The notes under the pieces: model-generated
Told to the model about the DNA's origin: nothing
Seen by the model: only the letters and a program-made list of their open reading frames with translations
Databases searched by the model: none
NCBI GenBank assembly: GCA_029225565.1
Contig: JAQXWS010000033.1
Span: 1 to 48,832, forward strand
DNA from: Eubacteriales bacterium
Lineage (GTDB): Bacteria > Bacillota > Clostridia > Oscillospirales > Acutalibacteraceae
DNA length: 48,832 nt
Direction: 5' to 3'
Shown here: positions 1-48,832 of the stretch, one piece after another
Numbering within the stretch: position 1 is the stretch's first letter
Layout: every line of letters starts with the position of its first letter
Program-made: the position numbers and the translations under genes

Positions 1-144
1 GTACAGGGGAGTACACTCCGGCAGATGTTCCTCAAACACCAGACCAAACTGTTTGTGTTTCAATGCGCGTTTGGCCGCCTCCGCAATCTGCGCACGCAAC
101 TCCGGATTTTCAATTTTCTCTATCAGCTCATGTAATTCAGCCAT
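1..144 (-). CDS. N terminus of probable DNA methyltransferase (partial)
   Basis: Only the first 48 codons are present; the gene runs off the left edge. It starts at ATG 144 with AAGGAG 8 nt upstream, and the SD overlaps the stop of the HTH gene before it, so the two are probably translationally coupled. The protein opens MAELHELIEKIENPELR and continues to a GLVFEEHLPECTPLY stretch. From memory, this opening resembles site-specific DNA methyltransferases of the type III Mod kind found in Firmicutes. None of the catalytic motifs (DPPY, FxGxG) lies in the window, so the function is an inference and the reading frame is the firmer claim. A small HTH protein in front of a methyltransferase would suit an R-M or mobile-element module. 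Confidence 0.5.
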   Translation of the reverse strand, partial: MAELHELIEKIENPELRAQIAEAAKRALKHKQFGLVFEEHLPECTPLY

Positions 145-156
145 ATATTTTTCTCC

Positions 157-492
157 TTATCCTTGCGCCGTAAGTAGCGATGTTAATGTTTCTCGGATGA
201 TTGCCAATTTCGCGGGGTGATCTGCGATCAGCTTTGCGATATCCGCAGGAACTTCGCCGCGTCCCTCTGCCGCCAAATTCAAGAATTCATTGCGCTGCTG
301 CTCATCCAAATTCAAGTTTTCAAGCATTTTGTACTGCACGTCCGGTGGTGGCGGATTGACCTTGCCGGACAGAATGTCATAGAAATATGGTTTCGTGATC
401 TTTACCGCCGAGTAAAATGCCGACTGCGATATACCGGTCTGCTTGATCATTTCCCGAAGGAAATTACCAAACGCCTTTTTGTCCTGGGCCAT
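157..492 (-). CDS. Small HTH (XRE-like) DNA-binding protein
   Basis: A 111-aa protein with an N-terminal helix-turn-helix of Cro/C1 character: roughly residues 8-48 contain FLREMIKQTGISQSAF and YFYDILSGKVNPP, the usual 'no/late second turn, recognition helix, SGK' layout. The C-terminal half is helical (NLDEQQRNEFLNLAAEG) with no recognisable domain. I prefer ATG 492 over the GTG at 501 because GGAGG lies 8 nt upstream of the ATG and the GTG overlaps that SD. The stop is 12 nt before the next gene. A palindrome GTATGT-AA-ACATAC lies just upstream (516-529), so autoregulation is likely. It is probably the transcriptional controller of the downstream methyltransferase module. Confidence 0.75.
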   Translation of the reverse strand: MAQDKKAFGNFLREMIKQTGISQSAFYSAVKITKPYFYDILSGKVNPPPPDVQYKMLENLNLDEQQRNEFLNLAAEGRGEVPADIAKLIADHPAKLAIIRETLTSLLTAQG

Positions 493-511
493 TCGCTTCA
501 CCTCCTATTTG

Positions 512-537
512 GTATGTATGTAAACATACTAACATAC
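512..537. promoter_or_regulatory. Probable operator of the small HTH gene
   Basis: A perfect palindrome GTATGT-AA-ACATAC at 516-529 is flanked by two more half-sites: GTATGTATGT at 512-521 and a second ACATAC at 532-537. The block lies about 20 nt upstream of the HTH start codon. Three or four ACATAC/GTATGT half-sites in 26 bp indicate a cooperative repressor site; binding by the adjacent HTH protein is inference. Confidence 0.45.
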
Positions 538-692
538 TTTTTAAAAAAAATCAAGGGTTTCAAGAAAATCACATCCGTATATGCAAAAAATCAGCCATGT
601 CCAAGCTGTTTCGCTTGATAATGACTGATTTATCTGTTTTTCGCCACTCGAAGGTGTCCTCACAACTACCTATTTCTGATTAGTCGTTCTGG

Positions 693-716
693 CGCACCCA
701 CTTTGGGTGCGTTTTT
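693..716 (+). terminator. Intrinsic terminator in the 538-743 gap
   Basis: The hairpin CGCACCCA-CTT-TGGGTGCG (693-711) is followed by five T and then GTTTT, giving a clear rho-independent terminator on the plus strand. No convincing plus-strand gene precedes it. The rest of the 538-743 gap holds no gene I can support, only an unsupported 28-codon ORF without an SD near 597-680. The terminator may end an unrecognised transcript or mark the edge of an inserted module. Confidence 0.6.
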
Positions 717-743
717 GTTTTGTCGGTAATCGAGACATCAATC

Positions 744-1472
744 TCATAATCCCTTAATATTCTGTTTTATATACTCACAATACATACCGATAATATCAAT
801 ATCCGTCAAGTCATAGACCATACGGGCGCCGACGGTGTCCTCCAGTTCGTTGAATACGGGTCTGTTGCCGTCATAAATCAAATCAATGCCGTAATAATCG
901 CCCTCTACCAGGTCAATTATTCTTTTTGCCAAAGCCAATTCTTCTGCTGTCAGTTGGTGCAATATTGCACTGCCGCCGAGACAGTAATTGGAACGGAAGT
1001 CGCCGTTGCTGACCCTCATAATCGAGGTGACTATCTCGCCCCCAATGACCCAAATTCGCAGGTCGCGGCCAAGAGTGGACGCCGGCTTTTGGCACACCGT
1101 ATCGGGGTCATAATCATCGGCCGAAAAGCACATAACAACCCCCTGTCCGCCGTGGCCGTCCACCGGCTTTTTTACAAACGGCGGTGTGCTGTACCCGGTG
1201 GGCATAATCCTAATACCCTGCGCCTCCATAAAGTCATAGCAAGCCTGCTTGTTGTTGGCTAATTGACAAAACTCGTAGGGATTGAACACCCTGATTCCCT
1301 GTTCTTCATAAAACCGAGCGACCTCACAGTCATTGCTGCGATTGATAACATAGGCGGCGTCCCCTCGGTAATCGGGTGTCACAAGACGAGCTCCCAGCCT
1401 GTCCGTAATCCTGTCTGCAACAAAAGAATTGCGCCTTGCCTCCTCCGGAGAATAAACTAAAATCGGTGTCAT
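744..1472 (-). CDS. RimK-like ATP-grasp ligase, second of a tandem pair
   Basis: A 242-aa protein with ATP-grasp layout. The N-terminal pre-ATP-grasp part contains RITDRLGARLVTPDY and VFNPYEFCQLANNKQACYDF. The ATP-binding part follows with FVKKPVDGHGGQGV (a P-loop-like glycine-rich loop after the KP lysine) and a central DLRIWVIGGEIVTSIMRVSNGDFRSN. The C-terminal metal site is GIDLIYDGNRPVFNELED. The usual ExN pair of RimK enzymes is replaced here by ExE (NELED). Its ATG start overlaps the stop of the upstream paralogue by 4 nt (ATGA), so they are translationally coupled. ATP-grasp ligases join a carboxylate to an amine or thiol by an acyl-phosphate. No substrate gene is adjacent, so the product is unknown. 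It could be an active ligase or a structural partner of the neighbour. Confidence 0.75.
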   Translation of the reverse strand: MTPILVYSPEEARRNSFVADRITDRLGARLVTPDYRGDAAYVINRSNDCEVARFYEEQGIRVFNPYEFCQLANNKQACYDFMEAQGIRIMPTGYSTPPFVKKPVDGHGGQGVVMCFSADDYDPDTVCQKPASTLGRDLRIWVIGGEIVTSIMRVSNGDFRSNYCLGGSAILHQLTAEELALAKRIIDLVEGDYYGIDLIYDGNRPVFNELEDTVGARMVYDLTDIDIIGMYCEYIKQNIKGL

Positions 1473-2281
1473 ATCTGCCCCTTAATGTACTCAAAAATTT
1501 CTACCGCCGCATCAACGCCGGTGCAGTCCATAATATTGATAATATGAGCGTTGCTGTTTACCTCGCAAACCATATTATCGCCGATAATATCCACCCCGCC
1601 GAAATCAAGACCCAGCCGCCTGCAGGCATCAAACGCCAGCCGGCATTGTGCATCGGTGGGGGTGTAAGCAACGGCGGTGCCTCCGTTGGTAATATTGGAG
1701 CGAAAATCGCTGTTATTGTGCCTTTTCATAGCGGCAACACATCTGTCGCCCACAACCTCAATGCGCACATCACTGCCGCCACACTCTATATACTCCTGCA
1801 ACAAAAACGGCTTGCTGTCAATATGACTGACAATATCCTCCACACTATGACAAAGATGTACCTGTTCGCCAAAGGAACCGCGACATTCCTTATATACCAG
1901 CGGCAGACCTAATTCCGCCACGGCTTGCTGTACAAAATCGGTATAATCCACATCAAAAAATGACATGGGAGCCGATATTGTTTTTGGCTGTGGAACAACG
2001 CCGAAAAGTCGAGAATACGCGGCTGATTTGTCATCGCACAGGGCGATGGCGTCGGCATTGTTGAACACCGGGATTCCCCTGCTCTCCAGCAGTCGAGCAA
2101 GGTTGACATCCTTGTCCCAAAACAGCACAAAATCGGCGCTGTCGTTCCAAAAAGCCATGTCCCTGTTGGTAATATGCTCCATACGGATTCCGCAATCCGC
2201 CGCAGTAGTAATCAGGTGCCTGTGGAGGGTATCGAATTTTTCGCCCACCAAATAGTGATTGGTAACCAAAATACCTTTCAT
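1469..2281 (-). CDS. RimK-like ATP-grasp ligase, first of a tandem pair
   Basis: A 270-aa ATP-grasp protein. The N-terminal domain (about 1-95) ends in RGIPVFNNADAIALCDDKSA, the typical hinge before the ATP-binding fold. Residues about 130-175 carry PLVYKECRGSFGEQVHL and LLQEYIECGGSDVRIEVVG, the lysine, glycine loop and R-x-E signature of RimK-type ligases. The metal/nucleotide site GVDIIGDNMVCEVNSNAHI is intact, with the E-x-N pair. It starts at ATG 2281 behind AGGAGCAGGA and overlaps the next ligase by 4 nt. The substrate is not deducible; alpha-glutamate or amino-acid ligation is only the family default. The promoter (TTGAAA-17-TACAAT) is interleaved with that of the divergent purine gene. 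Confidence 0.78.
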   Translation of the reverse strand: MKGILVTNHYLVGEKFDTLHRHLITTAADCGIRMEHITNRDMAFWNDSADFVLFWDKDVNLARLLESRGIPVFNNADAIALCDDKSAAYSRLFGVVPQPKTISAPMSFFDVDYTDFVQQAVAELGLPLVYKECRGSFGEQVHLCHSVEDIVSHIDSKPFLLQEYIECGGSDVRIEVVGDRCVAAMKRHNNSDFRSNITNGGTAVAYTPTDAQCRLAFDACRRLGLDFGGVDIIGDNMVCEVNSNAHIINIMDCTGVDAAVEIFEYIKGQI

Positions 2282-2310
2282 ATCCTGCTCCTAACAAAAA
2301 TCTTTTGTTT

Positions 2311-2355
2311 ATTGTATCACTGTGTATTGCTTTTTTCAACAAAGTATTGTAAAAT
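2311..2355. promoter_or_regulatory. Interleaved divergent promoters (ATP-grasp pair / purH)
   Basis: Leftward promoter: TTGAAA (minus strand, 2339-2334), 17-bp spacer, TACAAT (2316-2311). Rightward promoter: TTGCTT (2327-2332), 17-bp spacer, TAAAAT (2350-2355). The two -35 regions are adjacent and each -35 lies within or next to the spacer of the other promoter, so simultaneous RNA polymerase occupancy looks sterically impossible. Confidence 0.5.
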
Positions 2356-2399
2356 ATGATATTGTATTTACAAGTATATGTAGAAGTGAGGGTAATCGA

Positions 2400-3575
2400 A
2401 TGACAGAATACAAGCTGAAATACGGATGCAACCCCAACCAAAATCCTGCCAGAATCCACATGGACGGCAGAGAGCTTCCCTTTGAGGTACTGAACGGCGC
2501 CGCAGGCTATATCAATCTGCTGGACGCATTCAACTCATGGCAGCTGGTAAAGGAGCTAAAGGAAGCTACGGGACTGCCAAGCGCCGCATCATTCAAGCAT
2601 GTCAGCCCGGCAGGCGCCGCAGTTGCACAGCCGCTGACCGACACCGACCGCAAGGTGTGCATGGTGCCGGATGGATTGGAGCTGAGTCCTATTGCGCAAG
2701 CCTATGTCAGAGCAAGGAGCTGTGACAGACAGTCCTCCTTCGGCGACTTTGCGGCACTGAGCGACACCTGTGACGCCAGCGTTGCAAAATTCCTGCAAAA
2801 GGAGGTGTCCGACGGGATAATTGCGCCGGACTACACAGACGAGGCGCTGGAAATTCTGAAGGCAAAGCGCAGAGGCAACTTCCTGGTTATCAGGATTGAC
2901 GCAGATTATGTACCTGATGAGATGGAAACGAAGCAGGTGTTCGGCATCAAGTTTGAGCAAAAGCGCAATAACGCAAAAATCACTATGGACCTCTTTGACA
3001 ATATGCCGACAAAAATCAAAGAGATTCCCGAAATTGCCAAAATTGACCTGCTAATATCAATGATTACCTTAAAATACACACAGTCCAACTCAGTGGTTTA
3101 TGCCCAGGGCGGACAAACTCTCGGCGTAGGCGCCGGTCAGCAAAGCAGGATTCTCTGCACACGCATGGCAGGTAACAAGGCGGATATGCTGTGGCTGCGC
3201 CGCAACGAAAAGGTACTTAACCTGCCGTTCATCGACGGCATAAGAAAATGCGATGCCGACAACGCTATCGACCTATACATCAGCGACGACTACCAAGAGC
3301 TGCTTGAGGACGGCGTATGGCAGAGATACTTTACCGAAAAGCCGGAGCCGTTCACAGCAGAAGAAAAGGCTCTGTGGCACAAGAAAATGGACAATGTTGC
3401 CCTGGGAAGCGACGCATTTTTCCCATTTGAGGACAATATTGAGCGCGCCGTTAAGTCAGGCGTAAAGTACATTGCACAGCCCGGCGGATCCGTCAGGGAC
3501 GAAAATGTAATCGAATGCTGCGACAATCACGGTATCGCAATGACAATGACAGGCATCCGTCTGTTCCATCACTAA
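2400..3575 (+). CDS. purH: AICAR transformylase, stand-alone (PurH C-terminal type)
   Basis: A 391-aa protein matching the AICAR formyltransferase domain of PurH: CNPNQNPA near the start, the catalytic Lys-His in SFKHVSPAGAA (about 66-67), RARSCDRQSSFGDFAA, a long middle with YAQGGQTLGVGAGQQSR, and a C-terminal SDAFFPFEDNIE...GGSVRD. It adds the formyl group of 10-formyl-THF to AICAR, the penultimate step to IMP. The N-terminal IMP cyclohydrolase domain of the usual bifunctional enzyme (~510 aa) is absent, so cyclisation must come from another gene outside the window. I chose ATG 2400 (SD-like GAGGGT upstream), because the open frame to 2322 overlaps the promoter. purA follows 34 nt later, probably as one operon. 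Confidence 0.9.
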   Translation: MTEYKLKYGCNPNQNPARIHMDGRELPFEVLNGAAGYINLLDAFNSWQLVKELKEATGLPSAASFKHVSPAGAAVAQPLTDTDRKVCMVPDGLELSPIAQAYVRARSCDRQSSFGDFAALSDTCDASVAKFLQKEVSDGIIAPDYTDEALEILKAKRRGNFLVIRIDADYVPDEMETKQVFGIKFEQKRNNAKITMDLFDNMPTKIKEIPEIAKIDLLISMITLKYTQSNSVVYAQGGQTLGVGAGQQSRILCTRMAGNKADMLWLRRNEKVLNLPFIDGIRKCDADNAIDLYISDDYQELLEDGVWQRYFTEKPEPFTAEEKALWHKKMDNVALGSDAFFPFEDNIERAVKSGVKYIAQPGGSVRDENVIECCDNHGIAMTMTGIRLFHH

Positions 3576-3609
3576 TTATCCAAGATAACTAAATTAAGGA
3601 GAATACACT

Positions 3610-4881
3610 ATGGTAAGAGCAATTGTAGGCGCCAACTGGGGCGACGAGGGCAAGGGCAAAATCACCGATATGTTCGCAGAAAAAAGCGATATTGTTATCA
3701 GATTCCAGGGTGGTGCAAACGCAGGACACACCATCATCAACGAGCACGGCAGATTTGCACTACACCTGATGCCCAGCGGCGTATGCTACGACCACACCAC
3801 CTGTATCATCGGCAACGGTGTTGCACTGGACATAAACAAGTTTTTGAACGAACTGGAGGAGGTAAAAAAAGCAGGCCTCAACCCACACCTGCTGGTCAGC
3901 GAGAGAGCGCAGATTCTTATGCCGTACCACATCCTGCTGGACACCTACGAGGAGGAGCGCCTGGGCAAAAACGCATTTGGCTCCACAAAAAGCGGTATCG
4001 CCCCATTCTTCTCCGACAAATACAGCAAAATCGGTATTCAGGTTAACGAGCTGTTCGATGAGGAAACTCTGAGGGCTAAGCTGAAGAACATCTGCACGCT
4101 GAAGAATCTGACTCTGGAGCATGTGTACCACAAGCCGTTGCTGGACGAGGAGGAGCTGTTCAGCACCTGTATGGAATACAAGGAAAAGATTGCTCCTTAT
4201 GTATGCGACACTCACAAGTACATTTCCGACGCTATCAAGGAAGGCAAAAATATACTTCTTGAGGGTCAGCTGGGTACACTCAAGGACCCCGATTTCGGTA
4301 TCTACCCAATGGTTACATCATCATCAACGCTGGCAGGCTACGGCGCAGTGGGTGCCGGTATCCCGCCCCACAGGATTGAGGATATTGTAGTAGTAACCAA
4401 GGCATATTCATCAGCTGTCGGTGCCGGCGAATTCGTCAGCGAAATATTCGGGGACGAGGCTCAGGAGCTGCGTATCCACGGCGGCGATAAGGGTGAGTTC
4501 GGCGCTACCACCGGCAGACCCCGTCGTGTAGGCTGGTTTGACTGTGTTGCCAGCCGTTACGGTATCGAGTGCCAGGGCGCAACCCAGGTTGTTATGACCG
4601 CATTGGACTGCCTGTCCTACCTGGAGGAAATCAAGGTATGCGTCGGCTACGAGATTGACGGCGAGGTAACGAAGGACTTTCCCACCACACCACAGCTAAA
4701 GAAAGCTAAGCCGGTGCTCAAGACCCTCAAGGGTTGGCACTGTGACATCCGTGGCATAAAGGAATACAACAAGCTTCCCCAAGAGGCCAGGGATTATGTT
4801 GAATTTATTGAGGGTGAGCTGGGCCACCGTATCACTATGGTATCCAACGGTCCCGAGCGCGAGGCAATCATCTACAGATAA
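3610..4881 (+). CDS. purA: Adenylosuccinate synthetase
   Basis: A 423-aa protein beginning MVRAIVGANWGDEGKGK, the GTP P-loop signature of PurA, followed by FQGGANAGHTI with the catalytic His, FGSTKSGIAP, LLEGQLGTLKDPDFGIYP, TTGRPRRVGWFD and a C-terminal VSNGPERE. It makes adenylosuccinate from IMP and aspartate with GTP. The start has AAGGAG 8-9 nt upstream. The length is normal for the family. It is the second gene after the AICAR transformylase and ends at a strong terminator (4901-4934), so the two-gene unit covers formylation of AICAR and the AMP branch. The GMP branch enzyme guaB is far away at 43410. Confidence 0.97.
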   Translation: MVRAIVGANWGDEGKGKITDMFAEKSDIVIRFQGGANAGHTIINEHGRFALHLMPSGVCYDHTTCIIGNGVALDINKFLNELEEVKKAGLNPHLLVSERAQILMPYHILLDTYEEERLGKNAFGSTKSGIAPFFSDKYSKIGIQVNELFDEETLRAKLKNICTLKNLTLEHVYHKPLLDEEELFSTCMEYKEKIAPYVCDTHKYISDAIKEGKNILLEGQLGTLKDPDFGIYPMVTSSSTLAGYGAVGAGIPPHRIEDIVVVTKAYSSAVGAGEFVSEIFGDEAQELRIHGGDKGEFGATTGRPRRVGWFDCVASRYGIECQGATQVVMTALDCLSYLEEIKVCVGYEIDGEVTKDFPTTPQLKKAKPVLKTLKGWHCDIRGIKEYNKLPQEARDYVEFIEGELGHRITMVSNGPEREAIIYR

Positions 4882-4900
4882 TCAACCGCAAAATAATAAT

Positions 4901-4934
4901 CAGCGACATTCCTGTTGGGGTGTCGCTGTTTTTT
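4901..4934 (+). terminator. Terminator after purA
   Basis: The stem CAGCGACA / TGTCGCTG (4901-4908 with 4921-4928) can be extended by TTCC against GGGG around a TGTT loop, and is followed by six T. It ends the purH-purA unit. Confidence 0.85.
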
Positions 4935-4944
4935 GCCAAAACAC

Positions 4945-4983
4945 AATATATGCCACAATATGCCTGTGGGCATAGCATATATT
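4945..4983. repeat. Nested dyad upstream of the clc promoter
   Basis: Outer arms AATATATGC (4945-4953) and GCATATATT (4975-4983) match perfectly over 9 bp. Inside is a smaller palindrome ATGCC-TGTG-GGCAT. The dyad ends 5 bp before the -35 hexamer of the clc promoter, a position suited to an activator or repressor site. No regulator gene sits beside it. Confidence 0.45.
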
Positions 4984-4987
4984 CTTG

Positions 4988-5016
4988 TTGAAAATAAGTA
5001 TTACAGGATATATAAT
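4988..5016 (+). promoter_or_regulatory. clc promoter
   Basis: TTGAAA (4988-4993), 17-bp spacer, TATAAT (5011-5016). The expected transcription start, about 7 nt after the -10, falls at 5022-5024, directly before the ATG at 5025. The message would thus have almost no 5' leader. Confidence 0.6.
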
Positions 5017-5024
5017 AATATATT

Positions 5025-6602
5025 ATGGAGCAAAAAAAGAGAAGTACAATCCGCAAAATTGAATCTCACAAGAGCGAGCCCTTTTACCTTATCGTAAGGG
5101 GTCTCGAGGTTGGCATAGTCGCAGGACTTGTGGCTGTGCTTTATCGCTATTTGCTCTCTTTTGCCGAAAACGGAATGAACAGTATTCTGACCTACATCAA
5201 GGGTAAGCCCGTGCTAATAGCTGTATGGCTGGTTGCCTTGGCAGTGCTGGGCTTTGCCGTCAGCACAATAGTAAGATGGGAGCCCATGGCCGCCGGATCA
5301 GGTATTCCCCAAATCAACGGCGAAATAAAAGGCAGACTTTCCCCCGGCTGGTGGCAGGTAATCCTTGCCAAGCTGGTGGGAGGTACGGTGTCCGTATTTG
5401 CCGGACTGTCCTTGGGTCGCGAGGGTCCCAGCGTACAGCTGGGAGGTATGGCCGGCAAGGGAATGGCACATATTACAAAAGCCGACAAAACCACGGAGCA
5501 CCGTATGATTTCCTGCGGCGCAGGCGCCGGTATGGCCGCCGCATTCAACGCACCGCTGGCAGGCATTATGTTTGTGCTGGAGGAGATACACCACTCCTTT
5601 GACAAAAATATACTGTGTATGGGTATCGTATCCACCGTTACCGCAGACTATATATCCAAGCTGTTTTTTGGACAGAGCACAATATTCAACTACGACACGG
5701 TGATTTTTCCGCTGCATAGGTACTGGGTACTGCTGATAATGGGCATTGCCATTGGAATTGCAGGCTTTGGGTACACAAAGATTATGCTTCTGTTCCAAAC
5801 CCTGTACAAAAAAATCAACATCTCCAACCGCATAAAAATGCCTGTTACCTTTGTGATTTCCGGCTGTGTGGGTCTTGTACTGCCGCAGGTACTGTGCGGC
5901 GGTCACAGTATGGTAGAATACCTGATGCAGGAGCATCCCGGAATCGGGGTAATGTTTGGTCTGCTGGCAGCCAAATTTTTGTTCGGCGCAGTATGCTTTG
6001 CATCCGGCGCACCGGGTGGTACCCTGTACCCGATGTGTATATTGGGCACTTACCTTGGCGCAGGTCTGGGTGGCATCGCCATCCGTGCTCTGGATTTGCC
6101 CCAGGGTCTGTGGGAGGAATTTGCCGTTATAGGTATGGCGGGATTCTTTTCCGCCACTATCAGGAGCCCGATTACCGGCGTTGTGCTGGTATTTGAGCTA
6201 ACCGGTAATATGAACAACCTTTTGCCGCTGGTAACCGTGGCTCTAATAAGCTACGCAACCTCCGGACTGCTGGGAGGCGAGCCCATCTACGAGGCTCTGC
6301 TGGGCAGACTGGTGTCCAACCCCCAGGAAAAGAAATCCGGCAGAAGCGAAAAGATAATAAAATCATTTGTCATCCCTACAGGCTCCAACCTGAACGGAAA
6401 AAAGATAAAGGAAATCCCGTGGGGACGGCACGCGCTGATAGTTACCGTCGAGCGCGGGGAGGAAAGCATTACCCCCAACGGCGATGTGGTGCTCAACGAG
6501 GGCGACGAGGTAGTATTCCTTGTCAGCCAGCGCCGATTCGCAAAGGACGAAGAACACCTTGAGCATTTGTTTGAGGAACAATACAAACCCACTACACTAT
6601 AG
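5025..6602 (+). CDS. ClC-family chloride/proton transporter with RCK_C domain
   Basis: A 525-aa membrane protein with the ClC signature motifs in order: GSGIPQ (91-96), GREGPSVQLG with the gating glutamate E133, the proton-pathway glutamate region MFVLEEIHHSF, and GAPGGTLYPM. Keeping both glutamates suggests a Cl-/H+ exchanger rather than a channel. About ten hydrophobic segments fill residues 25-440. A soluble TrkA-C/RCK_C domain follows (about 450-520, LNGKKIKEIPWGRHALIVTVERG...VLNEGDEVVFLVS), a regulatory ligand-binding module seen in many bacterial ClCs. The only start upstream of the first membrane helix is ATG 5025. It lacks a good SD and sits at the predicted transcription start. The GH5 gene begins 7 nt after the stop. 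Confidence 0.93.
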   Translation: MEQKKRSTIRKIESHKSEPFYLIVRGLEVGIVAGLVAVLYRYLLSFAENGMNSILTYIKGKPVLIAVWLVALAVLGFAVSTIVRWEPMAAGSGIPQINGEIKGRLSPGWWQVILAKLVGGTVSVFAGLSLGREGPSVQLGGMAGKGMAHITKADKTTEHRMISCGAGAGMAAAFNAPLAGIMFVLEEIHHSFDKNILCMGIVSTVTADYISKLFFGQSTIFNYDTVIFPLHRYWVLLIMGIAIGIAGFGYTKIMLLFQTLYKKINISNRIKMPVTFVISGCVGLVLPQVLCGGHSMVEYLMQEHPGIGVMFGLLAAKFLFGAVCFASGAPGGTLYPMCILGTYLGAGLGGIAIRALDLPQGLWEEFAVIGMAGFFSATIRSPITGVVLVFELTGNMNNLLPLVTVALISYATSGLLGGEPIYEALLGRLVSNPQEKKSGRSEKIIKSFVIPTGSNLNGKKIKEIPWGRHALIVTVERGEESITPNGDVVLNEGDEVVFLVSQRRFAKDEEHLEHLFEEQYKPTTL

Positions 6603-6609
6603 GTGAATT

Positions 6610-8016
6610 ATGAAATTCTATACCGACGGTCTTGTTATCAGAGACCAATATGGCAGACAAAGAATCTTCCGCGGAGAAAATCTGTGCCTAAAAAAGCCCA
6701 CTCTATCCCCAAAGCAAATCACCAAATTTTTAGACACAAAATTATCCTACCTGAAAGCCTCCGGCGCAAATATCGTTCGTCTTGGCACAACATGGGCAGC
6801 TATAGAGCCAAAGGAGGGCCGGTACAACGAAGCCGTAATCGAAGCGTTTCATCACTTTGTAAAAAAGTGCGAATCAATGGGCATATATGTTTTGCTGGAT
6901 ATGCACCAGGACCTATACAGCAACCTCTTCCATTTCGGAGACGGAATGCCAAAGTGGTCCGTAAGCAGCCACATCAAGCCTAAGCGCCAGATTGCAATCT
7001 GGGCGGAGGGCTATTTCTACATGGATGGCGTACAGCAATGCTTTTGCGACTTCTGGAACAACCGCAACAATGTGCAGGACAAGTTTGTCAACGCATGGGT
7101 ACACTTTGCAAAAGCCTTTGAGGACTGCGACAACATTATCGGCTACGACTATCTCAACGAGCCGTATTTGGAGCGTGACGGCCGCAAATTGTTCGTCACA
7201 TTCCTACAAAATACGGTGAGAGAAATCTATAACAAAAATCTCGATTTGCACCGTCATTTTGATACCTGCGGCGACCAACAGGGCTTTATAAGAACTGTAG
7301 CCGAAATTGCAAAGGTTGTAGCCGCCGACGGAGGTCCGTTTGGATTGCTGGAGCGTATGGACAGCTACGAGGTATTTGCCAATTCAATAAAAGGGTTGGA
7401 GGAATATACAGAGGATTTTAACCGCCGGTTCTACCGTCCGTTTGTGGACAAATGCCATAACGCAATCAACAAAAATTGCCTTTCGTTTTTCGAGCACAAC
7501 TATTTTTCCAACATGGGTGTGCCCTTCCGTATTGATACAAAGGAGCGCTACATTTATTCTCCCCACGCCTACGACCTGTTTGTGGATTCGGCGCTGTACA
7601 ACAAATACTCATCCAATGAACGCATACGGCTGATTACCGACAGAATCAGAGCCAACCAGCTGGCAATGAATGTGCCTGTTGTCTTTGGCGAATGGGGATG
7701 CGGCGCAATGGGCAACGAATGGATAGACCACATAGAATATGTGATGGATATTATGGAACAGAATCAGTGGAGCAATATCTACTGGGCTTATCGGCACACA
7801 AACAAGGAATTCTGTCATCGCATCAACAGACCGTATCCCGTGGCTGTGTGCGGCAACATAATAGAATACAAAACCGACAAGGACAATCGCATATTTACCG
7901 TAACATATCATGATAACGGCAAATGCGAGGCTCCGACAGAAATCTATGTTCCCGGCAAGGGCATACACCGTATTCCCTGCAAAAAAGGAACCAGAACAGT
8001 GAGGATAAAATACTAA
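6610..8016 (+). CDS. GH5-family glycosidase, endoglycoceramidase-like, cytoplasmic
   Basis: A 468-aa (beta/alpha)8 glycosidase without signal peptide. Visible GH5 elements are ANIVRLGTTWAAIEP, VLLDMHQDLYS (a His-Gln-Asp strand typical of the endoglycoceramidase-like branch), the acid/base glutamate E184 in DYLNEPY, the nucleophile E361 in VVFGEWGCGAMG, and a C-terminal beta-sandwich-like tail after about 400. Retaining hydrolysis of a beta-glucoside is the family expectation. Without a secretion signal the substrate must be imported or intracellular, for example glucosylated lipids or cello-oligomers. The start ATG 6610 follows AGGTGA, 7 nt after the clc stop. The stop overlaps the GH3 start by one base (TAATG), so the pair is translationally coupled and probably acts sequentially. 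Confidence 0.85.
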   Translation: MKFYTDGLVIRDQYGRQRIFRGENLCLKKPTLSPKQITKFLDTKLSYLKASGANIVRLGTTWAAIEPKEGRYNEAVIEAFHHFVKKCESMGIYVLLDMHQDLYSNLFHFGDGMPKWSVSSHIKPKRQIAIWAEGYFYMDGVQQCFCDFWNNRNNVQDKFVNAWVHFAKAFEDCDNIIGYDYLNEPYLERDGRKLFVTFLQNTVREIYNKNLDLHRHFDTCGDQQGFIRTVAEIAKVVAADGGPFGLLERMDSYEVFANSIKGLEEYTEDFNRRFYRPFVDKCHNAINKNCLSFFEHNYFSNMGVPFRIDTKERYIYSPHAYDLFVDSALYNKYSSNERIRLITDRIRANQLAMNVPVVFGEWGCGAMGNEWIDHIEYVMDIMEQNQWSNIYWAYRHTNKEFCHRINRPYPVAVCGNIIEYKTDKDNRIFTVTYHDNGKCEAPTEIYVPGKGIHRIPCKKGTRTVRIKY

Positions 8017-10442
8017 TGAGCATCAAGTCTCTCATAACCAAAACCAAGGAAAAAGCAGTAAGAACGGTGTCCCAACTCTCCCAGGCAGAAAACGCAAGTG
8101 TTGAAACCGAAAAAATCATCACACCGGGTATGCCGGAGCTGCTGCGTAAGGGCGCTGCCGAGGGCGCGGTACTGGTTAAGAACCGCAACAATCTGCTGCC
8201 GCTGGCAGAGGGAACAAATGTGGCTCTGTTCGGCAGAACCTGCTGGGACTACTTTTTTGTAGGCTACGGCTCAGGCGGTGATGTAAACAAGCCTTATGCG
8301 GTCAATATTGCACAGGGTATTCACAACTGTGCCAAGCTGGAGCTGAACACTGCTCTTGAGGACATCTACACCAAATGGAGAAAGGACAATCCTATTTTCC
8401 ACGGATACTGGGCTCACTGGCCCCTAAGATATGAGGAAATGCCCCTTAACGACATAATAGTGGGCAATGCTGCCAACGAAAGCGATGTGGCAGTTGTTAC
8501 CATCGGTCGCTCATCCGGAGAGGACAGGGACTGCCGGCTGGAAGAGGGCAGCTACTACCTCCACCCGGAGGAGTATGCAATGCTGGACAGCGTTACCTCT
8601 CATTTTGACAAGGTTGTTGTTCTGCTCAATGTGGGCAACATTATTGATATGTCATGGGTAACCCGGTACGGCGACAAAATCGGCGCCGTTATGTATGTAT
8701 GGCAAGGCGGTATGGAAAGCGGCAATGCTGTGGCTGACCTGCTGTGCGGCAATGTGTCCCCCTGCGGCAAGATGACGGATACCGTTGTTACAGCCTACGA
8801 CGACTACCCGTGTACCGATGACTTCGGCAATAAAAAAGAAAACTACTATACCGAGGACATATATGTTGGCTACAGGTATTTTGAGACCTTTGGCCAAAAC
8901 AAGGTTATGTATCCCTTCGGCTGGGGTATGAGTTATTCTGCCTTTGATATACAAGCTGTGGATACAAAAACCGCCAAAAACGGTTTTGACATTACCGCCA
9001 AGGTAACCAACACCGGCTCGCACCCTGCAAAGGAGGTTGTGCAAGTCTATGTGTCAAAGCCGGAATCTCTGCTGGGCTGTCCTGCCAGGGAGCTGGTTGC
9101 TTTTGCAAAGACCAAAGAGCTTGCCCCCGGCGAAAGCCAGGAACTGACAGTGAATATCGACCTGTATCAGCTTGCCTCCTTTGACGATTGCGGACTCACC
9201 AACAACGCCGAGGCTTATGTGCTGGTTCAGGGTGAGTACATATTTTATGTGGGCAGTGATGTACGGGCACAGCAGATTGCACTCACATTTTACCAGGAAG
9301 CAACGGAGATATACTGCCGTCATAAGCAAATCTGCGCTCCAAAGGTTGACTTCAAAATTATTCACGCCGACTACGAAGATGGCAAAGCCGTTGCCAATAT
9401 GAAGTGGGTGGCAAAGGAAAAGTACGACCTGGCAACCCGTATTATCAACAACATTCCCGACGACATTCCCATGACCGGCGATATGGGAATAAAACTCATT
9501 GATGTCAAAAACGGCAAAAGCACCATGGACCAATTTGTGGCTCAGCTTAGCTTGGAGGAACTGGAAGCCATTACCCGCGGCGACTACACCATGGACAGCA
9601 AGTACGGCCCAAAGGGAAATGCAGGGGCATTTGCCGGCATACTGCCCTCCCTACAGGAAAAGGGAATCCCGGCGGTAATCACCACCGACGGACCCTCGGG
9701 CATACGCCTGCAGAGCAGCTGTTCCCTATTGCCAATCGGTACGCTGCTGGCATGCTCCTTTAACACTCACCTGGTTGAGGAGATATACAGCCACCTGTCC
9801 GGCGAAATGGTGGACAGAGGCACCGATGTACTGCTGGCTCCGGGTATGAATATCCACCGTGACCCCCTGTGCGGACGAAATTTTGAGTACTTCAGCGAGG
9901 ACCCGTATCTTACCGGCAAGATGGCTGCCGCAGTTGTTAAAGGCGTACAGAGCCGTGGCGTATCCGCCTGTCCAAAGCACTTTGCCTGCAACAACCAGGA
10001 GCTGTGCCGCAACACAAACAACGCTATCGTCAGCGAACGGGCGCTGAGAGAAATATACCTAAAGGGATTTGAAATTTGTATCAAGGAGGCCAAGCCTCAC
10101 ACAATCATGACCTCGTACAACAAAACCAATGAGGTGTACAGTCACTACAACTACGACTTTTGCACCACCGTTCTCCGGGGAGAATGGGAATATGAGGGCA
10201 TGGTAATGACCGACTGGTGGATGAAGCCAAGCAAATCTCCGGAATTCCCTGTGATGAAGGACCAGGCATACCGTGTACGCAGTCAGGTTGACCTGCTTAT
10301 GCCCGGAGGCGAAAGAACCGGCAAGCGCAAGCCCGACGGTACTCTGCTGGCGTCCTACGGCAAACAGTACGGTATCACCCTTGGCGAAATGCAGCGCTGT
10401 GCAAAGAATGTGCTCAAATGCGCCATGGACCTGAAGCTGTAG
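8016..10442 (+). CDS. GH3 beta-glucosidase with permuted domain order
   Basis: An 808-aa protein in which the usual GH3 order is circularly permuted. The alpha/beta sandwich comes first (about 35-305: AAEGAVLVKNRNNLLPL, SSGEDRDCRLEE, WGMSYS). An FnIII-like domain follows (about 312-425, VTNTGSHPAKEVVQVYV). The TIM barrel comes last (about 505-805: ITTDGPSGIRLQ, NIHRDPLCGRNFEYFSEDP, CPKHFACNNQE). The catalytic nucleophile is D733 in GMVMTDWW; the acid/base glutamate likely lies in SSGEDRD/CRLEEGSYY. Ruminococcus albus beta-glucosidase is a known member with this order. There is no signal peptide, so it acts in the cytosol on terminal beta-glucose. ATG 8016 overlaps the GH5 stop; the longer frame to 7923 lies inside GH5 and is not needed. 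Confidence 0.92.
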   Translation: MSIKSLITKTKEKAVRTVSQLSQAENASVETEKIITPGMPELLRKGAAEGAVLVKNRNNLLPLAEGTNVALFGRTCWDYFFVGYGSGGDVNKPYAVNIAQGIHNCAKLELNTALEDIYTKWRKDNPIFHGYWAHWPLRYEEMPLNDIIVGNAANESDVAVVTIGRSSGEDRDCRLEEGSYYLHPEEYAMLDSVTSHFDKVVVLLNVGNIIDMSWVTRYGDKIGAVMYVWQGGMESGNAVADLLCGNVSPCGKMTDTVVTAYDDYPCTDDFGNKKENYYTEDIYVGYRYFETFGQNKVMYPFGWGMSYSAFDIQAVDTKTAKNGFDITAKVTNTGSHPAKEVVQVYVSKPESLLGCPARELVAFAKTKELAPGESQELTVNIDLYQLASFDDCGLTNNAEAYVLVQGEYIFYVGSDVRAQQIALTFYQEATEIYCRHKQICAPKVDFKIIHADYEDGKAVANMKWVAKEKYDLATRIINNIPDDIPMTGDMGIKLIDVKNGKSTMDQFVAQLSLEELEAITRGDYTMDSKYGPKGNAGAFAGILPSLQEKGIPAVITTDGPSGIRLQSSCSLLPIGTLLACSFNTHLVEEIYSHLSGEMVDRGTDVLLAPGMNIHRDPLCGRNFEYFSEDPYLTGKMAAAVVKGVQSRGVSACPKHFACNNQELCRNTNNAIVSERALREIYLKGFEICIKEAKPHTIMTSYNKTNEVYSHYNYDFCTTVLRGEWEYEGMVMTDWWMKPSKSPEFPVMKDQAYRVRSQVDLLMPGGERTGKRKPDGTLLASYGKQYGITLGEMQRCAKNVLKCAMDLKL

Positions 10443-10482
10443 CAAGACACTACCATAACATAAAGAATTGAGGTGAAATCCT

Positions 10483-11487
10483 GTGCAATACCAAGTTATA
10501 CCTGTGGGCGAACTGTGGCAGGGCGGTATGTTTTGCGTGCCCAACCTGATTGTACAGCAATACATAAAGCTGGCAAGCGAATACCAGCTCAAGGCGCTGA
10601 TGATAGTGCTGTCAAATAACGGCAACGGCGACCCAAAGGATGTTGCCAAAATCCTTGGTTGCACAGAAAGTGACGCCTGCGATTTTCTCGACTTTTGGGT
10701 CCAGGAGGGACTGCTGACCCACGATGGTGCCGGCGCTCCGCCTACGGCAACGCCGACCTCTGCTCCCCGTAAAGCAAAGGAAAAAGAGCGAAAGCCTGCT
10801 GTGGAATCAATACCAATCCCCACTCTTACCCCAAAAGACATCGTAACCATGTGTCGGGAGGACAGTATGCTGACCGACACCCTGCGCAGTGCCCAGGAGG
10901 TGCTGGGCAAGACCCTGTCCCACGCCCAGCAGGAAATGATAATCAATATGATTACCTACTACGGACTGCCGGGTGATGTGGTGCTGACCATACTGCAATA
11001 CTATGTTAACGAAAAAAAGAACGGTCGTGCGCTGGGCACAGCCTATGTAACTGCCATGGCCAAGGACTGGAGCGAGCAGGGTATCACCACCCTGGACGCC
11101 GCTGACGAAAAGCTGAGGGAGCTGGAGCTGTCGGACAAGCTGTGGACAGAGATTATCGCCATGGCGGGTATGCACTATCGCAACCCCACCGCAAAGCAGC
11201 GAGTGATGATTCGCAACTGGCGTGAGGACTTCTCCATGGAGATGATAGGCATCGCCTGTGACGCAATGAACGAAAATGCCGCCAATCCCAGCCTGAAATA
11301 TGTGGACGGCATACTAAAAAAATGGAAAAAACAGGGCATCAAAACCCCCACCGATGTAGAAAACGACAATGCTCAACACAAGCAGCGCAAAGAAAGTGCC
11401 GACTCTCGCTCCGGCGACATAGACACCACCTACGACCTGGACGAAATTGAGCGCCGTGCAATGTTTGACGACAACAACGATATATAG
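10483..11487 (+). CDS. DnaD-domain replication initiation protein
   Basis: A 334-aa protein. An N-terminal winged-helix domain (about 15-85: VPNLIVQQYIKLASEYQLKAL...KDVAKILGCTESDACDFLDFW) is followed by a low-complexity Pro/Ala/Lys linker (about 88-115) and two DnaB_2/DnaD-type helical modules (about 125-200 and 210-290; the second contains YVDGILKKWKKQGI, the classic YxxxILxxW signature). DnaD-like proteins help load the replicative helicase at oriC and restart forks. Start GTG 10483 with GAGGTG upstream. dnaC/dnaI follows 9 nt after the stop, matching the frequent dnaD-dnaC pairing. Unusually, the pair lies 40 nt behind a glycosidase gene with no visible terminator between. Confidence 0.88.
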   Translation: MQYQVIPVGELWQGGMFCVPNLIVQQYIKLASEYQLKALMIVLSNNGNGDPKDVAKILGCTESDACDFLDFWVQEGLLTHDGAGAPPTATPTSAPRKAKEKERKPAVESIPIPTLTPKDIVTMCREDSMLTDTLRSAQEVLGKTLSHAQQEMIINMITYYGLPGDVVLTILQYYVNEKKNGRALGTAYVTAMAKDWSEQGITTLDAADEKLRELELSDKLWTEIIAMAGMHYRNPTAKQRVMIRNWREDFSMEMIGIACDAMNENAANPSLKYVDGILKKWKKQGIKTPTDVENDNAQHKQRKESADSRSGDIDTTYDLDEIERRAMFDDNNDI

Positions 11488-11496
11488 GAGAACAAA

Positions 11497-12465
11497 ATGC
11501 CATATCCCAGAGAAATATACAACAAGGCAATGCGCCGACTTGAGGCTCGCCGTGACGACGCCGTAATGAAGGCCGACATCCTGAAGCAGGAAATTATGGA
11601 GGAACTGCCCCGTGTGGCAGAAATCCAAAGGGGCCTTGCCCAAATCGGGCTGGAAATATCCCAGCTGTTCCTGTACAGGGATAATACGGAAGAAAAGGTG
11701 GCAGAGCTTCGCTCTCGGAGTAATGCCCTGGTAGAAGAGCGTACCTCCATACTCCAAAAGGCAGGATACGACCCCGATGCAATGAAGCCCCACTACACCT
11801 GCCCTGCTTGTGAGGACAAAGGCTTTATCGACGGCAGAATGTGCCAGTGCCACAAAACCATACTAAAGGAGATTATGCGGGAGGAACTGGAGCAGCTTGC
11901 TCCCCTGGAGGAATGCACCTTTGACAACTTCGACACCCGGTACTACTCCTCCGTCCCCTTGGACAACGGCATTGTCCCCCGCCAAAAGGCAGAAAAGGTG
12001 GCAGATACCGCCCACAGATATGCCCAGAACTTTTCTATGGACAGCAAAAATCTGCTGTTCATCGGCGGCGCAGGATTGGGCAAAACCCACCTGTCCCTGG
12101 CAATTATGAATGTGGTGGTAAACAAGGGGTACTACTGCTGCTACGGTACTGCCCAAAACATCTGTGACGACCTGCAATCAGAACAGTTCGGCAGGGACGA
12201 AGGCTTGGTGTATAACAAAAAACAAGTTATGGAATGTGACCTGCTGGTGCTGGACGACTTGGGCACAGAGGTTAACAACCAGTACAGCGTGGCAACTCTG
12301 TACAACATTATCAACACCCGTATTCTGGCAGGCAGACCTACCGTAATCAGCACTAATTTCAAATTTTCTGCCCTGGAAAAAAGATATGACAAGCGTATTA
12401 CCAGCCGACTGACCGGCGAATATGTGCCACAGTATCTCTTCGGCAGTGATATAAGAAATATGTAA
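11497..12465 (+). CDS. dnaC: DnaC/DnaI-type helicase loader ATPase
   Basis: A 322-aa AAA+ protein. The N-terminal half is helical and carries a zinc-binding cluster, CPACEDKGFIDGRMCQC (about 101-117), as in DnaI and its clostridial homologues. The ATPase half has Walker A GGAGLGKTHLS (about 189-199), Walker B LLVLDDLGTE (about 249-258), sensor 1 VISTNF and sensor 2 RITSRLTGEY. It loads the replicative helicase onto DNA with DnaD. ATG 11497 is preceded by AGGAGA at 7-nt spacing. It ends the long rightward unit that begins at clc and stops at a 13-bp bidirectional terminator. Confidence 0.9.
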   Translation: MPYPREIYNKAMRRLEARRDDAVMKADILKQEIMEELPRVAEIQRGLAQIGLEISQLFLYRDNTEEKVAELRSRSNALVEERTSILQKAGYDPDAMKPHYTCPACEDKGFIDGRMCQCHKTILKEIMREELEQLAPLEECTFDNFDTRYYSSVPLDNGIVPRQKAEKVADTAHRYAQNFSMDSKNLLFIGGAGLGKTHLSLAIMNVVVNKGYYCCYGTAQNICDDLQSEQFGRDEGLVYNKKQVMECDLLVLDDLGTEVNNQYSVATLYNIINTRILAGRPTVISTNFKFSALEKRYDKRITSRLTGEYVPQYLFGSDIRNM

Positions 12466-12472
12466 AAAAAAT

Positions 12473-12511
12473 AAAGCGTTACGGAATGTACGAAATCCGT
12501 AACGCTTTTTT
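12473..12511. terminator. Bidirectional terminator between dnaC and pduL
   Basis: Perfect 13-bp arms AAAGCGTTACGGA and TCCGTAACGCTTT around a 10-nt loop, with T-runs outward on both strands. It separates the convergent dnaC and pduL genes. Confidence 0.9.
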
Positions 12512-12522
12512 GTGTAATACTG

Positions 12523-13101
12523 TTACTTAACGATGGTGCCCATGGTGTTAGGCGCCATACCTGCGGCATTGGCCTCGTCGGTATCAATGTGCATAGCCAG
12601 CGCATAGCTGTCGGATACTCTAACCACTACATCGCCGAAGGTAAGATTTCTGCCGTTGGATGTAGGAATCTCCACGGACACAATCTGTCCATTCTCGATT
12701 CCAAGCTCCTCAGCGTCCTTTGTGGTAGCGTGAATGTGGCGCTTGGCGGCAACAACACCCTGTGCCAGTTCAATCTCGCCTGCCGGGCCTACCAGCTTGC
12801 AAGCGCCGGAGCCCTCCAGGTCGCCTGACTCCCTGACAGGAGCGACAACACCGATTGACCTTGCATCTGTGAGTGACAGCTCTATCTGTGTTTCCTTTCT
12901 TGTGGGGCCCAGGATTGATACAGCCGGGAATTCTCCCTTTGTGCCGACTACTCTCACTCTCTCCTCACAAGCGTACTGACCCGGCTGGGACAGCATCTTC
13001 TTGACTGTAAGCTCATAGCCCTCGCCAAATAATACCTCCAAATCCTCTTTGGACAAATGCACATGACGGGCGCTAATCTCTACCAAAACTTGATTTGCCA
13101 T
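12523..13101 (-). CDS. pduL: Phosphate propanoyl/acetyltransferase, PduL type
   Basis: A 192-aa PduL protein. Zinc-ligand motifs RHVH (12-15) and RHIH (121-124) are present, as are the catalytic arginine segment VAPVRESGDLEG (about 87-98) and AMHIDTDEANA (about 169-178). It interconverts acyl-CoA and acyl-phosphate and replaces Pta in many Clostridia. There is no N-terminal encapsulation peptide and no microcompartment gene nearby, so it is most likely the cytosolic, energy-conserving form. Acetate kinase, its usual partner, is not adjacent. ATG 13101 has GGAGG at good spacing; the 5-codon upstream extension to 13116 lacks an SD. It is a single-gene unit between two terminator/promoter regions. 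Confidence 0.9.
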   Translation of the reverse strand: MANQVLVEISARHVHLSKEDLEVLFGEGYELTVKKMLSQPGQYACEERVRVVGTKGEFPAVSILGPTRKETQIELSLTDARSIGVVAPVRESGDLEGSGACKLVGPAGEIELAQGVVAAKRHIHATTKDAEELGIENGQIVSVEIPTSNGRNLTFGDVVVRVSDSYALAMHIDTDEANAAGMAPNTMGTIVK

Positions 13102-13152
13102 AATTCTTTCCTCCAAAATAATTGTTTCGTTGCTATTTTATACCTATTTTGA

Positions 13153-13181
13153 TTGTTTTTCAACCATAAATTTGATATTAT
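13153..13181 (+). promoter_or_regulatory. Promoter of the uracil-DNA glycosylase gene
   Basis: TTGTTT (13153-13158), 17-bp spacer, TATTAT (13176-13181), 29 nt before the ATG at 13210. Confidence 0.5.
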
Positions 13182-13209
13182 ATAAAAAAGGCAAAGGATG
13201 GTGTAACTT

Positions 13210-13773
13210 ATGACTCTTGACCAATTGGAATCGGAGTGCAGTCGCTGTACAAAATGTGAGCTGTGCCACAGCAGAACCAACACGGTATTCGGCGTGGGCA
13301 AAAAAGACGCCGACATTATGCTTATAGGCGAGGCTCCCGGCGAAAACGAGGATATTATGGGACAGCCCTTTGTAGGCAGGAGTGGCAAGCTGCTGGACCA
13401 ATTGCTGGAGGAGGTCGGCCTGTCCCGTAGCAAAAATGTGTACATTGCTAATATGTGCAAATGCAGACCCCCAAAAAATCGTGACCCAAAGCCCGCCGAG
13501 ACAGCACAATGCCTTGAATGGCTAAACCGTCAGTTCCAAATAATAGACCCAAAAATCATTGTTTGCGTTGGCAGAATTTCTGCCCAAAAGCTAATATCAC
13601 CGTCCTTCAAGGTGACTCGTCAGCACGGCGAATTTATAGAAAAGGAGGGCAGGCTGATAACAGCCACCTACCACCCTGCGGCAATTCTGCGCAATATCAA
13701 CAACAAGCCCATGGCTCTGGCAGACTGGCAGGCAATCTGCAAAAAGGCGCGGGAACTGGGCATAGAATTGTAA
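13210..13773 (+). CDS. Family-4 uracil-DNA glycosylase (4Fe-4S)
   Basis: A 187-aa protein with the family-4 UDG signature. Cysteines C13 and C16 near the N terminus, plus C85 and C101 in NMCKCRPPKNRDPKPAETAQC, can hold the 4Fe-4S cluster. The active-site loop is GEAPGENEDIMGQPFVG (40-56) and the DNA-intercalation motif is HPAAILRN (155-162). It removes uracil from DNA to start base-excision repair. The length is typical (about 190-220 aa). ATG 13210 follows AAGGATGG; the gene has its own promoter and a shared terminator with the convergent histidine kinase. Standalone housekeeping gene. Confidence 0.95.
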   Translation: MTLDQLESECSRCTKCELCHSRTNTVFGVGKKDADIMLIGEAPGENEDIMGQPFVGRSGKLLDQLLEEVGLSRSKNVYIANMCKCRPPKNRDPKPAETAQCLEWLNRQFQIIDPKIIVCVGRISAQKLISPSFKVTRQHGEFIEKEGRLITATYHPAAILRNINNKPMALADWQAICKKARELGIEL

Positions 13774-13783
13774 CCAACAGCAA

Positions 13784-13811
13784 AGAGGAGAGCGCTTGCT
13801 CCCCTCTTGTT
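13784..13811. terminator. Terminator between udg and the histidine kinase
   Basis: AGAGGAGAGC-GCTT-GCTCCCCTCT (13784-13807, one mismatch), followed by TGTTTTATTT. The stem is nearly identical to the one at 17587-17610, so this terminator sequence is reused in the genome. Confidence 0.75.
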
Positions 13812-16193
13812 TTATTTATTCAGCGGCAGCTTTACCCTTGCCTTAAACAAATCGCCGTCGATAATCAACTCCAAATTGCCCTGCTGAAGAGAGCACAGCT
13901 CCTTGGCTATGGACAGACCCAGGCCGTTACCCTCCTGATTACGGGACTTGTCCCCTCGCACAAAGCGTTCTGTCAACTCCTGGGGTGTAATGTCCAGGGG
14001 CTGGGCGGATATGTTCTTTATCTCAAAGATACCCCGACCGTCCTGCTCATACACATCAACATACACCCTTGAGCCCATTGCGCTGTACTTGCGGGCATTG
14101 GACAACAGATTTTCGACTACTCGATTTACTTTTGTACCGTCTGCCACAACAACGATGGGCTTTGCGCCCTGCTTGACCACCAGCTCAATCCCCGCCTTTT
14201 CAAAATCGGACTGAGCCTCCACTGTTGACTGCAGACACAGCTCGCTAAGGTTAATAGGTGTCAGCGATACGGTCACATTGCCCGATGTCACCTTTGACGC
14301 CTCAATAAGGTCGTCAATAAGGCGCTTCAGCTTGCTGCCCTTTTCGTCAAGAACAGCAATATATTCGAGAGCCTTGGGGTCGTCAATATCACACTTGGAC
14401 AGCAGGTCAACATAGGTGATTATGGAGGTCAAGGGAGTCTTGAGGTCATGGGACACATTGGTAATCAGCTCTGTTCGCAGTCTCTCGTCCTTAACCGCCT
14501 TGGCGATGGCATTTTGCAGCTCCGCATTTGTGTAGCGCATACTCTCCACCAGAATACGCAGGGACTCGTCCAAGCGCTCCGTATCTACCATAACCTCCTG
14601 CCTGTTGGCGGCGGCATCTATAATTCTGTCCAGATTGCCCATGTACTCTGCCACCTTGCGTATAGCAAAGAAGTTGAACAGTATGAACGCAGGCACGCAG
14701 AACAATGTAATGGGAATACCGTCAATGGCAATACCGAATATACCGAAGCCAACCAATGCAAGGTTGATTACCAGCCAGCCCACAGCAACCAAAATGATAT
14801 TGCGTTTGAACTTTCGCGGCTTGTAAAAGAACGCTTTGCCTGTTCGCTGTGCAGACGCCTTGATTTTGCCCCACAATTTTTTAACACGGCTTATTACCCA
14901 TTTTAAGGCTATTTGGCCATAATGAATTATCCGGTAGGTAAGCAGGTGCTTGCAGAATTTTTTGTCGCTATGTATGTACCTGGACAGGGACGATACAAAG
15001 AAGAACAGCAGTACCCAGCTCACCATAACGGCAACGAATACAATAAACGGAATCAATGCCGTTTTCATATCGTACACAAGGGTGTCTGCTAACCCAACCA
15101 CCAAAGCCCATGCGCCAAAGCCCAGTCCGCCAACGGCTGCGATACTCAGCTCCAGCGGAATGTAATCATAGAAAACCGGTTTTGCCGGCAGGTCATCTCC
15201 CTTTTTGCCGGTGATAAAGAAATATCCAAAACCGAACATAAAGCTCAACACCAGCAGCACCAGAGCCATAGCCATATATTTTGTAGTATTATTTACCATT
15301 GGCTCGGTATAGTTGTACAACGCATAGATATTTGAAATTCTGCGGTCGTAACCCTTTAGCTCGTCTAAAACCAAGTCAAATATGCTGCTTTCCTTGGGAG
15401 TAAAGTAGAAATAAAAATCAACATCCCCGATTCTCTTTGTACTGCCCATTATGCAATCAATAACATCCTGCGCAACCTTGCTGTTTATGCCGCTGTAGGT
15501 TGCCTTGCCGTGCCGGATGATAATATAATACGGGCTTTGGAGCGCGTCGCTCTTGTCAAATCCGTCAACATTTGTCAGCGTTCTGTCTGCGTAGGAGGCA
15601 TAGTAACTGCACTCGTTCACATCGCCTTTATTATATTCTGCCGTCAAGTCGTACAAATAGTTTTCTTCAAAATTATTTATAAATTCATCAACGGCACTCT
15701 CCACATCCGCCTTTGTTTCCAAATCGGACAGGGCTATTTCGCCAACCTGATTTTTGTCCACCGTGACAAAATACACATCCGTATAACTTTCTACCATAGT
15801 TGTGTAAACGGTTGCGTCATTATGCTCTTCATCATAGCTTTCGTACGCTATGTATGCTGTATTATTGAGAACGGTTTTGTATATTTCCTTAACATACAGG
15901 TCCCTGTTCTTGACCAGCTTGTTTTTTATTTCTGTTGCATCGTCAATAGCTGTGAGCTCAACCACAACCGGCACCGAGCTGTCACGAAGCATATTATACA
16001 CGATAGTAGAATTTGTCCAATCCTTTGCATCCACCTCATCCACGGTAGAGTCATACACCGGCGTCATATTTGAGTATATTGTAAAAACCGACAGCCATGC
16101 GGCAGAGCAGAATGTGACAAAGCACAACACCACGCACAGTATTTTTGTTACAACTGAGTACCTAAATTTTTTCACATTTGTATCCAAGACCAT
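13812..16193 (-). CDS. Membrane sensor histidine kinase, multi-TM
   Basis: A 793-aa sensor kinase. One membrane helix (about 13-35) precedes a ~270-residue extracytoplasmic region. A cluster of further helices follows (about 308-500, e.g. YMAMALVLLVLSFMFGFGYFF, FIVFVAVMVSWVLLFFFV). The cytoplasmic end has a HisKA domain with phospho-acceptor H582 (SHDLKTPLTSI), an N box (VVENLLSNARKYS, about N695) and the ATP lid GNGLGLSIAKEL (about 755). The large extracytoplasmic loop and many helices are unusual for a VanS-like kinase and hint at ligand sensing plus a transporter-like module. The ATG overlaps the response regulator by 32 nt and has AAGGTGG upstream; an in-frame GTG at 16175 is an alternative. 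The signal sensed is unknown. Confidence 0.92.
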   Translation of the reverse strand: MVLDTNVKKFRYSVVTKILCVVLCFVTFCSAAWLSVFTIYSNMTPVYDSTVDEVDAKDWTNSTIVYNMLRDSSVPVVVELTAIDDATEIKNKLVKNRDLYVKEIYKTVLNNTAYIAYESYDEEHNDATVYTTMVESYTDVYFVTVDKNQVGEIALSDLETKADVESAVDEFINNFEENYLYDLTAEYNKGDVNECSYYASYADRTLTNVDGFDKSDALQSPYYIIIRHGKATYSGINSKVAQDVIDCIMGSTKRIGDVDFYFYFTPKESSIFDLVLDELKGYDRRISNIYALYNYTEPMVNNTTKYMAMALVLLVLSFMFGFGYFFITGKKGDDLPAKPVFYDYIPLELSIAAVGGLGFGAWALVVGLADTLVYDMKTALIPFIVFVAVMVSWVLLFFFVSSLSRYIHSDKKFCKHLLTYRIIHYGQIALKWVISRVKKLWGKIKASAQRTGKAFFYKPRKFKRNIILVAVGWLVINLALVGFGIFGIAIDGIPITLFCVPAFILFNFFAIRKVAEYMGNLDRIIDAAANRQEVMVDTERLDESLRILVESMRYTNAELQNAIAKAVKDERLRTELITNVSHDLKTPLTSIITYVDLLSKCDIDDPKALEYIAVLDEKGSKLKRLIDDLIEASKVTSGNVTVSLTPINLSELCLQSTVEAQSDFEKAGIELVVKQGAKPIVVVADGTKVNRVVENLLSNARKYSAMGSRVYVDVYEQDGRGIFEIKNISAQPLDITPQELTERFVRGDKSRNQEGNGLGLSIAKELCSLQQGNLELIIDGDLFKARVKLPLNK

Positions 16194-16863
16194 ACACCAC
16201 CTTTAAGTATTTCGGCTCCTTGGGATTAATCTCTATCTTTTCACGGATATTACGGATATGAACTGTTACCGTCTTTTCGCTGGTAAAGGACGGCTCGTGC
16301 CACACAGCCTCATATATTTGAGATGATGACAGTACCCTGCCCATATTCTCCATCAGGTATTCCAAAATTTGGAATTCTCTGGCGGTGAGCTTTACCTCAA
16401 TGCCGTCAACCGTAACCTGCTTTGTCTGGGTATCCAGCACAACTCCGCCGGTCATTAGTTGGCTGTTTTTTAGCCTAAAGCTGCCCAGGTTAACATATCG
16501 CCTGATTTGGGACTTGACCCTGGCCACCAGCTCCAAAGGGTTAAAGGGCTTTGTCACATAGTCATCGGCTCCAAAGCCCAGACCCGATATTTTGTCGGTG
16601 TCCTCACTCTTTGCCGACAAGAGAATGATGGGAAAATTGTATTTTTCCCTAATCTTGAGGGTGGTCTTAAGTCCGTCCAGACGAGGCATCATAATATCCA
16701 GCACAACACAGTGAATCTCGTTATTCTCCACCTGCTCCAACGCCTGCTGACCGTCGCAGGCTGTCAGAACATTGTATCCCTCGTTGTCAAGATAAATTCG
16801 CAATGACTCCAGAATTGCCTCGTCATCATCACAAACCAGCACATTGTAATCTTTCATATCCAT
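16162..16863 (-). CDS. OmpR/VanR-family response regulator
   Basis: A 233-aa two-domain regulator. The receiver (1-120) has the acidic pocket CDDDEA (11-16), phospho-acceptor D56 in VVLDIMMPRLDG, conserved LLSAK and the TKPF lysine. The C-terminal winged helix (about 135-232) has LTAREFQILEYLMEN, SSSQIYEAVW, TVTVHIRNIREKIE and the closing VYGLGYKCEKI. I chose ATG 16863 because AAAGGA lies 6-7 nt upstream; the extension to 16902 has no SD. It is read leftward from an extended -10 promoter and overlaps its cognate kinase by 32 nt. Target genes are not visible here. Confidence 0.94.
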   Translation of the reverse strand: MDMKDYNVLVCDDDEAILESLRIYLDNEGYNVLTACDGQQALEQVENNEIHCVVLDIMMPRLDGLKTTLKIREKYNFPIILLSAKSEDTDKISGLGFGADDYVTKPFNPLELVARVKSQIRRYVNLGSFRLKNSQLMTGGVVLDTQTKQVTVDGIEVKLTAREFQILEYLMENMGRVLSSSQIYEAVWHEPSFTSEKTVTVHIRNIREKIEINPKEPKYLKVVYGLGYKCEKI

Positions 16864-16951
16864 GATTAATCCTTTCTCCGTTGTACTCATTAAACCACGC
16901 ATTTTCTAACATATGTCAAAGAAAAAGTTAAGAAGTAGTAAAGATGAACTA

Positions 16952-16957
16952 ATTATA
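16952..16957 (-). promoter_or_regulatory. Extended -10 promoter of the two-component operon
   Basis: TGG-TATAAT on the minus strand (TATAAT at 16957-16952) with no good -35 at 17 bp, about 90 nt upstream of the response regulator start. The surrounding 16903-17111 gap holds only this and the hairpin at 17067-17095. Confidence 0.45.
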
Positions 16958-17066
16958 CCACAAACACCCTGCAAACAAAACAGTCAATATACCCCATTGT
17001 TATCCAAACACAAGGCTCAATAAGATGCTGCGCACGCAGACAAAACATAGCCTCACTTGTGTAAAT

Positions 17067-17095
17067 AAGGCTCCCCTTGTTGTAAGGGGAGCCTT
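17067..17095. terminator. Perfect 12-bp hairpin, repeat-type terminator
   Basis: AAGGCTCCCCTT-GTTGT-AAGGGGAGCCTT is followed on the plus strand by AATCGG. The same AGGCTTTAATCGG-like ending closes the repeat at 24209-24408. It probably ends the leftward 88-aa gene, though the T-run is weak, and it also belongs to a dispersed repeat family. Confidence 0.5.
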
Positions 17096-17111
17096 AATCG
17101 GATATAATTGT

Positions 17112-17378
17112 TTAATACTTCCCGTCGAAATTGTCCGGCGGGATTTTTGTTATTCTGTTTTTCAGATTCTGCCATTTTTCCAGGTTATCCAAATCCCATT
17201 CTGCCCGTGCCTTGGACAACTCGGCGTCGATGAGAACATCTGCCAACTCCTCCGGCGAAGACCCAATATCCTCGTAATATCCCAATTGACGGAATACATC
17301 CTGCAAATCTCTTTTTGAAAAATATATGTATTCGTTATCCACACAATTACGCTGTGTATATCTGTCCTTAAATCTCAT
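17112..17378 (-). CDS. Hypothetical small protein, 88 aa
   Basis: I do not recognise this protein. It is short and charged, with a helical segment FSKRDLQDVFRQLGYYEDIGS followed by an acidic stretch PEELADVLIDAELSKARAEWD and a LEKWQNLKNRI tail. It has no cysteine pairs, membrane helix or signal peptide. The start ATG 17378 has GGAGG at 5-nt spacing; the extension to 17432 would read through the terminator hairpin of the leader and is rejected. The important context is upstream: a promoter-driven structured RNA (17546-17390) ends in an intrinsic terminator whose T-run touches this gene's SD. The gene is therefore likely expressed only by terminator read-through, as in riboswitch- or attenuator-controlled genes. 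Confidence 0.65.
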   Translation of the reverse strand: MRFKDRYTQRNCVDNEYIYFSKRDLQDVFRQLGYYEDIGSSPEELADVLIDAELSKARAEWDLDNLEKWQNLKNRITKIPPDNFDGKY

Positions 17379-17389
17379 TGCAACCTCCA

Positions 17390-17546
17390 AAATAAAAAAT
17401 GCGCATGGCCGAAGCCATACGCAATAAAACACATGGCTCAGGTCGCCAAACCAATTATATATCGCAAAAAACGCAGATAAATAAGCCAGTGTTTTTGACA
17501 GAAGAACATCTGCGGATTTTGCATGTTAATATTTAATTGGTTTGGC
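17390..17546 (-). ncRNA. Structured RNA leader or small RNA, unrecognised class
   Basis: The transcript predicted from the promoter at 17581-17553 begins at the first base of a 13-bp helix, GCCAAACCAATTA (17546-17534) with TAATTGGTTTGGC (17457-17445). Inside it are an internal loop, then GCAAAA/TTTTGC, then CGCAGAT/ATCTGCG, closing on a ~29-nt apical loop. A ~22-nt linker follows, then GCGTATGGC-TTCG-GCCATGCGC with a T-rich tail (17422-17390). All arms are perfect except one G-U in the terminator stem. The rod shape recalls 6S RNA, but it is shorter, and I recognise no known riboswitch core. It is either an independent sRNA or a cis-acting attenuator of the 88-aa gene. Confidence 0.6.
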
Positions 17547-17552
17547 AACATC

Positions 17553-17581
17553 ATTTTATCATAATCAAAAAGGAATTGCAA
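17553..17581 (-). promoter_or_regulatory. Promoter of the structured RNA
   Basis: TTGCAA (17581-17576), 17-bp spacer, TAAAAT (17558-17553) on the minus strand. The expected +1 is the G at 17546, exactly the 5' base of the RNA's closing helix. Confidence 0.6.
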
Positions 17582-17610
17582 GAAAAAGAGGAGAGCGCTT
17601 GCTCTCCTCT
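17582..17610 (-). terminator. Terminator of the acn-icd-rex unit
   Basis: AGAGGAGAGC-AAGC-GCTCTCCTCT on the minus strand, perfect 10-bp stem, followed by TTTTTCTT. It lies 5 nt after the stop of the hypothetical gene 17616-18299. Confidence 0.85.
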
Positions 17611-17615
17611 AAATA

Positions 17616-18299
17616 CTATAATCTGTCAACAAATGTGCCTGTACCGGTACAAACAACCCCATATTCCCCAAAGCGATAAAACTGTCTCAGGTCGCCGTAG
17701 CTCCTGCCCAAATCCGATACGGTAAAATTGGATTTGTCAATCACCCGCACGGTGGAATAATCACAGCACACATATACCGCGTCGTCATCGGCGGACACAA
17801 AATTAGGTCTGTTAAAGGTGCCTGCGTCCCTGCCGCCGATACGAATATCCAGCTTGATACCGTCCACAAAATAGCGCATAACACAATTTTCGCCCCGGCA
17901 ATAGCTCCAAAAGCAGTCCCCGTCCGGGGCAACGCCACACACGGGACTGTCGTTGTGGGACAGCAGTCCGTCCCTTTTCAACTCGCCGTCGCTGTCAAAA
18001 AGGCCTGCCTGACCGTTATCAAACACAACCAACACACTGCGATTGGGCAAAAGCCATGCCTCGCACTGCACAAAATTGCCCAGCGTATCGCTGATTTTTT
18101 GGTAATTTGAGCCGAATTTTTGCATAAGGTAAGCATTTTTTGTGATAACCTCTTTTTCGCCGGTATCAAAATTAAGCACAAAATATCCAACCCTGTATCG
18201 ACCCACATCATCCGGCATAGGCTTTTTTTCGACAAAAATGGCCTTGTTGCTGCCATATCTTACAACATCAATAACCTCTCGATTGCATATCTTAACCAA
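17616..18299 (-). CDS. Hypothetical beta-propeller-like protein
   Basis: A 227-aa soluble protein I do not recognise by family. It contains recurring short beta-strand units ending in hydrophobic-aromatic motifs (KAIFVEKKP, YFVLNFDTGEKEVIT, EAWLLPNRSVLVVFDNGQAGLFDSDGEL, DAVYVCCDYSTVRVIDKSN). This is the look of a WD/PQQ-like beta-propeller of 3-4 visible blades. No signal peptide. The start appears to be TTG 18299, with AAGGA about 10 nt upstream; no ATG is available before the first strand. It lies 17 nt behind rex and in front of the operon terminator, so it is co-transcribed with aconitase, isocitrate dehydrogenase and Rex. Its role there is unknown. Confidence 0.6.
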   Translation of the reverse strand: MVKICNREVIDVVRYGSNKAIFVEKKPMPDDVGRYRVGYFVLNFDTGEKEVITKNAYLMQKFGSNYQKISDTLGNFVQCEAWLLPNRSVLVVFDNGQAGLFDSDGELKRDGLLSHNDSPVCGVAPDGDCFWSYCRGENCVMRYFVDGIKLDIRIGGRDAGTFNRPNFVSADDDAVYVCCDYSTVRVIDKSNFTVSDLGRSYGDLRQFYRFGEYGVVCTGTGTFVDRL

Positions 18300-18316
18300 T
18301 AATTATCATCCTTACC

Positions 18317-18967
18317 CTATTCATTAATATCTGCCAAATCACCGGCACTGGTCAAAAAACTCAGGGTCATAAGACTGTCTGTCAAATGAACATTCTCCAC
18401 CAGTACCTCGGGGTGTGCCATGGCAATATCGTAATTGGAAAAATTCCAAAAGCTCCTGATGCCCAACTTGCACAGCAGGTCTGTAAGCTCCTTCATATCG
18501 TTGGACGGAATACAGATAACGGCACACACAGGCGCATTGTCGATACAAAAATTCTCCAAATAATTGATATGCCTAACAGGAACCCCCTGGATAACCTTGC
18601 CCGAAATGGCCTCATTCTTGTCAAAAATGCCTACCAGCTTGAATCCGCTGGCGCGAGTAAAGATTTTTGACGCAACGGCCTTGCCCAGATTACCGGCGCC
18701 AATCAGTATGGTCTTTACCTCGGCATTTACGCACAGAATCTCGCCTATCTTCTTGTGCAACTCGTACACATTGTAGCCGTAGCCCTGCTGCCCAAAGCCG
18801 CCAAAGCAGTTGAAATCGTGGCGAATCTGGGACGCTGTCAGGCCCATACGCTCGGCAAGCTCCTTTGAGCTGATTCTGACAACGCCGTTATCCTTAAGTG
18901 TTTCCAAAAAGCGATAATATCTTGGCAGTCTTTTTATTACAGAAATAGATATTTCGTTTTTGTCCAT
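18317..18967 (-). CDS. rex: Redox-sensing transcriptional repressor Rex
   Basis: A 216-aa Rex protein. The N-terminal winged helix (1-75) has VIKRLPRYYRFLETL, RISSKELAERMGLTASQIRHDFNCFGGFGQQGYGYNV. The Rossmann domain follows with the NAD(H)-binding loop ILIGAGNLGKAVA (about 87-99) and a C-terminal swapped helix. Rex dimers bind operators when NAD+ is high and release when NADH rises, derepressing fermentation and related genes. ATG 18967 has GGGAG upstream. It is the third gene after acn and icd, unlike the more usual stand-alone or adhE/butyrate-linked locations. A Rex-like site overlaps the operon's own -10 (22183-22200), suggesting autoregulation. Confidence 0.96.
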   Translation of the reverse strand: MDKNEISISVIKRLPRYYRFLETLKDNGVVRISSKELAERMGLTASQIRHDFNCFGGFGQQGYGYNVYELHKKIGEILCVNAEVKTILIGAGNLGKAVASKIFTRASGFKLVGIFDKNEAISGKVIQGVPVRHINYLENFCIDNAPVCAVICIPSNDMKELTDLLCKLGIRSFWNFSNYDIAMAHPEVLVENVHLTDSLMTLSFLTSAGDLADINE

Positions 18968-18990
18968 AAAATCACTCCCAAAAAGGTGGT

Positions 18991-20172
18991 TTACTTTGTC
19001 ATCTCCGTAATGGTCTGCATTACATAATCGCCAAACTCTTGGCAGGTGCAACCGGTATCACGACCGGTGATAACCAATTTCTTCTCCTGGAACATACACT
19101 TGTCCAGCGCAGCCTCAAGAGCGTTGGCCTGCTGCTGATAACCGATATGCGAAAGCAGCATTACAGTAGCCCTCAGCATTGAGCATGGGTCTGCGTACTG
19201 ACCTCTGCCCTCACTGATCATACGGGGAGCAGAGCCGTGGATAGCCTCAAACATAGCATATCTCTTGCCGATATTGGCAGAGCCGGCAGTACCTACGCCT
19301 CCCTGGAACTCGGCAGCCTCGTCGGTGATGATGTCGCCATACAAATTAGGCAGTACAAATACCTTAAAGTCGGTACGGCGCGCAGGGTCAATAAGCTTTG
19401 CGGTGGTGATATCCACATACCAGTCGTCAGTTACAATGTCGGGATACTGCTCGCCAATAGCCTTTGCGGCATTGAGGAACTTGCCGTCAGTTGTCTTGAT
19501 GATATTTGCCTTTGTGATAATGGACACCTTGCCCTTGTTATTCTTCTTTGCATAATCGTATGCAAGCTTAGCAATTCTGTCGCATCCCTCCTGGGTAGCA
19601 ACGGTAAAATCAACAGCCAGGTCGTCGGTAATATTTACACCGTATGAGCCAACTGCGTATCCGCCCTCGGTATTCTCACGGAAGAATGTCCAGTCGATAC
19701 CCTCCTCGGGCACCTTAACGGGACGCATATTAGCGAACAAGTCAAGCTCCTTGCGCATAGCAACATTTGCCGACTCAACATTTGGCCAGCCGTCGCCCTG
19801 GCGTGGGGTGGTTGTAGGGCCTTTGAGGATAACATGGCAAGCCTTCAATTCCTCCAGCACATCGTCGGGAATTGCCTTAAGATGCTTTGCACGGTTCTCG
19901 ATAGTAAGGCCGTCGATTACCTTGAACTCAATCTTGCCCTTCTCTACCTCATCCTTGAGCAAAAATTCGATTACTCTCTGGCTCTCCTTGGTGATGATTG
20001 GGCCGATGCCGTCACCGCCGCAGATACCGATTACAATTTTGTCCAGCGCCTGATAGTCGGTGAACTCCTTGTCCTGTTTAATTCTCTTGGCACGCTCCAG
20101 CTGTGCCTCCATCAGTGTACGAAATCTGGCAACAGCGTCGTCCAGTGCCTTTTTTTCATCAATTTCCGGCAT
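18991..20172 (-). CDS. icd: Isocitrate dehydrogenase
   Basis: A 393-aa decarboxylating dehydrogenase of the isocitrate/isopropylmalate fold: VIGICGGDGIGPIITKES near residue 46, phosphate/substrate-binding WPNVESANVAMRKELDLFANMRPV (R and S residues of the isocitrate site), FRENTEGGYAVGS, the metal-site segment LPNLYGDIITDEAAEFQGGVGTAGSANIG and the coenzyme loop EAIHGSAPRMISEGRGQYADP. It converts isocitrate to 2-oxoglutarate. The coenzyme loop lacks the Lys-Tyr pair of E. coli NADP-IDH, so NAD+ is possible, but I cannot settle it. It lies 25 nt after aconitase and 23 nt before rex, giving an oxidative citrate-to-2-oxoglutarate branch for glutamate synthesis. Citrate synthase is not in the window. 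Confidence 0.95.
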   Translation of the reverse strand: MPEIDEKKALDDAVARFRTLMEAQLERAKRIKQDKEFTDYQALDKIVIGICGGDGIGPIITKESQRVIEFLLKDEVEKGKIEFKVIDGLTIENRAKHLKAIPDDVLEELKACHVILKGPTTTPRQGDGWPNVESANVAMRKELDLFANMRPVKVPEEGIDWTFFRENTEGGYAVGSYGVNITDDLAVDFTVATQEGCDRIAKLAYDYAKKNNKGKVSIITKANIIKTTDGKFLNAAKAIGEQYPDIVTDDWYVDITTAKLIDPARRTDFKVFVLPNLYGDIITDEAAEFQGGVGTAGSANIGKRYAMFEAIHGSAPRMISEGRGQYADPCSMLRATVMLLSHIGYQQQANALEAALDKCMFQEKKLVITGRDTGCTCQEFGDYVMQTITEMTK

Positions 20173-20197
20173 AATAAACTCTCCTTTAATATTACAA

Positions 20198-22135
20198 TTA
20201 CTTATTCATTTCTCTGGTGTAATCCAGCAGACCGCCGCAAAGCAGCATAGCTCTCTGTCTGTCGGACAGGTGGGAGGAATCCAGCGGATACTCCTCGCCC
20301 TTTGTGATGTTCTTCAGTACAACCGGCTTGTTATTCTCGATACAATCACGAATATTTGCCAACTGCAGCTCGTCCATCTGGTCAATCTTGTCGTAGTCGG
20401 CCTCGTCTGCAAAGGTGAATGGCAAAATACCCGCATTAACCAGGTTAGCCACATGGATACGGGCAAAGCTCTTTGTGATAACAGCCTTTACCCCAAGGTA
20501 CAGCGGCACAAGAGCAGCGTGCTCACGGGATGAGCCCTGGCCGTAGTTAGCACCGCCGATAACAAAGCCCTTGCCCTCTGCCTTGATACGCTCCGGAAAT
20601 GTCTCGTCGCACACGCCGAAGCAATACTGTGACAAATGAGGAATATTACTGCGGTAAGGCAAAATCTTTGCCCCTGCAGGCATAATGTGGTCTGTGGTGA
20701 TATTGTCGCCCACCTTGAGCACAGCCTTGGCAGTAATATCTGCCGGCAGCGGCTCTGTTTTTGGGAACGGCTTGATATTAGGTCCGCGAAGAACCTCTAC
20801 GCTGTCTGCCTCCTCAGGTGTGGCAGGAGCCTCTATCATATTGTCGTTAACGATAAACTTGTCCGGCATTGTGATAGTAGGAGCCTCGCCCAAATCCCTG
20901 GGGTCGGTAAGATAGCCTGTAAGTGCGGACGCAGCGGCAACCTCGGGTGATACAAGATAAATCTTGCCGTCCTTTGTGCCGGAGCGACCCTCGAAGTTAC
21001 GGTTGAATGTACGCAGTGATACACCGCCGCTGTTAGGACTCTGTCCCATACCGATACACGGACCGCAAGCGGACTCGAGTATTCTTGCGCCGGCATTAAT
21101 CATATCCGACAATGCGCCGTTCAGCGCCAGCATATTGAGTACCTGCTTTGAGCCTGGAGCAATACAAAGTGATACAGTGGGGTCAACAGTCTTGCCCTTT
21201 AGTATTGCCGCAACCTTCATCATATCCACAAAGGATGAGTTGGTGCAGGAGCCTATAGCAACCTGGTCAACCTTGATTCTGCCGATTTCGTCAGTGGTCT
21301 TTACACGGTCGGGCATGTGCGGGCACGCAGCCATTGGTGTCAGCGAGCACAGGTCAATATCGATAACCTCGTCGTACTCTGCGTCCGGGTCCGGCAGAAT
21401 TTCTGTCCAGTCATCCTCCCTGCCCTGCGCCTTAAGGAACGCCAGAGTAATCTCGTCGGACGGAAAGATGGATGTGGTAGCGCCCAGCTCGGCGCCCATA
21501 TTTGTGATGGTGGCACGCTCCGGAACAGAAAGTGTCTTTACACCCTCTCCGCCGTACTCGATAATCTTGCCCACGCCGCCCTTAACGCTCATAATCCGCA
21601 GTACCTCAAGGATAACATCCTTTGCAGATACCCATGGCTTAAGATAGCCTGTAAGATTGATTCTTGTCATCTTTGGCATAGGAATATAGTAGGTGCCGCC
21701 GCCCATGGCAACAGCAACATCAAGTCCGCCTGCGCCCATTGCCAGCATACCTATACCGCCTCCGGTGGGTGTGTGTGAGTCGGAGCCTATAAGAGTCTTG
21801 CCCGGAATACCGAATCTCTCAAGATGTACCTGATGGCAAATTCCGTTTCCCGGACGGGAAAAGTAAATTCCGTGCTTCTTGGTTACTGTCTGAATAAATC
21901 TGTGGTCATCCGCATTTTCAAAACCGGTCTGCAATGTGTTGTGGTCAATGTAAGCAACAGACCTCTCCGTCTTAACTCTGTCCACGCCCATTGCCTCAAA
22001 TTCAAGATAAGCCATTGTGCCGGTTGCATCCTGAGTCAATGTCTGGTCGATGCGTAGTCCGATTTCGGTGCCTACCTTCATCTCTCCCTCAACAAGATGC
22101 GCCTTTATCAGCTTTTGCGCTAATGTAAGTCCCAT
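20198..22135 (-). CDS. acnA: Aconitate hydratase
   Basis: A 645-aa aconitase with the substrate-binding DSHTPTGGGIGMLAMGAGG (118-136), the three cluster cysteines in IGSCTNSSF and ACGPCIGMGQSPNSGG, and the swivel-domain signature VIGGANYGQGSSREHAALVP. It is shorter than E. coli AcnA (about 890 aa) and resembles the compact aconitases of anaerobic Firmicutes. It interconverts citrate and isocitrate. The start ATG 22135 has AAGGAGG at 7-nt spacing. It is the first gene of the acn-icd-rex-hypothetical unit. The upstream region has a strong promoter, a candidate Rex site and an unusual 15-bp direct repeat of period 21. Confidence 0.96.
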   Translation of the reverse strand: MGLTLAQKLIKAHLVEGEMKVGTEIGLRIDQTLTQDATGTMAYLEFEAMGVDRVKTERSVAYIDHNTLQTGFENADDHRFIQTVTKKHGIYFSRPGNGICHQVHLERFGIPGKTLIGSDSHTPTGGGIGMLAMGAGGLDVAVAMGGGTYYIPMPKMTRINLTGYLKPWVSAKDVILEVLRIMSVKGGVGKIIEYGGEGVKTLSVPERATITNMGAELGATTSIFPSDEITLAFLKAQGREDDWTEILPDPDAEYDEVIDIDLCSLTPMAACPHMPDRVKTTDEIGRIKVDQVAIGSCTNSSFVDMMKVAAILKGKTVDPTVSLCIAPGSKQVLNMLALNGALSDMINAGARILESACGPCIGMGQSPNSGGVSLRTFNRNFEGRSGTKDGKIYLVSPEVAAASALTGYLTDPRDLGEAPTITMPDKFIVNDNMIEAPATPEEADSVEVLRGPNIKPFPKTEPLPADITAKAVLKVGDNITTDHIMPAGAKILPYRSNIPHLSQYCFGVCDETFPERIKAEGKGFVIGGANYGQGSSREHAALVPLYLGVKAVITKSFARIHVANLVNAGILPFTFADEADYDKIDQMDELQLANIRDCIENNKPVVLKNITKGEEYPLDSSHLSDRQRAMLLCGGLLDYTREMNK

Positions 22136-22149
22136 TATTGTCCTCCTTG

Positions 22150-22185
22150 TTTGTCAAACTTATTGACTTTTTTGTCAAACTTATT
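22150..22185. promoter_or_regulatory. 15-bp direct repeat, two helical turns apart, upstream of acn
   Basis: TTTGTCAAACTTATT occurs at 22150-22164 and again at 22171-22185 with a 6-bp spacer, so the period is 21 bp. Each copy holds the mini-palindrome TTTG-T-CAAA. The distal copy covers the -10/transcription start and the proximal one lies at about +13 to +27, a repressor or road-block arrangement. The regulator is unknown. Confidence 0.55.
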
Positions 22186-22211
22186 TTAAAACATTCACAA
22201 CACATTGTCAA
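22183..22211 (-). promoter_or_regulatory. acn-icd-rex promoter with candidate Rex site
   Basis: TTGACA (22211-22206), 17-bp spacer, TAAAAT (22188-22183) on the minus strand. The 18 bases TTGTGAATGTTTTAAAAT (22200-22183) match the Bacillus Rex consensus TTGTGAA-N4-TTCACAA perfectly in the left half and weakly in the right half, and they overlap the -10. Upstream of it, 22212-22312 is AT-rich with nothing else I can support. Confidence 0.55.
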
Positions 22212-22312
22212 TATATTATCAATAAGATATAAATATTTATTTCCGTTACGCAAATAATAATTGCGCACCGTCAATCCCAACCCACATTTTTTCAAAAATA
22301 TAAAAATTTCTC

Positions 22313-22341
22313 TTGCAATCCCAACCAAAGTATGATATATT
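22313..22341 (+). promoter_or_regulatory. tRNA-Gln promoter
   Basis: TTGCAA (22313-22318), 17-bp spacer, TATATT (22336-22341), 38 nt before the tRNA. Confidence 0.55.
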
Positions 22342-22379
22342 ATTGCGTGCAACAGGATTATTCCTGCGCAACAGAATAT

Positions 22380-22453
22380 AGAGGTATAGTGTAACGGTAA
22401 CACTCCGGACTCTGACTCCGTCATTTAAGGTTCGAATCCTTATACCTCTGCCA
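22380..22453 (+). tRNA. tRNA-Gln (anticodon CTG), CCA encoded
   Basis: The cloverleaf can be drawn by eye: acceptor AGAGGTA (22380-22386) with TACCTCT (22443-22449), anticodon loop CTCTGAC giving CTG, and T arm TAAGG-TTCGAAT-CCTTA. The discriminator G is followed by an encoded CCA. The outermost anticodon-stem pair is C-T (CCGGA against TCCGT), a mismatch at 27-43 that is paired in most tRNA-Gln genes. A terminator follows directly. Confidence 0.93.
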
Positions 22454-22460
22454 AGAGGGA

Positions 22461-22490
22461 AACAGGTACCAACGGGTACCTGTTTTCTTC
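22461..22490 (+). terminator. Terminator after tRNA-Gln
   Basis: AACAGGTACC-AACG-GGTACCTGTT (22461-22484), perfect 10-bp stem, followed by TTCTTCTTC. Confidence 0.75.
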
Positions 22491-22668
22491 TTCTCTGAAG
22501 AAGTAAGGATTCGCAGAATCCTTATTACGAGCAAAGCGAGTAACAAGGTTCTGAACGCTTGCGTTCAGGTTCTTATTACGGGTTTATAATGCAATTAAAC
22601 CCGTAACATCGTTCTGTCAAGTCTTTAAGGTGGAGATTTGCAAAGCAAATACTACCGTGACTTGACAG
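22487..22668. repeat. Chain of consecutive perfect hairpins behind tRNA-Gln
   Basis: Within 182 bp there are CTTCTTC-TCT-GAAGAAG (22487-22503), AAGGATTC-GCA-GAATCCTT (22505-22523), CTGAACGC-TT-GCGTTCAG (22551-22568), an 11-bp arm pair at 22576-22586/22596-22606, and CTGTCAAGTC/GACTTGACAG (22614-22623 with 22659-22668). The chain is bounded by the tRNA 3' end and a 13-bp copy of it at 22674-22686. No gene is present in 22454-23088. Confidence 0.65.
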
Positions 22669-22721
22669 GTTGATATACCTCTGCCATAAATAGAAAGAAC
22701 ACCCTCACGGTATTCTTCTGA

Positions 22722-22982
22722 TTGTAGAAAAAGACAAATTGGGCTTTAGTGAGTTAAATTGCTTCGCAATGAAATCGCTATGCGGTGAAATCACTTCGTG
22801 ATGAAATCCTTGCTTCGCAAGGGTAAAGGGTGCTTCGCACGATTATATTGCGGAACGCCGTGGACGGCGTTCCCTACGAGTACCCCATAATTTCAAACTA
22901 CCGTAGGGGCGACCAATGGTCGCCCCTACGGTTATTGTATGAATTAAGATTTCTATAAACCCCAATTTGACTTTTTCTACAA
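22722..22982. mobile_element. MITE-like element with 22-bp inverted ends
   Basis: The ends at 22722-22743 and 22961-22982 are inverted copies with 21 of 22 matches (core TTGTAGAAAAAG). Inside lie five small hairpins with TTC/TAT triloops separated by TGAAA (22758-22840), a perfect GC-rich palindrome at 22852-22873 (GGAACGCCGT / ACGGCGTTCC) and a 16-bp-arm palindrome (ACCGTAGGGGCGACCA, 22900-22932). There is no ORF. The build is that of a non-autonomous element made of extragenic palindromes. A target-site duplication is not evident. Confidence 0.5.
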
Positions 22983-22987
22983 GCTAA

Positions 22988-23015
22988 AACTCCCTTGTGA
23001 TACTGCAAGGGAGTT
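22988..23015. terminator. Terminator of the BspA-like gene
   Basis: AACTCCCTTG and CAAGGGAGTT form a perfect 10-bp stem with a TGATACTG loop, followed on the plus strand by ATTTTCT. A similar TTG-ACACTG-CAAGG hairpin occurs at 26165-26182 on the far side of this accessory block. Confidence 0.55.
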
Positions 23016-23088
23016 ATTTTCTCGGTATAGCTAAAGGCTCAAGGCTGGCGTGTTCACTGACTTTTATAAATCCTTTAATATAGCTTCT

Positions 23089-24120
23089 TTATTTCTTATA
23101 ATGAATATTTGCATTGACAAGTTCGTCGTTGTCTGAATCAATTTTAACTTTTTTCCAATCGTTTTCACTTGAGTTGTAAAAAATATCGGCTACCGTTTTT
23201 TCAGCAGTAAAATTATTTTTACCTATTGATTCAAGTGACTTTGGAAGTGTAATTTTATTAAGATTAGCATAGCTGATAACACTTTCTCCAAGCTCGGTTA
23301 TGCCTTCTTCAATTATAATTTCATCAATATAGTAATACATTGATATGAGCTCTTGATCATCATTATACATAACATCAAGGAAGCCAATAAGATTATAAAA
23401 CAACTGATCCTGTTGTTCAATTTTGCCCTTGCCTTCTACTGTTAGTTTTCCTGTTAAAAGATTTGCAGAACATTTAATGTTTGTATTTGGAATAGTATCA
23501 CTGATTATTTCATTGTTCAGCTTTGTCTTTTCAAAGTCACTGCACTTTGGAACACTTGCAGAATAGCTTATTGAACATTTTTCAAGGTCAATATCAGTAT
23601 CCTTCCTGATTTTATCCCAATCCTCTTTTGAACCACCGTAGTTGATTTTGTTAATATTGAAATATTTGAACACTGCATCTGACGGATGGGAATACGGATT
23701 ATTAAAATTATGCACACCTACAATAGCTTTAGCCGTTTTCGGAATTGTTATTTCGGTTAGATTTTTATATGAACAGAAATCGCCAACATTAAAAACCGTT
23801 ACGCCCTCTGTAATTACTATCTTTTTTACATCATCCAAACTGCAACCGTTTTTCTCAAACAGCTCATTAACCTGAACATTCCAATTTGACCAAGGCAGAA
23901 CACCAACGCTATTGATAGTCATTGCTCCTGTTGATTTATCAAAAACAATATATGAGCCCGGGTAAACCTCTGCTGAAAATTCGTTTTGTGCAACACTGTT
24001 TTGAGTTGTTGAGGTTTCACCACCTGTTGTAGCATCAGAGCTTTTGGAACAGGCACTTGAAAAAACAGTAATTACCAAAATCAACGCTACACAAATTGCA
24101 GTAATAATAATTTTTTTCAT
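23089..24120 (-). CDS. BspA-like leucine-rich-repeat lipoprotein
   Basis: A 343-aa predicted lipoprotein. The signal peptide MKKIIITAICVALILVITVF ends in the lipobox SSAC, followed by a Ser/Thr-rich linker (24-50). The body shows BspA/TpLRR (LRR_5) units: VKKIVITEGVTVFNVGDFCSYKNLTEITIPKTAKAI..., with the typical INYGGSKEDWDKI and ADIFYNSSENDWKKV closing strands. A second set follows near residues 265-340 (ITELGESVISYANLNKITLPKSL). Such proteins are surface adhesins or binding proteins in gut Firmicutes. The start ATG 24120 has AGGAG at 9-nt spacing. The gene is AT-richer than the core genes around it and is flanked by palindromic repeat clusters on both sides, so horizontal acquisition is likely. 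Confidence 0.8.
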   Translation of the reverse strand: MKKIIITAICVALILVITVFSSACSKSSDATTGGETSTTQNSVAQNEFSAEVYPGSYIVFDKSTGAMTINSVGVLPWSNWNVQVNELFEKNGCSLDDVKKIVITEGVTVFNVGDFCSYKNLTEITIPKTAKAIVGVHNFNNPYSHPSDAVFKYFNINKINYGGSKEDWDKIRKDTDIDLEKCSISYSASVPKCSDFEKTKLNNEIISDTIPNTNIKCSANLLTGKLTVEGKGKIEQQDQLFYNLIGFLDVMYNDDQELISMYYYIDEIIIEEGITELGESVISYANLNKITLPKSLESIGKNNFTAEKTVADIFYNSSENDWKKVKIDSDNDELVNANIHYKK

Positions 24121-24208
24121 AAATAATCACTCCTAATAAAATCAATTACAATATATATTAATAATGAGATTTTGTAAATAGATAAATTGCAGTTTGTAGG
24201 GATACAAT

Positions 24209-24408
24209 GGCTCCCTTGTGTAAAGGGAGCTGGCACGAAGTGACTGAGGGATTGTCATTAAAAATACGCATTGTAACAATCTCTCCACCGCAATTAATAC
24301 AAGTTGCTACAAAACAGTCCGCAGGACTGTTTCTCCCAAATCAAAGATTTGGAGCAACGGTCTCTTTCGCTATGCGAAATTCACTCCCTCTCTTTACACA
24401 AGAGAGGC
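24209..24408. mobile_element. Second MITE-like repeat, inverted hairpin ends
   Basis: The left end has CTCCCTTGTGTAAAGGGAG and the right end, on the opposite strand, CTCTCTTGTGTAAAGAGAG. They share TTGTGTAAAG, with paired compensatory changes in the stems. Internal hairpins include ACAGTCC-GCA-GGACTGT, CCAAATC-AAA-GATTTGG and TTTCGCTATGCGAAA. The right end closes with GGCTTTAATCGG, as does the hairpin at 17067-17095. No ORF. The 24121-24208 gap before it is AT-rich with no feature. Confidence 0.5.
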
Positions 24409-24437
24409 TTTAATCGGTTTGTTTGATTTATATTTAA

Positions 24438-24507
24438 CGGAACGCCGTGGACGGCGTTCCCTACATTGTTTTAATTGACATCATCGTAGAGGTCGGCGTC
24501 CTCTACG
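24438..24507. repeat. Extragenic palindromes, one shared with 22851-22877
   Basis: The 27 bases at 24438-24464 are identical to 22851-22877 (palindrome core ACGCCGTGGACGGCGT, then CCTAC). It is followed by CGTAGAGG-TCGGCGT-CCTCTACG (24485-24507). Identical copies on both sides of the BspA-like gene mark it as bracketed by dispersed repeats. Confidence 0.7.
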
Positions 24508-24586
24508 ACCCGTTTACCCCGACAAACTGTGATTTGTAATGCACAGGGGACCGTCCCTTGTATTTTCCCAAGAAAAGCAAAAGCAT

Positions 24587-24614
24587 TTGATATTCTGTAA
24601 AAATATGATATAAT
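24587..24614 (+). promoter_or_regulatory. Promoter of the GPH transporter gene
   Basis: TTGATA (24587-24592), 16-bp spacer, TATAAT (24609-24614); the start codon is 21 nt downstream. Confidence 0.6.
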
Positions 24615-24634
24615 TTACTAAAAGGGGTGTTAGT

Positions 24635-26125
24635 ATGGCTGGAAGCTTTGTTGATAATTCTCAAACGAAGTATGTTGAGAAAAAGGAATTGGTAAACTTT
24701 CTTTCGGGACTTGCGGGGCAAAATCTTGTTTATTCGCTCATCGGCGGATCGTTTTTTACATATTTTATGACGGATATTGCTCTTTTCCCTGCACTCACTG
24801 TTTCTGTTTTGCTTATTGTTATGAAGGTGTGGGACGGAATCAATGACCCGATTGTAGGCTCGTTTATTGACCGTCATACATTTGCAAACGGTGAAAAGCT
24901 GAGACCGTTTTTGAAATACACACCGCTTCCCGTCGGTGTGTTTACAATCCTTCTTTTCCTCGTGTTCAGCACGGAGGATAGTCTTCTTTGGCTGAGAGTG
25001 TCTTATTTCATAATTATGTATATTTGCTGGGATTTGGCGTACACCGTTCAGGATGTCAGTGTGTGGGGAATTACTGCAACCGTATCGCCGAATTCGTCAG
25101 AGAGAGACAGATTTGTTCAGTGGTCAAGAACTGTGGGAAGTATTGTTTACGGTGCATTCAGTACCGTTATTCCTATGGCGCTTGAAATGATTGCAAATGC
25201 CGTTGGTATGAGTATGGCACTTGTTACTCTCGTTTTTGCCGTGATTTTTGGCTTAGGCGGTGCAATGCTCAGTTATCGTTGCAGCTACGCAAGAGAAAGA
25301 ATTACCGTTGTAAAGGAGGATCAACAACAGACCCTTCGTGAAAGCTTTATGCTTTTGTTCAAAAACAAAATGCTTTTGCTGGTAACTCTTTCCAACCTTT
25401 TCGGCTCGCTTGGATTTGGCGTTTCGCTTGTTACATATTTCTTTAAGTACGAAATTCCAAGTGACTTTTTAGGAAACGGTCTTATAGGTGCACTCGGTCT
25501 TACTACAATTTATTTCATTGTAACAGGTATGCCAAGCTTTATTGGTATGCTTTTTGCCGACCAAATGAAAAAATGGCTCGGCGGTTATCGAAATGTACTT
25601 ATTTTTATTCAAATATTCAATATTGTTGCCAGAACAATAGCATTTTTCGTAGGCTTCGAGGGTAAAAAGCTGTGGATTTCTATGATTATTATTGGAATAG
25701 GCAGTATACCGTCGGGTGCTTCATCTATCGCACAAACTTCAATTTTCTGCGACAGTATTGATTATATGGAATGGAAAACAGGCAAGAGAACTGAGGGCAT
25801 TACCTTTTCAATGCAAACATCGTTTACAAAAATTTCAAGCGGAATAACCTCCGGCTTGGCAACCCTTGCGTTGCATCTTTTGGGATATAGGGCGATAGAT
25901 AACGCTGAGGTTTTTCTTGGAACTCAAACTGCCGCATTTGATAGCTGGATATGGCCTCTTACCGTACTAACCCCTGCAATAGCAAGTGTATTATTCATAG
26001 TACCGCTTTTATTTGTTGATTACACAAAGGAAAAAAGAGCACTCGTCGAAAGCGACCTCAATGCTCGCCGAAATTCATTAAAGGAATCCGGCAAATCACC
26101 TTATGTAAATCAAGAAAAATCTTGA
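24635..26125 (+). CDS. GPH-family (MelB-like) sugar:cation symporter
   Basis: A 496-aa, 12-helix carrier of the glycoside-pentoside-hexuronide family. Family markers are the D-G-I-N-D-P-I-V-G motif at the end of helix 2 (VWDGINDPIVGSFIDRH), NGEKLRPFLKY after it, TVQDVSVWGITATVS, SSERDRFVQWSRT, and the C-terminal SIFCDSIDYMEWKTGKRTEGITFS. These carriers bring in unmodified glycosides with Na+ or H+. The gene has its own promoter, with SD AAGGGG before ATG 24635. Codon choice (many CTT and GCG-poor, AT-rich third positions) differs from the core genes. It sits in the accessory segment after tRNA-Gln with no enzyme gene beside it on the same strand, so the substrate is unknown. Confidence 0.9.
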   Translation: MAGSFVDNSQTKYVEKKELVNFLSGLAGQNLVYSLIGGSFFTYFMTDIALFPALTVSVLLIVMKVWDGINDPIVGSFIDRHTFANGEKLRPFLKYTPLPVGVFTILLFLVFSTEDSLLWLRVSYFIIMYICWDLAYTVQDVSVWGITATVSPNSSERDRFVQWSRTVGSIVYGAFSTVIPMALEMIANAVGMSMALVTLVFAVIFGLGGAMLSYRCSYARERITVVKEDQQQTLRESFMLLFKNKMLLLVTLSNLFGSLGFGVSLVTYFFKYEIPSDFLGNGLIGALGLTTIYFIVTGMPSFIGMLFADQMKKWLGGYRNVLIFIQIFNIVARTIAFFVGFEGKKLWISMIIIGIGSIPSGASSIAQTSIFCDSIDYMEWKTGKRTEGITFSMQTSFTKISSGITSGLATLALHLLGYRAIDNAEVFLGTQTAAFDSWIWPLTVLTPAIASVLFIVPLLFVDYTKEKRALVESDLNARRNSLKESGKSPYVNQEKS

Positions 26126-26164
26126 TTTCTTAAAATCGAATAAAATAAATTCAGGATAAAAACA

Positions 26165-26238
26165 GCCTTGACACTGCAAGGCAGGTTCTCATACCTCTGC
26201 TATATAAAAAGGTCGGAATCCAAACGGACTCCGGCCTT
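26165..26238 (+). terminator. Two hairpins ending the accessory block; tRNA-tail remnant between
   Basis: GCCTTG-ACACTG-CAAGGC (26165-26182) and AAGGTCGGAATCC-AAAC-GGACTCCGGCCTT (26209-26238) flank a GGTTCTCATACCTCTGC stretch whose ATACCTCTGC (26191-26200) equals the 3' end of tRNA-Gln. The second hairpin is followed by AATTTAT and can terminate the transporter gene. The rest of 26126-26432 shows no gene I can support. Confidence 0.5.
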
Positions 26239-26432
26239 AATTTATATCTGTTTATGCCAGTATTTGATGTTCTTTGAACTTGTTGTATTGCTGCAAGCAT
26301 TGGCAGTCTGCTCAAGCGCCTCATACACCAAACTTGTACATATTGACTAACAGTTGGTTGAAAATCCATAGACCAACCTGTATCAAGGTAAGGATATGGG
26401 AACTGCGTATCTTTTGCTTATACTACATTACT

Positions 26433-27050
26433 TTAATAATTTGCACGAATTTTTTTATTAACAACAAAATGCAAAATATCACATACAATATAGATTGCAA
26501 GGGTAGCAATAAAGCCTACTCCGATTTTGCCCCCCATTGTGCAAACAGTAATACCCAAGCCGCACAATGCCAGCAGGTTCACGGCGGAAAACACAATATT
26601 TCTGCCCAGTCCGTGCTTTGTGGCACTAAACAGGCTTGCAATAATCTCTGCCAACGAAAGAAGGATAACCAGAGCCATTGCCAAAACGCCCAAGAAATAC
26701 GGCGTATCACCCAGCATTTGGCCAAAGTCGAAGCCGCCTTTGACAATAGTCATAATCAATTCTACAAGGCTGACGGTTTTGTCCCCTGTAACGAACATGG
26801 GCAGGCACATTGCGGCAAGAGGAGTAAAGAATAATACCAGCCTCACAATATGAACCGGGGATGCCACCGACGACATTTTCAGTATATCCACAAAATGATT
26901 TACGGCGTCAACCTCCCTTTGGGCTTTTTGGGCGTCGGCTTCCAGCCTTGCGTCAATATCGTAATACATAAGGTTTGCGTTGCATTTTGGGCAAGTTTGT
27001 TTTATGTAAAACAGACTGATTTTTTCGCCGCAATTGGGGCATTTACTCAT
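26433..27050 (-). CDS. Zinc-ribbon membrane protein, unknown function
   Basis: A 205-aa protein with an N-terminal zinc ribbon CPNCGEK...CPKCNANL (two CxxC knuckles, residues 4-27). A short amphipathic linker follows, then four predicted membrane helices (IVRLVLFFTPLAAMCLPMF, YFLGVLAMALVILLSLAEIIASLF, IVFSAVNLLALCGLGITVC, VGFIATLAIYIVCDILHFVV). The DUF-like architecture is common in Firmicutes but has no assigned role. Start ATG 27050 with AGGAGG upstream; it overlaps the stop of the GPH transporter by 8 nt, so it is the last gene of the GH4-PfkB-GPH unit. It may be an accessory to the transporter, or simply carried along. Confidence 0.7.
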   Translation of the reverse strand: MSKCPNCGEKISLFYIKQTCPKCNANLMYYDIDARLEADAQKAQREVDAVNHFVDILKMSSVASPVHIVRLVLFFTPLAAMCLPMFVTGDKTVSLVELIMTIVKGGFDFGQMLGDTPYFLGVLAMALVILLSLAEIIASLFSATKHGLGRNIVFSAVNLLALCGLGITVCTMGGKIGVGFIATLAIYIVCDILHFVVNKKIRANY

Positions 27051-28509
27051 TTTCCTCACCTCCTACGACAAGTTTTGAATTATCTTTTCTGCGGATTGCC
27101 AGTTCACGGCGTATTGTACCCAGCTTTTCGCCGGTAAGGTCATACCATATATAGGGAATCAATGCCAAAAGTCCCAAAACATTGGGAACAAGAATAAAGA
27201 ATGCCCACAGCAGCAAATCGGTATGCTCGCCCTTTACAGCTGTCTGAACTCCGTCAATTTTTTGGTAGGAAAGGCCGATAACGGGCAGGAGCGCCGTAGC
27301 CAGAGCTGTACTCATAGAACCGGTAAGCTTTCCGGTAAATGTCAGGACAGAAAAAGATACGCCCTCGTTGCGCTCCCCTGTTTTCCACTCCATATAGTCG
27401 ATGGTGTCGCCTATCATCTCGGTAGGGATAACGCTCTGGACTGTATTGAAAAAGCTGAAAATCAGATTCTGCACCATCAGCAGGGGCACCACAACTGCAA
27501 TCCGGTTGTAATAATTCATTCCTATAAGAAAAACTACAACGGAGGTTACGGCTCTGCAAAATCCGTTCAAAAAAATAATCTGTCTGTTGTCCAATCTCGC
27601 TTTGAGCTTGGGTATAAGCAGGTATGTTACAAATCCCAGTATAGTACCCGGCAAATTGATAATCAGGAACAGCGAATTGATGTTCACAACCTCTGCATAA
27701 TAATAGCTCTGGAATACTCCGGCAAGGCCCGAAAGCGTACCAATTACATTGGCGCAGATAATCAGCATCAGAGGCTTGTTTTTGAACATTACCTTAAAGC
27801 CGTCAATAACACTCGGCTCCTTTACGCTCTGCACAACTCTTTCTCTGGTACACAGTCCTGCCAGAGAAAACAGTCCGGTACCGAATGTGCCTGCTATTAC
27901 CGCCATCAGGCAGAATACCTGGGGCAACGACAGGCCGATAATATTGTGCTCCGACGCATCCATCAGCAATACCAGTATGCTGGTGGAAAGGCCGCCGATA
28001 AGACCACTCAAAAATCGCGCCGTGGATATTGCTCTTGTTCTGTCGGAGGGTGAGGGGCTGATAGCCGAGCTCATACCCCAAAACGGAACATCCCCTAAGG
28101 TGTAAAACAACTCCCAAATTATATAGGATATGTACATATATACAATTTTTACCGTTGTAGTTTTTGCGTCTGCCAAAATCAGCGGACCCGAAAACAGCAG
28201 TATCGTCGCTATGGACAGGGGTATGGGAATAATCAGCAAATAGGGTCTGAGCTTGCCGTATTTTGTTCGTGTTTTGTCAACAATTCCACCCATCAAAGGG
28301 TCGTTGACTGTATCCCATATTCCCAAAAAGAGAATCATAGTGGACACCGCCTCCACCGGTATGCCGAACACCTTTGTAAAAAACAGAGAGAGATAACCGC
28401 CTGCAACAAGATTGTAGCCGAATACCTGCCCTGCGTTTGCAAAACCGTAGGCCAAATTCTCCTTTACACCGACATAGCGTATTTCTTTCTTACTATCAGT
28501 AGAACTCAT
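27043..28509 (-). CDS. GPH-family sugar symporter (GH4/PfkB operon)
   Basis: A 488-aa, 12-helix GPH carrier: IWDTVNDPLMGGIVDKTRTKYGKLRPYLL (the family Asp-rich helix-2 motif), LGDVPFWGMSSAIS, SDRTRAISTARF and MIGDTIDYMEWKTGERNEGVSFS. I chose ATG 28509 because GGAGG lies about 10 nt upstream. The TTG-started extension to 28536 would overlap the kinase and adds nine residues without conservation value. It lies between the PfkB kinase (20-nt gap) and the zinc-ribbon protein (8-nt overlap). Importing the glycoside without phosphorylation fits a cytoplasmic kinase and GH4 enzyme next to it, instead of a PTS. Confidence 0.9.
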   Translation of the reverse strand: MSSTDSKKEIRYVGVKENLAYGFANAGQVFGYNLVAGGYLSLFFTKVFGIPVEAVSTMILFLGIWDTVNDPLMGGIVDKTRTKYGKLRPYLLIIPIPLSIATILLFSGPLILADAKTTTVKIVYMYISYIIWELFYTLGDVPFWGMSSAISPSPSDRTRAISTARFLSGLIGGLSTSILVLLMDASEHNIIGLSLPQVFCLMAVIAGTFGTGLFSLAGLCTRERVVQSVKEPSVIDGFKVMFKNKPLMLIICANVIGTLSGLAGVFQSYYYAEVVNINSLFLIINLPGTILGFVTYLLIPKLKARLDNRQIIFLNGFCRAVTSVVVFLIGMNYYNRIAVVVPLLMVQNLIFSFFNTVQSVIPTEMIGDTIDYMEWKTGERNEGVSFSVLTFTGKLTGSMSTALATALLPVIGLSYQKIDGVQTAVKGEHTDLLLWAFFILVPNVLGLLALIPYIWYDLTGEKLGTIRRELAIRRKDNSKLVVGGEENE

Positions 28510-28528
28510 CTTTGTAATCCCTCCTGAA

Positions 28529-29458
28529 TTAGTCAAGTAGCTTTTTTAGTAATTCATATTGTCTTAGCAGCTCGTTTTCCGTAACATAAGCGCTCAAACA
28601 GCCAACCTCTGTAACACATTTCCCTCCGGTGATGTTGCCGAACATCAGGCAGTCTTTAAAGCTGTAGTCATAATATAAGCCGTAAATAAAGCCCGCAAGG
28701 AATGCGTCCCCTGCTCCGGTTGAGTCCGCACACTCAATGTTTTTTACCGGCGGAACAATGAACTCCTCGCCCTTTTGCATACCGAGACAGCCGTCGCTGT
28801 CCAGCTTAACCACCACATTTTCAAAATAATCCGACAGGATTTTTGCCGCCTTGTGGGGATTATCGGCTGCGGTAATTTTTTGGGCTTCCTTTTGGTTTGG
28901 CGTGTAGTAATCGGCAATATCAAGGTAGTCGCGGTACCGGTCAAGGCTCATATTATCGTCCCATCCGCAATCAAAAACCAGTATGGTGCCCTCTTCCCTC
29001 AGCTTTTTGTAAACCGGCAGAAAGCCACCCCATTGCATAATCGCTACCCTTGCGCCACGGCACATTTTGTACGCCTCTTCCATAGCCGTGTCAGACGCCT
29101 CTACGCTACCCTTTCCGTAGGAGAAAAATGTTCTGTCCCCGGGGGTAATGATTGCGCTGGTAACATTAAGCGGCATATCCTGTCCCTTGTACAAATTTAA
29201 CGGCTTGACCCCCGCTTTTTCGAATTCGCGCCTTGCAAACAAGGAGAACATATCCTCCCCCAGCTCTGTTGCAATTTTTGCACAAATTCCCAGCCTCGCA
29301 ATATTAATTAGCGTTGCAGGAACGCCGCCGCCAAGCTGTAGAGAAAAATCCCTGCTGTATATTTCCTCGCCCTCGTTGGGCAATTTTTCTATCCCGGAAT
29401 ACAGCAAATCAACATTTGTACTGCCTATCCCCGCAACAAAATTATTATTTCCAGCCAT
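28529..29458 (-). CDS. PfkB-family carbohydrate kinase
   Basis: A 309-aa ribokinase-fold kinase. The N-terminal substrate region reads VAGIGSTNVDLLYSG and FSLQLGGGVPATLINIARLG (the GG signature). The C-terminal PfkB signature is DSTGAGDAFLAGFIYGL, with the catalytic base Asp in GAGD. It phosphorylates a sugar or nucleoside hydroxyl with ATP; the substrate cannot be read from sequence. ATG 29458 has AAGGAG 7 nt upstream, and the start overlaps the GH4 stop by 14 nt, indicating tight coupling. With GH4 upstream and a GPH symporter downstream, a plausible role is phosphorylation of the imported disaccharide or of the released monosaccharide. Confidence 0.9.
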   Translation of the reverse strand: MAGNNNFVAGIGSTNVDLLYSGIEKLPNEGEEIYSRDFSLQLGGGVPATLINIARLGICAKIATELGEDMFSLFARREFEKAGVKPLNLYKGQDMPLNVTSAIITPGDRTFFSYGKGSVEASDTAMEEAYKMCRGARVAIMQWGGFLPVYKKLREEGTILVFDCGWDDNMSLDRYRDYLDIADYYTPNQKEAQKITAADNPHKAAKILSDYFENVVVKLDSDGCLGMQKGEEFIVPPVKNIECADSTGAGDAFLAGFIYGLYYDYSFKDCLMFGNITGGKCVTEVGCLSAYVTENELLRQYELLKKLLD

Positions 29459-30809
29459 GGCTGTACTCCTTGTTGTGCTCGATAAATTCATCAACCAATT
29501 CGCAGGCGATGGAATACGAGTTTACCAGCGGATGGAGCGTAAGAGCCTGAATAGCCGCTGCTCTGTCCTTTTCTCTAATCGCTTTTGACGAAAGGCGCTC
29601 GTAGATTTTTACCCGCCGTATCAGCTCAAGATTTTGCTCATCAACTGTGCCTATACGATGGGGTGTGCATCCGTTTGCGTCAACATCGCAGGTTATTTCT
29701 ACAACATCGTCGGCTCTCAGGCCGTCAATGGAGCCTTCGTTAGGCACACACATTATCATAGTGCCCTTTTTTCCGCTTTGTGCCGTTTCTATAAACTTTA
29801 GGGCAACGCCTGCGTAGCCGCCGTCATCCTCTTCGTAAATATCAAAATGCCAAGGAGTAGTACGCCTTTCACCTGTTTCGCTTGCCATATAGCTGCCCTC
29901 ACGGATACCGTACCATTTGTTAAAAACCTCAAGGCAGCCCTCAAAATCGTTTTCTATATCCATTTTGCAAAGCTCTGCGGTCATATTTTTGTTTATATCC
30001 CTTATTTGCTCCCCTCTGGTTTGGTCAGCGTTCAGGATATTCTCTACCGCCTTTTCTCTGTAATAAAAATAGTAGAGATATTCGTTGAGTATTGCGCCCC
30101 TGTCCTTCAATAGCTCCTTGTCGAAATAACGCATATCCGTCTTTTTGTAGGCATCGTCATTCTCTATAAGCTCGTTGGTTATCTCTTTTCCGTTAAGAGT
30201 AATGCTTTTGAAATAGGACAGATGATTAAGTCCGTAAACCTCACCGCTGATGTTGTCGGGACTTTCGTTATACAGTAGTGCAAAGGAACGCAGCATACCC
30301 GACGGCGCATCACATATTCCGTATGTAAAATCATACCCCATATCCCGCAGGGTCTGGGACACAACTCCCGCCGGATTTGTAAAATTGAATACCTTGACAT
30401 TATCCTTTGAATACTTTTTGATAAGCTCGCAATATTCAACCAGGGCGGGGACACTGCGCATAGCAAAGGAAAAGCCTGCCGCACCTGTTGTTTCCTGTCC
30501 CAGCACACCCTTGTTAAGAGCAATTCGCTCGTCCTTGGCTCGCATATCATCCTGACCTACACGAATTGTGGTTATGACATAATCTGCATCGGTAACCGCC
30601 TCAACAGCGTCGGTTGTAAGACAAAACTTCATACCGGGGCACAGCAGTCCTGCCACATGAGATGCCATACCACCGTATATTCTTAATTTTTCCTCATTAT
30701 TGTCCATAAAGCAAAGCTCGTCAATATGCAGTCGTTGAGCCTTTTGGGCTATACTTTTTGCAAGGAACATTGAGCGAACACCGCCACCGCCTATTACAGT
30801 TATTTTCAT
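29445..30809 (-). CDS. GH4-family NAD-dependent glycosidase
   Basis: A 454-aa GH4 enzyme. The NAD-binding loop is VIGGGGVRSMFLAKS (5-19), followed by the conserved FNFTNPAGVVSQTL, the metal-ligand Cys in GICDAPSG, and GLNHLSYF with the second metal-ligand His. GH4 enzymes cleave alpha- or beta-glycosides by an NAD/Mn-dependent redox-elimination, mostly on 6-phosphoglycosides. The CDAPSG/GLNHLSYF pattern is nearest to the 6-phospho-beta-glucosidase branch, but I cannot assign the linkage. ATG 30809 follows AGAGGA; the longer frame to 30839 runs into the promoter palindrome. First gene of the GH4-PfkB-GPH-zinc ribbon unit. No PTS gene is present. Confidence 0.9.
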   Translation of the reverse strand: MKITVIGGGGVRSMFLAKSIAQKAQRLHIDELCFMDNNEEKLRIYGGMASHVAGLLCPGMKFCLTTDAVEAVTDADYVITTIRVGQDDMRAKDERIALNKGVLGQETTGAAGFSFAMRSVPALVEYCELIKKYSKDNVKVFNFTNPAGVVSQTLRDMGYDFTYGICDAPSGMLRSFALLYNESPDNISGEVYGLNHLSYFKSITLNGKEITNELIENDDAYKKTDMRYFDKELLKDRGAILNEYLYYFYYREKAVENILNADQTRGEQIRDINKNMTAELCKMDIENDFEGCLEVFNKWYGIREGSYMASETGERRTTPWHFDIYEEDDGGYAGVALKFIETAQSGKKGTMIMCVPNEGSIDGLRADDVVEITCDVDANGCTPHRIGTVDEQNLELIRRVKIYERLSSKAIREKDRAAAIQALTLHPLVNSYSIACELVDEFIEHNKEYSHGWK

Positions 30810-30836
30810 ATTTATCCTCTCAAAAATCACATAGTA

Positions 30837-30873
30837 CAAATATAGTATATATTTGTTTTGCCGTCAATGTCAA
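30837..30873 (-). promoter_or_regulatory. GH4 operon promoter with operator palindrome over the -10
   Basis: TTGACA (30873-30868), 18-bp spacer, TATACT (30849-30844) on the minus strand. The palindrome CAAATATAGTATATATTTG (30837-30855) is perfect over 8+8 bp and centred on the -10, the expected place for a repressor. No local regulator gene is present. Confidence 0.6.
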
Positions 30874-30948
30874 TAGCCTAAAGCCGCTGCGCCGCAACCT
30901 CCGGGTAACAAGTACGCCGATTTTCTAAGACCGGTATATTTTCTTCGG

Positions 30949-30977
30949 TTGACTAAATAGGATTTTTTGGTTATTAT
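30949..30977 (+). promoter_or_regulatory. Promoter of the phosphoesterase-GPH unit
   Basis: TTGACT (30949-30954), 17-bp spacer, TATTAT (30972-30977), giving a leader of about 80 nt before the coding region at 31065. Confidence 0.55.
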
Positions 30978-31064
30978 TATAGTATCAAATATTATGCAAA
31001 TTCACAACGCAACAAGTGGCATTGCCTATTTATTTAGCTGCCATACAACCAAGGGGGGAGTAAT

Positions 31065-32381
31065 ACGAAAAAACCGTTTTCCTTTTTTCTGGTAACCGAC
31101 ACCCATTATTTTGACAGCTCATTCAAAAGAACAGGCGAGGCCTACGAAAAAAGAAGTGTAACCGACCAAAAATGCGTCGCCGAAACACCTGCGATAATTG
31201 ACGCAGGCTTTGAACAGATAGCCCAGGATAAAGATACAAATGTTATTCTTATTCCCGGTGACCTTGTCTATCGTGGAGAGTATCAAAGTCATATTGGCTT
31301 TAGAGAAAGACTGTATAAGCTCAAAGAGCAAGGTAAAAAAATATACCTCATTACCGCCCGTCACGATTATTGTGAGGACGGCGAGCCCTGCGAGTTTGAC
31401 GGCGACAAGACGATACCTGTCAAGGGTATGCCCCGTGATGAGCTTCGAGATTTTTACAAGGATTTCGGCTTTGGCGAGGCAATAAGCGAGCATAGGGAAA
31501 GTATGAGCTATGTTGCGCAGCTTGACGAGGGCATAAGGCTCCTTGCGCTGAACTGCGACGGCGACTGCAAGGATTTTAAGGGCTTGTGGGATGACCAAAT
31601 GCAGTGGGCGCTTGAAGAAATAAAAAAAGCTCACGAAAGCGATAATTACATATTCGCAATGACGCACTATCCGCTTTTGCCTTTCTCTCCTATTATGAAT
31701 TTGATAGGCGACGCAAAGCTGACCGATTGGGAAAAGCGTGCAAATGAATTTGCAAACGCAGGTCTTGACCTCATCTTTACCGGTCACATGCACGCACAAG
31801 CAATAACGGACTACACCACCGATAGCGGTAACACAATCACCGATGTACAGACGGGCTGTTTTGTGGGCTGCCCCTGTGCATACCGAAAGGTAACAATCAA
31901 CGAAAGCACGGCAGAAATCAAATCATACACCGTCAAGGATTTTGATTATGAAAAAAACGGCAAAACCACCGAGGAATATTTCAAGTGGCGGTTTGACAGA
32001 ATGATAAATTACAAAATGGACCAAATTCTGCCAAAGCCTGCAAGGAAAATACTTGACGACTTTACGCTGAAAAAGCTGGGCAGACTGCTTTGCTTTAAGG
32101 TTGACAAAAGTATCGAAGGCTCTCTCGCAAGAGAAGTGGGAATTGAGCTTGTAAGAAATATTTTCGTCGGCAACGAGCCATATGTTAAGGGCACGCCCAT
32201 GTATGATGCTATGGCAAAGCTGCTAAAAAGACTACATCCTGTTACCCATATAGTTGAAAAGAAAATGGGTACAAAAAATCCCGTGCTGTCGGATATTGAC
32301 AGTTTCATTCTGTCAATGATAGGCGACGAAAAGCAGAGGGATTACGACGCAGTAATAAAAATAAACCGCAATAAATCATAA
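31065..32381 (+). CDS. Calcineurin-like metallophosphoesterase with apparent ACG start
   Basis: The frame codes a 438-aa calcineurin-like phosphoesterase: FFLVTDTHYFD (motif I, DxH), VILIPGDLVYRGE (motif II, GD), LITARHDYCEDG (motif III position), FAMTHYPLLPFSP and FTGHMHAQAI (GHxH). The only ATG (31428) would remove motifs I-III. Between the upstream stop at 31035 and motif I there is no ATG, GTG or TTG. AAGGGGGGAG (31051-31060) sits 4 nt before ACG 31065, exactly where an ATG is expected, so the start is probably ACG, a mutated ATG, or a base error. Motif III normally reads GNHD/E; here the Asn position is Arg. Followed 12 nt later by a GPH carrier. Substrate unknown. Confidence 0.75.
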   Translation, partial: TKKPFSFFLVTDTHYFDSSFKRTGEAYEKRSVTDQKCVAETPAIIDAGFEQIAQDKDTNVILIPGDLVYRGEYQSHIGFRERLYKLKEQGKKIYLITARHDYCEDGEPCEFDGDKTIPVKGMPRDELRDFYKDFGFGEAISEHRESMSYVAQLDEGIRLLALNCDGDCKDFKGLWDDQMQWALEEIKKAHESDNYIFAMTHYPLLPFSPIMNLIGDAKLTDWEKRANEFANAGLDLIFTGHMHAQAITDYTTDSGNTITDVQTGCFVGCPCAYRKVTINESTAEIKSYTVKDFDYEKNGKTTEEYFKWRFDRMINYKMDQILPKPARKILDDFTLKKLGRLLCFKVDKSIEGSLAREVGIELVRNIFVGNEPYVKGTPMYDAMAKLLKRLHPVTHIVEKKMGTKNPVLSDIDSFILSMIGDEKQRDYDAVIKINRNKS

Positions 32382-32393
32382 GGAGAAATATTT

Positions 32394-33812
32394 ATGGCAG
32401 AATCAGTATTAAAGCAAAGCGAACAAAAGCATATTAAGGGCAAAGAATTTATACTGTATCTTGTTGCAGTATTCTTCTACACAATGATGACAGGAACAGT
32501 AGGCTCGTACAGAAGCGATTATTTAATTAACGTTTTGTCACTTCCGGATAAAAGCGTATCCCTTTTTAATACGCTGACATCAATTATTCCGTTTGTGCTG
32601 AATTTCTTTATTGCAATGTATATAGACAACAGAAAGACAGGCAAAAGCGGAAAATTCCGTCCGCTTGCACTTTTGGTAGCCGTTCCGGCAGGCATATTCC
32701 TTGTTCTTTCGTTCTGGGCGCCAAAGGGTATTACAGGCTCGCTTTTGATGATTTATCTGGTAACGGTTGCAGTTGCGTGGAGCGTTTGCACCAATTTCGG
32801 AGACTGCGTGAATAAGGTCGCAATAGTTATGACTCCGAATATGTCCGAGCGTGATACCGTTATGTCGTTTAGAGGTATTGTGTCGGCTGTGGGAAATTCC
32901 GCACCGCTTGTTGTTGAGCTTGTTTTGGCGTTTATGGTAAAGGATAAGGGACTTCGCTATATCGGAGTTGCTTCTCTTTGCGGCGTCTGCGGTATTCTCA
33001 CAATGCTTCTCGGTATGAATACCGTCCGCGAGAGAATTACATATAATAACGAAAAGAAAAATCCCGTTGAGGGATATATGGATGTGCTTAAAAACAAGTA
33101 CGCCTGGACAATCATCATATCCGAATTTTTAAAAAGCTTTAGAGGAGTATCGACCTATATGGGTATTTTCCTTGCAGAAGCGCTTTTAGGACAGGGCAAA
33201 TTCCTGCTCTTCGGTCTGCCGACAGGCATCGGTACTGCAGTGGGTATGCTTGTTATCAACTTCCTGCTCAAAAAGTTTAATTCAAAGGTGCTTTATATCG
33301 CAAGCGGTATTTATTCCGTTATTATAAATACAGCCGCTTTTACAGTGGGATATATTTATTTCAAATCCCCAAGCCCTGTGCTTCAAGTTCTGTTTGTTGT
33401 ATTTCTGTTTCTTATCGGCTTGCAGTTCGGTGCGTCAAATCTTCTGCCGACGATGTTCCAGGCTGATGTGCTTGAAGATATTGAGCTTAAAACAGGTAAG
33501 CGCCTTGACGCTTCACTGCCGTTCGTTATCGGAATAGGCACAATGATTTCAGGCACAATCGCATCTGCACTTGCACCTATGATTTTGTACGGAACAAAGG
33601 TTCCGATTATCGAGTATGTTCAGGCGGTTGACGGTGTTGCACAGGAGCAAAGCCTGCACACCAAGATAATGCTTTTGTTCTTCTACACCGTTGTTCACGG
33701 TCTTATGATGTTCCTTGCAGGCGTTCCTTTCTTCTTCTACAAGCTGACAGGCAAAACCAAGGAGGATGTGCACAACGCCGTTTTGGAACAAAGAAAAGCA
33801 ATGAACAAATAA
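32394..33812 (+). CDS. GPH/MFS-type transporter, divergent
   Basis: A 472-aa, 12-helix carrier. The GPH-like framework is visible but less canonical: helix-2 end FVLNFFIAMYIDNRKTGKSGKFRPLALL, CTNFGDCVNKVAIVMTPNMSERDTVMSFRG, and the C-terminal MFQADVLEDIELKTGKRLDASLPF in place of DxxDYxEWKTGxR. The acidic cation-site residues are therefore partly changed. ATG 32394 has AAGGAG 8 nt upstream; the phosphoesterase stop is 12 nt away and a strong terminator follows. The pairing suggests uptake of a phosphorylated or phosphodiester compound, or of a product of the phosphoesterase, but this is inference from position only. Confidence 0.8.
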   Translation: MAESVLKQSEQKHIKGKEFILYLVAVFFYTMMTGTVGSYRSDYLINVLSLPDKSVSLFNTLTSIIPFVLNFFIAMYIDNRKTGKSGKFRPLALLVAVPAGIFLVLSFWAPKGITGSLLMIYLVTVAVAWSVCTNFGDCVNKVAIVMTPNMSERDTVMSFRGIVSAVGNSAPLVVELVLAFMVKDKGLRYIGVASLCGVCGILTMLLGMNTVRERITYNNEKKNPVEGYMDVLKNKYAWTIIISEFLKSFRGVSTYMGIFLAEALLGQGKFLLFGLPTGIGTAVGMLVINFLLKKFNSKVLYIASGIYSVIINTAAFTVGYIYFKSPSPVLQVLFVVFLFLIGLQFGASNLLPTMFQADVLEDIELKTGKRLDASLPFVIGIGTMISGTIASALAPMILYGTKVPIIEYVQAVDGVAQEQSLHTKIMLLFFYTVVHGLMMFLAGVPFFFYKLTGKTKEDVHNAVLEQRKAMNK

Positions 33813-33833
33813 AAATCTGTATTGCAAAAAACG

Positions 33834-33870
33834 AATCCGCACAGGAGAAAAACTCCATGTGCGGATTTTG
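33834..33870 (+). terminator. Terminator after the divergent GPH transporter
   Basis: AATCCGCACA with TGTGCGGATT, inner GGAG/CTCC, followed by TTTTG. The 33871-34005 stretch after it has no gene; a 22-codon minus-strand frame there is discussed under rejected items. Confidence 0.85.
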
Positions 33871-34005
33871 TAATTATGCTACTTTTCCCGCGGTACATAG
33901 GATGTGTGCAAATCGTGGTATGCCTTATGCCCGCCGAAGCCGTCGTACTATTCGGAATACACAATAAATAATCTCAAAAAATATTGGCAAAATCATACCG
34001 GACGG

Positions 34006-34034
34006 TTGATTTAGTTCTGCTGTAATATTATACT
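34006..34034 (+). promoter_or_regulatory. Alpha-galactosidase promoter
   Basis: TTGATT (34006-34011), 17-bp spacer, TATACT (34029-34034), 30 nt before ATG 34064, with SD CGGAG. Confidence 0.6.
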
Positions 34035-34063
34035 TATGTTATAAAAAGAATCGGAGAAATGAT

Positions 34064-35899
34064 ATGGATTTTGGATTTCAAGTAAAGATTCGGGGCGACT
34101 ACTTTAACGGTCACTTCACAAACGGCCTGTCAATGGCAAACAGCCAAAGCGTCCACAGATGCAAAAAGACATTTGAGGACGATGACAAAACTGTTTTTTC
34201 CGCAGACGAATACACAATAACCTCCTACCACAAAAAAGAAGATGATGTGTATAAGTGTTATACCATATTTGAAAACACATCCTGCCGTGACTTGACTCTT
34301 GATATGCTGTCGTCATTTTGTATTGACAATATCAACGGCGACATTATTCACCGGGCAACCTCCTTTTGGAGCGCAGAGGGCAAGCTTTTGAGCCAAAGCC
34401 TGACGGATATAAATATGGAAAAATCCTGGAGTGGTCACGGCACAAGAGTTGAAAAATTCGGCCAGATTGGCTCAATGCCTGTTCGCAAGTGGTTCCCTTT
34501 TATTATTATCGAAAACTCACGAACAAAGGAATTTGTCGGTGTCCAGCTATATTGTGCGTCCAGCTGGCAAATAGAACTATTTAGGAACAACGACCCCTTG
34601 ACACTTGCCGGCGGACTTGCAGATTTTGACTTCGGCCATTGGTGCAAAACCGTCGGGGCCGGAGACAGCTTTGCCTCCCCAAAGGCTGTTGTTGCAGTGG
34701 GCAATTCTCTGAATGACGTATGCAACAAGCTGGTCAAAGCCCAAAAACCGAGAATATCCCCCGTTGACAGGGATATGCCTGTAATATTTAACGAATACTG
34801 CACAACCTGGGGCAATCCCACAAAAGAAAATATAGAAAGAATTGCAAAAAAAATCAGCGGCAGCGGAATAAAATATCTGGTAATCGACAGCGGCTGGTAC
34901 AAAAGTCCAAAGGAGGATTGGTGGGCAACCATAGGGGATTGGAACGAGAGCAAGGAGCTTTTTCCCAACGGGATAAAAGAGATTTGCGATTTGATAAAAT
35001 CCTACGGCTTAATACCGGGAATATGGTTTGAGTTTGAAAAGGTTGCATGGCTGTCCGACATATACAACTGCACAGAGCGCCTGCTAAAAAGGGACGGAGT
35101 GCCCATATCGGTGGAGGGTCAGCGATTTTTGGATATGAGGGACAGCCGTAATATTGATTACTTAACCGAAAAGGTAATTGACTTTCTTCGGGACAACGGC
35201 TTTGGCTACATAAAAATAGATTACAACGATTCCATCGGTGTTGGCTGTGACGGAGCCGAGAGCCTTGGAGAGGGACTGAGACAAACAGTACTGGGAACAC
35301 AAAAATTCTTTAAAAAAATCGGCGACCTGCTGCCGGATTTGGTTATAGAGAACTGTTCCGGAGGCGGACACAGATTGGAGCCGTCAATGATGGAGCTTGC
35401 TTCTCAGGCCAGCTTTTCAGACGCCCACGAGTGCTTGAGTATTCCGTTGATTGCCGCCAATGTTCAAAGACTGATTCGTCCGGAGCAAAGCCAGATTTGG
35501 GCGGTGTTAAGAGAAAAAGACGATATTCACAGAATTAATTTCAGCCTGGTGGCAGGCTTTCTGGGCAGGCTGTGCCTCAGCGGCGAGATTTTTGATTTGA
35601 GGGATGAATATTGGGACAATGTACTTGCCGCCATTGCCTTTTATGACAATATCAAGGATATAATCAAAAACGGCAAAACCACTATAATAGATAATTCCGA
35701 CGGGGATTACAACGACCCCACCGGGTACCAGGCTGTACTGAGAGAGTACGGTGATAGGGCGCTGTTGGTTGTTCACACATTCAAAGACGGCGCCAACCCT
35801 CCAACGGACAAATATATGAAAGGCCGGCATATTACAGAAGTCTTTGGCAGTCCCCTTGACAGAGATTACAGAGCCAAAGCATTTTTGCTGAAAAAATAA
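34064..35899 (+). CDS. GH36 alpha-galactosidase, cytoplasmic
   Basis: A 611-aa GH36/clan-D enzyme without signal peptide. An N-terminal beta-sandwich (about 1-225) is followed by the TIM barrel: FNEYCTTWGNPT, YLVIDSGWYK, GIWFEFEKVAW, the nucleophile D386 in YIKIDYND, IENCSGGGHRLEPSMM and the acid/base D453 in FSDAHECLS. It releases terminal alpha-galactose from melibiose, raffinose-family sugars or related glycans by retention. It is shorter than typical 720-740-aa GH36 enzymes, mainly in the N-terminal domain. It has its own promoter and is followed after 136 nt by a separately promoted lipoprotein gene. The GPH carriers nearby could supply substrate. Confidence 0.92.
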   Translation: MDFGFQVKIRGDYFNGHFTNGLSMANSQSVHRCKKTFEDDDKTVFSADEYTITSYHKKEDDVYKCYTIFENTSCRDLTLDMLSSFCIDNINGDIIHRATSFWSAEGKLLSQSLTDINMEKSWSGHGTRVEKFGQIGSMPVRKWFPFIIIENSRTKEFVGVQLYCASSWQIELFRNNDPLTLAGGLADFDFGHWCKTVGAGDSFASPKAVVAVGNSLNDVCNKLVKAQKPRISPVDRDMPVIFNEYCTTWGNPTKENIERIAKKISGSGIKYLVIDSGWYKSPKEDWWATIGDWNESKELFPNGIKEICDLIKSYGLIPGIWFEFEKVAWLSDIYNCTERLLKRDGVPISVEGQRFLDMRDSRNIDYLTEKVIDFLRDNGFGYIKIDYNDSIGVGCDGAESLGEGLRQTVLGTQKFFKKIGDLLPDLVIENCSGGGHRLEPSMMELASQASFSDAHECLSIPLIAANVQRLIRPEQSQIWAVLREKDDIHRINFSLVAGFLGRLCLSGEIFDLRDEYWDNVLAAIAFYDNIKDIIKNGKTTIIDNSDGDYNDPTGYQAVLREYGDRALLVVHTFKDGANPPTDKYMKGRHITEVFGSPLDRDYRAKAFLLKK

Positions 35900-35974
35900 A
35901 TGCCCAAAGATGCAAAGCCCCTGTATTCCCAACGGGATTGCGGTATTCTTTTGCAGAGCAACAGCTGGGCAATA

Positions 35975-36003
35975 TTGCAAATACGCTTGCTCTATGGTAT
36001 AGT
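35975..36003 (+). promoter_or_regulatory. Promoter of the sialidase-fold lipoprotein
   Basis: TTGCAA (35975-35980), 17-bp spacer, TATAGT (35998-36003); SD AAGGGAG precedes ATG 36036. Confidence 0.6.
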
Positions 36004-36035
36004 TTAGGTACAGAATAAACTAAGGGAGAAATTTT

Positions 36036-37382
36036 ATGAAAAAGATTATTTGTACATTAATGTGTCTTACGCTGGCACTGACGCTGTTTGCCGGTTGTTC
36101 CACGGCAAAGCTGCCCTTTACCGGCGGCGACTACACCATACCGGAGCTGGACCTGAGCGTTATGCCCGATGAGTACAAAAACACCCGATACGAATACCTG
36201 TATGACCTATCGGTCGTGGATAATTCCAAGGATTATCTGGCACACCCGGATTCCGTTTTGCTAAAAAACGGCAACATTCTCACAATGTACCCCCAAGGTC
36301 ACGGCAAAGGCGCCGTACAGACAAAAATCAGTACCGACGGCGGTGTAACCTGGAGCGACGGCGTAAAGAATCCGCCCTCAAGCTGGGAGAATTCCCGGGA
36401 GACTCCAACTGTTTACCGCCTGCAATTTACCGACGGCAAAACGGAGGACAAATTGATTATGATTTCCGCAAATCCTAAGTGGGGCGACGAGCCCACCGAC
36501 GGCGGATTCAATTGCTCGGTGTCCACCGACGAGGGCGAAAGCTGGACGGAGTTCAAAACCTACTACGACATTAACAGCGACACTCCGGTAATACCCATTG
36601 TTGCCATGTCAAGCCTGACCCAGCTCAAGGAAAACGGCAAATTTGTTGACAAATGGATGGGTCTGTTCCACGACGCCGATTTTTATAATTACAAAACAAT
36701 ACTGACCTTTGATAAGGACGGCAACCCACAGTGGAGCGCACCGAAAAAATACTTTGCCCAATACCGCGAAGCAGAACAAAAATCCAATATGTGCGAGGTG
36801 GAGGTTATCCGCAGCCAACAGGGACGGGGCGACAGGCTTTGCCTTATTACCCGCAGTAACTCAAAACAGATGAACTCCCTCATTTCGTTCTCTGATGACG
36901 AGGGCGAAACCTGGAGCGCTCCCGTGGAGGCGCCTGCGGCTCTTAACGGCGAACGCCACAAGGCGGAATACACTCCCGACGGCAGATTGTTCATAACCTT
37001 CCGTTCTATCGAGAGAGGCAGCAAGGCCGAAAACAATACAACAAGAGATGTTACCGGCGGCTGGGTAAGCGAGGGCTGGATTGCCTGGGTAGGAACCTTT
37101 GAGGACCTGGAGCAGGGCAACCAGGGACAGTACCGAATCAAGCTTGCCCATATCTACAAGGACGGACAGCGAAAGCCCCAATACTGCGCCAATGCCGACA
37201 CCGGATACTGCGGCAATGTTGTGCTGTCGGACGGCACTATCGTAACATCAACCTACGGAAAATTCGACCCAAAGGACAAGCTGAACATAAAGGGTGAGCT
37301 AAGGACATCTATCTGCTCAAAGCGTATTAACCTTGCCGATACGGACGCCCTTATAAAAAACCAAGGGACCCAAACAAAATAG
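36036..37382 (+). CDS. Sialidase-fold (BNR/Asp-box) lipoprotein
   Basis: A 448-aa predicted lipoprotein: signal MKKIICTLMCLTLALTLF with lipobox FAGC (about 18-21). A six-bladed sialidase-like propeller follows, with three clear Asp boxes, STDGGVTWSDG, STDEGESWTEF and SDDEGETWSAP. Other sialidase-like landmarks are HPDSVLLKNGNILTMYPQGHGKG, RETPTVYRLQF, AEYTPDGRLFITFRS and a late YGNVVLSDGTIV-type strand. True exo-sialidases use an Arg triad plus Tyr/Glu and Asp; several Arg and Glu are present, but I cannot confirm the triad, so another exo-glycosidase of the fold or a glycan-binding lipoprotein is possible. It would act on the outer surface, complementing the intracellular GH36 and GH4 enzymes. 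Confidence 0.8.
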   Translation: MKKIICTLMCLTLALTLFAGCSTAKLPFTGGDYTIPELDLSVMPDEYKNTRYEYLYDLSVVDNSKDYLAHPDSVLLKNGNILTMYPQGHGKGAVQTKISTDGGVTWSDGVKNPPSSWENSRETPTVYRLQFTDGKTEDKLIMISANPKWGDEPTDGGFNCSVSTDEGESWTEFKTYYDINSDTPVIPIVAMSSLTQLKENGKFVDKWMGLFHDADFYNYKTILTFDKDGNPQWSAPKKYFAQYREAEQKSNMCEVEVIRSQQGRGDRLCLITRSNSKQMNSLISFSDDEGETWSAPVEAPAALNGERHKAEYTPDGRLFITFRSIERGSKAENNTTRDVTGGWVSEGWIAWVGTFEDLEQGNQGQYRIKLAHIYKDGQRKPQYCANADTGYCGNVVLSDGTIVTSTYGKFDPKDKLNIKGELRTSICSKRINLADTDALIKNQGTQTK

Positions 37383-37470
37383 CCGCAATAGGAAAAGATA
37401 ATACTGCTTTATCCGTATATTCTACGAATCGCAGATAAATTCTACTACCAATGTGTTGAAAAACATATCT

Positions 37471-37503
37471 CCTTGTTGGAGAATATAAGTATAATCAACA
37501 AGG
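37471..37503 (+). promoter_or_regulatory. Inverted repeat flanking the -10 of the membrane HTH gene
   Basis: CCTTGTTG (37471-37478) and CAACAAGG (37496-37503) enclose TATAAT (37490-37495); the right arm runs into the SD region AGGGAG. The layout fits autoregulation by the encoded HTH protein. No consensus -35 is at the right distance. Confidence 0.45.
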
Positions 37504-37514
37504 GAGCGTACAAT

Positions 37515-38867
37515 ATGGAAACCAAAACCATGGGCAGCTTTATGGCTGCACTGCGCAAGGCAAACGGCCTGACTCAGCAGCAGGTTGCCGACCTGCTGAA
37601 TGTGTCTAACAAAACCGTCAGCAAATGGGAATGTAACGAGGGATACCCCGAAATTACTATGCTGCCTGCCATTGCAGAGCTTTATTCCGTCACAGTGGAC
37701 GAACTGTTGCGCGGTCAGCGAATAACCGACGCCGCACATATATGCCCTGCAAAAAGTGACGAGAGAATAAAGCACCTAATCCACAAGGCAGAAATAAAAT
37801 TTACAAACTACACCATTGTCTCAATTATTCTGGGAATTGTAGCTGTAATATTGACCTACTCCATGGGCAACATTTTTTTAAATTACAACCTATTATGGAT
37901 AGGATATATTATCATACTGTTGCTGTGCGGAACATCTCTTGCCGTTGGGTTGGTGGGTATGAACGGATTTATGGCAAGTCTGGATAGCGGGGATATAGTG
38001 AACAAGGAATTGCTGTGCAAAAAAACGGCTCAGTGCATAAAATATGTATCCGTCGCCATATTCCTGGCTTGTGTGGCTATACCGGGGATAATCATAAATA
38101 TCGCAATGGATAACCCCGACAACCTCTTTGTCTATCTGCCGGTGACGGCATTGATTGGCGGCGGAACATCTGCCGGTATCGTCAAGCTGCTGCACAAAAA
38201 ACACCACTGCCCAGTTGTCCAAATCACCGAAGAGCAAAAAAGACTAAAGGAGCGTTTTGTAAAAGGGACTGCCACAATTCTTGTGTGTACAATGGTAATT
38301 GCCATAGCAACGCCCTTTGTCAGCGTATTTCTGGATACACTGTCCCCTAACGCATACTGCTTTGCAGAGGGAGTGGGCTACCAGTACGACACTATGTCCG
38401 AAGCAGAAACAGAATACTGCAAGGTAAAGAACATTGTGGCAAAGGGCAAGTATTTTTACACAAACCCCTATACCGACTATGACGAAAAAACAGACACATA
38501 TACCGTCGGCGGCGACAAGGCGCAATACATCTTTGTTCAGGGCAAAAAAGGACTGGAGCTGGAATCCTGGGACGAAAATATTACATACGAAGAAAAGACC
38601 TTTAAGACAGAGGAGGAATACAACAAATTTATCGACGAATGTACCTTTGATGATATGAATGTGATATATCAACTAAAGCATGATGTGGTATTTGATGACG
38701 AATCGCTGACTGTATATTACAGGGACAACAACGGATATATCACCCGGGTAATGGATATTTTGCCAATGTTTGCGATAATCGGCTGTACTGTATCGGTGGT
38801 GATTATCCCCGTTTCCATACTGATATATAACAAAAAGCTCAAAGCTTTGGCAACCGTCGAAAAATAA
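37515..38867 (+). CDS. Membrane-anchored XRE-family regulator
   Basis: A 450-aa protein. An N-terminal Cro/C1 helix-turn-helix (about 1-62) has FMAALRKANGLTQQQVADLLNVSNKTVSKWE and GYPEITMLPAIAELYSVTVDELL. It is joined to several membrane helices (about 83-260: IVSIILGIVAVILTY, LLWIGYIIILLLCGTSLAVGLVGM, VSVAIFLACVAIPGIIINIAM, LVCTMVIAIATPFVSVFL), an extracytoplasmic domain (about 285-410) with repeated Tyr/Asp-rich strands, and a last helix (ILPMFAIIGCTVSVVIIPVSILI). The layout suggests direct membrane sensing and DNA binding in one chain, without a kinase. ATG 37515 has AGGGAG upstream; the extension to 37473 crosses the promoter. Target genes are unknown. Confidence 0.85.
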   Translation: METKTMGSFMAALRKANGLTQQQVADLLNVSNKTVSKWECNEGYPEITMLPAIAELYSVTVDELLRGQRITDAAHICPAKSDERIKHLIHKAEIKFTNYTIVSIILGIVAVILTYSMGNIFLNYNLLWIGYIIILLLCGTSLAVGLVGMNGFMASLDSGDIVNKELLCKKTAQCIKYVSVAIFLACVAIPGIIINIAMDNPDNLFVYLPVTALIGGGTSAGIVKLLHKKHHCPVVQITEEQKRLKERFVKGTATILVCTMVIAIATPFVSVFLDTLSPNAYCFAEGVGYQYDTMSEAETEYCKVKNIVAKGKYFYTNPYTDYDEKTDTYTVGGDKAQYIFVQGKKGLELESWDENITYEEKTFKTEEEYNKFIDECTFDDMNVIYQLKHDVVFDDESLTVYYRDNNGYITRVMDILPMFAIIGCTVSVVIIPVSILIYNKKLKALATVEK

Positions 38868-38879
38868 AATAAAAAATTC

Positions 38880-38908
38880 TTGACAAATTTAGCGCTTTAG
38901 CGTATTAT
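38880..38908 (+). promoter_or_regulatory. Promoter of the T-box/trpB transcript
   Basis: TTGACA (38880-38885), 17-bp spacer, TATTAT (38903-38908). Near-consensus; transcription is expected to start close to 38915. Confidence 0.75.
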
Positions 38909-38914
38909 AGTACT

Positions 38915-39188
38915 AAATTAATAAACCTATGATGAAGAGTGAGTACGGTTTTGTGCCTCATTTCAGCGAGTCGCAGTTGGTGAAAGTGCGATATGAAGCA
39001 AAATACGGAATGGACTTCTGAGGGCAAACAGAAATGATTGAATCAAAGTATGGGCGCCGGGGTCAGCACCTCGTAAACAAATGCTTGCGTATGACAGTAC
39101 GCATTGAGTGGGCGCATAGCGTCAAGCCGGGTGGCACCACAGGTATATTATCCTGTCCCAGCATTTGCTGGGGCAGGTTTTGTTTTTT
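38915..39188 (+). promoter_or_regulatory. T-box leader, tryptophan-specific
   Basis: The leader has the stem I K-turn region (GATGAAGAGTGAGTA, 38931-38945), the distal-loop segment GTTGGTGAAAGTGCG, and a specifier loop GGAATGGACTTCTGAG whose codon is TGG (39011-39013). It also has the T-box element GGGTGGCACCAC (39129-39140) and a terminator CCTGTCCCAGCA-TTT-GCTGGGGCAGG followed by a T-run (39152-39188). The T-box bulge TGGC would pair with a tRNA ending GCCA, as in tRNA-Trp with discriminator G. Uncharged tRNA-Trp should favour the antiterminator and switch on trpB2 downstream. Confidence 0.93.
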
Positions 39189-39198
39189 AGGAGAAAAT

Positions 39199-39237
39199 AT
39201 GTTTTTATTAACCAAGCGATGGCGTAGCTCATCATAA
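39199..39237 (+). CDS. 12-codon micro-ORF with one Trp codon between T-box and trpB
   Basis: ATG 39199 follows AGGAGA at 6-nt spacing and the frame reads MFLLTKRWRSSS before TAA. It lies just after the T-box terminator, so it can be translated only on read-through transcripts, 49 nt before trpB. It may be a chance ORF or a relic, or it could add a second Trp-dependent step. I see no base pairing between it and the trpB ribosome site. Confidence 0.3.
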   Translation: MFLLTKRWRSSS

Positions 39238-39286
39238 AACAAAAACCCAAAAAATCATTACCATAACTACTAAAGGAGACATTACT

Positions 39287-40666
39287 ATGAAAAAAGACGG
39301 GAACATCCCATACAAAATTTATCTGGAAGAAAGCGAAATGCCACAGGCATGGTACAACCTGAGAGCCGATATGAAAAACAAGCCGGCTCCCCTGCTGAAT
39401 CCCGGAACTCTGGAGCCCATGAGCTTTGACCAGTTGGCCGGGGTATTCTGCGAGGATTTGGTAAAGCAGGAATTGGACGACACCACACCATACTTTGATA
39501 TTCCCGACGAAATCAGGAATTTTTACAAAATGTACCGTCCTTCACCGCTGGTTAGGGCGTATTGCCTGGAAGAAAAATTGGGCACCCCCGCAAAAATTTA
39601 CTACAAATTTGAGGGCAACAACACCTCCGGCTCCCACAAGCTGAACTCTGCAATTGCTCAGGCATATTACGCAAAGAAGCAGGGCCTAAAGGGTGTAACC
39701 ACCGAGACCGGCGCAGGTCAGTGGGGTACAGCGCTGTCAATGGCGTGCTCATATTTTGACCTGGACTGCAAGGTATATATGGTAAAATGCTCCTACGAGC
39801 AAAAGCCGTTCCGACGCGAGGTAATGAGAACCTACGGCGCATCCGTTACTCCGTCCCCGTCCATGGACACCCAAATCGGCAAAAAGATTAATGCCGATCA
39901 TCCGGGAACAACCGGCTCTCTGGGCTGTGCAATATCCGAGGCTGTAGAGGTGGCAACATCCACACCGGGCTACAGATATGTGTTGGGCTCCGTACTCAAT
40001 CAGGTACTGCTGCATCAGTCAATCATCGGTCTGGAAACAAAAGCGGCGCTGGACAAATACAACATCAAGCCGGATATGATTATCGGCTGTGCCGGCGTCG
40101 GCTCAAACCTGGGCGGACTGATTGCGCCGTTTATGGGCGAAAAGCTGAGAGGCGAGGCAGATTACGAAATTATTGCCGTAGAGCCTGCCAGCTGTCCGTC
40201 ACTTACCAGGGGCAAGTTTGCCTATGATTTTTGCGACACGGGTATGGTATGTCCTCTGGCAAAAATGAAAACCCTGGGCTCCGACTTTATTCCGGCGCCA
40301 AATCACGCAGGTGGTCTGAGATACCACGGTATGAGCTCCACCCTGTCCCAGCTGTACGAGGACGGATATATGAAGGCAGTATCCGTAACACAGACGGATG
40401 TATTTGCAGCTGCCGAGGAATTTGCCAGAGTTGAGGGCATACTCCCTGCACCGGAAAGCTCCCACGCAATCAAGGTCGCTATTGACGAAGCGAAGAAGTG
40501 CAAGGAAACCGGTGAGGAAAAGACCATTGTATTCGGTCTTACCGGTACGGGCTATTTTGATATGTACGCATACGAAAAATTCCACGACGGCAAGATGTCC
40601 GACTACATCCCCACCGACGAGGAGCTGGCAAAATCATTGGCTAAGCTGCCTAAGGTTGACAAATAA
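39287..40666 (+). CDS. trpB: Tryptophan synthase beta chain, TrpB2 type
   Basis: A 459-aa PLP enzyme. The PLP lysine is K118 in NNTSGSHKLNSA, the catalytic Glu is E140 in TTETGAGQWG, the phosphate-binding glycine loop is IGCAGVGSNLGG, and the C terminus has FGLTGTGYFDM. The extended N terminus (MPQAWYNLRADM) and length mark the TrpB2 subgroup, which is often not paired with TrpA and can salvage indole and serine to Trp. No trpA or other trp gene follows. ATG 39287 has AAAGGAG 9 nt upstream. Expression is controlled by the Trp T-box upstream and ends at the terminator 40685-40711. Confidence 0.93.
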   Translation: MKKDGNIPYKIYLEESEMPQAWYNLRADMKNKPAPLLNPGTLEPMSFDQLAGVFCEDLVKQELDDTTPYFDIPDEIRNFYKMYRPSPLVRAYCLEEKLGTPAKIYYKFEGNNTSGSHKLNSAIAQAYYAKKQGLKGVTTETGAGQWGTALSMACSYFDLDCKVYMVKCSYEQKPFRREVMRTYGASVTPSPSMDTQIGKKINADHPGTTGSLGCAISEAVEVATSTPGYRYVLGSVLNQVLLHQSIIGLETKAALDKYNIKPDMIIGCAGVGSNLGGLIAPFMGEKLRGEADYEIIAVEPASCPSLTRGKFAYDFCDTGMVCPLAKMKTLGSDFIPAPNHAGGLRYHGMSSTLSQLYEDGYMKAVSVTQTDVFAAAEEFARVEGILPAPESSHAIKVAIDEAKKCKETGEEKTIVFGLTGTGYFDMYAYEKFHDGKMSDYIPTDEELAKSLAKLPKVDK

Positions 40667-40684
40667 TAACATAGTATGAAAACA

Positions 40685-40711
40685 GGCTCAAGGATTTATA
40701 CTCCTTGAGCC
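40685..40711. terminator. Bidirectional terminator, trpB / HAD gene
   Basis: GGCTCAAGGA-TTTATAC-TCCTTGAGCC, perfect 10-bp stem, then TATTTTATTT on the plus strand. It lies between convergent stops at 40666 and 40716. Confidence 0.85.
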
Positions 40712-40715
40712 TATT

Positions 40716-41279
40716 TTATTTCAACTGCTTGATTTTGTTTTTCTTAACCAAAAATGCGTGGCGAGCATAGTCAATCAGCGACCGGTCATTGATGGAGTCG
40801 GTATAGAATTGGTCAATTCCGTCGGTGTACAATTCCTTAAATCGCTTGATTTTGTTACTGCGATAACACAGGAACTCTATCTTGCCGGTATCAATGTTAA
40901 CACGGGAGCATAGTATGTTGTCAGTACCCAGCCGGGGTATAAAGCCCTCCAGCATAAACTGCGGAGACGCTGTGATTATTACATCGTCGGGCTGAATTTT
41001 TGCCAGCATTTCGGGCTTAAGCTTATGGCGGTGACTGTCCCAAAACTCCTCCATAGTCTGCTGAAAAATATCCCTGTTGTCTGTGATAATGTGACAAATC
41101 TTTTCGCCGTCCCGATAAACCTTGTCAATACCGGCGAGACCAAGCTTGTACAAAATCAGGTCGGCAATTATCATAGGGATATGATTGGCAATGGAGTGGT
41201 CCTTTTTTAAACAAAATATAAACAGATCAAGGCAGGACTCACCGTCGTATATGGTATTATCAAAATCAAATGCGTTCAT
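40716..41279 (-). CDS. HAD-superfamily phosphatase (HAD-IB type)
   Basis: A 187-aa HAD protein. Motif I is FDFDNTIYDGESC (4-16; nucleophile Asp and +2 Asp), motif II IITASPQFMLEGF, motif III the Lys in RSNKIKRFKEL, and motif IV FYTDSINDRSLID. The helical cap is inserted after motif I (about 20-95), as in the SerB/phosphatidylglycerophosphatase-like IB group. The substrate is not evident; phosphoserine phosphatase-like proteins or a lipid phosphatase are options. ATG 41279 has GAGGTG upstream. It is a single gene read leftward, between the gap terminator (41326-41356) and the trpB terminator. Confidence 0.88.
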   Translation of the reverse strand: MNAFDFDNTIYDGESCLDLFIFCLKKDHSIANHIPMIIADLILYKLGLAGIDKVYRDGEKICHIITDNRDIFQQTMEEFWDSHRHKLKPEMLAKIQPDDVIITASPQFMLEGFIPRLGTDNILCSRVNIDTGKIEFLCYRSNKIKRFKELYTDGIDQFYTDSINDRSLIDYARHAFLVKKNKIKQLK

Positions 41280-41325
41280 ACTGACACCTCGCTACAATGA
41301 TAGCACAAAATATACAATAACACAA

Positions 41326-41356
41326 CAAAAAAGACGGACAGCCGCAGCCGTCCGTC
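41326..41356 (-). terminator. Terminator of gap
   Basis: On the minus strand GACGGACGGC-TGCG-GCTGTCCGTC (one mismatch) is followed by TTTTTTG. It lies 24 nt after the GAPDH stop. Confidence 0.8.
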
Positions 41357-41379
41357 GGTATTGCACATATTGTGGTTAA

Positions 41380-42393
41380 TTAGCCAAGCTCTGAGAAGTA
41401 CTTGATAGTTCTAACCATCTGTGAAGTGTAGCTGTTCTCGTTATCGTACCAAGAAACAACCTGTACCTCATAGAGGCCGTTGCCAAGGTCAAGTACCATT
41501 GTCTGAGTAGCATCGAACAGTGAGCCGTATCTCATACCAACAATGTCAGATGATACAATCTCGTCGGTGTTGTAGCCAAAAGACTCTGTAGCAGCAGCCT
41601 TCATAGCAGCGTTGATGCCGTCAACGGTAACATCGTCGCCCTTAACTACAGCAGTAAGGATTGTGGTTGAGCCTGTTGGAGTAGGAACTCTCTGTGCAGA
41701 TCCGATAAGCTTGCCGTTAAGCTCAGGGATAACAAGGCCGATTGCCTTTGCAGCGCCTGTTGAGTTAGGCACGATGTTAACAGCAGCAGCTCTGGAACGG
41801 CGAAGGTCGCCCTTTCTCTGAGGACCGTCAAGAGTCATCTGGTCACCTGTGTAAGCGTGGATTGTGCACATAATACCTGACTGAATCTCTGCATAGTCGT
41901 TGAGAGCCTTAGCCATAGGTGCAAGACAGTTAGTTGTGCAAGAAGCAGCAGAAATAACTGTGTCGTCAGCTGTAAGTGTGTTGTGGTTAACATTGTAAAC
42001 GATTGTAGGAAGGTCGTTACCTGCAGGAGCAGAAATAACTACCTTGCGAGCGCCTGCCTTAATATGAGCAGAAGCCTTCTCCTTTGAGCAGTAGAAGCCT
42101 GTGCACTCCAGAACTACATCAACGCCAAGCTCGCCCCAAGGAAGCTCGCTTGCGTCTGCCTTAGCGTAAATCTTAATTTCCTTGCCGTCAACGATGATAG
42201 AATCGTCAGTAGCAGATACTGTATCAGCAAGAGCATACTTGCCCTGTGATGAATCGTACTTGAGAAGATGAGCAAGCATCTTTGGGCTTGTAAGGTCGTT
42301 GATAGCAACTACTTCGTAGCCCTCTGCACCGAACATCTGACGGAAAGCAAGACGACCAATACGGCCAAAACCATTAATAGCAACTTTTACCAT
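41380..42393 (-). CDS. gap: Glyceraldehyde-3-phosphate dehydrogenase
   Basis: A 337-aa GAPDH. The NAD fold starts [17 protein letters not shown], and D33 in AINDLTS favours NAD+ over NADP+. The catalytic Cys is C152 in [35 protein letters not shown] carries His and the phosphate-binding Arg. The C terminus is [16 protein letters not shown]. It converts glyceraldehyde-3-phosphate to 1,3-bisphosphoglycerate in glycolysis. ATG 42393 has GGAGG about 9 nt upstream and its own promoter; codon use is strongly biased (GTT/GCA/AAG-rich), unlike most neighbours, as usual for a highly expressed gene. No pgk or cggR is adjacent, so it is monocistronic here. Confidence 0.97.
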
Positions 42394-42441
42394 TGGAAAA
42401 TACCTCCGAAAATTTTATATGCATTATTTTATTGCAGTATT

Positions 42442-42470
42442 ATTCTATACTCTTCTTTACCAATAATCAA
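42442..42470 (-). promoter_or_regulatory. gap promoter
   Basis: TTGATT (42470-42465), 17-bp spacer, TAGAAT (42447-42442) on the minus strand, 49 nt before the start codon. Tandem TTTACAC repeats lie just upstream at about 42488-42502. Confidence 0.55.
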
Positions 42471-42522
42471 GAAAAATATTACAATTTTTACACTTTACAC
42501 AAAAACACAATAGTTTGCAACA

Positions 42523-43356
42523 CTATTTTCCCCAATTATCAATAATGGATTGCACCAATTCGGGCTCATTGGTGGTCAAAACATCGGGCATACTCACCAG
42601 AACACGCTTGACAGTCCATTGGGTATCCACCGTCCATACAGAAAGCTTGTAGCCGTTCTCGTGTAGAACATCCGCCAAGGTGCGGGAAATATAAGCAAAA
42701 TTACAGTTCATACCTATCGCGCCGCTTTTTTCTACAATATCTATCATTTTTTGCTGATAATCGTCGGAAAAAATCTTTATTCTGCTGGGCATATAATTGA
42801 CATAAAAATCAACATCAGGGCATTGCTCGGTAACCTTGCCGGCCTGAAAAACCTCAATGCCGGTAAGGAACACCTGGTCGGCAATGCCATACTCCATAAT
42901 CAAATCGTGAAGTCCGGACAGCACCCTAATATCGTCCACCACCAGATTGACAGAAATGTCGGTATCCTTAATTTTGTCAAACACCGAGCTCAGCTCGATG
43001 CCGTCGTTGTTGGTAGTGATTATGTCATTGCCCATAACCACGGTGCCGTCGGGTCGCTGTCTGACATTGAACTCTATGGACATAGCATTGTTGCTGATAC
43101 CGGCATCCACAAATTCCATACTGTTTTGGGCTGTGTTGTAGGCGCCTGTATGGACGCAAAGGGCAAAGCCGTCAACAAAGTGCAGCTTCATCTGGTCATA
43201 GGACTTGGTAAAGGCATAGGTAGTAACACCTGCAACCATACACAGTGATATGAGGAATGCCACCACCTGATAAGAAAACCTTTTTGCCCAGGTGCGAGTC
43301 ATATTGCGCTTTAGGAAAGCCTTGAACTTTTCTTTTTTTGATACCTTGTTGGGCAT
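42523..43356 (-). CDS. Membrane-anchored GDPD-like protein, degenerate active site
   Basis: A 277-aa protein with a basic cytoplasmic N terminus, one membrane anchor (about 29-51, VVAFLISLCMVAGVTTYAF), and a glycerophosphodiester phosphodiesterase-like TIM barrel outside. The family pattern HRG-ENT-ExD-HD is recognisable but altered: VHTGAYNTAQNS replaces HRG...PENT, IEFNVRQRPDGTVVMGND replaces ExDV...VxxHD, and the second catalytic His is Asn. The C-terminal half (LSVWTVDTQWTVKRVLVSMPDVLTTNEPE) is normal for the family. It may be a pseudo-enzyme binding a phosphodiester or acting as a scaffold. ATG 43356 has AGGTGA upstream. It lies behind guaB past a hairpin terminator and probably depends on read-through. 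Confidence 0.75.
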   Translation of the reverse strand: MPNKVSKKEKFKAFLKRNMTRTWAKRFSYQVVAFLISLCMVAGVTTYAFTKSYDQMKLHFVDGFALCVHTGAYNTAQNSMEFVDAGISNNAMSIEFNVRQRPDGTVVMGNDIITTNNDGIELSSVFDKIKDTDISVNLVVDDIRVLSGLHDLIMEYGIADQVFLTGIEVFQAGKVTEQCPDVDFYVNYMPSRIKIFSDDYQQKMIDIVEKSGAIGMNCNFAYISRTLADVLHENGYKLSVWTVDTQWTVKRVLVSMPDVLTTNEPELVQSIIDNWGK

Positions 43357-43378
43357 AGTATCACCTAAAAATACAAAT

Positions 43379-43398
43379 GGGAGGAGCAAGCTCCTCCC
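43379..43398 (-). terminator. Terminator after guaB
   Basis: GGGAGGAG-CTTG-CTCCTCCC on the minus strand, perfect 8-bp stem, followed by ATTTGTATTTTT. It lies between guaB and the GDPD-like gene. Confidence 0.7.
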
Positions 43399-43409
43399 TT
43401 GTTGCCAAA

Positions 43410-46780
<3,371 letters not shown>

Positions 46781-46814
46781 GCTATTCCTCCCTGTCACTG
46801 AATACACTACATAT

Positions 46815-46843
46815 ATAATACCATATATCCATTGTATATTCAA
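46815..46843 (-). promoter_or_regulatory. Promoter of the transglutaminase-like gene
   Basis: TTGAAT (46843-46838), 17-bp spacer, TATTAT (46820-46815) on the minus strand. Confidence 0.6.
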
Positions 46844-46902
46844 ACAAATTTGTACTCACCAAATAAAAATTGCCAACAAAATCCAAAATTTTCAAATTAC
46901 CT

Positions 46903-46965
46903 ATTGACACAGCCAAAAAATAGGTGTATAGTGTCAATTAATAAAACCTACTTGTTTGGTAGGTT
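46903..46965 (+). promoter_or_regulatory. metY-cysK promoter with two dyads
   Basis: TTGACA (46904-46909), 17-bp spacer, TATAGT (46927-46932). ATTGACAC (46903-46910) and GTGTCAAT (46931-46938) are inverted across the promoter. Just after the expected start, AACCTAC (46945-46951) and GTAGGTT (46959-46965) form a second dyad with a 7-bp centre. It looks like an Rrf2-family (CymR/IscR-like) half-site pair, but it could also fold as an RNA hairpin. The binding protein is inferred only. Confidence 0.6.
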
Positions 46966-46985
46966 AATGTTCAGGAGGTAATGAT

Positions 46986-47060
46986 ATGACAAAAATACTT
47001 TTGTTGATAATCACTCATGACCAAAAAAATGACCGAATGCTTTGTCGATGTTGCAAATAA
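46986..47060 (+). CDS. Cysteine-rich leader peptide (uORF) before metY
   Basis: A 24-codon ORF with the best SD in the region (AGGAGG at 46973-46978, 7 nt before ATG 46986). The peptide is hydrophobic at first (MTKILLLIITHD) and ends DRMLCRCCK before TAA at 47058. Three of its last five residues are Cys (TGT, TGT, TGC at 47043-47054), directly upstream of genes that make homocysteine and cysteine. This is the hallmark of a regulatory leader peptide whose translation reports Cys-tRNA supply. No intrinsic terminator lies between it and metY. Instead the segment overlapping its Cys codons can pair with the metY initiation region (47088-47098). An ATG at 46981 is only 2 nt from the SD and stops after two codons, so it is rejected. 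Confidence 0.75.
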   Translation: MTKILLLIITHDQKNDRMLCRCCK

Positions 47061-47098
47061 AATATAAACAGCGTATAATTTAGAAAGGACAAAGTATT
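47036..47098 (+). promoter_or_regulatory. Predicted helix sequestering the metY ribosome site
   Basis: AATGCTTTGTC (47036-47046, inside the uORF at Met-Leu-Cys) is complementary to GACAAAGTATT (47088-47098) over 11 consecutive positions, with a single G-U pair. The second strand covers the last two bases of the metY SD (AAAGGA, 47084-47089) and every base up to its GTG start. A ribosome stalled on the Cys codons would cover the first strand and free the metY start. Confidence 0.6.
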
Positions 47099-48382
47099 GT
47101 GAAAAATAATAAATATCATTTTGAAACCCTACAGCTCCATGTAGGACAGGAAAACCCGGACCCGGCTACCGACGCAAGAGCAGTACCCATATACCAGACA
47201 ACATCCTATGTGTTCCGTGACAGCGACCACGCACAGGCTCGCTTTAACCTAAGTGATGCAGGCAATATTTACGGCAGACTCACCAACTCGACCCAGGATG
47301 TGCTGGAGCAGAGAATCGCGGCGCTGGAGGGCGGAGTGGCGGCACTGGCAACAGCCTCCGGAGCGGCGGCGCTGGCATACACCTTTCAGGCGCTGGCTAC
47401 GGCAGGCGACCACATTGTAGCAGCCGAAACAATATACGGCGGCACATACAATTATCTGGCACACACATTTCCCCTGTCGGGAGTTACCACAACCTTTGTT
47501 GACCCGGACGACCTGAGCAATTTTGAAAAAGCGATACAGCCAAATACAAAGGCAATATTCTTTGAGACCCTGGGCAACCCCAATTCCAACCTGGTAGATA
47601 TTGAAGCGCTGGCAAAGATTGCCCACAGCCACAATATTCCGCTGGTGGTGGATTCCACATTTGCAACACCGTATCTGCTGCGTCCCATCGAGTACGGCGC
47701 AGACATCGTTGTTCATTCTGCCACAAAATTCATCGGCGGTCACGGTACAACGCTGGGCGGCGTAATAATTGACGGCGGCACCTTCGATTGGAAGGCAAGC
47801 GGCAAATTCGGCAACATCGCCGACCCCAACCCAAGCTACCACGGGGTCAGCTTTGTGGATGCTGTCGGACCGGCTGCATTTGTCACATATATCAGAGCGA
47901 TACTGCTGCGGGACACCGGCGCAACCATCAGCCCATTCAACGCATTTTTGTTGCTGCAGGGACTGGAAACCCTTTCTCTGCGAGTAGAAAGACATGTTGA
48001 GAACACAAAAAAGGTACTGGAATACCTATCCAATCATCCAAAGGTAGAAAAGGTGAATCACCCCAGCCTTGACAGCAGATACAAGGACTTGTACAACAAG
48101 TACTTCCCCAACGGAGCAGGCTCAATATTCACCTTTGAAATCAAGGGCGGAGAGACCGAGGCAAAAAGATTCATTGACCGTCTGGAAATATTCTCCATTC
48201 TGGCCAATGTGGCTGATGTAAAATCCCTGGTTATTCATCCGGCGACAACCACTCACTCACAGCTCAGCGCCCAGGAGCTGGAAAAGCAGAACATAAAACC
48301 AAACACAATCAGATTATCAATAGGCACAGAGCATATTGACGACATTCTCAGCGACCTGGAGCAGGCCTTTGAGGCAATATAG
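47099..48382 (+). CDS. metY: O-acetylhomoserine / O-acetylserine sulfhydrylase
   Basis: A 427-aa PLP enzyme of the Cys/Met metabolism family. [32 protein letters not shown] opens the MetY subgroup. The cofactor site includes [35 protein letters not shown] and the Schiff-base lysine K210 in [13 protein letters not shown]. The large insert [20 protein letters not shown] is typical of O-acetylhomoserine sulfhydrylases. It makes homocysteine (or cysteine) from the acetylated amino acid and sulfide. The start is GTG 47099 with AAAGGA about 9 nt upstream; GTG and the long spacing make initiation weak, which fits translational control by the leader ORF. cysK follows 9 nt later, so the pair is one operon. 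Confidence 0.95.
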
Positions 48383-48391
48383 GAGGACATT

Positions 48392-48832
48392 ATGGCACTA
48401 TACAAATCAGCTTTGGAGCTGGTGGGCAATACCCCACTGGTACAGGCAAGTAATTTCAGCAAGGCTAACGGACTTGACACCGATATTCTGGTAAAGGTAG
48501 AATACTTCAATCCGGCAGGCTCCGTAAAGGACAGAATAGCAAAGGCTATCATAGAGGATGCCGAGGCAAAGGGCATACTCACAAAAGACTCGGTTATCAT
48601 TGAGCCCACCAGCGGCAATACGGGTATCGGTCTGGCAAGCGTTGCAGCCAGCAAAGGCTACCGAATTATCATCGTTATGCCGGAGACCATGAGTGTTGAA
48701 CGCAGAATGATAATGAAGGCGTACGGCGCCGAATTGGTGCTTACCGAGGGCGCAAAGGGTATGAAGGGCGCCATTGCAAAGGCTGAAGAGCTGGCAAAGA
48801 AAACACCTAACTCATTCATTCCCGGTCAGTTT
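48392..48832 (+). CDS. cysK: Cysteine synthase (partial, runs off right edge)
   Basis: The first 147 codons of an O-acetylserine sulfhydrylase: LVGNTPLVQ near the start, the PLP lysine K46 in [23 protein letters not shown] (about 69-82), the phosphate-binding loop, and [25 protein letters not shown]. It condenses O-acetylserine with sulfide to cysteine. ATG 48392 has AGGAGG at 6-nt spacing and lies 9 nt after metY, so both are transcribed from the cysteine-leader promoter. The C-terminal half is outside the window. Confidence 0.96.

Follow-up and report, generated by a model that had tools for sequence, protein, structure and literature searches.

What a short open reading frame (ORF) does directly in front of a gene for sulfur amino acid synthesis, and which signal it might read, is the question raised by the metY locus at the end of the window, that is, the whole 48,832-nt stretch of contig JAQXWS010000033.1 from a Eubacteriales bacterium that was analysed here. 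A sequence-only reading of this DNA had described an 11-nt helix joining the last codons of the ORF to the start of metY, and had proposed that the helix closes and blocks metY when Cys-tRNA is ample, while scarce Cys leaves a stalled ribosome that holds it open. This interpretation is partly supported by the follow-up: the reading that we favour, with confidence a little above even, is a ribosome-dependent leader-peptide attenuator acting at translation, for which a signal of Cys alone is too narrow.

The metY leader of the window and its helix

The gene metY (47099..48382, + strand; GTG start) encodes an O-acetylhomoserine sulfhydrylase (TIGR01326, 619.7 bits against a cut-off of 495.1) and is followed by a cysK-like cysteine synthase gene (48392..48832, +; PF00291) truncated at the window end, whose partial protein has its best NCBIfam match in TIGR01139 cysK (196.6 bits, below the cut-off of 350.95). 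Because the gap between them is only 9 nt, the two genes probably form one operon. Upstream of metY, the sequence and the peptide profile both give a leader ORF of 24 codons (46986..47060, +) for the peptide MTKILLLIITHDQKNDRMLCRCCK, which has its own Shine-Dalgarno sequence (SD), AGGAGGT (46973..46979, +), and whose stop lies 38 nt before metY. Its second half holds the codon pair Arg17 (CGA)-Met18 (ATG) at 47034..47039 (+), followed by Cys20 (TGT), Arg21 (CGA), Cys22 (TGT), and Cys23 (TGC) at 47043..47054 (+); the SD of metY itself, AGAAAGGA, occupies 47082..47089 (+). The leader has no Rfam match, and a scan of the window for + strand terminators found none, in agreement with the earlier view that control here works without one. 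Further upstream on the minus strand, a large secreted protein with a transglutaminase-like look and fibronectin-like repeats (44957-46843) and an IMP dehydrogenase-like gene (43410-44882) were recognized by eye.

A promoter-like pair, TTGACA-17-TATAGT (46904..46932, +; 11 of 12 consensus matches), precedes the leader, and many homologous leaders have a readable −35/−10 pair like it in front of them. Near the presumed transcription start lies the inverted repeat AACCTACTTGTTTGGTAGGTT (46945..46965, no strand assigned), read from the sequence and found by pattern search at this sole place in its own genome within 3 mismatches. Judged by eye, similar repeats occur in homologues both with and without the leader ORF, and AACCTACTTGTTTGGTAGGTT is probably the operator of a repressor and distinct from the leader mechanism. 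Together with CCTATT...AATAGG over the −35 region, it flanks the promoter (46900-46965); such repeats are also present in some homologues devoid of the leader ORF, e.g., L012, L014, and L019, and are probably the operator of a sulfur regulator. A second promoter-like sequence, TTGCAA-17-TATAAT (47051-47079; 10 of 12 consensus matches), overlaps the end of the leader ORF, and a transcript from it, if made, could lack the leader.

The helix exists as described. Its 5' arm, AATGCTTTGTC (47036..47046, +), and its 3' arm, GACAAAGTATT (47088..47098, +), both read from the sequence and recovered by folding, are complementary throughout their 11 positions, one pair being G-U. The borders assigned to the arms earlier need slight extension: the first strand does comprise Met18, Leu19, and Cys20 but also takes in the third base of the Arg17 codon CGA and the first base of Arg21, and the second strand fills the whole spacer up to the base preceding the GTG but also reaches into the metY SD, taking up its final two bases (GA). 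This is the only helix of at least 9 bp with at most one G-U per nine pairs in 46939-47098, and it is present in both the minimum free energy and the centroid fold of 46939-47130 (−34.0 kcal/mol, z −2.05; 3 of 200 shuffles were equally stable).

A leader peptide family with a locked arginine codon

By its sequence, the window leader belongs to a family of peptides of the form MxxxFxxL[LV]RxNFRFGRM that precedes sulfur genes in the class Clostridia. A pattern search of the order matched 11 of 394 genomes, and ten loci among the matches listed were read together with L090, L187 being dropped as lying inside a gene. These leaders precede metY, cysK (L090, L184), and genes for a sulfate-binding protein (L182), a sulfate-type ABC ATPase (L188), and metQ (L189, L190); members of the family are also found before metN. 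The downstream names are backed by profile scans, some below the curated cut-off, for L182, L188, L189, L202, L090, L184, L229, L207, L208, and L220, the remaining genes being named by eye from their N-termini. With peptide profiles, the extent of the family grew to 56 of 247 genomes and 43 of 134 genera of the order (profile A1, 36 rows, E 0.05), to 35 of 323 genomes and 24 of 192 genera of the class (profile A2, 40 rows, E 0.02), and to 46 of 200 genomes and 35 of 107 genera of the taxonomic family (A2, E 0.02), the best E-value of the A2 searches being 2e-13. The window leader is matched in its genome by A1, of which it is row 1, at E 5e-5; A2, which does not have it among its rows, did not match it at E 0.02. 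At the level of the phylum, 3 of 299 genomes were matched at E 0.01, none convincingly: Arg-Met is missing from L306 and L307, and the L308 match falls within a larger ORF but out of its frame, so that an extension beyond Clostridia was rejected.

Those matches that were returned with a locus were read, 30 from the order search and 55 from the class and family searches, and after removal of the window's own leader, two without the motif (L248, L249), and three duplicates (L245, L260, L270), 79 distinct leaders remained. At the thresholds applied, Rfam, Pfam, and NCBIfam do not contain the family, and a search of the open-licence PMC literature, with subscription papers and preprints outside its scope, returned no description of motif or family, which thus appears undescribed so far. 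A known riboswitch, a T-box, or another Rfam RNA is ruled out as its identity, since neither the window leader nor the leader regions of 18 family loci gave such a match, the latter containing one tRNA only. In two metagenome-assembled genomes labelled Erysipelotrichaceae, T-box leaders stand right upstream of metY homologues (L046:2709-2943, L054:2290-2524). In L073, a contig labelled Eggerthellaceae (Actinomycetota), the leader DNA shares its CGAATGCTGTACTCCCGGGC stretch with L208 and is followed by terminator-like sequence; the contig is possibly misbinned.

All 79 distinct leaders from the profile searches write Arg17 as CGA. Because the profiles read amino acids only, this result is not built in, whereas Met18, likewise present in 79 of 79, partly is. 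The other conserved arginines are free in their codons: Arg10 (77/79) is written AGA 34, CGC 14, CGG 11, CGT 9, AGG 7, and CGA 2 times, and Arg14 (78/79) CGT 20, AGA 17, CGA 13, AGG 10, CGG 9, and CGC 9 times. CGA makes up 21 of 765 Arg codons in the genes downstream of the leaders, and 43 of 587 across 35 long ORFs of the window. The codon after Met18 (n = 79) is TGT in 25, TGA in 19, TGC in 18, TGG in 2, and another in 15, including TAA in 3.

This last position bears directly on the proposed Cys-tRNA signal. It fits the window, where Met18 and three Cys fall within codons 18-23, but 24 of the 79 leaders have no Cys codon after Arg17-Met18, so that Cys-tRNA is not the sole signal in the family and Cys-only sensing across it is ruled out. 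In the ancestral members, which end in LRxNFRFGRM and then stop, the sensor can only be Met18, the peptide, or the CGA codon.

Pairing of the leader with the metY start, and the place of the ribosome

Relatives upstream of metY were collected separately, through a MetY scan of genome contigs (80 loci kept of 468) and a genus search (MetY in 64 of 80 genomes), from which 115 leader entries were read, some of them near-duplicates. In 63 entries, a plausible ORF in front of metY contains CGAATG, L073 and L081 being excluded by hand, and 58 were left after five near-duplicates were dropped; since this genus set was collected via CGAATG, CGA conservation is circular in it, and the claim about the codon uses the 79 profile-found leaders only. 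Pattern searches for the CGAATG box in the own genome and the genus were too noisy for counting at 1-3 mismatches, the window leader being the sole zero-mismatch place in its genome. A further box B, CGATG(T/C), lies within 60 nt of CGAATG in 47 of the 58, and in all 47 the two boxes, A and B, share a frame, at nine different distances that are each a multiple of three. The start-to-CGA distance in this set is 16 codons in 30 of 58, 15 in 9, and 13 in 9, with the start unrecognised in 3. Many entries outside the genus set have neither box, and some without the ORF retain, by eye, the promoter and operator-like repeats. That the leader ORF is real, as the sequence-only reading had it, is borne out by the conserved family, its fixed start-to-CGA distance, and the in-frame boxes.

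No other species was found to have exactly this 11-nt helix; what recurs is pairing between the leader and the SD of metY. For the 58 leaders, the mean leader-SD pairing probability is 0.50, compared with 0.28 after synonymous recoding (Wilcoxon p 1.6e-5) and 0.30 when leaders are given the start regions of other species (p 2.9e-6), both p-values ignoring relatedness; 21 of the 58 stand individually at or below 5% against recoding, and 13 are predicted to pair at less than 0.1. The SD element GAAAGG is kept in 23 of them, the remainder having AAGGAG-like sites. Across 17 aligned leaders, the window included, TTTCG of the ORF lies opposite GAAAG of the SD, and in 16 of them a pyrimidine stands opposite the next G (G13), C in 9 and T in 7. 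Only the window leader departs from this, its pairing having moved to CTTTGTC:GACAAAG. The mean run of further pairs in this alignment is 3.06, a value that none of 2000 shuffles reach (relatedness ignored), and each of the two inner pairs is formed in only 8 of 17. In the L160-type clade, codons right before CGA are predicted to hide the SD nearly wholly (0.77-0.99 in the strongest members). The profile-found leaders behave alike: in the 75 of 79 analysed, the remainder being too long, mean SD pairing is 0.43 against 0.28 (p 1e-4, relatedness ignored), with 27 of the 75 below 0.1. The earlier claim that the last codons pair with the metY start thus stands for the group, in shifted register and above the group controls, but the window by itself does not rise above its synonymous control (0.38 against 0.28 recoded, a value reached by 25% of shuffles).

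The predicted leader partner of the SD is concentrated at −12 to −1 from CGA, where it is most frequent at −12 to −7, and it peaks again at +6 to +17, positions that would come under a ribosome paused at CGA. None of the predicted partners in the 75 leaders falls on CGAATG itself, by which conservation of CGA for pairing with the SD is ruled out.

For the window, the effect of a ribosome was modelled on the fold of 46939-47130. With 47030-47060 blocked, the unpaired probability of the spacer rises from 0.02 to 0.47, but SD accessibility falls from 0.64 to 0.41 and that of the GTG from 0.53 to 0.35, owing to alternative weak structures that arise. Opening 47080-47114 is predicted to cost 7.4 kcal/mol in the free RNA, 5.1 with a modelled ribosome on the Cys codons, 5.4 with one at Arg17, 7.2 with one at the stop codon, and 8.2 with one on the 5' half of the ORF. 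Masking the leader end is thus calculated to make the metY start cheaper to open by about 2.3 kcal/mol, in the direction supposed earlier and modest in size; the notion of a stalled ribosome that holds the start open survives in the opening cost and for the spacer, not for the SD. A modelled footprint on any of the three Cys codons covers the 5' arm.

Set out in full, the translational attenuator would work as follows. Once the ribosome has cleared the whole ORF, the 3' end of the leader would fold back on the metY SD and spacer, and metY-cysK would be translated poorly; a pause at CGA-AUG or at the directly following Cys codons would mask the 5' arm and allow metY to be translated. The likeliest trigger in the window would be a shortage of charged Cys-tRNA, possibly of Met-tRNA. 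Because all three Cys codons would put the 5' arm under the paused ribosome, a shortage of Cys-tRNA would be a natural trigger for metY-cysK. Slow decoding of CGA may lengthen the pause, as may the nascent chain LRxNFRFGRM in ancestral members.

A terminator follows the leader in L202 (read by eye), L207, and L208. In L202, it is predicted to form with a probability of 0.01 without a ribosome and 0.11 with one at the stop codon, but of 0.99 and 0.97 with one paused at CGA and AUG; the corresponding values for L208 are 0.00, 0.00, and 0.80 and 0.90, and L207 has a high probability, 0.86-0.98, in each of the five modelled states. For L202 and L208, a pause at CGA-AUG is thus predicted to favour the terminator (OFF), reversing the polarity of the SD-type leaders, and the direction of the stall in the sequence-only reading does not carry over to two of the three terminator-type members. 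Either the regulatory pause is not at CGA-AUG, later codons giving the expected sign in the models, or equilibrium folds mislead, or the two types respond differently. Confidence in the mechanism has been set with this conflict in mind.

Rival readings, the signal, and known systems

The rival that survives best, possible although well short of even odds, is arrest by the nascent chain: LRxNFRFGRM would stall the ribosome at CGA-AUG-(UGN), perhaps with Met, SAM, Cys, or homocysteine as co-effector, and the Cys codons would be a later addition in the window's branch. The family does show features like those of arrest peptides, in that Asn12 is invariant and the residues Arg10, Arg14, and Gly16 hardly ever change, while both of these arginines are written with each of the six codons. 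In 67 of 79 leaders, and likewise in the window, Arg17 comes 16 codons after the start; a stop directly follows Met18 in 22 of 79 (19 UGA, 3 UAA), and Cys codons are absent from many members. Yet the motif is eroded in the window's branch (THDQKNDRM), where leader and pairing persist, the codon conservation of Asn-Phe may partly serve anti-SD pairing (Phe13 is TTC in 49 and TTT in 12), and a pure peptide effect does not need Arg17 fixed as a codon.

Translational coupling only, in which ribosomes that complete the leader unfold the metY start and reinitiate there, no regulated pause being involved, while the promoter operator does the regulating, is unlikely. It would suit the short distance from leader stop to metY in the window and the operator-like repeats that flank the promoter, also in relatives without the leader ORF, but it leaves the invariant CGA codon and the conserved peptide unexplained. 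Very unlikely is a helix that arose by chance and has no role. Some such 11-bp helix appears anywhere in 23 of 1000 dinucleotide shuffles of the leader, and the exact helix is lineage-specific; against this, only 6 of 5000 dinucleotide shuffles form one between 47031-47060 and 47080-47101, and the group-level pairing controls point the same way. Chance had earlier been called unlikely outright, which holds for the two sites taken together, but the single sequence gives only about 0.02 (anywhere) to 0.001 (two spots). Hardly to be credited is the reading of CGAAUG(UG) as an RNA or DNA site for a trans-acting factor with an incidental ORF, as its six invariant bases, followed by TG in 64 of 79, stop exactly at codon borders (the third base of Gly16 varies: GGA 43, GGG 18, GGT 11, GGC 4), boxes A and B keep a common frame at varied distances, and the distance to the start codon is fixed.

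It may also be asked whether the CGA codon itself is the sensor, so that the leader would read sulfur or SAM state via arginine tRNA modification, and peptide and pairing would convert the speed of CGA decoding into sulfur-gene expression; we consider this improbable. Among 41 tRNA matches in the own genome (assembly 91% complete), the tRNA-Arg anticodons found are ACG, CCG, UCU, and CCU and none is UCG, so that CGA would need inosine wobble by tRNA-Arg(ICG). According to the parts of the sources consulted, E. coli tRNA-Arg(ICG) with 2-thiocytidine 32 (s2C32) does not wobble to CGA (PMC5372741), and V. cholerae decodes CGA less well once rlmN is lost (PMC12588516). The window's genome encodes a rhodanese domain fused to a TtcA-like tRNA thiolation enzyme (L317; 206 bits to NF007972, below the cut-off of 272), which could make this thiolation. 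The s2C32 polarity, with CGA slow when sulfur is rich, fits the terminator-type leaders (pause = OFF) and not the SD-type, for which a direct sulfur sensor via s2C32 was rejected as mismatched in polarity; the RlmN/SAM polarity fits the SD-type leaders.

Several known systems invite comparison. Canestrari and colleagues reportedly described, in Mol. Microbiol. in 2020, polycysteine leader ORFs of Mycobacterium that are leaderless. Unlike these, the window leader has its own SD and 5' UTR, and its Cys codons do not form one run (CRCC). The family further differs from them by the Arg(CGA)-Met core, the conserved peptide, its home in Clostridia, and its occurrence also before metY, metQ, and metN. 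In the section of a later paper that was consulted, the Mycobacterium ORFs, with Cys codons near their ends, stand before cysteine genes and act by translation attenuation (PMC13236596, citing Canestrari et al. 2020), a layout of short upstream ORF and late Cys codons shared by the window leader. Candidate cys leader peptides without terminators have been described in Actinobacteria by Seliverstov et al. 2005, in the portion of that study consulted, along with the LEU element, which includes a pseudoknot and in which the run of regulatory codons pairs with the leuA SD (PMC1262725). As far as this portion goes, the window leader resembles them as a Cys-codon leader without a terminator whose codons pair with an SD, and differs in phylum and in having a fixed CGA-AUG and a peptide motif in place of runs of Cys or Leu.

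In translation attenuators of the ErmC type, drug-induced arrest in a leader ORF frees a sequestered SD by a switch between two alternative hairpins. The logic by which a stall frees the SD is shared with what is proposed here, where metabolic genes and a direct leader-SD helix are involved. ErmC-like features seen here are a short ORF that immediately precedes the gene and carries its own ribosome site, and pairing of the leader ORF with the gene start region (little SD pairing in 13/58 and 27/75 leaders). TnaC arrests with tryptophan, a UGA coming right after its motif. The family likewise has a short conserved peptide, and many of its members end in UGA right after the motif; unlike in TnaC, one arginine is locked to a single codon. 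TnaC and other metabolite-sensing arrest peptides form the class for comparison (PMC8429421, as far as consulted). Classical transcription attenuation differs from the window, which has no + strand terminator, while L202, L207, and L208 do have terminators. T-boxes and SAM riboswitches are other controls of sulfur amino acid genes in Bacillota. The two metY homologues with a T-box, L046 and L054, carry it instead of the leader; the window leader and the leader regions of the 18 family loci have no match to such an RNA.

The leader peptide family appears to be new, whereas the kind of control, leader-peptide attenuation, is already known. If the reading is true, a large part of the class Clostridia, many gut bacteria included, would control its methionine and cysteine supply by a leader-peptide family. 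An arginine fixed as CGA beside conserved arginines that use all six codons makes it testable whether one synonymous codon, through its tRNA, works as a metabolic sensor.
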